From IMG/VR virus record IMGVR_UViG_3300023216_001265, positions 1 to 34,456 of that record: a DNA stretch of 34,456 nt. One strand, given 5' to 3'. Both the position numbers and the translations under genes were made by a program. Numbering within the stretch: the first letter of the stretch is position 1; every line of letters begins with the position of its first letter. A model generated the notes under the pieces. It was given only the letters and a program-made list of their open reading frames with translations, did not search any database and was not told where the DNA came from. Source of the stretch: a virus. Of the stretch, positions 1-34,456 are shown piece by piece.

Positions 1-735
1 AATCTCTTTAGTTTTGGAATCAGGGATCAATTCAAAGATGCGTTCGTCTGTGAAGTTGAAGGACTCCATCTTGACCTGTTCGGGAGGCAGCACGCGGAGG
101 GAAGTCCATCCTGCATAGTTCTTAGCCAACCATTCCACAGCCTTCTCATCAGCGTCTTCGCGATCCACCCATTCTTCTTCTACGTCGCCATCTTCCAACA
201 AGGTGCGTCTCAGTTCTTCCCGAATCTCGCGGGGCATTTCAGCGGAGCTATCCTCGCACCAGATAAAGACTTCTCCGATGAGGTGGTATTCGTGAACGAT
301 GGCAATCAGGCGCTGAAGAAGACCAACCTTGTCTGCCCACCGGGTACAGAAACGAGTAGCGGCTTCCGCAATATCTCGGTTTTGAGCCTCAGGAATACCG
401 ATACGGATTTTGGATAAAGGTAATTCCGTATGGAGATCGATGGCTTGTCCTACAAAGGGTTCCGACCGATAGAAAAAACGGTAGTAATTCCACTGCTCAT
501 GGAGCGACTGAGGAAGCTCCAGAAAATCAGTGCTGAGTTCAGGGCTGTAAAAGTTGCCGCCGACCCCTTCCATGGTGCCCGCGTGCCCTAAACCAGTTGT
601 AAAGGAACCAAACTTGGCACGCATCGCAGCGGTAACTACCCGCCGAGGCTTACTGGTTTGGGCTCCCTTTTCCTTGCCGTTCCCTGATGGGACTTTTCCT
701 ACGGGCGTCCCGACTTCATCATCTTTTGTTGTCAT
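1..735 (-). CDS. Phage portal protein, N-terminal part (runs off window)
   Basis: The reading frame is open from an ATG at 735 to the window edge, giving the first 245 residues; the C-terminus lies outside. The translation has a polar, disordered N-terminus, then a segment reading SLHEQWNYYRFFYRSEPFVG followed by QAIDLHTELPLSKIRIG. A run of 'one or two aromatic residues, acidic-Pro, hydrophobic, Gly, AIDLxxxLPLS' is what I know from portal vertex proteins of large myoviruses. Portals form the dodecameric ring through which DNA enters the head and which docks the terminase. Its start overlaps the stop of the gene at 732-1073 (ATGA), so the two are translationally coupled. Its place in the same cluster as the large terminase supports the call. 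Identification is by motif memory, not by alignment. Confidence 0.72.
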   Translation of the reverse strand, partial: MTTKDDEVGTPVGKVPSGNGKEKGAQTSKPRRVVTAAMRAKFGSFTTGLGHAGTMEGVGGNFYSPELSTDFLELPQSLHEQWNYYRFFYRSEPFVGQAIDLHTELPLSKIRIGIPEAQNRDIAEAATRFCTRWADKVGLLQRLIAIVHEYHLIGEVFIWCEDSSAEMPREIREELRRTLLEDGDVEEEWVDREDADEKAVEWLAKNYAGWTSLRVLPPEQVKMESFNFTDERIFELIPDSKTKEI

Positions 736-1073
736 CCGTCACCTCTGGCGGGACTTTCAGATCCCTGAATGGCAGTGAGGCGAGCTTGTCTGGTTACCTC
801 CCGCGTTTCCCGCCATTCCTGGGCTCGCACATCCTCGGGAATCAGATCAGGATCGGTTTGGGCATCAGCCTTGGAAAGACTCCGAACACTCTCTATGGCT
901 CTCACTAAAACCCCTAAATCACGTTCTGTGCGCCGTGCAAGAGGCCCCCCGACCACTCGTCTGCCTTGGCGGGCTACCCCCATAGCCGCACGTACTTCTC
1001 TTTCGGCCTGTTCCAGATGGGATTTAATCTGGCGGTCAAGGTCAAGGCTGGAAATGGTGTAGCGTGAAGGCAC
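732..1073 (-). CDS. Small hypothetical protein upstream of the portal gene
   Basis: This 113-residue protein is predicted to be mostly helical and highly charged, with many Arg and Glu (for example RTERDLGVLVRAIESVRSL). It has no signal peptide, membrane segment or catalytic motif I recognise. The start is a GTG at 1073, preceded by AGGA at a usable distance, and it begins just after the stop of the gene at 1083-1661. Its stop overlaps the portal start by ATGA. Position between a virion-like gene and the portal gene suggests a head-assembly accessory role, but nothing in the sequence fixes this. Confidence 0.65.
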   Translation of the reverse strand: MPSRYTISSLDLDRQIKSHLEQAEREVRAAMGVARQGRRVVGGPLARRTERDLGVLVRAIESVRSLSKADAQTDPDLIPEDVRAQEWRETREVTRQARLTAIQGSESPARGDG

Positions 1074-1082
1074 AAAGGTTTC

Positions 1083-1661
1083 CTAATACTTGAGGTCCAA
1101 ACATAAGCGGTTGGTGTTGAGCGCGGAGGGTATCGCAGATACAATACCGACAACCTGGGGTGTAGTGACCCCCGCTGCGGCTAAGTTTACGTCCGAGTCA
1201 TTACACAGGAGCCCGTTTTCACTGATTTTCAAATCTTCAGTGAGAACGTAAGTGATAGCACCACCGGCTCGGGCACCCCCACCGGTCAGAGCCACAGTCT
1301 CAAATTGGTTGAAGAAAGCCCTTGTTCCACCACTAATCATGGTGGTGACGTTCTGGCCCCCCCTTCCAGACAATACTTGTTGGGAGATGAAGTTGGCGGG
1401 AGAACCAGGACGAGGGCTTCCAAAAGGAAGGGCCAGATTATAGTCCTCGGATTGAAAAAGGAGAAAACCGGTCGCAGAGTTGCCGTCACTCAATTCAACC
1501 GTAAAGTCCGTTGTGCCAGTGGCATACATAACGAAAATGCCACCACGCCAACCATTCGCCAAGAGAACCGGACCTGCAACCACCGGAAAGCGATCACCAG
1601 GGAACATGAGTTGAACGTCAAGTTCTGCGCCGGTATCGGAATGTTGAACAAAGGTAGCCAC
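1083..1661 (-). CDS. Putative virion protein, beta-rich
   Basis: The 192-residue product has alternating hydrophobic and polar residues and many Gly, Thr and Val, with segments such as GDRFPVVAGPVLLANGW and TTDFTVELSDGNSATGFLLF, as expected of a beta-sandwich or capsid-decoration type fold. There are no enzymatic motifs. I do not recognise the family. Translation probably starts at GTG 1661, with TAGGAG as ribosome binding site; that site lies inside the 3' arm of a perfect 8-bp hairpin (1668-1693). It sits between the portal-side genes and the KLYN/KLWN paralogue pair, so a structural role is likely. An alternative is a head decoration or tail-associated protein. Confidence 0.65.
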   Translation of the reverse strand: MATFVQHSDTGAELDVQLMFPGDRFPVVAGPVLLANGWRGGIFVMYATGTTDFTVELSDGNSATGFLLFQSEDYNLALPFGSPRPGSPANFISQQVLSGRGGQNVTTMISGGTRAFFNQFETVALTGGGARAGGAITYVLTEDLKISENGLLCNDSDVNLAAAGVTTPQVVGIVSAIPSALNTNRLCLDLKY

Positions 1662-1667
1662 ACTATT

Positions 1668-1693
1668 CTCCTATGCTTTCGTTTTCATAGGAG
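1668..1693 (-). promoter_or_regulatory. Hairpin sequestering the ribosome binding site of the gene at 1083-1661
   Basis: Read on the minus strand, CTCCTATG is followed by a 10-base A-rich loop and then CATAGGAG, a perfect 8-bp inverted repeat. The 3' arm contains AGGAG, the only good Shine-Dalgarno sequence for the GTG start at 1661. The 5' arm is therefore an anti-Shine-Dalgarno. Folding would block initiation. No T-run follows, so it is not a terminator. Confidence 0.5.
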
Positions 1694-1737
1694 CCCTACC
1701 GTATCCCGGTGGGATCAATTCTTTGGTGCCAACATTC

Positions 1738-2151
1738 TTATTGTAGGGCTGTCAACATTCTTATTACTGGATCAGTGTCCTCAAGAGGGATGTCTGTGGC
1801 TGTTCCGGCTGTTCCCGCTACCGTTAAAACGCCGTACCAAACACCCTTGGTGAAGTAAGGTCTACCGTTGGCACCTTTAGAGATTATGGGGTAAGCCACA
1901 GTGGATAATGCAGGGCACGGGAATTGCATATCTGGAGCAGTGCCACCAAATACCGGTTGGTTGCTACTATCAGCGTTCCAGAGCTTGAGATAAACGGCCT
2001 TTTCGCCTTTGGTGTTGTCTATCTCCACCATCACCAACGCACTTTCACCACACCAGAAAGTAGAGAGGCCCGGATTAAGCCCTTCGTCGTAAATGTAATC
2101 TAGCTCACCGTCAATAAGCGGGACTTGAACTTTTTTCCCTACACTTGGCAT
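1738..2151 (-). CDS. Virion-like protein, paralogue of the next gene upstream
   Basis: This 137-residue protein shares its pattern with the product of 2153-2548: a beta strand with AVYLKLWN, then a PDMQFPCPALSTVAYPI segment, then a Gly-Tyr loop and a closing VLTVAGTAGTATDIP strand. I have seen the order 'KLY/KLW, a Pro-rich strand, Gly/Phe turn, V-V-x-G-x-G-T' in small phage structural or tail-associated proteins. No catalytic residues are visible. The start ATG at 2151 sits 2 bases after the upstream stop. A tandem duplication is the simplest origin. The exact location in the particle cannot be told. Confidence 0.65.
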   Translation of the reverse strand: MPSVGKKVQVPLIDGELDYIYDEGLNPGLSTFWCGESALVMVEIDNTKGEKAVYLKLWNADSSNQPVFGGTAPDMQFPCPALSTVAYPIISKGANGRPYFTKGVWYGVLTVAGTAGTATDIPLEDTDPVIRMLTALQ

Positions 2152-2152
2152 T

Positions 2153-2548
2153 TCAGCGTCCCATTATCATAACGGTAACATCCGTTGGGGCAGGGTCCGT
2201 GGTTCCATCTGTGCCGGGTTCTTGCACGGCACGTACAGTCACGGCATTAGAGAATGCGTATCCCGAAGGGAAAGGAATCGAATAGCTCGCACCCGGATAC
2301 ACCGAAAAGATCATAACAGGAGCCATTAGGCCGGATACTGACCCATCCTTGATTTCCAATCTCTTGTTATACAGCTTTACATAGACGGGACCATTGGAGC
2401 GATTTTCCATATAAATATCGTAGACCGTCGCTGGTCCCCCAAAGATATCTCGCGTACTCATGGCATAGGCGTCACTTCGGACATCCGCACAGTGCCACAC
2501 GGTGTTTGTGAAGCCGTAATTGCTTGGGGTGGTGTAAGATGATCCCAT
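2153..2548 (-). CDS. Virion-like protein, paralogue of 1738-2151
   Basis: The 131-residue product contains VYVKLYNKRL, an APVMIFSVYPGASYSIPF strand pair and a final AVTVRAVQEPGTDGT segment, which line up with the corresponding elements of the 1738-2151 protein. The N-terminal half differs more. GGAG precedes the ATG at 2548. It lies directly downstream of the large terminase in transcription order, consistent with a head or head-tail protein. Function is inferred from position and fold pattern only. Confidence 0.65.
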   Translation of the reverse strand: MGSSYTTPSNYGFTNTVWHCADVRSDAYAMSTRDIFGGPATVYDIYMENRSNGPVYVKLYNKRLEIKDGSVSGLMAPVMIFSVYPGASYSIPFPSGYAFSNAVTVRAVQEPGTDGTTDPAPTDVTVMIMGR

Positions 2549-2599
2549 GCCTAAAACTCCTGTTCCCCATGTGGCATAGACACCTTACCGGCCTCGCCT

Positions 2600-4519
2600 T
2601 TACTCGATCCGGGTTTTTCCACCCTTGGGGATACTGCGAGAGGGATGGGAACCTCCTCGCACGCGCTTAGGCGTGCGTCCAAACCGTGATTGTTGTGCGG
2701 CGTACATGCCGGAGTGCGTTCCGGCCCGCACTCCTGTAATCACATGGGTTTTAGTGGCGTTTTGAGTCGCACACCACACCATCCGAATCAAGGCATCAGA
2801 GAGGTCATCGTGTTTTCCATCCATCTGGGGGGCTTCCACACGAATGATGTACTTACTCACCGTCTCAGCTTGAAGCTCCAATAACTCTGCGATGTAGTCG
2901 CAATTTTCTTCCCCCTCAGGAATGGGATTATTGTAAAGCACCAATCTCTTGTCCAACATCATGTCCTTGAAATTCTGGAACATTTGGCTGGAAAGTTGGC
3001 GTGTGTGGTGGACTGACTTCATTTGAGCCAGCCCTCTCTTTTTCAAGGCTTGCTCCATGGGAATGCCAGACCACTGATCAAACATTCCTTCCGAAATGTA
3101 GAAGCGTTTAGCAAAATCGGCCACCCAATCTGCTACCGCATCAAATTCCAATCGGTCGTAGTCTACGAAGTCTCCCTCTCCAGCTTGGATACGAGCAATA
3201 TGGTCTAAGACGACGTTCCCCTGTGGATCATTGTGTCCAATAGCTACGGCGGTGTAGTCACCAGCCAACGCTACGTCGAGGCCCATGAAGTGCGGGGCCT
3301 TGGGGGGAGCTTTGAAATGTGCTTTCTTGGAGGGATCCACACAGGCCAATAAGTCTTTGGCATCCTCAATCCAACCTCTTGTTCGATCACTGAATTGACC
3401 CCCGTACTCAGTGAAAAACACTGCCGGGTCTTTTACATAGTGCTTCTCAAACTCACTGGCTGGAACGGTGGGGTTTACCTCCCATGTAGGGGCCTCAATA
3501 CACAGCATGTTCTCTGCGGCGCGGCTCCCTCTCATCCCAATCTGAAATAGCTTGTAGAAGTGCCCCTGCTTGCCCAGAGGGGAAGAGATGAGGATAATGC
3601 GACCTTCCACCGGGCCGATGGGTTTGCGGTGGTCTGCGGGGTCTTTATGAGAGAATGCGGAAGTAGACGGAGTAACCGCGTTGTAGACTTCTTCTGCGCC
3701 CGACTGCCCCTTATCAGTAAAGTGGGCTACCTCATCGAGAATGACCACCAAGTTACCAGCACCGCGAAGCCCCTTGGCCACACAAGAGCGGAAAGTAATT
3801 TTTAGAGAAAACCGAGCACGAGGATTATCCGAGTACCGCCCGAACTTGGCAATGTCATGGGGGGTCTGAAAGGTGGCAAAGCTCTGCGTGGCATTTGCTA
3901 AATACGCTGCGAAAAAATCACAGTTTAGGAAATGACCATGTACTTCGCGATAAAGCAGACCGGCCTGATCCTTATCGGTGGCGACTGAGATGATTTGGAT
4001 GACGTTAGAGTCGGGAAGCCCATAATAAGGTTGGGGGTGTCCTTTCAGGATCAGCTTGTAGGTTTCATAAGCAGCAATACAAGAAGAAAGGAGTGTTTTT
4101 CCTGACCGTCGCCCGATGCTCAGGATCATTTCTCGGCGTTGGTGTCCCGGCTTGATGAATTCAACATTGCTGCGTCCTTCTGCGTAAAGATGGCGCAAGT
4201 ACCCAGCTTCGGTGAAGCATTGCCGATTCTCTCGCCGCCAATCAGAAATAGGAATACGAAGCGCGTAGTAGCCATCATTGTCTACTAAATCCGCATCGAA
4301 ATTAGGATGGTCTTCAGGAACCGGAACATCCAACGGGAAACCATGAGGATTATCGTCTAACTCCAAACCATAATGGGCTTTCAAAACAAGGCGCTGTATA
4401 GGAAATAGTTTTAATCCCAGCCCCCACGCAGACTCGATAAAAGTGATGACATCCGCTTCCTTAGGGGTATTGGAAACGGCCTGCATCCCAATGGATGTCG
4501 CTAACTCAGCGAGCCCCAT
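2600..4519 (-). CDS. terL: Terminase large subunit
   Basis: The terminase large subunit is the ATP-driven motor and nuclease that packages DNA through the portal. In this 639-residue protein the Walker A motif GRRSGKT lies at about residues 136-142, Walker B with the catalytic glutamate (VVILDEVAHF) at 258-267, and the coupling motif ISSP at about 311-314. The C-terminal RNase H-like nuclease has FMGLDVALAGDYTAV (D415, D421) and the closing metal-binding motif KHDDLSDAL (D571, D572, D575). All key residues are present and the length is typical or slightly long. The ATG at 4519 overlaps the TAA of the upstream gene by one base (TAATG), which suggests coupling with a candidate small subunit. 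Confidence 0.95.
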   Translation of the reverse strand: MGLAELATSIGMQAVSNTPKEADVITFIESAWGLGLKLFPIQRLVLKAHYGLELDDNPHGFPLDVPVPEDHPNFDADLVDNDGYYALRIPISDWRRENRQCFTEAGYLRHLYAEGRSNVEFIKPGHQRREMILSIGRRSGKTLLSSCIAAYETYKLILKGHPQPYYGLPDSNVIQIISVATDKDQAGLLYREVHGHFLNCDFFAAYLANATQSFATFQTPHDIAKFGRYSDNPRARFSLKITFRSCVAKGLRGAGNLVVILDEVAHFTDKGQSGAEEVYNAVTPSTSAFSHKDPADHRKPIGPVEGRIILISSPLGKQGHFYKLFQIGMRGSRAAENMLCIEAPTWEVNPTVPASEFEKHYVKDPAVFFTEYGGQFSDRTRGWIEDAKDLLACVDPSKKAHFKAPPKAPHFMGLDVALAGDYTAVAIGHNDPQGNVVLDHIARIQAGEGDFVDYDRLEFDAVADWVADFAKRFYISEGMFDQWSGIPMEQALKKRGLAQMKSVHHTRQLSSQMFQNFKDMMLDKRLVLYNNPIPEGEENCDYIAELLELQAETVSKYIIRVEAPQMDGKHDDLSDALIRMVWCATQNATKTHVITGVRAGTHSGMYAAQQSRFGRTPKRVRGGSHPSRSIPKGGKTRIE

Positions 4520-5202
4520 TATTTATCCTGCATACGGGCTTTGGCGTCTGCTTTCCAACCGGTATTCAGCCGCTTTCCTAACTTGGCAAACACGGTTTCG
4601 ATCTGCTCGGGCCGTATGGAAGTGTCCTCTAAAGCTGCACGCATTGTCTCCAACACAAACCCAAAGAGTTTTTCAAATGCAGGAGATTCAAGGTCTACTA
4701 AGCCCCCCTCCAACTTTTCCTTTCTCTTGAGCCAAGTATCGGCCATGCCTTTGAGGACGCGAGCCCGTTTAGCAGAAAGATTGGAAGTGTCCCTCCCGTG
4801 GCGTTCCGCTTCTTGCCTCTCAAATTCGATAGCGGCGGCTTCTTCAGCCATGCCTACCAATAAAGCATGTAGAACACCGTCCCCCTCAGCATCCTTTTTA
4901 GTAGCTTTCAGCAGAGGGGTATTTTCAATATGGGCAACTCTGGCTTCAGCCACTTCAGCCACATTGGAAGATACAGGTTGAAGTTGGATGCGAGGTTTAC
5001 GCCCTGGGCGACCCCGCATGACTACGGGTGTCCCATCGGAACTTAAAACAATCTCATCAGAATCAAGAAGGATATCATCTGGGCGCTTGTATTGGGTGCG
5101 CCCATCTGTCCCAAGCACTTGAACTCGTTTAGTGCCCTCAGGAATAACCGCTAAGATACGTTCCCTGTCTTCTTTGGTCTGTCTGGCTCTGGCGACCGCC
5201 AT
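4519..5202 (-). CDS. Putative terminase small subunit or DNA-binding protein with AT-hook-like motif
   Basis: This 227-residue protein is coupled to the large terminase (TAATG overlap), the usual place for a small subunit. Residues 63-70 read RGRPGRKP, an AT-hook-like core that would bind the minor groove. The middle is a charged helical region (EEAAAIEFERQEAERHGRD), with a Lys/Arg-rich helix after it and a C-terminal basic end. No clear helix-turn-helix is visible by eye, so the small-terminase call rests on gene order plus DNA-binding character. GGAGG precedes the ATG at 5202. It could instead be an unrelated DNA-binding protein. Confidence 0.55.
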   Translation of the reverse strand: MAVARARQTKEDRERILAVIPEGTKRVQVLGTDGRTQYKRPDDILLDSDEIVLSSDGTPVVMRGRPGRKPRIQLQPVSSNVAEVAEARVAHIENTPLLKATKKDAEGDGVLHALLVGMAEEAAAIEFERQEAERHGRDTSNLSAKRARVLKGMADTWLKRKEKLEGGLVDLESPAFEKLFGFVLETMRAALEDTSIRPEQIETVFAKLGKRLNTGWKADAKARMQDK

Positions 5203-5228
5203 AAAACCTCCATGTCAGTATCTTACCC

Positions 5229-5792
5229 CTATGAGGTAATAGTGGCGTGTGTGATATGCGGTTCAGCCGATCTCATGCGTCCAGTCGCTGTCTGTAAAGT
5301 CAGGCAGTAGGGGCTCGTGCCAATGGCACGAAACTCCATGGCGTTTCCGAGAGGGCCTACTAAGCCCCTAATCAAGACGACAGTGGGTGCCGGAAGGGTA
5401 GAGCTAAAACCTGCCGTAGCGTTGATGGCAGCGTTGAGATTAGTTGCGGTATCGGTGTCAGCCGCTCCAATCTCAAAATCCACTCCTGTAGTAAAGGTAT
5501 GGGCACCTAAAACCAAAGTGGTAGGCCCTGTAAACGCATTGCTTGCCACGGTGACAGAGACACTGGAAGCCTCGGCCCCGCCGTCGAGCAGCACAAGCAT
5601 TCCTAAATGGGTGCCTTGGCCTGGAGTGGTGCGGTAGCCCGGTGTAGTAGAGGGGCCGCCGCGCCCAATCTGCACAATATTGGCGATGGCGTAGGTTCGC
5701 CGGATGGTGACCGGGTTGGAGATAGCCGGATCAGCCCCTCCCGCAAGGTTGGCAATCAGGCTGGTGAATGGGCTTTGGGCCGAAATCAACAT
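5229..5792 (-). CDS. Putative virion protein
   Basis: The 187-residue product is rich in Ala, Thr, Gly and Val. Its middle part has the pattern FTGPTTLVLGAHTFTTGVDF, then ATNLNAAINA, then VVLIRGLVGPLGNAMEFRA. This 'strand, TxGVDF, ATNLxxAINA, strand, GxxGN' pattern recurs in phage tail and baseplate-associated proteins and other virion surface proteins. There are no enzymatic motifs. It ends in TAG at 5229 and lies just upstream of the candidate small terminase. Position and composition support a structural role; the exact component is unknown. Confidence 0.65.
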   Translation of the reverse strand: MLISAQSPFTSLIANLAGGADPAISNPVTIRRTYAIANIVQIGRGGPSTTPGYRTTPGQGTHLGMLVLLDGGAEASSVSVTVASNAFTGPTTLVLGAHTFTTGVDFEIGAADTDTATNLNAAINATAGFSSTLPAPTVVLIRGLVGPLGNAMEFRAIGTSPYCLTLQTATGRMRSAEPHITHATITS

Positions 5793-5829
5793 GGCAACAC
5801 CTCTCTAAACAGGGTTTTTCATAGCCGTT

Positions 5830-6696
5830 CTACCGGCCTTGTAGAGACTTGCGGTATTGAGACACGGGAACCAACTCTCTTGTGAGTTTAGGATCAGCGG
5901 AGCCAGCGGTTATCCCCATGGGATCCTGACGGCGCTTGGGTGCCCACTTGATCTTCCCCCACTTATCCACAACGCCCTTGGCGGTCATCACTGTAAGGGT
6001 CTTGCGGGGATCCTGTCCTCGTCCGTGTAAGTGGCGTTGAGACTCCTCACTTACCTCGTCAATCCAAAGCCACAGGTCTTCCTCGCCAGCGCCTCTATTG
6101 GGGGCACCCTGCAACACAACCCCTCTTTTCTTATCCACCACATAAAGACCGTATCTGGAAGCCATTACCTGACGGCCCTCAGGTGTGACTTCCCGCGTAA
6201 CCATCATGGCGGGGCGGCGAACCAGATAATCAGGCCACTTCTCAAACCATTTCTTGTAAAACTCTTTCTTCGGCACTACACGCACGGTGTCGTCAGGATC
6301 AGGACAATTAGGATCAGCGACATGGACATCAAACTCATGCTCTTCGCATGGGGTCACGTCGAAAACAACAGAGGCATGGGACCAAGCACGATCTTCGGGG
6401 TTCCAGGCAATCATCACGGGATTACCTGCATCAGTCCATTCTTTGAGTTGAAGCACAGTAGAAGGAACCACAAGCGTAGAACGGCATCCGTAATGTTGGG
6501 CCGTGGCTAAGGCGTGTTCCCACTGTGCCCCTTTCATGGGACGAGCGCCCATTACCTTATTGACCATCTCCTGTGAGCATTCTTCTGGTGCAACCCCAAG
6601 GGCTTCCAAGCAGAGGCTCATTGAGGTGGTCATGCAGTTATATTGTGTGGTCTGCCTCATTGGGCGGACATTAGCCTTGGCGGTCTTGTTAGACAT
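5830..6696 (-). CDS. C39-like papain-fold cysteine peptidase
   Basis: Starting at ATG 6696 the product is 288 residues. An N-terminal segment QTTQYNCMTTSMSLCLEALG has the oxyanion-type Gln (Q15 or Q18) before Cys21 and a helix. SHASVVFDV supplies His107 and VADPN supplies Asp128, the Cys/His/Asp order of the C39-like peptidase family. This family cleaves peptides or serves as a non-lytic protease domain in many settings. The C-terminal half (from about residue 140) is unrecognised. A longer frame to 6903 exists but its extra residues are low-complexity Arg/Pro sequence antisense to a GC-rich part of the homing endonuclease, so I reject it. A prohead maturation or virion-borne protease is possible, but unproven. 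Confidence 0.6.
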   Translation of the reverse strand: MSNKTAKANVRPMRQTTQYNCMTTSMSLCLEALGVAPEECSQEMVNKVMGARPMKGAQWEHALATAQHYGCRSTLVVPSTVLQLKEWTDAGNPVMIAWNPEDRAWSHASVVFDVTPCEEHEFDVHVADPNCPDPDDTVRVVPKKEFYKKWFEKWPDYLVRRPAMMVTREVTPEGRQVMASRYGLYVVDKKRGVVLQGAPNRGAGEEDLWLWIDEVSEESQRHLHGRGQDPRKTLTVMTAKGVVDKWGKIKWAPKRRQDPMGITAGSADPKLTRELVPVSQYRKSLQGR

Positions 6697-7468
6697 GGGA
6701 GTTCCCCTGCGCTGTCTGCTCTCTTGCACGACGATACGCCTGTGCTGCCCGCATCTTCGCCTTCGTCTCCTCGGACGCCTTGCGCCCGGTTGCTGCGGTG
6801 GCGATCTTAGCCCTCGTCCCCTCGGAGAAGGTACGGCCTTTGAGGGACTCGGAAAGTTTGGCTCGCGTTTCGTCTGACTTCGCACGGCCTCGGAGCGCAT
6901 CACCGATCTTGGCCTTGTGGTCTTCCGACAGTGTGCGGCCCTTGTGTGCTGCGCTGATCTTTGCCCGGTACTCCGGGGTGTTTCGGGTAGCCATCATAGC
7001 CCCGCGCAGTTCCGGCGACCAACCATCCTCAAAACGACGACGCTGCCCCTCCGACATATTGGCCTTTGCTGCGGGAGTAGCCTTCTGGCCCATCCGGCTG
7101 CGGCTGATGGCCGCGCAGTGCTCAGGGGAGTTGCGGAGACCCTTCCGCGTCGGGATTTCGGCAGACGCGCAGATGTTCATGCACAGGGGGTCGGACAAGT
7201 GTTTGTCGATAAGACTCTGCTCGATGCGGGTGGATGCAGTTGCGCCAGCAACCTCAAACACCTCGTAGCGGAAAGCACCGTGCTTGTTGAACACGGCCTG
7301 CATGTGGGGATTGATGTGCCCCCCCTGACGCAACTTCCTCACATGGCCCGCGCAGCGACCTTCGATGTTGGACGACCTGCCGAGGTAGTAATGTTCATCC
7401 GAACACCACACCCGGTAAACACCGGAAGTGGGGGCTACGTCAGCTTTGGCGGTACGCCGATCCATCAT
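6689..7468 (-). CDS. GIY-YIG homing endonuclease with NUMOD3 repeats
   Basis: The N-terminal domain is GIY-YIG like: GVYRVW (for GIY), YYLGRSSNIEGRCAGH (for YIG plus the catalytic Arg) and a later Glu. The C-terminal half holds several repeats of the form SEDHKAKIGDALRGR, SDETRAKLSESLKGR, SEGTRAKIATAATGR and SEETKAKM, which is the NUMOD3 DNA-binding motif of I-TevI-type enzymes. Such genes copy themselves into allelic sites by double-strand breaks. The 3' end overlaps the start of the peptidase gene by 8 bases. The region is visibly richer in G and C than its neighbours, in line with acquisition. The start could be the ATG at 7468 or the next one at 7465. Confidence 0.85.
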   Translation of the reverse strand: MMDRRTAKADVAPTSGVYRVWCSDEHYYLGRSSNIEGRCAGHVRKLRQGGHINPHMQAVFNKHGAFRYEVFEVAGATASTRIEQSLIDKHLSDPLCMNICASAEIPTRKGLRNSPEHCAAISRSRMGQKATPAAKANMSEGQRRRFEDGWSPELRGAMMATRNTPEYRAKISAAHKGRTLSEDHKAKIGDALRGRAKSDETRAKLSESLKGRTFSEGTRAKIATAATGRKASEETKAKMRAAQAYRRAREQTAQGNSHV

Positions 7469-7500
7469 TTACTCAGGGGGGTGGGTTAGCTTGGGAAACT

Positions 7501-7528
7501 ATCTTAGAAGCCTATGCTTCCCAGTCAA
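7501..7528 (-). promoter_or_regulatory. Possible sigma70-like promoter upstream of the homing endonuclease
   Basis: On the minus strand, TTGACT (7528-7523) is followed after 16 bases by TAAGAT (7506-7501), which agree with TTGACA in 5 of 6 and TATAAT in 4 of 6 positions. It lies in the divergent gap between the minus-strand gene starting at 7468 and the plus-strand gene starting at 7574. No experimental support; chance match possible. Confidence 0.35.
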
Positions 7529-7573
7529 TAGAGGGTATATCGACCCCCTCTCGTCAGAACGCTCGGAGACACA

Positions 7574-8062
7574 ATGAGCCGATTTTTCTTAAAGTGCCCC
7601 AAATGCGAGTCCACAGACACCGAAATAATCAAAGACCAACGGTGGAGAGTGGGGGTGGATGACCATATTTTTCATTGTCGAACCTGTGGGAAAAGCCTCT
7701 ACGGGGCACCTGCGACACAAGAAGTAGAACGCCAATACGAGGGGTGGCAAAAGGGAGCAGCAGAGCGGAAGCGTCAAGAAATGGAAATCGCAAGGAGAGC
7801 GGCAGAGGAAGTCGAAAAACGTCATCAGGAAGCGGCTGAAACAGCACGCTTCGTGGCGGCATTGGCCCAGAAAAAAGCTAAAGAAGAAGAACGTGAGCGC
7901 ATGGAAAAAGCCGCTAATGCTTCTTATTGTGAGTGGGTGACCTGCGACAAAGGCCCGAAAAATACCAGAGCCCTATCCCGCCACAACAGTAAATATTGTT
8001 CTCGGGATTGTTCCAACCGCAATGCCCGCGCTCGCCATCGGAAACGCAAAAAGGCAGCTTGA
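7574..8062 (+). CDS. Double zinc-finger protein with central helical segment
   Basis: This is one of the two convincing plus-strand genes. Residues 9-12 and 35-38 form a zinc-ribbon pair (CPKC and CRTC). The centre, about residues 50-115, is a long charged helix rich in Glu, Arg, Ala and Gln (possible coiled coil). The C-terminus holds CEWVTCDKGP and YCSRDC, a second cysteine cluster, followed by a basic tail RNARARHRKRKK. GGAGA precedes the ATG at 7574. The pattern suggests a DNA- or RNA-binding protein, but I do not recognise a family. It ends three bases before the convergent GNAT gene ends. Confidence 0.7.
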   Translation: MSRFFLKCPKCESTDTEIIKDQRWRVGVDDHIFHCRTCGKSLYGAPATQEVERQYEGWQKGAAERKRQEMEIARRAAEEVEKRHQEAAETARFVAALAQKKAKEEERERMEKAANASYCEWVTCDKGPKNTRALSRHNSKYCSRDCSNRNARARHRKRKKAA

Positions 8063-8065
8063 TGC

Positions 8066-8551
8066 TCAGTAGAACTTGCCACCCATATGGACTACATCTG
8101 GGCGCATTTTCTTCATCTTCTCAAAGAGGGCCATGCTGGCAGGGTTCATAATCCTGCCCCATCGCACAGCCGCCCCCTTGGACACCTTCTTTTTGTAGAA
8201 CTCTTTGAGAAGTTGGGTGGCGAGACCCTTTCCCCGCTGGTCTGAACGAGTGATCACCAGATGAATGTAGAGGTCTTTCCCCCCACCGCCGTAGTCGATG
8301 TAGGCGATGTCACAGGGGTCCGTGACTCCACGGCTTTCCAGCACCGGTTTCTTTAGACGCTTGTGAGTCCGGTCGCTCCAACGACGGTACTCATCAGTGA
8401 AAAGGTACTCGCGTTTTGCGGGAGGGTCTACCTTAGAGTCACAGAGAGAGAACCTGCGGGCATAATCCACACGCGGGGAACGCTCATCCCGAAAGGTGGT
8501 GCGAGCCATCCGGTAACGGCTGGCAACTCTAATGGCAGAAGGCGCGGTCAA
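8066..8551 (-). CDS. GNAT-family N-acetyltransferase
   Basis: The GNAT core appears as LYIHLVITRSDQRGKGLA (residues 94-111), where QRGKGLA is the acetyl-CoA pyrophosphate-binding motif A, followed by a helix LLKEFYKKK and a C-terminal NPASMALFEKMKKM. The fold acetylates amines on small molecules or proteins; the substrate cannot be told. The ORF starts with a TTG at 8551 preceded by GAGGA; choosing it keeps an N-terminal IRVASRYRMAR motif that also appears in two other proteins in this window (11100-11546, 12244-12558). An internal ATG at 8509 is an alternative. It is convergent with the zinc-finger gene at 7574-8062. Confidence 0.75.
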   Translation of the reverse strand: MTAPSAIRVASRYRMARTTFRDERSPRVDYARRFSLCDSKVDPPAKREYLFTDEYRRWSDRTHKRLKKPVLESRGVTDPCDIAYIDYGGGGKDLYIHLVITRSDQRGKGLATQLLKEFYKKKVSKGAAVRWGRIMNPASMALFEKMKKMRPDVVHMGGKFY

Positions 8552-8607
8552 GGGTAGTGTCCTCTATGTGCCTTAGCGTATAGACACACTCTCGATGGGA
8601 GGCAGGA

Positions 8608-8949
8608 ATGGCTGAATACTGGGTTTACGTCATTCAGTCCCTTGAACGCAGGGTGGGCAAACGAGGTCGCCCGTTGCCTGGGTTCCATTATGTCGGCTGC
8701 ACGACAGATGTTGAGCGGAGACTGTTGGAGCACAACGGTGTCAAGCGCGGTGGGGGCAAGTACACCAGCAAACACCGACCGTGGATACTTCGTGCTGTTT
8801 ATGGCCCCTATGAAGGTCGTTCCAACGCCATGAAAGCAGAGTACGCCCTCAAGCACAGCAAGCGAGGCACGGCTCGGACTAAGTGGGCCAAGTCAGATTC
8901 TAAGTGGTGCCGAGGTCTGGGACCGGATGATCCAAGGGTTAGTGCTTGA
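8608..8949 (+). CDS. GIY-YIG nuclease of the YhbQ/SLX1-like type
   Basis: This compact 113-residue protein has WVYVIQS (GIY), HYVGCTTDVERRLLEHN (YIG plus the Arg and His/Asn region), then GGGKYTSKHRPW and a Glu-containing AEYALK helix, the order of UPF0213/SLX1-like single-domain endonucleases. No DNA-binding repeats follow, unlike the enzyme at 6689-7468. GGGAGG lies five to six bases ahead of the ATG. The last residues (SKWCRGLGPDDPRV) are found again in a decayed piece at 9438-9485. The gene sits on the plus strand in an otherwise minus-strand region, which fits a mobile or recently acquired unit. Confidence 0.85.
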   Translation: MAEYWVYVIQSLERRVGKRGRPLPGFHYVGCTTDVERRLLEHNGVKRGGGKYTSKHRPWILRAVYGPYEGRSNAMKAEYALKHSKRGTARTKWAKSDSKWCRGLGPDDPRVSA

Positions 8950-9034
8950 CGGTCACCATGCCCTCAATGACGACACCTTTGGGCGTAGCTGTCCATTCAG
9001 TCATGACGTAGCCGTAGGGTGGTCGGAGATATGT
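8939..9034 (-). other. In-frame 31-codon extension after the amber stop of the gene at 9035-9391
   Basis: Directly after the TAG at 9035-9037 the same frame stays open for 31 codons to TAA at 8939. The extension contains MTEWTATPKGVVIEG, which resembles VSEFQTTAKGIYLQW just before the TAG. It overlaps the last 11 bases of the GIY-YIG gene on the opposite strand. Either stop readthrough or a former gene end that acquired a nonsense mutation would produce this. Confidence 0.4.
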
Positions 9035-9391
9035 CTACCATTGTAGGTAGATGCCCTTCGCCGTCGTCTGGAACTCGCTGACATTGGCCTTTTTCAACCA
9101 TGTGGCGAGTTTCTGTGCGTCCATTGGCCCGAAGGCTTTGAAAGGCCCGGCTGACACCGTTTTCCCAAAATAACGCACTCGCCCGCTCGACATATCGAGT
9201 GCGCGGAACTTCCGTTCAAAGTCGGCGGCGAGATTCTGGTAGGGGGCGAGAGTCTCGTCCACTGCTGGGGTCGGTGCAGCCTGCTTGGACTTCTTCAAGC
9301 CAGCCAAGATGACCTTCCGCTCGTCTGACCCTACAGGTAGAGTCGAAGCGAGGCGTATGAGGGCTTTTCGGTCAGAAGCGGTGAGGTTCAT
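9035..9391 (-). CDS. Protein with LIRLASxLPxGSxERK N-terminal module (copy 1)
   Basis: Starting at ATG 9391 (AGGAGA eight bases ahead), the 118-residue product opens with MNLTASDRKALIRLASTLPV then GSDERKVILAGLKKS. The same opening occurs in the proteins at 16761-17453 and 17463-17798, and a variant in 17836-18714. The rest (PYQNLAADFERKFRALDMSS, then VRYFGKTVSAGPF) is unrelated to the others. A longer frame to 9529 is open but its extra 46 codons run antisense to a GIY-YIG relic, so I reject it. I do not recognise the C-terminal domain. The shared opening looks like a detachable terminal signal. Confidence 0.75.
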   Translation of the reverse strand: MNLTASDRKALIRLASTLPVGSDERKVILAGLKKSKQAAPTPAVDETLAPYQNLAADFERKFRALDMSSGRVRYFGKTVSAGPFKAFGPMDAQKLATWLKKANVSEFQTTAKGIYLQW

Positions 9392-9437
9392 GGGAGTGTC
9401 TCCTTGTTGATCCCTGCTCAATAAGAAAGTTACCGTT

Positions 9438-9485
9438 TCCAAATGGTGTCGTGGGCTGGGCACAGAAGATCCGAGGGTTGGTTGA
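9438..9485 (+). pseudogene. Relic of a GIY-YIG gene C-terminus
   Basis: The plus strand reads SKWCRGLGTEDPRVG and TGA, nearly identical to SKWCRGLGPDDPRV at the end of the gene at 8608-8949. The DNA matches too (AAATGGTGTCG against TAAGTGGTGCCG). No upstream GIY-YIG domain is present here. This is the tail of a second copy, left on the far side of the 9035-9391 gene. Confidence 0.65.
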
Positions 9486-9751
9486 TTCGACCATTTTGAG
9501 AGACCATAACTTTTTTTACGGTTTCGCAAGAATTGTTGAGAAACCCAAAAGCCATGTCCACGCCAAATTCAGGTGTTTGAGAAAAGGGGCATTTCAGACA
9601 CCAAGATCACGCCGGATCAAAGAAATAGGGGGAAAAAATGATTCAGACCCTAAACGCCGCAATTATCTTCGACCACACCAAAGCTCACGAGACGCAGTAC
9701 GAGGCATTTGGCGGACATGAGTTTTTTAGTCTTTACAAACAGCAGACAAAA
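9486..9751 (+). other. Gap with a possible decayed plus-strand gene start
   Basis: The longest stretch without a convincing gene in the window. A plus-strand frame begins at ATG 9638 after GGGGGAAAAA and reads MIQTLNAAIIFDHTKAHETQ, then a Tyr/Phe-rich segment ending near SLFF. It would overlap the minus-strand gene at 9752-10141 by about 210 bases if full length. It could be the beginning of a truncated gene. I see no tRNA, terminator or repeat here. Confidence 0.25.
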
Positions 9752-10141
9752 TCACTCTTCTTCGGGCGCATCGTGAGTCGTTTTTTGAATCTGCTCTACA
9801 ATGTCCTGAGACACCCCCGGAGAGAACTTAGCAATCATCTCTATCATGTGACCTCGGACGGTTTCATCTACCTTTTCAACCGTCAGATCCAGGGGTGCGG
9901 TGCCCTGAGACATCATGGTAATGGCTGTGGTGTAGGCTTCCCGACGAAGTGTCTCAATCAATAGAGCATGGGAAGTCTGAATAAGACCGCCCGAAGGCCA
10001 CTCTTGGAGGCGTTTCAAGTCTCCAGGCGTACTTGGACGGTGCGATGAATACACTGCATCGTCGGAGAGTCTGCGACGAACCTCAACCAGAAGGTTCACA
10101 GTTTCAAAGGCATCATTCGGTTGCGGGGTTTCAGTAGCCAT
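9752..10141 (-). CDS. Hypothetical helical protein
   Basis: The 129-residue product is mostly helical and acidic toward the C-terminus (HDAPEEE). It has no recognised motif, signal peptide or membrane segment. The ATG at 10141 follows AGGGG at long spacing and begins 15 bases after the stop of the Dps-like gene. A 13-base sequence (TAGGGGTAAGATA on the minus strand), also present upstream of the gene at 4519-5202, lies across that stop. Position among small virion-like genes suggests a virion or internal protein, unproven. Confidence 0.6.
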   Translation of the reverse strand: MATETPQPNDAFETVNLLVEVRRRLSDDAVYSSHRPSTPGDLKRLQEWPSGGLIQTSHALLIETLRREAYTTAITMMSQGTAPLDLTVEKVDETVRGHMIEMIAKFSPGVSQDIVEQIQKTTHDAPEEE

Positions 10142-10156
10142 GCGGCTATCTTACCC

Positions 10157-10987
10157 CTAAGAAATCTGTTCCAACCAAGCCGCCATACGCTCCTGGTTCA
10201 TCTTCACAGCTTTCTCAGCAACCGGGTCTTCTGACTTAATGACGAACCTGTTGAGCGTAGATACCGCCGCCCCTCCGGGTTCTTTGGCAATCTCTACCGG
10301 AAGGGGGGGAGCCTCTTCTGCTTGCTCGATGGCTTCTTTCTCAGGAATATCGAGTTCCGGTGCCTTTTCCTCTACCACTGCTACATCATTAGAAATGGCC
10401 TGTGTTCTGGCAAATTCCAAGACTTCCTTCTTTTCAGGGTTGTCATAGAAGTGCTTGGCCCCCGGACCTTCGTTGGCGCTCTTGCCAGGAGGTTTGGCAA
10501 GAGCTTGCTGAAGTAAGTAAGTATTGCTCTCATGGGCATTTGCTGTTGCCATGAGCCAATCATCCAGTCCCAGAGTCATTGCAGAAACATTCTTGATGGC
10601 GTCATATGCAGCTTTAATCTTGTCCTGAAGCTCCGCTTCAGATGCGAGCCCCCGCTTGTGGTGGCATCCAATCTTTGACCACCGTGCGGTGCAACGGAAA
10701 ATATCCTGTACTTGGGGGAGTAAGCTGATGCCCTCAATCCCCACATACCCCACAATCTTTTCGGCAAGTTGGTCTACTTGATCCTGTACCGATTTATACA
10801 GCCGTTCAAAGAGAAGATGGTTTCCATAGAAAGAACCGCCCACAACTTGCCAATGTGAAGTCTGGTACGAGAGGTATTGGGCGCGTAAGGTAGCGAGGAT
10901 ATCGCTCAAATGCCCACGCACCACCTCAAGCTGCATTGGGGTGGCATTCATATAGGCTTGTTTATCTCTGGGATCCACGTTCTCCAC
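10157..10987 (-). CDS. Dps/ferritin-like protein with C-terminal extension
   Basis: Residues 26-80 follow the Dps pattern. H45-W46 is followed by H57, E61, D72 and E76, matching the spacing of the ferroxidase ligands in E. coli Dps (H51, H63, D67, D78, E82), with Glu replacing Asp once. Dps proteins form 12-mers that oxidise and store iron and protect DNA. The central part to about residue 170 continues as helices. The C-terminal third is low complexity and acidic (EEKAPELDIPEKEAIEQAEE). The frame is open 23 codons upstream of GTG 10987 without an ATG, with an acidic run. Start choice is uncertain: GTG 10987 has GAGGA ahead of it. Confidence 0.7.
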   Translation of the reverse strand: MENVDPRDKQAYMNATPMQLEVVRGHLSDILATLRAQYLSYQTSHWQVVGGSFYGNHLLFERLYKSVQDQVDQLAEKIVGYVGIEGISLLPQVQDIFRCTARWSKIGCHHKRGLASEAELQDKIKAAYDAIKNVSAMTLGLDDWLMATANAHESNTYLLQQALAKPPGKSANEGPGAKHFYDNPEKKEVLEFARTQAISNDVAVVEEKAPELDIPEKEAIEQAEEAPPLPVEIAKEPGGAAVSTLNRFVIKSEDPVAEKAVKMNQERMAAWLEQIS

Positions 10988-11099
10988 TTCCTCGTCCTCA
11001 ATCTCGATTTCTTCTACTTCCGGTTCTTCTTGGGACGACCGCCCCGGCGCACCCCCTCACGAGGCGGGCTTGGGAATACCGTGAGTCAAAGGAGGGCTA

Positions 11100-11546
11100 T
11101 TACTCATTCCAGAAACCCATCGACCAATTGTTGATGTCTTCTGCGTCATAGCCGTACTTTTTGGCAAGCTGAAAGAGCTTCTTGCGATGCTTCTGGCCCC
11201 ACGCCCCCATATGGGCATAATCACCTTGAGGGGAAAAGAGATCGTATCCAGCACCGTCATAGGCGATGATGACATCTGCGCCTTCACCTCCTCGGGGGGC
11301 ATAGGTGTCGATGTCTTTCCCTGCCCATACCTTGATATCGGCAACCGGGTCGTACTTCCCGCCCTTTCCGTGGTCAGCCCCCATGTCTCGGGATTCCTCG
11401 GCCCGAATATCATCCAGATACTTGAGCAGGGCTTGCTGCAAGTGTCGAGCATTGCGCCCAGCATACTTGGAGCCCGCAGCCCTTTGTCGTTGGAGCCATC
11501 GACCCCCCACGCGAAGAGGGCTGCCATATTGGGTATCGGCTTTCAT
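11100..11546 (-). CDS. Hypothetical protein with RVGGRWL N-terminal motif
   Basis: From ATG 11546 (TAATG overlap with the stop of the upstream gene) the product is 148 residues. It begins MKADTQYGSPLRVGGRWLQR, a motif similar in position and spacing to the IRVASRYRMAR start of the acetyltransferase at 8066. The middle has a helical AGRNARHLQQALLKYLDDIRA; the C-terminus is rich in Tyr and Gly. A TTG at 11558 would add four residues. No family recognised. Neighbouring genes look like virion or internal proteins. Confidence 0.65.
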   Translation of the reverse strand: MKADTQYGSPLRVGGRWLQRQRAAGSKYAGRNARHLQQALLKYLDDIRAEESRDMGADHGKGGKYDPVADIKVWAGKDIDTYAPRGGEGADVIIAYDGAGYDLFSPQGDYAHMGAWGQKHRKKLFQLAKKYGYDAEDINNWSMGFWNE

Positions 11547-11797
11547 TAGTCTTCCCAACGAATCCAGCCTTCTACACTGGTAGGGGCATTGGCTTTCTTG
11601 TCCTTCTTTTCTTTCTCGTCGTTTTCCTCACCCTCTTTCTTCTTCTTTTCGCAGTTGTCGCGCATCGGGCCTTCAGGCAGCTTTTCACAGCCTGCTTCCT
11701 TCTCCCTGGCGACCATCTCCCGAAGGGTCATCAGAACTTCTCCCGTAGAAAGGGAAGTCTTATACTTCATGGCGGCTTTTTCAATCGGTAACTTCAT
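11546..11797 (-). CDS. Small charged hypothetical protein
   Basis: The 83-residue product has a central run of Glu and Lys (CEKKKKEGEENDEKEKKDKK) and two cysteines, CEKL and CEKK. It is likely largely helical or disordered. AGGAG precedes ATG 11797 and the stop overlaps the next gene by one base (TAATG). No family recognised. It may be an assembly or scaffolding accessory; low-complexity charged proteins are common in phage head clusters, but that is an inference. Confidence 0.6.
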   Translation of the reverse strand: MKLPIEKAAMKYKTSLSTGEVLMTLREMVAREKEAGCEKLPEGPMRDNCEKKKKEGEENDEKEKKDKKANAPTSVEGWIRWED

Positions 11798-11806
11798 GGG
11801 AAACTC

Positions 11807-12235
11807 CTAGGCAAATACGTCGTAGCCAACGTCGCCGGTAATGTCTGCGGCGGCTTGCACCTTGAACCCCGCAATCGTTTTATTGGAAATCTTGAAAACA
11901 CTAAAGACTTCAGATGAAAGCTGAACCCGATAGGTGGCGTTGGAAAAGGCTTCTACGAAAGTAACGGTCTTTTCATGTTCGGCAGCAAATTCCAAAGTGC
12001 CGTTTACAGAACTGGTAAGGGACATGATGGTCTCCACCTTAGCGATAGCGTCTTCGATATCTTCGCTTACGCTCTTAGGTATTTTGGTGTACGGGCTGAT
12101 AACGAATCCATAAGGATCTTGAATATCCCGAACCGTGATATTCCCTTCTGAATCCTGCCCGATGGTAAAGAGATACCTTTCAGACACCGCGCCTGAAGAG
12201 TAGGTAAATTCCGCTAATTGTAATGATGCGGCCAT
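11807..12235 (-). CDS. Putative virion protein
   Basis: This 142-residue product is beta-rich with little charge at its ends, for example AEFTYSSGAVSERYLFTIG and NITVRDIQDPYGFVIS. There is no enzymatic motif. AGGAGA precedes ATG 12235. The next two genes downstream are separated by 10 bases or less, so it is likely in one transcript with them. I infer a structural role from composition and position. Confidence 0.6.
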   Translation of the reverse strand: MAASLQLAEFTYSSGAVSERYLFTIGQDSEGNITVRDIQDPYGFVISPYTKIPKSVSEDIEDAIAKVETIMSLTSSVNGTLEFAAEHEKTVTFVEAFSNATYRVQLSSEVFSVFKISNKTIAGFKVQAAADITGDVGYDVFA

Positions 12236-12243
12236 CCGATCTC

Positions 12244-12558
12244 CTACCAGACCCCGGTGGTTTCACAGCCTGCTTGACGCAACCACGAATCCAACTTGAT
12301 CAATCCTTCTCGATCCCCGGACCAAATCGTGATTTGATCAAATCCGGTCTTGAGTCCCAAGTCGGTGATGGGATCCACCGAACCAATCTTGATTTTACCG
12401 TCCCGAAAAGAACGCAGAAGACCCGGAAGATTCTTTACTTCTTTGGCCCCACGATAGACCGTCATACGGTACTCAGCGGCGGCATTTGCCTCTACCCACT
12501 TCCTGGCTAATCGTTTAGCCATAGCCACCCTACGATACGATGGTGCTTTGGAGGGCAT
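12244..12558 (-). CDS. Small basic hypothetical protein with RVAMAKRLARKW motif
   Basis: From ATG 12558 (AGGAGA ahead) the product is 104 residues. The N-terminus, MPSKAPSYRRVAMAKRLARK, is basic and helical and resembles the RVAxR starts of the proteins at 8066 and 11100. The rest has alternating strands and helices ending GLIKLDSWLRQAGCETTG. No known domain is visible. A 12-residue longer start at 12594 lacks comparable support. It may be a small virion or DNA-binding protein. Confidence 0.6.
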   Translation of the reverse strand: MPSKAPSYRRVAMAKRLARKWVEANAAAEYRMTVYRGAKEVKNLPGLLRSFRDGKIKIGSVDPITDLGLKTGFDQITIWSGDREGLIKLDSWLRQAGCETTGVW

Positions 12559-12610
12559 AGGGGTTGTCTCCTTGAGTCTACTTTTCCAACTCAATAGGGA
12601 GACAACCGAT

Positions 12611-13222
12611 TTAGGAAACCAAGTGAATCATTGGTTCGGCCCATTGCGCTCGTTGGACCTCTTTAAGAATGTTGAGGTTAGCCGCAACGTGATGAAAAAG
12701 TTGGATGTAGGTGCTCATTTCAGGATCTTCTTCCATTTTCTTGAGAGAACGGAAGAAACGATGGCGAACAAAGCCTTGGGTTACGCCCATTCGCTTGGCG
12801 ACTTCGCTCTGACAAGTAGTATCCACCATCCCCATCATAATTTTGATATCGATGGGATCCTTGAGAACCGTTGCTAAGTCCTCTTCCATGGTTGGTATCG
12901 AAACTTCGGGAAGATCTAAGAGATACTTGATTCGTGCCGCTGCGCGTTGAAGTCGGTAACAAACGGTAGGTTGGCTTACATTGAAAATGTCAGCGATGGC
13001 CGTTTGGCGTAAACGTCGGAAAAAATACAATTCCACGAAGTCTGCTTCACGCGGGGGGATGCGATCCAACACACCCTGCACACGGGTTAACTGCTGTTCC
13101 CGTTCAGGGGAGAGATGTTCTGTAGTGGTAATCGTCAAATACCCCAGGCCATCTTCTACACAAAATCGCTTTTCCAAATCCGAGGGGTCGTAAACTTTGT
13201 GGCCGCACCAATAATCAGACAT
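12611..13222 (-). CDS. Sigma-factor-like DNA-binding protein
   Basis: The 203-residue protein has a sigma region 4-like helix-turn-helix at about residues 56-102: IPPREADFVELYFFRRLRQ, then TAIADIFNVSQPTVCYRLQR and a helix. The 'ADIFNVSQPTVCYRLQRA' segment is the DNA-recognition helix pair of sigma-70 families. A second possible helix-turn-helix follows at about 134-156 (EVAKRMGVTQGFVRHRFF). I see no region 2, so it may need a partner or bind DNA without directing initiation. It overlaps the NusG-like gene by 8 bases. Phages of this kind use such proteins to redirect host RNA polymerase; alternative is a simple regulator. Confidence 0.75.
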   Translation of the reverse strand: MSDYWCGHKVYDPSDLEKRFCVEDGLGYLTITTTEHLSPEREQQLTRVQGVLDRIPPREADFVELYFFRRLRQTAIADIFNVSQPTVCYRLQRAAARIKYLLDLPEVSIPTMEEDLATVLKDPIDIKIMMGMVDTTCQSEVAKRMGVTQGFVRHRFFRSLKKMEEDPEMSTYIQLFHHVAANLNILKEVQRAQWAEPMIHLVS

Positions 13223-13871
13223 GTTCTTCTCCAGTTATTTCTAGGGTGATGTCGCTATCCTCTGGGACATCTTCTTCACCGTTGTCAATTCGCAACATGT
13301 CACCATCCTCTGGAGCATCTTCTTCTTTGCCATCATCAGGCCGCAACATGATTTTAGGGATTCTGCGAATAGCCGTCAGGGATCTCATGGCAATAAGTAC
13401 GTGGGCATATTCTTTATCCATCCCTATTACTTGTCCTGAGAGTCCGCGATAAGGGCCTTCGGCCACCCGCACTTCCATATCGTTATCGAGTTCTACTGCT
13501 AACATCGCCTGCAAACCGGCGCGAATCTCCTCTAAAGAATCATCGGTAACGGTAGAAAGAGTGGGAATTCCTGCCCCACTCCTTTGAGTCATTACTTGCT
13601 TTACATAGGGAGAATTGTGTCCCAAGGCAATGTAGTGGCTTTCTTCTATTCCCGTAGCTATAAAAGCGTAGCCTTCCATCATATTGAGAACGATGAGCTT
13701 CCCTTTACGTTTGTAAGAAATACAAGGGATAAAAATTGGAAAATCCTCATCCAAAGAGAGTTCTTTCCGAAATAAGCTGGTCAACGTGCCTTCTTCGGCT
13801 CGTTGTTCTCCCATTCGACTTAGTTCAACAACCACCCATGTTCGTCTATCCCTCGCGTCCGCTGGACCCAT
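13215..13871 (-). CDS. NusG-like transcription factor
   Basis: The 218-residue product has an NGN-type first domain: WVVVELSRMGEQRAEEG near residue 12, FIPC at 47-50 and EGYAFIATG near 66-74, where NusG shows 'GYVLV'. A KOW motif follows at about 133-165: VRVAEGPYRGLSGQVIGMD, with strands after it. NusG/RfaH proteins bind RNA polymerase and alter elongation, pausing and termination. A C-terminal tail repeats an EEDxPEDxD unit twice, an acidic addition not in host NusG. It lies between the sigma-like and DnaX genes, with overlaps on both sides, so all three may be co-translated. Confidence 0.75.
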   Translation of the reverse strand: MGPADARDRRTWVVVELSRMGEQRAEEGTLTSLFRKELSLDEDFPIFIPCISYKRKGKLIVLNMMEGYAFIATGIEESHYIALGHNSPYVKQVMTQRSGAGIPTLSTVTDDSLEEIRAGLQAMLAVELDNDMEVRVAEGPYRGLSGQVIGMDKEYAHVLIAMRSLTAIRRIPKIMLRPDDGKEEDAPEDGDMLRIDNGEEDVPEDSDITLEITGEEHV

Positions 13872-15315
13872 TGCTCAATCTCCGCAAGTGGGCTGCAACA
13901 ACAACTTTGAATACATCAGGTGTAAGCATGTCATTGGTGGGATGCGCTGGAGAAAGGGGGGAAGAGGTATCTGAAGAACGGGTGCGGCGATGGTACGAGC
14001 CTTTTCCAATAGCTCGTGGATCAACCCAAACCCCCGTATCTGTTGTTCGCGCACCACTCACTCCACTCTTGGCAGTGCCAACAGTACCCGTGCCGTTGAC
14101 CTCCAAAACTTTACCCATAGAAGGAGAAGGGAGAACGATTTTTTCTTCTATTCCCATTGAGGGGGCGGGAGAGGTATTTTTGAGGGGTGTCAGAGGGACA
14201 GAAGACGGCGCAAGAGGCAAGATAATAGCATTGGGAACAGCGGTGCTCACCCCTCGGGAAATCAAATGGTGTTGTAACCCCACATCCAACACCAATGTTT
14301 GAGCCGTGGGGCGGTGGGGTGGAGAAGCGAAACGAGAAGCCAAGGTAAGCAACACTTCCCCACGTTGGGAAAGAACCTCAATACCCTCTTGTTTCCACAT
14401 ACGGGGAATCTTCCCCACTCCTAAATGATGGCGATAAGCGCATAAAGCTGCTTCAGAAATCCGCTCATAAGCAACAGAAGGGGAAACCTCTATCGCTATT
14501 TCGTGAACCCCCTCAATAGCAGCAGGAAGATCCACGCCAATCTGTTCCAACAGAGTGATTGCCTTATCGTTCACTCCAAGCCGTAAGTAGGATACGACCG
14601 CTTCTTGGGTCACTGCACTCAGGAGGGACACCGCTTCAATGGTTTTGAGGGCATCCCGAATATGGCACTCGGCGGCTTCTGCAACCATAACGAGAGCGTC
14701 TTGCTCCCACTCAATGCCTTCCCGATCACAGACGTGAGCCAGACGAACAGCAATCTTTTCAGGCGGCACGGTCTTGATCACAAAAGCCGGGGCACACCGT
14801 GAAAAGATGGTCGCTCTCATCTTTTCGGGTTCCGTGGTGCAAAAGATACAAACCAATTGTTTTTCTTCGGCACCCGGAACGCAATCTTCCATAGGTTTGA
14901 GCAGGGCATCCAAGGCTTGCTTGGAAAGCCGATGGGATTCGTCAAAGAGGTAGATGCGGCGTTTTCCAGAGAACGTGGAATAGCCAATGTCATCGGTAAT
15001 CCGCAGAACATCTGCTTTTCCCGACTTCGTAGCCGCGTCTAATTCCTCAAAACTTTCGGACACCTTCCCAGCAAGAAGGGTGTTGCAAGAAGGGCACTCA
15101 TCACAGGGTTCCCCCTCTTTGGGGTTTTCACACAAAAGGGCGCGGGCCAAGATACGCCCCAACGTGGTTTTTCCAGAGCCGTGTTGTCCACAGAATACAT
15201 AGCTCTGGTGAAACCCACGTCCTTCCTTCACAAACTGTTTCAGGACGGCAACACTGTCTTGTTGTCCTAAGACATCGGCGTAAGAAGTGGGGCGGTATTT
15301 GGTATCAAGAGCCAT
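13846..15315 (-). CDS. dnaX: DNA polymerase III gamma/tau-like clamp loader subunit
   Basis: The clamp loader uses ATP to put the sliding clamp on DNA. Here the Walker A motif is CGQHGSGKTT (residues 42-51), the zinc cysteines are C62, C71, C74 and C77, the Walker B/DEAD-type box is FDESH (124-128), and the sensor-1/arginine finger motif is SRC (172-174). These match bacterial DnaX. The C-terminal third (about residue 350 onward) is Pro/Ser/Thr-rich and probably a disordered linker. Length (489) is between gamma and tau. The first 26 bases of the NusG-like gene overlap its 3' end. Together with the sliding clamp at 20323 it shows a bacterial-type replisome. Confidence 0.92.
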   Translation of the reverse strand: MALDTKYRPTSYADVLGQQDSVAVLKQFVKEGRGFHQSYVFCGQHGSGKTTLGRILARALLCENPKEGEPCDECPSCNTLLAGKVSESFEELDAATKSGKADVLRITDDIGYSTFSGKRRIYLFDESHRLSKQALDALLKPMEDCVPGAEEKQLVCIFCTTEPEKMRATIFSRCAPAFVIKTVPPEKIAVRLAHVCDREGIEWEQDALVMVAEAAECHIRDALKTIEAVSLLSAVTQEAVVSYLRLGVNDKAITLLEQIGVDLPAAIEGVHEIAIEVSPSVAYERISEAALCAYRHHLGVGKIPRMWKQEGIEVLSQRGEVLLTLASRFASPPHRPTAQTLVLDVGLQHHLISRGVSTAVPNAIILPLAPSSVPLTPLKNTSPAPSMGIEEKIVLPSPSMGKVLEVNGTGTVGTAKSGVSGARTTDTGVWVDPRAIGKGSYHRRTRSSDTSSPLSPAHPTNDMLTPDVFKVVVAAHLRRLSNGSSGREG

Positions 15316-15324
15316 CTCCCCTCA

Positions 15325-15966
15325 CTACACTACTTCGTGAGTTCCATCAGGAAAGATGGCCTTTTTGGGGGTTTCCACCTCCACATCGCTATGGGCTCCC
15401 TCTTCCAGAATGTCATCTAAGAGGGTGTCTACGCTTTCTTCGGGCGCTTTGTCCATCTTCCGCTGAGGGGTGGTGGCCGTAGCGGGCACCTCGTTTTCAG
15501 CAGAGTCTTCCTCTCCGAACATTTCCTCAACCGGAGAAGGCCCGGTATCTTCCTCGTCGGAAGGGAACCACATTCCATAGCGTTCCACGTTTTCACGGAA
15601 GGCCATGATGTCAGGCTTGGCTACGCTGCACTTCAAGTCCCCGCTCTTGGGGTCTTCCTCACAGCGGCACGCCATCAACAAGTGATCAAGCAACGCTTCC
15701 CTCTGCTTAGAGGTAAGATCATGCTCCCAAACATCTGCGGCCAACTCCAATACGAATTTGAAGTCAGTTGCACCAATGGCATTCGCAATGGGGGCGACCT
15801 TTTTGGAAGTGCCGAGGGTGACACTTCCACCGCTCTTGCCAGCCTTTTCACGGAACACGACTATGATTTCATCTATGACCGCAGCAAGATCAGGATGATA
15901 CTGCCCAATCAAGCCGCACACCTGCTGATGAATCTCATCACTTGCCTTCCAATATTCGACCGCCAT
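15325..15966 (-). CDS. Degenerate phage metallopeptidase-like protein
   Basis: The 213-residue product follows the pattern of the putative phage metallopeptidase family: a strand with VTLGTSKKVAPIANAIG, then FVLELAADVW, then a helix and a YGMW near residue 130. At the zinc site, where family members have DHELxH, this protein reads ALLDHLLMAC: His95 stays but Glu96 is Leu and the second His is Ala99. The enzyme would be inactive. The C-terminal third is acidic and disordered (VETPKKAIFPDG). It lies between DnaX and primase with short gaps, which suggests a binding role in replication. My assignment is from memory of the family pattern. Confidence 0.5.
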   Translation of the reverse strand: MAVEYWKASDEIHQQVCGLIGQYHPDLAAVIDEIIVVFREKAGKSGGSVTLGTSKKVAPIANAIGATDFKFVLELAADVWEHDLTSKQREALLDHLLMACRCEEDPKSGDLKCSVAKPDIMAFRENVERYGMWFPSDEEDTGPSPVEEMFGEEDSAENEVPATATTPQRKMDKAPEESVDTLLDDILEEGAHSDVEVETPKKAIFPDGTHEVV

Positions 15967-15981
15967 TTCCTGTCTCCTTGA

Positions 15982-16710
15982 TTAGTATGAAAAGGGAAAA
16001 GCCCTTGTAAGAGCTTCCTTCCCTCCCTGCTCCCAAATTTCACCGGGATCTTTTCCACCCCGGTAGCGAACTACTTGACACCTTACTCCTACCCGTTCCA
16101 GACGCGCCGGAACCCCCGGAACCCACTTCCCACTTTTTTCATCCGTGAAGCCTGTGGCCTGTCGTCTGCCGGTTTCATCTTCATCAAAAGCTAAGTGAAC
16201 CATCGCCCCCGGAATCATGAATCGGCGTAAGAAGGACAAGTGCCGCTGAGTAAGGATGGCCCCCCCAGTAGAGAGGGCTACATCTTTGGTGGGGATGGCG
16301 TGGGAGAGAGCCAGATCAAACACCCCTTCCACCAACCACACATCACCTCCTTTCCATATCTTATGGAGAATGGAAGGAGTAAGGCCGCCGAATACAGGGT
16401 TCCATTTGGACGCGGGAAGATGATACTTCCGCACTCTCTTTTCACCAGCCCATTTACGGAATTCTACTCCCACCAATGCTCCCCGAGGGGACCACAAAGG
16501 AATAGCTAACCACCCCTTGAAATGATCTCCGCATCTCCCGAATTTACGGAAGTCTTCATCAGGAGCCTTCATGGAAGGAGGTTCCCACACCCCAATCTGC
16601 ATTTCCGATGCCAACGGAGAGGGGATTCCCCGCCCCAAGACGTACCCTTCGGCTTCTTCAGGGATATTCTGGGCGCATCCTAAGACGGCTTGGGTCAACC
16701 ACTCTCGCAT
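15982..16710 (-). CDS. DnaG-type primase TOPRIM domain, no N-terminal zinc finger
   Basis: The 242-residue protein has the RNA polymerase N-terminal subdomain signature WLAIPLWSPRGALVGVEFRK and KYHLP, then a TOPRIM domain: VWLVEGVFDLALSH with Glu128 and VHLAFDEDETGRRQA with Asp176 and Asp178. Primases make RNA primers for the lagging strand. The usual zinc-binding domain at the N-terminus and the helicase-binding domain at the C-terminus are absent, so it is a minimal catalytic core. ATG at 16710. It follows DnaX and the metallopeptidase-like gene in a near-continuous unit. Confidence 0.85.
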   Translation of the reverse strand: MREWLTQAVLGCAQNIPEEAEGYVLGRGIPSPLASEMQIGVWEPPSMKAPDEDFRKFGRCGDHFKGWLAIPLWSPRGALVGVEFRKWAGEKRVRKYHLPASKWNPVFGGLTPSILHKIWKGGDVWLVEGVFDLALSHAIPTKDVALSTGGAILTQRHLSFLRRFMIPGAMVHLAFDEDETGRRQATGFTDEKSGKWVPGVPARLERVGVRCQVVRYRGGKDPGEIWEQGGKEALTRAFPFSY

Positions 16711-16760
16711 AGAGTGGGATACCCGTTCAACGAGGGGTCAGCCCCCCTGCGTAGAACCCC

Positions 16761-17453
16761 TCAATCAGCCTGGGGTTGTCCAGCCGACCGAACACGATCC
16801 CAACTGATATTTTTCAAGCGGTAGGGGCGCAAGACCTTCGCCAACTCCCCTGTGTCGTTCGACAGGCCCGAGCCGCCCATCCCCCACAGGATGTTCTCCC
16901 TACCAGTGTAAAATCGGGGGTCTTCGACTGAAGCATTGTAGAGGCCATCACCATCCCCCCACGCCTTAAACATCTGCTTTTCACCTTTACTATCAATGCC
17001 CCAGAATCGGTATTCCCACTCCTTCCCGCCACCATTGACCTTATCGATGAATCGAATAATCTCGTTGAGACCAGCGGCCCGTTTGAGGGAAGCCCCATGA
17101 CCCTCAGCCGACCCCTTAGGGAGAGCAGCGGTCTTCCCTAAACCAGCGAGAAGATCCTTAACGTCTTGTTCAAGAGTGCGGTCATCACGCACGCTGCCGA
17201 GAACCTTGATGAGCCGGTCCAGTTCACGGGTCGTGAAACCCTCGTTCTTGAACATAAAGCGCAAAGCCTTCAGCCCTGCTTCTGCGCTCTCGGCTCCTTT
17301 GATAAATCTTGCGTATTCCTCAACCACGTCACGGCGGGATGCACCGGACTTATTGAGCCCAGCGAGAATGGCTTTACGTTCTTCTGATCCCGCTGGAAGG
17401 GTAGAAGCCAACCGAATCAGGGCTTTCCTATCTGTGGCAGTAAGAATCTTCAT
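16761..17453 (-). CDS. Protein with LIRLASxLPxGSxERK N-terminal module (copy 2)
   Basis: From ATG 17453 the product is 230 residues. It opens MKILTATDRKALIRLASTLP followed by AGSEERKAILAGLNKSG, nearly identical to the openings of the proteins at 9035 and 17463. The following region is helical (DVVEEYARFIKGAESAE), and a C-terminal globular part holds WEYRFWGIDSKGEKQMF and a Trp/Gly-rich end. No known domain. A TTG at 17456 would add one residue. It is adjacent to the other copies in a three-gene block. Confidence 0.7.
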   Translation of the reverse strand: MKILTATDRKALIRLASTLPAGSEERKAILAGLNKSGASRRDVVEEYARFIKGAESAEAGLKALRFMFKNEGFTTRELDRLIKVLGSVRDDRTLEQDVKDLLAGLGKTAALPKGSAEGHGASLKRAAGLNEIIRFIDKVNGGGKEWEYRFWGIDSKGEKQMFKAWGDGDGLYNASVEDPRFYTGRENILWGMGGSGLSNDTGELAKVLRPYRLKNISWDRVRSAGQPQAD

Positions 17454-17462
17454 CAAAGCCTC

Positions 17463-17798
17463 TTAGAGCATCTTCTTGAGTTCGGCCTTGATCGCCTTGG
17501 CCACCGGGCCCCGCCACGAACTGGCGTTCGCCAGGAAGTACGCGACGATGCTGGTGCCGCTGTCGTACCCGTAGTTATCATTGATGCTCCGCAGGTCGAA
17601 CATCGCCTCCAAGTAGGGCTTGGCGGCGTAGTTCACCTTTGATCCCCAGTCCAATCGGATGTCGTTGGCGATCTCGTGCAGAGGGCGTGCCGCCTGCTTA
17701 GGGATGCTCCCCAGGATTGTCTTACGTTCCTCTGATCCTGTAGGGAGAGAAGCTGCAAGTCGAATCAAGGCTTTACGGTCTGATGCTGTGAGGTTCAT
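17463..17798 (-). CDS. Protein with LIRLASxLPxGSxERK N-terminal module (copy 3)
   Basis: The 111-residue product begins MNLTASDRKALIRLAASLPT then GSEERKTILGSIPKQ, like copy 1. The C-terminal domain (LHEIANDIRLDWGSKVNYA, SIVAYFLANASS) is helical and not shared with the other copies. The DNA of that domain is visibly richer in G and C than the surrounding genes, which hints that it was acquired separately. Function unknown. The start ATG at 17798 is in line with the other copies. Confidence 0.7.
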   Translation of the reverse strand: MNLTASDRKALIRLAASLPTGSEERKTILGSIPKQAARPLHEIANDIRLDWGSKVNYAAKPYLEAMFDLRSINDNYGYDSGTSIVAYFLANASSWRGPVAKAIKAELKKML

Positions 17799-17835
17799 GG
17801 TAATGGTCCTGTGTCTGCCCTAAAGGATACAAAAG

Positions 17836-18714
17836 CTATTGGGAGAGAGTGGCGGCCACCCGAATAAGGGTTTTACGTTCATCACTTCCTTTCGGAAGAG
17901 CGACCGCAGCACGCAGAATGGGTTTCTTCGCCGGGGTTCGCGAAGCTAATCGAGCCGCCTTTTCTGGGTCCATGTCTACCGCACCTTTGGCCCACACACC
18001 CCAATCCGGGGTTAAGTGGACTTCCTTGGCCCCAACTACGGGAATATCCCACGCCCCCGTTTCCGGGTTCTCCCGCATAAACCACTTCATTCCTTGGTGT
18101 GGGTTGTAGCGAATCTGTACCCCGGTACGAGAACCGGCACGACCGGGAGGATCAGCAGTAACTAGTCGCCCAATAGGGGCCGCATGGACGGTCTTTTCAC
18201 CACCCTCAGCCTTGGATTGTCCTGATGCACCCACCACAAAGAGCGCATCTTTGAGAATCGCTCCAAAGACATGACCCAATGTCCGTCCTCCAATGGAGCG
18301 ACCGTTGGAAGGCTTTACAGACCAAGTTTTCAATCCATGTGCTTTTTTCTTATGGCCCAAGTTCAAATGAACGGCCACATTCTGACCGCTACGGGCAGTC
18401 ATAAAGGGGTAGGGGCTGTAAAGAAGGGCTTGTCGTTCTTCCTCTGAAATATCTCCTTTACGAGCGCGAGCGGCGAGGTCTTTATCCCGAGAAGCATCCC
18501 ACTTGCCTCCTAGGGCCACCTCTTCATCAAAAGACGGCCCCCTTGCTACCAGACGATGGCCTTCGACCTCAACATCCAATCCTCGGAAACTTCCCACTTC
18601 CCCATTGATGAGCAACGCTTGGCACAGGGCGCGGCGAGCCGGAGAACCCGCTTCCAAAGCGGAAGCTACCCGGATCAATTCTCTGCGGGTGTGGGTAGAA
18701 AATGAAGAAAGCAT
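17836..18714 (-). CDS. Protein with LIRVAS-type modules at both ends (copy 4)
   Basis: From ATG 18714 (GGAG ahead) the product is 292 residues. It opens MLSSFSTHTRRELIRVASAL then EAGSPARRALCQAL, a divergent form of the module. It closes AAVALPKGSDERKTLIRVAA ending TLSQ, a second copy in which the same elements appear in rotated order. Between them lies a domain with GRTLGHVFGAILKDALFVVGA and IRYNPHQGMKWF that I do not recognise. The frame to 18735 is longer but lacks a good start. The repeat at both ends of one protein is unusual. Confidence 0.7.
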   Translation of the reverse strand: MLSSFSTHTRRELIRVASALEAGSPARRALCQALLINGEVGSFRGLDVEVEGHRLVARGPSFDEEVALGGKWDASRDKDLAARARKGDISEEERQALLYSPYPFMTARSGQNVAVHLNLGHKKKAHGLKTWSVKPSNGRSIGGRTLGHVFGAILKDALFVVGASGQSKAEGGEKTVHAAPIGRLVTADPPGRAGSRTGVQIRYNPHQGMKWFMRENPETGAWDIPVVGAKEVHLTPDWGVWAKGAVDMDPEKAARLASRTPAKKPILRAAVALPKGSDERKTLIRVAATLSQ

Positions 18715-18762
18715 AAGAACTCCACAAGCACTCATCCGTGGGGGTCTATAAACGCCTTACCG

Positions 18763-19272
18763 TTATTGGGGGCAAAGGACGACAATGCCGCGTGCGGCAT
18801 TATGAATCACTGACGCTACACGCCCTTTTCCGAAGTCCAAAGTCGTACCCACGAAGTCTCGATCTGCGGGAAGAACCACCCCCCACCCAGCCGGAACCCA
18901 AGGGGTCGCTTTAGTCTTTATGCCCGCTAATTTTAGGGTGCTGCTCAACAATTCTACTTGTTGAAAACCATAGTAGGAAAGGTAATCTGAAGCAGCTTTG
19001 AATCCTTCTACAGTAGGGAGTGCAACATTCCCCCACCCCTCTTTCTTAGAACGAAGAACCACTGCTTCCACCAACTCCCTAAAAAGAGCGTCCGGGCCAA
19101 TTTCACGTACTGCGGCTCGCACACACCCGTTACCGTATGCCCGATTCACCCAAGTTACACTCTTGCTGCTTGTGACCAAATAAGGGGACACTTCTGGCGC
19201 AACGGGTACTTCCACCATCAATGGAGTACGCTCTTTCTGTGGGGTGAGGATAATGTGGGTCAGCGAAACCAT
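18763..19272 (-). CDS. Hypothetical protein
   Basis: From ATG 19272 the product is 169 residues, with an Arg/Glu-rich helix (FRELVEAVVLRSKKEGW) and a C-terminal GWGVVLPADRDFVGTTLDFG, then strands ending AARGIVVLCPQ. The alternating pattern suggests an alpha/beta fold. I do not recognise the family. It overlaps the gene at 19260 by 13 bases. Its neighbourhood is replication genes. Confidence 0.6.
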   Translation of the reverse strand: MVSLTHIILTPQKERTPLMVEVPVAPEVSPYLVTSSKSVTWVNRAYGNGCVRAAVREIGPDALFRELVEAVVLRSKKEGWGNVALPTVEGFKAASDYLSYYGFQQVELLSSTLKLAGIKTKATPWVPAGWGVVLPADRDFVGTTLDFGKGRVASVIHNAARGIVVLCPQ

Positions 19273-19688
19273 GCCCACCAACTTCGTGTCTTATCCACAG
19301 AGGTTTCCCCACTTTCCGCTTGGTGGGCGGCGTCAGCTAACTCATCCAGTAAATTACGAGCCACAGATGCTTTCTCCTCATCATCAGCCCACAACATAAC
19401 TCCACCCATACTCCCCACTAAAGTCCCATTGGGAATGAGGTCATTGGTTTTACGGATATCAGTATTATCCTCTAATACCCAGAGCAACGCCGCTACATCA
19501 GGATACCGCGCAGCTACTTCATGGAGAGGGGCGGTTTCAAAGAATTGACGCACGGTGTGCTTGACCCTTTTTACTTCCTCGGCATCCCACTTGCCTTCTT
19601 GACCAACGAAATGCTTTTCAAGCTCTCGTTTTACATGGCGAAATCGAGCCTGTTTGAGTTTTTGGGAGATTTCACCTCTCTCCTTCAT
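19260..19688 (-). CDS. Hypothetical protein
   Basis: The 142-residue protein is helical and charged (RFRHVKRELEKHFVGQEG, KRVKHTVRQFFETA) with a C-terminal Trp pair. No known motif, no membrane segment. ATG at 19688 overlaps the stop of the ABC-like gene by 4 bases. Its place between the ABC half and the 18763 gene suggests a role in the same process, unproven. Confidence 0.6.
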   Translation of the reverse strand: MKERGEISQKLKQARFRHVKRELEKHFVGQEGKWDAEEVKRVKHTVRQFFETAPLHEVAARYPDVAALLWVLEDNTDIRKTNDLIPNGTLVGSMGGVMLWADDEEKASVARNLLDELADAAHQAESGETSVDKTRSWWAWFR

Positions 19689-20335
19689 GTCCGAATTTCC
19701 CCGAATGTAGCAACACCTTCTTTCTTGTTGATGCGGTAAGCCTTGTTAGCGGCTTCTACAAGCACCGGACTATGGGTAACCGCCAAAATATCCAGATCCA
19801 TACGGTCAGCCAAAAGGGAAAGAAAGCGCCCCACGCGAGGGACATAATGTTCAGCCACGGCTCCGAGCGATTCATCGAGTAAGAGAAGAGGTCTTAATCC
19901 TCGCCGGAAAAGGACCACAATCCTCAACAGAACGGACTCAACAGTAGAAACCGACCCACCATAAGCATCGATACTGGAACCTTCTGTAAAGGTTCCATCA
20001 GGTTCTTTCTGAACGGTGAGAAGATCCACAGAAACGCGCCCACGTTTAACCTCCACTTCTGACCGCACAGAGAGGTCCAGATCATCAAAGATTGCCCTCA
20101 GTCCTTCGGTGAGAAGGTCTTGGGCATTCCGGGCGTTGTCTATCACCTCTTTATCAATGAGCACACGGAACAGATCCCCCACCCTTTCTAAGACTTCACT
20201 TTCAGCCTCAAGATCGAAGATGGTTGTCTGTGTCTCATTGACCCGAGCAAGAATAGCGTCACGCCGTCCTTGGGTGCGGTTCAAATCATCACGAATGGTG
20301 GCCCAATCAGATTGAATAGCGGTCAGGTTCTCCAC
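19685..20335 (-). CDS. C-terminal half of an SMC/Rad50-like ABC ATPase
   Basis: The 216-residue protein has a coiled-coil N-terminal segment, then DAYGGSVSTVESVLLRIV (residues 123-140; signature position), PLLLLDES (149-156; Walker B), a D-loop-like region and AVTHSPVL with His188 (H-loop). This is the C-terminal half of the head of SMC/Rad50/SbcC-type ATPases. The N-terminal half with Walker A (P-loop) is not in this protein and I did not find it in the window. It starts at GTG 20335 and overlaps the clamp gene by 13 bases. It may need a partner or be a remnant. The coiled-coil protein at 21471 lies on the other side of the clamp gene. Confidence 0.65.
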   Translation of the reverse strand: MENLTAIQSDWATIRDDLNRTQGRRDAILARVNETQTTIFDLEAESEVLERVGDLFRVLIDKEVIDNARNAQDLLTEGLRAIFDDLDLSVRSEVEVKRGRVSVDLLTVQKEPDGTFTEGSSIDAYGGSVSTVESVLLRIVVLFRRGLRPLLLLDESLGAVAEHYVPRVGRFLSLLADRMDLDILAVTHSPVLVEAANKAYRINKKEGVATFGEIRT

Positions 20336-21474
20336 ACAATCACCGAATAGTAGCGGTTTCCGTCATCGCCCTCGTCAGCATTACGGAAAGAAACAAAGCC
20401 GCCACGCCCTCGCTTATTGACCCCCAAACGGAGAGTGTCAAGATCAAAGGTAGCAGCGATCCCCTTCAAATAAGGATAATCAACCACAAACCCTTCCTCA
20501 AACAATTCTCCATTCTCTACATTGTTGGTGGTGAGAATGTATTCATCCTCACCACCGGCTTCTGAAGGCATCGACAATACGAGAGAGTTGTCTACATAAC
20601 GAACACGCACACTCTCATGGTTCTTGGGAGCCGATGCAGAAAGTACAGCCAAGGCATTGGTGAATTCTTCGACATCAAGATCGAACATGGCCTCATCAGC
20701 ACTGTTCCGATCCACTTGAAGGATGGGAAACTCCGACATGGGCCGCGAGATCCCGACATAGGCCCCATCAGCGCGAACGAGGATGGCACACGCCCCACCC
20801 CCATCATCGGGAGAGCGTTCAGCAGACTGCACCTCTATTTCCTGCGCCGTGGTTTCTTTCAAAGAAAGAAAGCGCATGATGTTTCCCACCTCCTTACCGG
20901 GAAGACGCATATTCAGATTAGGCAACGTGGGAATTTCCACTGAAGAGAGTGCCCTGCGATCTGTGGCCCACAACACACCATCAATGGCTTCCACCTGACA
21001 GAGTTCAGGTTTGGTCGTGTCATCGGCAGACACGAACCATCGAGCCAAGCTCAACGCTCTACACAATGAGGAAGGGGCTACTGAACCCGTGCTTTTCGCT
21101 TCTCTTACCAAACCATCCCAGAAAGGGAACTTAGAGGGGTCCAACGAACGGAACCGAATCTTGTTCTTAGGGCCTTTGGCTGAAACACTCCCCTCACCGT
21201 CAGAGTGCAACACTAATGAGCCACTTCCGACTCCTGACACCCATTTGTCCAGCCGCCACGCTTCAATAGTAAACGAGTCCCCGTCTTCCCCTTCCACCTC
21301 ACACTCCATGGGGACCGCAGAGAAGATGCGCTGGTTGTAGGAAAGGATTTCCACATTCCCACCCCGCACCCTGAAAAGATAGTGGGTGGAAAGATCGTTT
21401 CCTCCTGAGCCAACCGTAATGGTTGATACTTGGAGAGCGGATTCCAAAACGGTTTTGGGGACGGTGACCTTCAT
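20323..21474 (-). CDS. dnaN: DNA polymerase III beta sliding clamp
   Basis: The 383-residue protein has the length and pattern of the bacterial beta clamp: start MKVTVPKTVLESALQVSTIT, middle segment LARWFVSADDTTKPELC, then VLWATDRRALSSVEIP and a final RYYSVIVWRT, which takes the place of the usual 'YVIMPMRL' end. The ring encircles DNA and gives the polymerase its processivity. The C-terminal end differs from host DnaN. It overlaps the ABC-like gene by 13 bases and the coiled-coil gene by 4. It matches DnaX at 13846 as a clamp and loader pair. Confidence 0.85.
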   Translation of the reverse strand: MKVTVPKTVLESALQVSTITVGSGGNDLSTHYLFRVRGGNVEILSYNQRIFSAVPMECEVEGEDGDSFTIEAWRLDKWVSGVGSGSLVLHSDGEGSVSAKGPKNKIRFRSLDPSKFPFWDGLVREAKSTGSVAPSSLCRALSLARWFVSADDTTKPELCQVEAIDGVLWATDRRALSSVEIPTLPNLNMRLPGKEVGNIMRFLSLKETTAQEIEVQSAERSPDDGGGACAILVRADGAYVGISRPMSEFPILQVDRNSADEAMFDLDVEEFTNALAVLSASAPKNHESVRVRYVDNSLVLSMPSEAGGEDEYILTTNNVENGELFEEGFVVDYPYLKGIAATFDLDTLRLGVNKRGRGGFVSFRNADEGDDGNRYYSVIVWRT

Positions 21475-21749
21475 GCGGGGTTCTCCATATAGGGGGCCAG
21501 GGATTCGCGTGCTGCTTTTACATCACGTTCTAATTTTTCGACTTCACCCACATAAGCGGTACGGAGGTCAGCGACAGTTTTATCCAAGGTTGCCGGATCA
21601 AGCCCACGCTCCTTGATTTCATCTTCAACTTCTTGGAGGGCCTTTTCAGCCGCTTCTTTACGCCCCTCAATACGCTGGGCATCTCGTGCAAGTTGATCAC
21701 GAGTCTCCACAGCAATCTTCAAGCGAGCTTCAAGGTCTTCCACGGCCAC
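21471..21749 (-). CDS. Coiled-coil protein
   Basis: This 92-residue protein is nearly all coiled coil, with Glu, Lys, Ala and Leu in heptad-like spacing (KEAAEKALQEVEDEIKERG). It could be the arm or partner of the ABC-ATPase half at 19685, with the clamp gene between them. The ORF starts at GTG 21749, but GGAGG sits directly next to it, so GTG 21743 may be the real start. No enzymatic motif. Confidence 0.6.
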   Translation of the reverse strand: MAVEDLEARLKIAVETRDQLARDAQRIEGRKEAAEKALQEVEDEIKERGLDPATLDKTVADLRTAYVGEVEKLERDVKAARESLAPYMENPA

Positions 21750-21778
21750 CTCCGGTTAGGAAAGTGATACCCGTTAGG

Positions 21779-22207
21779 TCAGACCATTGACCCCCCCGAA
21801 GGGGCATCGTCTTGATCCGGTGCTTCAGGATCAGGAAGCTCTGCTTTTGGAGCCTTCAGATACTTGACCCACCCATACCGAGAACGGGTAGCCAAATAGT
21901 CTTTGTCATCTTCGTTGCCATAGGCTTCCCGCTCAAACCAGATTTCGCGGTAGGCTTTAGATCCGCTTCGGTAAACCACCAACTGGATCAGCCAAGAGAT
22001 CGCATAGAGCAAGAGAAACCCAACGATCAGCAGTTCTAAATACTGCTGGAAATGGATGGTTTCATGGCGTTTGGTCTTTTCACTCATCTCCCCACGGCTG
22101 AATACCCAGAAACCGAGGGAGATAGCCCCGATGTTGATGGGGGAGACATGGGAGAGCCACACCGGGATACGGCTATTTTCGACAAATACGGGCTTCCAAT
22201 TCTTCAT
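21779..22207 (-). CDS. Membrane protein with HExxH motif
   Basis: The 142-residue protein has KRHETIHFQQ at about residues 47-54 (HExxH with His48, Glu49, His52), a long membrane segment LLIVGFLLLYAISWLIQLVV at about 59-78, then FEREAYGNED whose Glu92 or Glu94 could be the third zinc ligand. That arrangement is typical of small gluzincin-like membrane proteins seen in phages and bacteria. A first hydrophobic stretch is at 22-36. The acidic tail (PDPEAPDQDD) is probably cytoplasmic. I do not know its substrate. Start at ATG 22207. Confidence 0.6.
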   Translation of the reverse strand: MKNWKPVFVENSRIPVWLSHVSPINIGAISLGFWVFSRGEMSEKTKRHETIHFQQYLELLIVGFLLLYAISWLIQLVVYRSGSKAYREIWFEREAYGNEDDKDYLATRSRYGWVKYLKAPKAELPDPEAPDQDDAPSGGSMV

Positions 22208-22218
22208 GCCCTACCCAC

Positions 22219-23811
22219 TTATTTGAAAAAACGAGACACCATCGCTACCGCCGTACCCACGATAGGTTGCCGCGCCCAGCGAGAGGCTTCTTGATTAGGG
22301 CGTAACCCCTTCATAAGCCCATCTTCGTCTACCAACATGAGCCAGGGTTCTCCCGTGAGGGTGGAATTGGGAAGACGAACCGGCTCCACGTAACCACCAC
22401 CGATGAGTTTCTGAACTTCACGCAACTTGAAATCTCTACTGTTAGCTGGATAAACCGGTTTAGCTTTACGACCGGGCACTAATAGAACCGCATCATGCTC
22501 ACCCATTAAGGTTTGTGAACTGATCCGTGCAGTTTTTAACAGGGCAGGCTTAGACGAAATGATTTCATTCAGAGCCGCCTCATAGAAATGCATGAGGTTT
22601 TTTGCACCTCCGGCAATAGCGCCACTAACAGGACGGAAATTTTCCACGTATTGGGGCGTGCCGTAGACTCCCGCTGACTCATCCACTACGTCGGCTTTGT
22701 AGCGAAAAGGAGCGATTTCAGCATCCCCCATATCCAACCACATACGCCCTGAAATGTTGTATATCCTCAGGCGATCAGGAGTGGTTTCAACTTTATCTAC
22801 ATTGACCTGGGCCTTGATCCGAACCATCTGGCGAATCTGAGCCATTCCCCCAGCGACCTTTACGGAGCCCTCATCCTCATCCTCATCTTCGATGTCGTGG
22901 GCGTATTCAGGTTCTTCGATGGGCGCTAGCCGACCTTTCTCAAGGTATTCAGCAACCTGCTTTTCCTCATCCCCGCGAAGAGGGGGGGTCATGGAACCCT
23001 GGCCGCCCTGCTCGCTTTCTTGATAATGACCCGGTTGCCAGTTTTCATTGTCATCGGTCACCTCACCGGGAACCCATACGGCTTTCTTCGTGTGGAGTAA
23101 CGCAACCCGAGAAGCGGAAGCATACCGACCATCAGGGTCATTTAATTCCATCTCAAGCTCCCGATATTCATTAATGGCTTTGGCAGCCTTCCGTGGGTCT
23201 GTGTACTTTTTCCGCTTGTCATCCCCAATGGTCAGCCAAACCCTACGTCCGTCCGTGTTGATGTCAGCCCAGAAGTCGATGTGCCACCCGGAAAACCGCT
23301 CCGAAAACCACAAATGGATGTGCGTAGCACTCGCCTCTGTTTCTGTAGATCGTTGGATGAGACCCCGCTCCACCTTGTCGTAAAACTCTTGGATGGGTTC
23401 TTGCTGTGAAGCAAAACGTCCCCTGGCCGCTCTGTCAGCAAGTCTCCGAACCTTGTTCTTGTTGGCTTTCCACATAGCCACTACCTTTTCGTGTTGGTCT
23501 TCGTGACCCCTCAGAGGCTTATCAAGCCCGAATTGAACCAAGTCATCTCCGGTAAGTTCACCGAAAGACGAGATAATGTCAGGCCCGTGTAGATCAGCAA
23601 CCCAATCGAAATACTGCTCGATTTCTCTGTCAGATATAGCAAAGCGCACCGCGATCTTGTGGGCTGATTTGAATTTGTGGTCGGGATTCATGCCCTTGTA
23701 CACACCCATGACGTAAGCGTAGTTACCGCCTTTCCCAGCCTTTTCAGCAATATCTTCGGCTTTCTTCCACTTCTTTTCATCAGCGGGGGTATCAATCACG
23801 TTGGATGGCAT
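22219..23811 (-). CDS. Multi-domain protein with DUF3846 C-terminus
   Basis: From ATG 23811 (GAGGAGAAG ahead) the product is 530 residues. The N-terminus ADEKKWKKAEDIAEKAGKGG with YAYVMGVYKGM is a short helical motif I have seen in other phage proteins. The centre has HIHLWFSERFSGWHIDFWAD, a helical region and an acidic stretch (EDEDEDEG). The C-terminus LREVQKLIGGGYVEPVRLPN, then WLMLVDEDGL and GTAVAMVS, follows the DUF3846 pattern. The function of DUF3846 is unknown. Residues 1-5 of the longer frame to 23826 are unlikely. It starts after a terminator. Confidence 0.65.
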   Translation of the reverse strand: MPSNVIDTPADEKKWKKAEDIAEKAGKGGNYAYVMGVYKGMNPDHKFKSAHKIAVRFAISDREIEQYFDWVADLHGPDIISSFGELTGDDLVQFGLDKPLRGHEDQHEKVVAMWKANKNKVRRLADRAARGRFASQQEPIQEFYDKVERGLIQRSTETEASATHIHLWFSERFSGWHIDFWADINTDGRRVWLTIGDDKRKKYTDPRKAAKAINEYRELEMELNDPDGRYASASRVALLHTKKAVWVPGEVTDDNENWQPGHYQESEQGGQGSMTPPLRGDEEKQVAEYLEKGRLAPIEEPEYAHDIEDEDEDEGSVKVAGGMAQIRQMVRIKAQVNVDKVETTPDRLRIYNISGRMWLDMGDAEIAPFRYKADVVDESAGVYGTPQYVENFRPVSGAIAGGAKNLMHFYEAALNEIISSKPALLKTARISSQTLMGEHDAVLLVPGRKAKPVYPANSRDFKLREVQKLIGGGYVEPVRLPNSTLTGEPWLMLVDEDGLMKGLRPNQEASRWARQPIVGTAVAMVSRFFK

Positions 23812-23838
23812 CGATCTTCTCCTCATCCCTGTGCCGTC

Positions 23839-23851
23839 ATAGTCCGACTAT
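23839..23851. promoter_or_regulatory. Dyad-symmetric site between terminator and gene start
   Basis: ATAGTC, one base, GACTAT: a perfect 6-bp palindrome around a central C, in the short space between the terminator and the ATG at 23811. It could be an operator for a regulator of the 22219 gene, or chance. Confidence 0.25.
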
Positions 23852-23862
23852 CGAAATGAAAA

Positions 23863-23891
23863 CACCCCCCGCCGTAGGACGGCGGGGGGTG
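23863..23891 (-). terminator. Rho-independent terminator of the small gene at 23942
   Basis: On the minus strand a perfect 13-bp GC-rich stem, CACCCCCCGCCGT pairing with ACGGCGGGGGGTG across a 3-base loop, is followed by TTTTC. It lies 50 bases after the stop of the 23942-24184 gene and 52 bases before the ATG of the next. It is the strongest terminator I can see in the window. Confidence 0.85.
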
Positions 23892-23941
23892 CAGGGTACT
23901 TGGGGGGAAAACCAGGGGAAGGTTACCCAAGTAGGAAGGGG

Positions 23942-24184
23942 CTAAGCAAACTTGTTCCCGGCCTTGTGCATCATGTTGCTGCCATTAGCAGGGGCGCAAC
24001 ACATATTGGGCTTGGTGTTACCCGCAGCAGCACCGCTGTAGGAGGCACTTCCATAAGAATAGGAACCATCCCGGTAGCCACCACTGTTGCTCACGTTACC
24101 GCCAATACGCTTACCGTGGGCGGGACGGAGAGTGTAGTTAGGAGGGGAAGGTTGGTATTCGCTGCTGGTGGATCGAGTGGGCAT
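23942..24184 (-). CDS. Small Gly/Ser/Tyr-rich protein with own terminator
   Basis: The 80-residue protein is low complexity: RDGSYSYGSASYSGAAAG and a C-terminal CCAPANGSNMMHKAG, with repeated Tyr-Ser-Gly. It has no known motif; the composition suggests a disordered or sticky protein. AGGAGA precedes ATG 24184. A strong terminator follows at 23863-23891, so this gene is expressed as its own short transcript or the last gene of a long one. It may be made in high amounts. Function unknown. Confidence 0.6.
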   Translation of the reverse strand: MPTRSTSSEYQPSPPNYTLRPAHGKRIGGNVSNSGGYRDGSYSYGSASYSGAAAGNTKPNMCCAPANGSNMMHKAGNKFA

Positions 24185-24210
24185 GGGATCTCCTGTGGGG
24201 CCTAAATGAA

Positions 24211-24222
24211 ACGACTCACTAT
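24211..24222 (+). promoter_or_regulatory. 12-base match to the T7 promoter core
   Basis: ACGACTCACTAT on the plus strand equals positions of the T7 consensus TAATACGACTCACTATAGG. The flanking bases do not match (AA before, GACC after). It faces into the 3' end of the exonuclease gene on the opposite strand. Probably chance; no other copy seen. Confidence 0.15.
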
Positions 24223-24225
24223 GAC

Positions 24226-24840
24226 CTAATAAATAGGCTTCATACCGAATCGTTCGCGTACCTCACGCCACTTCCTATCCGCCCGAATAGCAGCCCGTCG
24301 TCGCCAACCGCCCATAGACACCAGCATGTAGAATTTTCGCACATCCTTGGCATCTTGCATAGCAGTGTGAGCGTTCTCTCTCGACCACCCCAAAAAATCC
24401 CGAATCCGATCCAGAGACAATGACTCCAACCCCAACGGAGCCAAATGCTCGTAGGCCAATGTCATTGTGTCTACCTTGTGGTAAGGCAGGCGAGTAGAAC
24501 ACCCGGCTTTCTGAAGATTGGCTCTCAACATTCCCAAATCAAAATCTACATTGTGCCCCACCACAATGCTTCCTCTAAGGGTGCTGGTAATCAAACTTCC
24601 CACCTCAGACATAAGGGGAGCATTCTTCCAAGCCTTGGGGTTAGCCGCATAGCCATTGATTTCTAATGCTTTGGGGTCGGCATCTTCTATGCGTTCAGGT
24701 TGAATCTTGGTCTGATAATGCGCCAACCGGCCCTTAGCGTCTTGAAGAATGATGGCTATTTCAATTACTTCATGGCGGTCTGAATCCAACCCTGTGGTCT
24801 CAGTGTCGATAAAAGCAAGAGGGCGTTCCCCCAACGGCAC
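24226..24840 (-). CDS. DnaQ-like 3'-5' exonuclease (DEDDh)
   Basis: The product has the Exo I motif FIDTETTG (Asp12, Glu14), Exo II GHNVDFD (Asp99) and Exo III HTAMQDA (His158, Asp163), all in the DEDDh order, so it is likely active. Such enzymes proofread or trim DNA ends. I use GTG 24840, two bases after the previous stop (TAAAGTG), giving 204 residues; an earlier GTG at 24939 would add 33 residues but overlap the previous gene by 98 bases. It can serve repair or host DNA degradation as well as proofreading. No polymerase is in this window. Confidence 0.85.
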   Translation of the reverse strand: MPLGERPLAFIDTETTGLDSDRHEVIEIAIILQDAKGRLAHYQTKIQPERIEDADPKALEINGYAANPKAWKNAPLMSEVGSLITSTLRGSIVVGHNVDFDLGMLRANLQKAGCSTRLPYHKVDTMTLAYEHLAPLGLESLSLDRIRDFLGWSRENAHTAMQDAKDVRKFYMLVSMGGWRRRAAIRADRKWREVRERFGMKPIY

Positions 24841-24841
24841 T

Positions 24842-25054
24842 TTAGGAGCGGGCACCGCGAACCTCTGCCATACGATCTGCGACCTTTTCTGTATCTGTGG
24901 ATACTGTCTGCTGAGGCTCCTGTAAAACACAAAGGCCACACCAATAAACCAGAGGACCGTTCAAGGTCACCCACCGGACATGTTCATCGGTATTACATAA
25001 AGAACACCGTACCAAACGGTCACGCCAATCGATGTTGATGCAAATCTCAGTCAT
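24842..25054 (-). CDS. Small zinc-ribbon protein
   Basis: From ATG 25054 the product is 70 residues with two CxxC pairs: RCSLCNTDEH and WCGLCVL, forming a likely zinc ribbon. The sequence after the ribbon is helical. The longer frame to 25216 overlaps the basic protein gene and is rejected. GGAAAGG precedes the ATG. It lies directly before the exonuclease gene in transcription order. Small phage zinc ribbons often bind nucleic acid; unproven here. Confidence 0.6.
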   Translation of the reverse strand: MTEICINIDWRDRLVRCSLCNTDEHVRWVTLNGPLVYWCGLCVLQEPQQTVSTDTEKVADRMAEVRGARS

Positions 25055-25235
25055 GGGACACCTTTCCACGGCACTTTTTCCGAACCTCTTCTTTTTTACG
25101 GTCCTTCTGAACCGTAGCTCTACCGCGCCATTGAGCCAAATCCCCATTGGAGGCAAAGAAATGCTTACGGTCGAGCCCTGCTTGAGCCCGTGTGTGTGCC
25201 ATAATCTGCTGAACACGAGCGTTTTTCTTAGCCAT
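25047..25235 (-). CDS. Small basic protein
   Basis: From ATG 25235 the product is 62 residues, strongly basic at both ends (MAKKNARVQQIM, then ATVQKDRKKEEVRKKCRGK). GGGAGGAAG is a strong ribosome binding site ahead of it. The 3' end overlaps the next gene by 8 bases. Basic composition suggests nucleic-acid binding. No family recognised. Confidence 0.6.
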   Translation of the reverse strand: MAKKNARVQQIMAHTRAQAGLDRKHFFASNGDLAQWRGRATVQKDRKKEEVRKKCRGKVSHD

Positions 25236-25285
25236 GACTTCCTCCCTACTCACTCCATACGGGAAAAGGGAAGAATCGGAACCCG

Positions 25286-25567
25286 TTAAGAAAGAGCGGA
25301 GATCAAATCATCCTTCTTCATCTTGGAAAATCCTGAAACGCCCTTTTCCTTAGCCAACGCCCTTAATTCAGCCACTTTCATATCAGCGAAGTCAGACGAA
25401 GGGGGAGAAACACTTTCTTCAACCACCGGCTCTTCGGCCACGGGTTCTTCTATTTCAGGAAGGGGCACCTTCATTTTCTGGTGGGCCTTACTCAAGGTGG
25501 AGGAACGCCACACCCGCCCCTGTTGGGGGTAGCCTCGGACAACCTTCTTTGCGATTCGATGTTTCAT
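25286..25567 (-). CDS. Small protein with Rho_N/SAP-like C-terminus
   Basis: From ATG 25567 (AGGAGA ahead) the product is 93 residues. The N-terminus is basic (MKHRIAKKVVRGYPQQG); an acidic Glu/Pro/Val linker follows. The C-terminus MKVAELRALAKEKGVSGFSK with MKKDDLISAL is the helix-extended-helix of the Rho N-terminal/SAP-like DNA- or RNA-binding motif. A nucleic-acid binding role is likely. Confidence 0.65.
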   Translation of the reverse strand: MKHRIAKKVVRGYPQQGRVWRSSTLSKAHQKMKVPLPEIEEPVAEEPVVEESVSPPSSDFADMKVAELRALAKEKGVSGFSKMKKDDLISALS

Positions 25568-25575
25568 ATCTTCTC

Positions 25576-25788
25576 CTACCAATCTTTGATTTTACCCACA
25601 AGCGCCACACCCTGCGTTTGGGCGACGTTAAACGATGTAACTCTCATATCCCCGTTGCTTTGTATCACGCACACATCAGAAACCAATTTTCGCGGTTCGT
25701 CTGGAGTGGCGACATAGACCAAAACTACCCCGCCAACTTTACGTTGGATGACCGCACTCCCTTCGCCGGTAAATTTCGTTTTCATCAT
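25576..25788 (-). CDS. Small hypothetical protein
   Basis: The 70-residue product looks like a small beta-barrel: strands SAVIQRKVGGVVLVYVA and RKLVSDVCVIQSNGDM, RVTSFNVAQ. No motif. The start ATG at 25788 (or 25785) overlaps the stop of the upstream gene (ATGATGA). It ends nine bases before the next gene begins. No function can be given. Confidence 0.55.
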   Translation of the reverse strand: MMKTKFTGEGSAVIQRKVGGVVLVYVATPDEPRKLVSDVCVIQSNGDMRVTSFNVAQTQGVALVGKIKDW

Positions 25789-26315
25789 TTCTTTTCCATG
25801 TCATCAGACTCACGGATTAAATGGTGGAGGCCAAACTTACGAGCGATATCATTAGCGAGTGCTCGTGTGTGGGACACCAATAACTCTGCTTCGTAGTGGG
25901 TGCGAGGTGCCCCTAATTCAACCCCATCCCCTCCTTGGCGCAGATCCTCCAAGTCTTTGACCAGAGCATTAAAACCATACACATCTGACCCCCACACAGC
26001 CTCTACATAAGCGATGGGCTCGGTGTCCAAATCAGGTGCCCGCGTATCTCCAGCCATAGCCAAACGGATACGGTGTTCATCGAGATTCACAGTGGTTCCT
26101 TTGGGGTTAACCGGAACCAACTCAAAAAGTTGCGGGATTGATCGCAGGGCATCATGTAAAGAAGCAAACCGAGGAGCCCCAGCACTTACTAATTCCCCGT
26201 TGGATTTCATTACTTTCAAGCCAGCGGGTTGAAGAGGGGCCACAGTCCAGCCATGCCCATCCGTACCTTCATCCCCATCATCAAAGAAAAGCCGTATTCC
26301 TTCATTTTTGTTCAT
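25785..26315 (-). CDS. Hypothetical protein
   Basis: The 176-residue product has a strand-rich N-terminus with IRLFFDDGDEGTDGHGWTV and a helical C-terminus, HYEAELLVSHTRALANDIAR. No known domain. Start ATG at 26315. The gene is coupled by overlap to the next. It belongs to a run of small phage genes of unknown function. Confidence 0.6.
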   Translation of the reverse strand: MNKNEGIRLFFDDGDEGTDGHGWTVAPLQPAGLKVMKSNGELVSAGAPRFASLHDALRSIPQLFELVPVNPKGTTVNLDEHRIRLAMAGDTRAPDLDTEPIAYVEAVWGSDVYGFNALVKDLEDLRQGGDGVELGAPRTHYEAELLVSHTRALANDIARKFGLHHLIRESDDMEKK

Positions 26316-26352
26316 AGAAAATCACCACAGAAGTAAGGTTTATCCTACCCTC

Positions 26353-26793
26353 TCACCAATAAAGCGGGTCATTGGCTAAAAAGGATTCCGGGTTGTCCCT
26401 CCTTATCCAATTTCCCATTATTAATGCAGTACGCGCACAAGCCTCCCCCAATGTCTTTCCAGTTTCCCCTAAACGAGTAGGGGAGGACACACTGAGACCA
26501 GACAGCCCCGTCTGGGAACACACGCGCCAACCATCCCCCAACAAATTCAATAAATGGCCCCCTGTAAAGGGATCATCTAAGTCAGGAAACACCTTAATAG
26601 AACGCGGCCAATTTCCTTCCACTACGGGGCGGCGGCGGTAGTCTAAATACTGCACTTTCCCGCGCTGAAGCTCACTCACCGCGCTATTTTGCACCACCAC
26701 TCCCATTCCTATTTCCCAACGCCACCCTTCTAAATGGGTAGCCTTCTCTGCCATTTTCAATAACTCAAGCGATATCGGTATCTTCATCTTCAT
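26353..26793 (-). CDS. Hypothetical protein
   Basis: The 146-residue protein has MKMKIPISLELLKMAEKATH (helix), a middle with SIKVFPDLDDPFTGGHLLNLL and a C-terminal GKTLGEACARTALIMGNWIRR. The helix-rich ending and GDGWRV loop suggest an alpha/beta domain. No known family. Its start overlaps the 3' end of the AcrVA2-like gene by 29 bases. Confidence 0.55.
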   Translation of the reverse strand: MKMKIPISLELLKMAEKATHLEGWRWEIGMGVVVQNSAVSELQRGKVQYLDYRRRPVVEGNWPRSIKVFPDLDDPFTGGHLLNLLGDGWRVCSQTGLSGLSVSSPTRLGETGKTLGEACARTALIMGNWIRRDNPESFLANDPLYW

Positions 26794-28099
26794 TACTAAC
26801 CATGTAGGTGTGGGATTCCACCGGACAACCTACCCCTTTGTTGCGTTTGTACGGCTTCACCCAACGCCTTTTGGCTTCTAATTTTTGGGCCCGCGTATCG
26901 GCTTGGGTACGCGCTGCCTTAGCACGCACTTCTGCTTTGGCAACTTTTTGGATAGCCTGGGCAATTGCTTCAGCTTCAGAAGAATGGAGATTCACCGCAT
27001 TATGCTGCAATTCATCTACCTGTTCTTGGGCTGAAGCCACACTCTCTCGCGCTTCCATGATGCGCCGACGAATAGTATCTCTCCGGGGCCACCAATGCCC
27101 TCGCACCCAGGTTTCCCGTGAACGGGCTCGGGGGGTGGAAGATTGAGCCTCAAGGGTGTTGGAAAGATTCTTCCCCACCCAAATTACTTGATCGCGAGGG
27201 AGGGAAGCCAACTCCCGAGTCAAACGACGGCCTCGTCCTTTCTTGACGTTCTTGATGCGCCCAAGGGCCACTGCTACTTCCTGACGACGCTCGCGATTGG
27301 CTATCGACTCTTTGTCTTCCTCGGTTTCTGCTCCCTCGGAGTCCAAATAGAGGATGGCATTGAAGATGATTCGCAGTACGTCAATGACGTTGCGGAACAC
27401 TACTTTTTTAGCATCCCCTTCCGGCATCGTGACGACAAGATCAAGAGCCTTCCCAAGTTCAGTCAATCCTTCCAAAGAAGCATCGTTGTCTTTATTGCCA
27501 AACAAAGCGTGAAGATAAGACTCCAGATCGGCATGGCCTTCTTTACGCATTTGATTGAAATCGATAGTCAACCAAAAATTAGCGTCATCACCTTTCCCAT
27601 AAGACTTAGAGTTTTCGGTGCCCCACAGGTACACATTGATAGCGTCTACCTCTTGTTCTTTATTGAAGCTGAGGTGGTGAGAAATCCCACTGTTCGCCAC
27701 ATCCAATTTCCCCATGCGATGGCGACCTTCAATCCTGTGGAGAAAAACCCCTCCTACACGGTGCCAACCAGTACGGGTACCGCCCCAAATTACCTGCGAA
27801 CATTCCGGTAACGCCACATAAAGAGAGTTGTAGGGGAGTTGAAATTCCTCCGGTGCAATCTCGGCAAGAGAAGTAGCTGCTAAGGCATTTTGCATAGACG
27901 AAGGGACAATGAAAGTTTGCCGTCCTGCCAACTCATATTCATGCAAGTGCATGGTCAAGTAGAACATCGAAGTCATGAACCCAGCGGGGGTGTAAAACAT
28001 GGGCATCAATTGTTCTAAATTGGCCCGCCCATCCCGCAAAGCCTCTAAGATTTCTGCATGAAATTCATCACGCGGTAACTCTTGGGGTAACAATCGCAT
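26765..28099 (-). CDS. AcrVA2-like protein (putative)
   Basis: From ATG 28099 (GGAGAG ahead) the product is 444 residues. Several features recall AcrVA2, an anti-CRISPR that lowers Cas12a production by acting on its mRNA or nascent chain: a LPYNSLYVALPECSQV strand, a GVFLHRI segment, VIDVLRIIFNAILYLDSEG, an ending with WVRGHWWPRRD and a RRWVKPYKR motif. In AcrVA2 I recall IFLNLPDWCVYVD, RRGHWHGYW and a basic Trp-containing end in the same order. The C-terminal helical coil (about 330-410) is extra. This is a distant resemblance from memory, so it needs a profile search. The start at 28156 (GTG) is less likely. Confidence 0.45.
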   Translation of the reverse strand: MRLLPQELPRDEFHAEILEALRDGRANLEQLMPMFYTPAGFMTSMFYLTMHLHEYELAGRQTFIVPSSMQNALAATSLAEIAPEEFQLPYNSLYVALPECSQVIWGGTRTGWHRVGGVFLHRIEGRHRMGKLDVANSGISHHLSFNKEQEVDAINVYLWGTENSKSYGKGDDANFWLTIDFNQMRKEGHADLESYLHALFGNKDNDASLEGLTELGKALDLVVTMPEGDAKKVVFRNVIDVLRIIFNAILYLDSEGAETEEDKESIANRERRQEVAVALGRIKNVKKGRGRRLTRELASLPRDQVIWVGKNLSNTLEAQSSTPRARSRETWVRGHWWPRRDTIRRRIMEARESVASAQEQVDELQHNAVNLHSSEAEAIAQAIQKVAKAEVRAKAARTQADTRAQKLEAKRRWVKPYKRNKGVGCPVESHTYMVSNEDEDTDIA

Positions 28100-28181
28100 C
28101 AAGAAGCTCTCCGGCCCGACAGAACGCAGACACCACCCAAGCGAGCAGGGGTCCACTCACTCCTTACGGGAAAGGGGTGCT

Positions 28182-28664
28182 TCAGGAACCCCTTTCTACT
28201 TCTTTTACTACGACTTTCACCACGCCGACCTTGTGGATATGCGGAACCGGACACCCTTCTAAATCGGCAAAGGCTTTGGTGTTTTTCTTGAAAGCCGCGA
28301 CGGCGGATTCTTCCCATCCTGCAAGACCACAGGGCTCCCCATCTTTTAAGAGGGGGTCGAACCATGCACAAGGGGGGCACGCTGTAGAAGGCCATACCCT
28401 GTCTTGTTGGTTGAGAAGAGCCATACGTTCTTCCCGTTGTTCTTCTGACTCGCCTTCAGGAACCCAGCGTTCAACCTTACAACCACGTCGGGTAGCCACA
28501 TCCTCAATGACCCGCACTTCTTCCAGGGAGAGGACCAAATGAAAAACAGAGGTTCCCCCTCCATGCTCCACACAAGGATTTCTGGAAATCTCTAACCCAA
28601 ATGGACTGCCCCCACTGATCCGAAAGGTCCATAAAGATTGAGCGGTTTTCTTTAAAGCTCCCAT
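28182..28664 (-). CDS. Hypothetical Cys-containing protein
   Basis: From ATG 28664 the product is 160 residues. The C-terminal half has PSTACPPCAWFDPL, GEPCGLAGW and EGCPVPHIH, cysteines spaced as in a metal- or cluster-binding site. A Glu/Arg-rich segment (EGESEEQREERM) precedes it. No known domain. It overlaps the gene at 28652 by 13 bases. The longer frame to 28697 has no better start. Confidence 0.55.
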   Translation of the reverse strand: MGALKKTAQSLWTFRISGGSPFGLEISRNPCVEHGGGTSVFHLVLSLEEVRVIEDVATRRGCKVERWVPEGESEEQREERMALLNQQDRVWPSTACPPCAWFDPLLKDGEPCGLAGWEESAVAAFKKNTKAFADLEGCPVPHIHKVGVVKVVVKEVERGS

Positions 28665-28984
28665 GGTTGTAACTCCGTGTGGCACGTTTCCCGCCACTGG
28701 CGAATACCTACCATGTCTTTTTCCCCCATTCCTTTACCACCGCAACACAGAACCAGATCAAACTCATAGTTGGAGAGGGGATCGTCTAAATAAGAAACCA
28801 CGGTAACACGCCGACCTTGTGGGGTGCGCCAACTCCTACCCGTCCCCACACTCCCTGAAGGCAATGAAACAGCCACAAAATACCGGGCTCTCTCCACATC
28901 GAAAGGAGGCACCAACACCACCAATGGTTGGAGGGAATACCGATGGGTATGAATAGCCCATCCAATACAGTTTCCCAATTGCAT
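28652..28984 (-). CDS. Hypothetical protein
   Basis: From ATG 28984 the product is 110 residues, with MQLGNCIGWAIHTHRYSLQP, strands LVVLVPPFDVERARYFVAVS and a C-terminal helix. I recognise no domain. It lies 7 bases after the 28992 gene. The longer frame to 29023 overlaps that gene and is rejected. Confidence 0.5.
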   Translation of the reverse strand: MQLGNCIGWAIHTHRYSLQPLVVLVPPFDVERARYFVAVSLPSGSVGTGRSWRTPQGRRVTVVSYLDDPLSNYEFDLVLCCGGKGMGEKDMVGIRQWRETCHTELQPWEL

Positions 28985-28991
28985 ACGACCC

Positions 28992-30011
28992 CTATTTAGA
29001 AGCCACCCGCGCCGTCCATCCAAACCGCCTATTTGCGATACCGTTAAAAGGCACCACTTCCAATACAGGGTGTTTAAGGTTCAACACCTTTTCGTACAGA
29101 TCGGAAAACATAGACTCGATGGCAGACTCCACGGGAGAAAAACCTTCGTTGATTTCTTCGGCTCCCAGAAGAGTTACCGTCCACGTAGAAGAAATACCCC
29201 CCTTTTTAGGAAGGGTGCCTTCTTCCAAGCTCACCCCAGCGGCCTCAAACCGGTGTTTCAACCCTTCTTGCAGACCATACGAAAGAGAACGGCGACCTTG
29301 AGTGGTGGCAACAGCTTTGTAGGCGTACTCTCGTTGTTTCTCAGCGGGGAGCGTAGCCAACTCTCCAGTGGTTGGGACTTCTATTGAACGTAAAGCGGGA
29401 AGCTGTCCAGCCTCGTATCCAGTAGCCCCCAAAGGAGGAGCCGGGAGATTCGTCGTCGCTTTCTTCAAAGCAGTGCTGCTTTCTTTATGGGCTGCCTCCA
29501 ACAAAGCTACACACTTGGTCCCGTGATCCTCAATCGCAAAGCGCATCTCTTCTAAAACCTCGGCAGATGCTTTTTCCAGCATCGCTCCCACCATAATGGG
29601 ATCACGGGCCGTAGTGAGGACGGGAACCGCTGGGGAAGCTCCTTCCGGCAACAAGCCACTACGCAATTCCGGCACATCTCCGTCAAGAAAGGCCCTTTCC
29701 GCGACCGCTGCCGAATAAATTGGGTTGAGGGTTTTTCCTCCCGTGGAGGTGTCCATGATGAGCGGGCGATCAACACTGTGATCTTCGTGCTCTACTCCCA
29801 CCGCAACGGCCAAAGCCTGAGATGCCGAGGCTAGGGTTTCTACTTCGCCTGCATGAGCCATTAGTTTAAACAACTCTGCCACAGCCTCTTCGGGAGTGGT
29901 TTCCCCTTTCGCTGCCTTTTCCAGAATCTTTCCGGTTCCAGGCACGGAGTCCAATAAATCTGTAACCCCCCGTAAAATCTCGACGGGATCATTGGGATCA
30001 CTGCTACTCAT
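28992..30011 (-). CDS. Hypothetical protein
   Basis: The 339-residue protein is mostly helical with Ala/Glu/Leu-rich segments (KAAKGETTPEEAVAEL, VLEEMRFAIEDHGTK) and a C-terminal beta-rich part with STWTVTLLGAEEINEGF. No motif recognised. Its start overlaps the SWIM gene stop by ATGA, and the gene is followed closely by 28652. It may act with the SWIM protein; unproven. Confidence 0.6.
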   Translation of the reverse strand: MSSSDPNDPVEILRGVTDLLDSVPGTGKILEKAAKGETTPEEAVAELFKLMAHAGEVETLASASQALAVAVGVEHEDHSVDRPLIMDTSTGGKTLNPIYSAAVAERAFLDGDVPELRSGLLPEGASPAVPVLTTARDPIMVGAMLEKASAEVLEEMRFAIEDHGTKCVALLEAAHKESSTALKKATTNLPAPPLGATGYEAGQLPALRSIEVPTTGELATLPAEKQREYAYKAVATTQGRRSLSYGLQEGLKHRFEAAGVSLEEGTLPKKGGISSTWTVTLLGAEEINEGFSPVESAIESMFSDLYEKVLNLKHPVLEVVPFNGIANRRFGWTARVASK

Positions 30012-31015
30012 TTCTTCTCTCCAGAACCGAAAGACACCTTACCCCCCACCGGGATTATTCTTTCTTTCTTTTGATCAGGAACCGCCCATTCATCTTGAAC
30101 AGGCGCAGGATCAGAGCCTCCCACCATAATCCCCTCTGAAGGTAAGCCTGTGTTGTAGCTGCGCGGAGGTTGGAACCCAGCAGGAGGGGGGTGAGAAGGA
30201 GCAGGACGAGAAGGAGGTTCGACTTCAGGAGGAACAGGGTCTTCCAGCTTGGCAGCGTTATTCAGACGGGCTTGTACTGACTCCACATGCTTACAAGGAC
30301 GCTGTGTGTACTTGTAAGCCGCACAACTACACGTCCATATCCCATCAGCCTTCCACACCACATCGTAAAGGGTTCCCGAATCTCCCCGAATACGCCATTC
30401 TCCTTGGGGGCTCTCCACTATGGGTTCAGGGGTAACGAGAAGGGGTGGGGGAGGTTCTTCTACTGGAACGGGAGGAGCTAGCTTTTTCAATTGGGCTTCA
30501 AAAGCCCGAATCACTGTACGCCGGGTTTCTTCGGACGAAATTAAACCCTCCAATTGAGAGATATCTTGGGCGGCTTTGATCTGGGATATCAATTCTTTCG
30601 CGGTCACGCGCACTTCCTTGGGCTCTGGATCTTTTCTCTCTTCGGCTTGGAAAAAAGAAGGGGTCATTCCCAACATTTCTGCTGCGGCTTCTCCAATCTC
30701 CTCCTCAGTGGGAACACTCCAATCTCCTTTACGAGTGCTCACTTCCACTGCCAGAGCATGGCGCACCATGTCTGGAAAATCCACGTTGCGTATATCCCTA
30801 AATGCTGGGTCATTTGGATCAGCAAACTTCGGATCTTCCAGCATGTAGCTTTCTTGGGTTTGCATCCTTTGAACCCACTTAGTCTCAGAAGCCAAAGAAT
30901 TACGGCACCCCGCATTCAAACATTGACCACAAAAAGTCTTACGAAATGCAGCCGGAGGCATCTTACGGTGTTCGCCAACGTAACAATCATCCCATAGATC
31001 GGGGGCGAGCTTCAT
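30008..31015 (-). CDS. SWIM zinc-finger protein with N-terminal cysteine cluster
   Basis: The 335-residue protein has a SWIM finger: Cys229, Cys231, Cys241 and His243 (WTCSCAAYKYTQRPCKH). SWIM domains bind DNA or proteins. At the N-terminus C29, C32 and C37 (CGQCLNAGC) form another cluster before NSLASETKWVQRMQTQ, an arrangement I have seen in other phage proteins. Two Pro-rich linkers surround the SWIM domain (VPVEEPPPPLLV and PPEVEPPSRPAPSHPPP). The start overlaps the SET gene's stop by 4 bases. It may be a regulator or a virion-associated protein. Confidence 0.65.
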   Translation of the reverse strand: MKLAPDLWDDCYVGEHRKMPPAAFRKTFCGQCLNAGCRNSLASETKWVQRMQTQESYMLEDPKFADPNDPAFRDIRNVDFPDMVRHALAVEVSTRKGDWSVPTEEEIGEAAAEMLGMTPSFFQAEERKDPEPKEVRVTAKELISQIKAAQDISQLEGLISSEETRRTVIRAFEAQLKKLAPPVPVEEPPPPLLVTPEPIVESPQGEWRIRGDSGTLYDVVWKADGIWTCSCAAYKYTQRPCKHVESVQARLNNAAKLEDPVPPEVEPPSRPAPSHPPPAGFQPPRSYNTGLPSEGIMVGGSDPAPVQDEWAVPDQKKERIIPVGGKVSFGSGEKK

Positions 31016-31665
31016 GGGTCCACTGCCTTTTTGGGCATCATCTCAATATTCTTAAACCATAAGGGACGTGCTACTTGTTCTTCCTCTTCTTCCTTCCCCG
31101 TAATATTATGGTAATTTAGAAGTATCTGGGTACCCTTTTGGATGGGCACCATAGATACCATATCCATGAAGATGCGCCCGTCTTCCTCATTGGTGTAAAG
31201 CCTCGTTTTAGCATTCCACACCCCGAAAATATCGGAATGGTTATACAACATCCCATACCCCAAAATAAACGCATATCGCATTTCCTCAGAGGGTTTACCA
31301 GAAGGGAGAGGGAGCAACATCTGGCTAAAAATACAGGAGCCACCATCACGATAAGGGGAGACATAATCATTTCCCATAGCGTGTAAATGAAGCAGAAAGC
31401 CTGGGCTGATATAAAAAGATGGACACCGTTCAATAATGGAATTGATGGGTAAATCCCGCGCAGCCTCCACTCCTAAGCCCGCCCCCTCTATCTGAATGAG
31501 TCGAACATTAGGAGATGTAGACGGAGCCTCTACTGGAGTCGTTTCTCCTACCTGACGGCCTGAATAGCTAAGAAAACCCTCGCAAACTGAACATGTAGTT
31601 CGGGAACGCTGGTACACCAACTCATTGTAGGTTCCACAATTCTCACACAATATTCCACGCAGCAT
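31012..31665 (-). CDS. SET-domain protein with N-terminal zinc ribbon
   Basis: The first 30 residues form a zinc ribbon (C7, C10, C25, C28). The SET domain has GAGLGVEAARDLP (residues 61-73), GYGMLYNHSD (136-145, in place of RFxNHxCxPN) and KGTQILLNYH (177-186, in place of ELTFDY). SET proteins methylate lysines. Cofactor residues look present in part; a missing Cys-rich post-SET is normal for bacterial members. The target may be host or phage protein. Length 217. It is coupled to the SWIM gene. Confidence 0.65.
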   Translation of the reverse strand: MLRGILCENCGTYNELVYQRSRTTCSVCEGFLSYSGRQVGETTPVEAPSTSPNVRLIQIEGAGLGVEAARDLPINSIIERCPSFYISPGFLLHLHAMGNDYVSPYRDGGSCIFSQMLLPLPSGKPSEEMRYAFILGYGMLYNHSDIFGVWNAKTRLYTNEEDGRIFMDMVSMVPIQKGTQILLNYHNITGKEEEEEQVARPLWFKNIEMMPKKAVDP

Positions 31666-31668
31666 TAC

Positions 31669-32262
31669 TTACCCTAGGTTGAATTCTGAGCCCACAACCA
31701 CCACGCTATGCCGCCCTTCTTTCCAAGCGAAAGCTAAACGATTTTTTAAGGCTTGTTGACGCCCCTGTGGATCTTCTCTAATTACGGGCGCTTCATAACA
31801 CCGGGGAGGGCCACTTTCTTTGGTGCTATCCGGGGCTTTGCCACTCGGACGACAAAAGGCCGCGTTCCAACCCACACAGGCTCCTTGTAGAGCACACGCT
31901 CCTTCCTCGTCGGTGATGCGAGAAGCCGACACTTCCGGCTTGCGCCCCAACTCTCGCTTGAGCGGAATAAGCCACCCGTGAAGGGCATGGGAAAGAGACT
32001 CTCCCGAAACTTCCGTAATGCCCTGCGCCCAGGAAGTGCCCTTTAAGGTCTGGTACTCCCCCCACGGAAGCTCATCCGTCGCAAACGCGACCAACAACTT
32101 CAGTTGTCCTTGAGGTAGGTCCGTAAGGTCTATCTTACGCAGGGCGAGGCGTGATCCCAAAGGAAACTCCGTGAGAGGGTTATTGTACCCCCCACCTATC
32201 TTCCGGTCGTCCGTGGTTTCTGCTTTCAATGGGGGGGTTGGGGAAAAGAACCCGGATGCCAT
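31669..32262 (-). CDS. Hypothetical protein
   Basis: The 197-residue product has KIGGGYNNPLTEFPLGSR at the N-terminus, TDLPQGQLKLLVAFATDELP in the middle and a C-terminal ALKNRLAFAWKEGRHSVVVV. Pro/Arg/Cys near SGPPRCYEAPVI. I recognise no domain. It overlaps the next upstream gene by 37 bases. Could be a small enzyme or a virion protein; nothing decides. Confidence 0.55.
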   Translation of the reverse strand: MASGFFSPTPPLKAETTDDRKIGGGYNNPLTEFPLGSRLALRKIDLTDLPQGQLKLLVAFATDELPWGEYQTLKGTSWAQGITEVSGESLSHALHGWLIPLKRELGRKPEVSASRITDEEGACALQGACVGWNAAFCRPSGKAPDSTKESGPPRCYEAPVIREDPQGRQQALKNRLAFAWKEGRHSVVVVGSEFNLG

Positions 32263-32513
32263 TTCCCAGCGGGGTCAATGAAAGCGTTGGGGTAGTACCG
32301 CTCGGTGTCCATAAAGGACTGCTCACTCCCATCCGTACAGACAACGCGGTAACAAGGAGCGTACATACGCTCCCCCATGCAATTGTCCCACTCCACTTCC
32401 ATTACGACGCCACTGTAAAACTGAAGCCCCTCGGGGTCATGCTGGTCGGCATCAGCAGCACGGAAACAGTGGAAGTCTCCTTCTTTCAAGAATTCTTGTT
32501 GTTCCATTATCAT
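32226..32513 (-). CDS. Small hypothetical protein
   Basis: From ATG 32513, coupled to the thymidine kinase stop (ATGA), the product is 95 residues. It reads [20 protein letters not shown], then [20 protein letters not shown] and [20 protein letters not shown], a small beta-type fold with several Cys. No family recognised. The longer frame to 32660 runs through thymidine kinase in another frame and is rejected. Confidence 0.6.
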
Positions 32514-33091
32514 TGCTTCTTCCACAGACGAGGTAAATCGAACGATGCACGGGACATCGAAATGTAGTGGTGCCCCACATCTACCTGCTCCCCCTCGTAC
32601 ACCCGTTGGCCTTCTGCATCCAAGCGAGCATTGAAGGTGGCTTTCTTTCCCGAGGCACACACAGTCTTGATCTCATTGAGTTCATCGGCCCAAGCCAACA
32701 GATATTTACTGCCTTCAAAGGGCTCCCCCCGAAAGTCAGTCCGAATCCCGTAGCACAGAACCGGAATGAAAAGGTTGTCCACCACCACCGTCAACTGAAG
32801 GACTTGTTCCGCAGTCAAGAACTGCGACTCGTCAATGAGAACGCAATCCAAAGAAGATTCAATCCGTTCCTTCATCACCAAGGTGTAAAGATCTTCTTCC
32901 CCATCGAAAATGCGGGCCGCTGCTTCCAGTCCGATGCGCGAAGTAATCTTCCCCACCCCGTTACGGCTATCAAGACGGGGAGTAAGAAGCAGAGGTGTCA
33001 TCCCCCGCTCTTTGTAGTTGTGGGCTGACTGAAGCAATGTAGTGCTCTTGCCCGCATTCATCGCGGAGTAGTAGAAGTAAAGTTTCGCCAC
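32510..33091 (-). CDS. tdk: Class II thymidine kinase
   Basis: The kinase makes dTMP from thymidine for phage DNA synthesis. From GTG 33091 (CGGGAG ahead) the product is 193 residues, near E. coli TdK length. Walker [10 protein letters not shown] is at residues 9-17, the catalytic LIDESQFL at 85-92 with Glu88, and the lasso/lid reads [14 protein letters not shown]. In E. coli this lid binds zinc through two CxxC pairs; here only Cys145 remains and the second Cys and the later pair are gone, so the structural zinc is likely lost. The upstream 49 residues of the longer frame are non-coding. Confidence 0.9.
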
Positions 33092-33146
33092 CACTGACTC
33101 CCGAAACAAGAGAGGACAAGTACAAGTACCCATCCTTTCGCCAACT

Positions 33147-34456
33147 TCACCCACCCACCGGTTCAGTGGCCCCATTCGTGAACACGGCCTTATCCCCCCA
33201 CCCAAAGCGGGGAGGCCGGTAGTCAGCGGTGCTGCCATCCCATTTGTTGCCCGCCTGCCAATGTTCGATAGCTGTCTTCAATCGCGTGAGCCCCTTGTGC
33301 CATGAAGCAGGATCTCCATCCTCACTAGGGCTCACCTCCATCGACGGGTAGTCAAAGCAATCGATTACCGAATGATGCCACGCCTCCAGATTCCACTTCG
33401 TGTTGTCAATGACAACCTCATACATACGCCCGACCTTTTCACTTTCACAGTTCCATACATAGGTCTTCTGCTCATCCTCATCGCGGTCACGAACATAGTC
33501 GCCAAAGGCATCCCGTACTGTCCCATGCATACGGAGCCGCAGTTGTTTCTCATCGCTGCCCGGAACGAAGTCAATGTCCCATACTGGGTTCCGCTTCTTC
33601 TTAGGGGCGGGGGCGGCGGTGGGCGAGGGGGCCGGGGCTTCCATGTCCAACCACTTCATCACACGCGGGTTCTCTGCGGCTATCTGCTCGGCTAACCACC
33701 CCTGCATATGGGTTGAGGGGGCATAGCCCTTACCGACACTGTAGCCAGCCGCGTAGGGGTGGGTGTCGTAGCCCCAAAAGGTATGGGCCATGTGGTACTG
33801 CACTAGATTGAAAGCAAGGTCGTGGGGCCTGCGCTTACCGTTTACCTCGGTTTCACCGATGGTTCTCAAATGGACGACATGGCAAATCTCATGCAGGAGA
33901 GTCTGCATCACATTAGCCGCCGTGGAATGAGGGCCGACCGTCATTGATACCCCGTACCAACTTCCACCCCGGCCAGAGACATAGCCGCGCTTGGTCTGGT
34001 ATCCAATACGAATCCATGAACCTGTGCCTCTTGCCGTCATGGTTCCTCTCCACAACGCTTGTGTTGGGGTGTGGGGGGCGTTCGGGTAACGGGAACACTG
34101 CTTGGTGGCGTGTGCGGCCTTGACCACAGCTTTCTGCCATTGGGATGACTTACACATCTTCTCTGCCATTTCCATGACATTGAAAGCCCGCTCACCAGAA
34201 GTGATGACGTACTTCTTATCTCGCATCCACGACCGCTTGGTTCGCCTCGGCTTTGAGGAGGTCTTCTCTCGCTTCTTCGCGACGGCTTCTTGCTTGGTGT
34301 CAGCTTTCTTCTTGCGCCGGGTATCCAATGCAGGACACTCCCGCTCTACCAGCTTGCCTGTCTTTCCACTACACGGAAGGCAGTAGCGCAGGGCATTGTT
34401 CTTTCGTGGCTTGCTGGGTGCAAGGTGCCCGTCCTTACAGAGAGGACACACCCAAC
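33147..34456 (-). CDS. SprT-like zinc metallopeptidase with N-terminal zinc ribbon (5' end off window)
   Basis: The frame is open to the window edge; a GTG at 34451 gives 434 residues but the preceding Trp codon suggests that the true start lies outside. The N-terminus has a zinc ribbon (CPLC and YCLPC). The middle has [11 protein letters not shown] with HExxH and a later His in RPHDLAF, typical of SprT-like proteases, which in eukaryotes (Spartan) cut DNA-crosslinked proteins. The C-terminal half (about 270-434) is unrecognised, with a Pro/Ala linker and Trp/Asp-rich end. The catalytic residues are all present. Confidence 0.75.

Follow-up and report, generated by a model that had tools for sequence, protein, structure and literature searches.

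A portable tag of about 35 residues, predicted to fold as a helical hairpin, on unrelated proteins of large uncultivated phages

Module copies and protein bodies in the window

The window analyzed here, a 34,456-base stretch of a virus record taken as a whole, carries nearly all of its genes on the - strand. On this strand we located five copies of a module with the consensus LIRLASxLPxGSxERRxIL, four at N-termini and one at a C-terminus. All five were found with a profile made from other phages' copies only, with no window sequence included, and the same profile gave a top match of 0.067 in 20 shuffled six-frame sets; chance is excluded as the source of the motif. The copies, the protein bodies that carry them and two further proteins built with other modules are listed below, with iE values from the other-phage profile for the five copies.

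9287..9388, - strand: module copy 1, N-terminus of 9035-9391 (iE 1.4e-20)
17349..17453, - strand: module copy 2, N-terminus of 16761-17453 (iE 1.1e-18)
17697..17795, - strand: module copy 3, N-terminus of 17463-17798 (iE 4.2e-17; AlphaFold2 helices 5-16 and 23-31)
18613..18699, - strand: module copy 4, diverged, N-terminus of 17836-18714, RRELIRVASALEAGSPARRAL (E 4.2e-4; other-phage profile iE 6.3e-5)
17851..17931, - strand: module copy 5, C-terminus of 17836-18714, ILRAAVALPKGSDERKTLIRVAATLSQ (iE 2e-6)
18010..18390, - strand: body of 17836-18714, Mycobacterium phage L5 gp82-like domain (Pfam PF25735, E 1.2e-10; phrog_586, E 7e-10)
17463..17696, - strand: body of 17463-17798, 72-aa phrog_13953 domain (E 1.1e-24)
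16761..17348, - strand: body of 16761-17453, an orphan for which no body homolog was found among related contigs
9035..9286, - strand: body of 9035-9391, an orphan
8513..8539, - strand: another kind of terminal module ("mod3", of the IRVASRYR type), with which the GNAT-like protein 8066-8551 begins (iE 0.0055)
11546..11797, - strand: 83-aa protein strung from recurrent modules (LPIExA; AGCEKLPEGPMRDNCEKK; xxSVEGWIRWED)

The original prediction described an opening common to 9035-9391, 16761-17453 and 17463-17798, with a diverged form in 17836-18714, and we found it in all four, each on the - strand (the ATG at 9391 that starts 9035-9391 is preceded by AAGGAG). The term "opening" fits these four N-terminal copies but is too narrow, as the module also closes and interrupts proteins. 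The protein 17836-18714 closes with copy 5 (RAAVALPKGSDERKTLIRVAATLSQ-stop) and is therefore tagged at both ends. The sole homolog found for its body (G001:172854-173714) is likewise tagged at both ends, and no IMG/VR relatives of this body were confirmed.

The remaining sequences of the four proteins had been called unrelated, and when their translated bodies were compared with the module masked, no similarity to one another was found. The possibility that the carriers are full-length relatives of one family thus fails, as they are not homologous outside the module. The single weak match in the masked comparison (23 aa, E 8e-4) fell in the untranslated segment 9461-9529 (-), upstream of the ATG at 9391; it encodes 23 residues resembling the L5 gp82-like domain of 17836-18714 and is perhaps a recombination remnant. 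About ten other phages encode the body of 17463-17798 by itself, as an untagged protein of ~74-79 residues whose start codon coincides with the end of the module in the window; in further phages it forms the C-terminal domain of larger proteins. Because this body is found tag-free elsewhere, the tag is separable. The AGCEKLPEGPMRDNCEKK module, in the middle of 11546-11797, comes directly after the LIRLA module in several proteins of other phages; the locus of 11546-11797 holds mosaics of 280-820 aa in other phages.

No Pfam or PHROG model matched over the module. The PDB offered no credible sequence match to the module and no fold match to a tagged protein, searches for isolated-phage relatives by the tag alone returned chance matches only, and no earlier description of the module was found in the open-access literature.

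Distribution, selection and exchange of the tag

Searching IMG/VR with a degenerate DNA pattern located the module in 30 stretches, to which a second pattern added more, and profile matches were present in 24/24 contigs tested, reaching 25 copies in one 297-kb contig. Twelve contigs were assembled from the fetched stretches, giving 13 sequences with the window (G002 was excluded, as it duplicates part of G001), and codon-scored gene calls were made on the fetched contigs for the present analysis. We counted 103 copies in these 13 sequences, comprising ~83 N-terminal (a permissive class), 14 C-terminal and 6 internal ones; the counts are not fully independent since some contigs, such as G004 and G008, are near relatives. 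A motif-blind tally of 5-mers close to protein termini ranked LIRLA first, with occurrences near the N-termini of 41 mutually unrelated proteins. Where contigs were long enough to compare, they had terminase, portal, clamp, clamp loader and other genes in common with the window, indicating that they belong together as a single group of large phages whose tails have a contractile sheath. The clamp loader of one of them (G003; L119:9036-11122) is a DnaX-like gene apparently split by an intein-like insert (ends ...SFFAGSGPTPNRGVLVHNC). A scan of bacterial genomes yielded 14 exact pattern matches, with real modules in only two, the MAG contigs L048 and L049; L044 was marginal (E 0.0056) and the remaining pattern matches failed the profile.

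Most carriers have one copy, while single proteins with two, three or four also exist, and mosaics of 750-1100 aa carry 3-4 tags. A conserved protein of 756-878 aa has the module at its N-terminus, in its middle and at its C-terminus (L107:717-3050, L104:9641-11911, L123:16262-18898 and L130:3141-5699); nothing in Pfam or the PDB matched it, and it is possibly a core component or a major cargo. We dropped a sigma-factor-like region considered for this protein, which PDB and Pfam profile searches did not support. A segment recurring between the domains of mosaic proteins (in L007, L034, L104, L130 and others), LKKHQFxxxDNPNPKGNDKDGDGxTNEPxP, contains an EF-hand-like DxDxDG loop.

A14 and G20 do not vary among the 101 distinct copies; conservation is 99% for R24, 98% for S or D at position 21, 96% for L28, 94% for R12 and 68% for E23. 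Agreement at fourfold-degenerate sites between copies within one genome was 0.366 overall, compared with 0.27-0.44 expected from codon usage by genome. For the window copies it was 0.268, against 0.279 expected; being at the codon-usage level, these copies are not recent DNA duplicates. Saturated synonymous sites together with a conserved protein mean that the copies are old at the DNA level and that selection acts on the peptide, and the same saturation rules out a DNA-level repeat or a common gene start. Genome-specific dialects were not found within the present phage group (identity 0.634 within genomes vs 0.640 between them), and the same tag version throughout the group suggests one conserved partner. 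AlphaFold2 predicts that the module is an autonomous helical hairpin, with helices at residues 5-16 and 23-38 and a pLDDT of 96-97 over residues 11-30; for 17463-17798 it predicts the two module helices followed by a lower-confidence loop to the body.

Also found in these phages are the terminal modules M..LRxILAxEGL, at N-termini, and RVAxRY, at N- or C-termini. At G009:47893-48675 the LIRLA tag sits on a body that is 62% identical to the LRxILAxEGL-tagged bodies at G004:124843 and G008:37402, and the same exchange of tags is seen between G001:285824 and G008:37402. Profile comparison found no similarity between the LRxILAxEGL and LIRLA tags. Beta-solenoid proteins carry the LIRLA module at several loci and a sister module, LIRLAHxxPELRPxLLPLL, at another; the two modules are related (profile-profile E 3.3e-5, probability 72%). 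In LR745208.1 (L145), a 485-kb metagenomic phage sharing 57% terminase identity with the window, we found 11 copies of the sister module and 0 of the window's module. Six other contigs have 9-15 copies of the sister module each, and there the LIRLASxLPxGSxERRxIL module is absent or weak.

These observations give good support to the view that the module is a portable, two-helix tag of ~35 residues on dozens of otherwise unrelated proteins of large uncultivated phages. They also bear out the earlier suggestion that the motif acts like a signal or a tag for binding, not like an enzyme domain: homologs of a tagged body lack the tag, tags are exchanged, placement is N-terminal, C-terminal or internal, the hairpin is predicted to be autonomous, and each phage has many clients. 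More tentatively, large uncultivated phages might run a protein "zip-code" system, in which the hairpin tag, in lineage-specific versions, and at least two exchangeable terminal tags (LRxILAxEGL and RVAxRY), with up to ~25 copies per phage at N-terminal, C-terminal and internal positions, would load an open-ended set of effectors into the virion.

Carriers, genomic neighborhood and possible function

Tagged bodies are accessory and cargo-like, having a homolog elsewhere in the group in 36% of cases, compared with 79% for untagged genes. Tagged genes adjoin one another 36 times, where 10.9 were expected (maximum 21 in 1000 shuffles). They also concentrate around certain genes: of 72 tagged genes, 22 lie ≤6 kb from a sheath, TerL or C39-peptidase gene, where 9.9 would be expected, and 0/2000 shuffles reached 22. 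This comparison is supportive rather than blind because the 6 kb radius and the anchor genes were picked after the gene maps had been viewed. A gene for a head maturation protease is present in the group (phrog_18299, E 9e-13). From sequence reading and position beside the protease, a 290-aa protein is a candidate major capsid protein and another a candidate scaffold.

We consider it very probable that the module is a portable tag for one shared partner. It would be a self-folding helical hairpin, placed N-terminally, C-terminally or between the domains of accessory "cargo" proteins and recognized by one conserved phage partner. This partner would most likely belong to the prohead or particle, as a core or scaffold component or as part of the packaging or tail apparatus. 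The virion would then take up the tagged proteins and deliver them on infection, much as happens with proteins that have a T4 CTS or the P1 DarB N-terminus, and in some copies the head maturation protease of the phage may later cut the tag at S-x-E. That the module delivers its carriers into the particle, as the analogy with the T4 CTS and P1 DarB and the clustering near sheath, terminase and C39-peptidase genes suggest, seems to us an even call. To the explanation as a whole (hairpin tag, prohead or particle partner, virion loading and delivery, partial cleavage) we assign a probability of roughly 0.5.

Some of the genomic evidence counts against a virion destination. Within 6 kb of protease, scaffold and capsid genes we found 0/47 tagged genes, where 3.3 were expected. 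The recognized bodies on LIRLA-tag carriers (L5 gp82-like, beta-solenoid or bactofilin-like, and WGR) are virion proteins as candidates only, which we likewise counted against this reading. In favor of such a destination, ART-PolyVal, GNAT, NUDIX and C39 domains, the kind of cargo seen in injected polyvalent proteins (PMC5512222), occur among the carriers of the LRxILAxEGL and RVAxRY tags, although none was among the recognized domains of LIRLA-tag carriers. The main alternative is that the tag docks onto a conserved hub outside the particle, such as a host protein or a complex for transcription or replication, with the clients cooperating inside the infected cell. All of the evidence for a portable binding tag fits such a hub equally well. 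The lack of tagged neighbors around the protease and capsid genes also speaks for it, and near replication genes tagged genes are at chance level (15 vs 14.7 expected). We nevertheless regard it as rather unlikely, given the clustering near sheath, terminase and C39-peptidase genes, the polyvalent-type cargo borne by the exchangeable tags, and the fact that known precedents of common terminal tags are virion-targeting.

Alternatively, the tags may bind each other, building a composite of many proteins in which two-ended and multi-copy proteins act as cross-linkers. Such homotypic assembly would be in keeping with the proteins that have two, three or four copies and with the predicted hairpin. 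However, most carriers have a single copy, and exchange with the unrelated LRxILAxEGL tag is left unexplained, making this an improbable account.

Somewhat less probable still, in our view, is that the module serves chiefly as a propeptide, which the head maturation protease would cut at S-x-E, and that its other conserved residues are there only for protease recognition. In phiKZ-like phages and SPN3US, the prohead protease is known to cut at S-x-E and A-x-E (PMC5694885, PMC10052503); S-x-E is present in 62/96 copies of the module, and A-x-E-G is typical of the LRxILAxEGL tag. However, about a third of copies have other sequences at this point (GDKSR, GSPAR, GDETR and others), and the R, A and G residues outside the site are nearly invariant; the positions with the strongest conservation are more in line with a folded hairpin than with a protease site. 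With S-x-E in 62/96 copies only, cleavage is possible but not general, and we rejected a universal S-x-E cleavage tag as the sole function. Lastly, selfish or neutral recombinational spread of a gene-start segment encoding a functionless peptide, which could account for the many copies per genome and the frequent adjacency of tagged genes, is very hard to reconcile with protein conservation over saturated synonymous sites and with the C-terminal and internal copies.

If the docking and virion-loading explanation is true, the cargo of large phages could be read from sequence, with each tagged orphan gene being a predicted virion-delivered protein; one could then test which of the many uncharacterized small proteins in large phages accompany the DNA into the host, and a packaging tag of about 35 residues would be ready-made. 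Should the destination be other than the particle, one hairpin on dozens of unrelated clients would still point to an unrecognized hub.

Comparison with known targeting systems

In T4, the CTS of IPI-IPIII and Alt steers unrelated internal proteins into the prohead, and Alt is processed at both termini (PMC9026906). Like the CTS, the module is a short terminal element common to several unrelated proteins of one phage, and both T4 and the module phages have a head maturation protease. However, the CTS is an N-terminal propeptide of 10-20 residues, whereas the module has ~35 residues and a predicted hairpin fold and is also found at C-terminal and internal positions, its cleavage site is not strictly conserved, and its clients are many more. 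Packaging by the module is proposed by analogy, and we do not claim homology. In P1, 30 N-terminal residues of DarB suffice for capsid targeting (PMC9024508). This signal resembles the module in length and N-terminal position, and what is an address label for capsid entry in P1 may by analogy be one here, although the P1 Dar proteins have no common sequence while dozens of module carriers have one.

Polyvalent proteins of phages and conjugative elements are mosaics of varied effector domains that have been proposed to be packaged and injected (PMC5512222). The likeness extends to the ART-PolyVal, GNAT and C39 domains on carriers of the other tags, not of the LIRLA tag; the available text of that account concerns globular domains and does not describe a short common tag that marks cargo. 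For SPN3US and phiKZ, the available portions of the reports cited above for protease sites (PMC10052503, PMC5694885) describe head propeptides that the prohead protease cuts at A-x-E or S-x-E and that are thought to target cargo. As described there, these propeptides are mostly 111-254 residues long and have no module common to unrelated proteins, in contrast to the short tag found on the carriers studied here.
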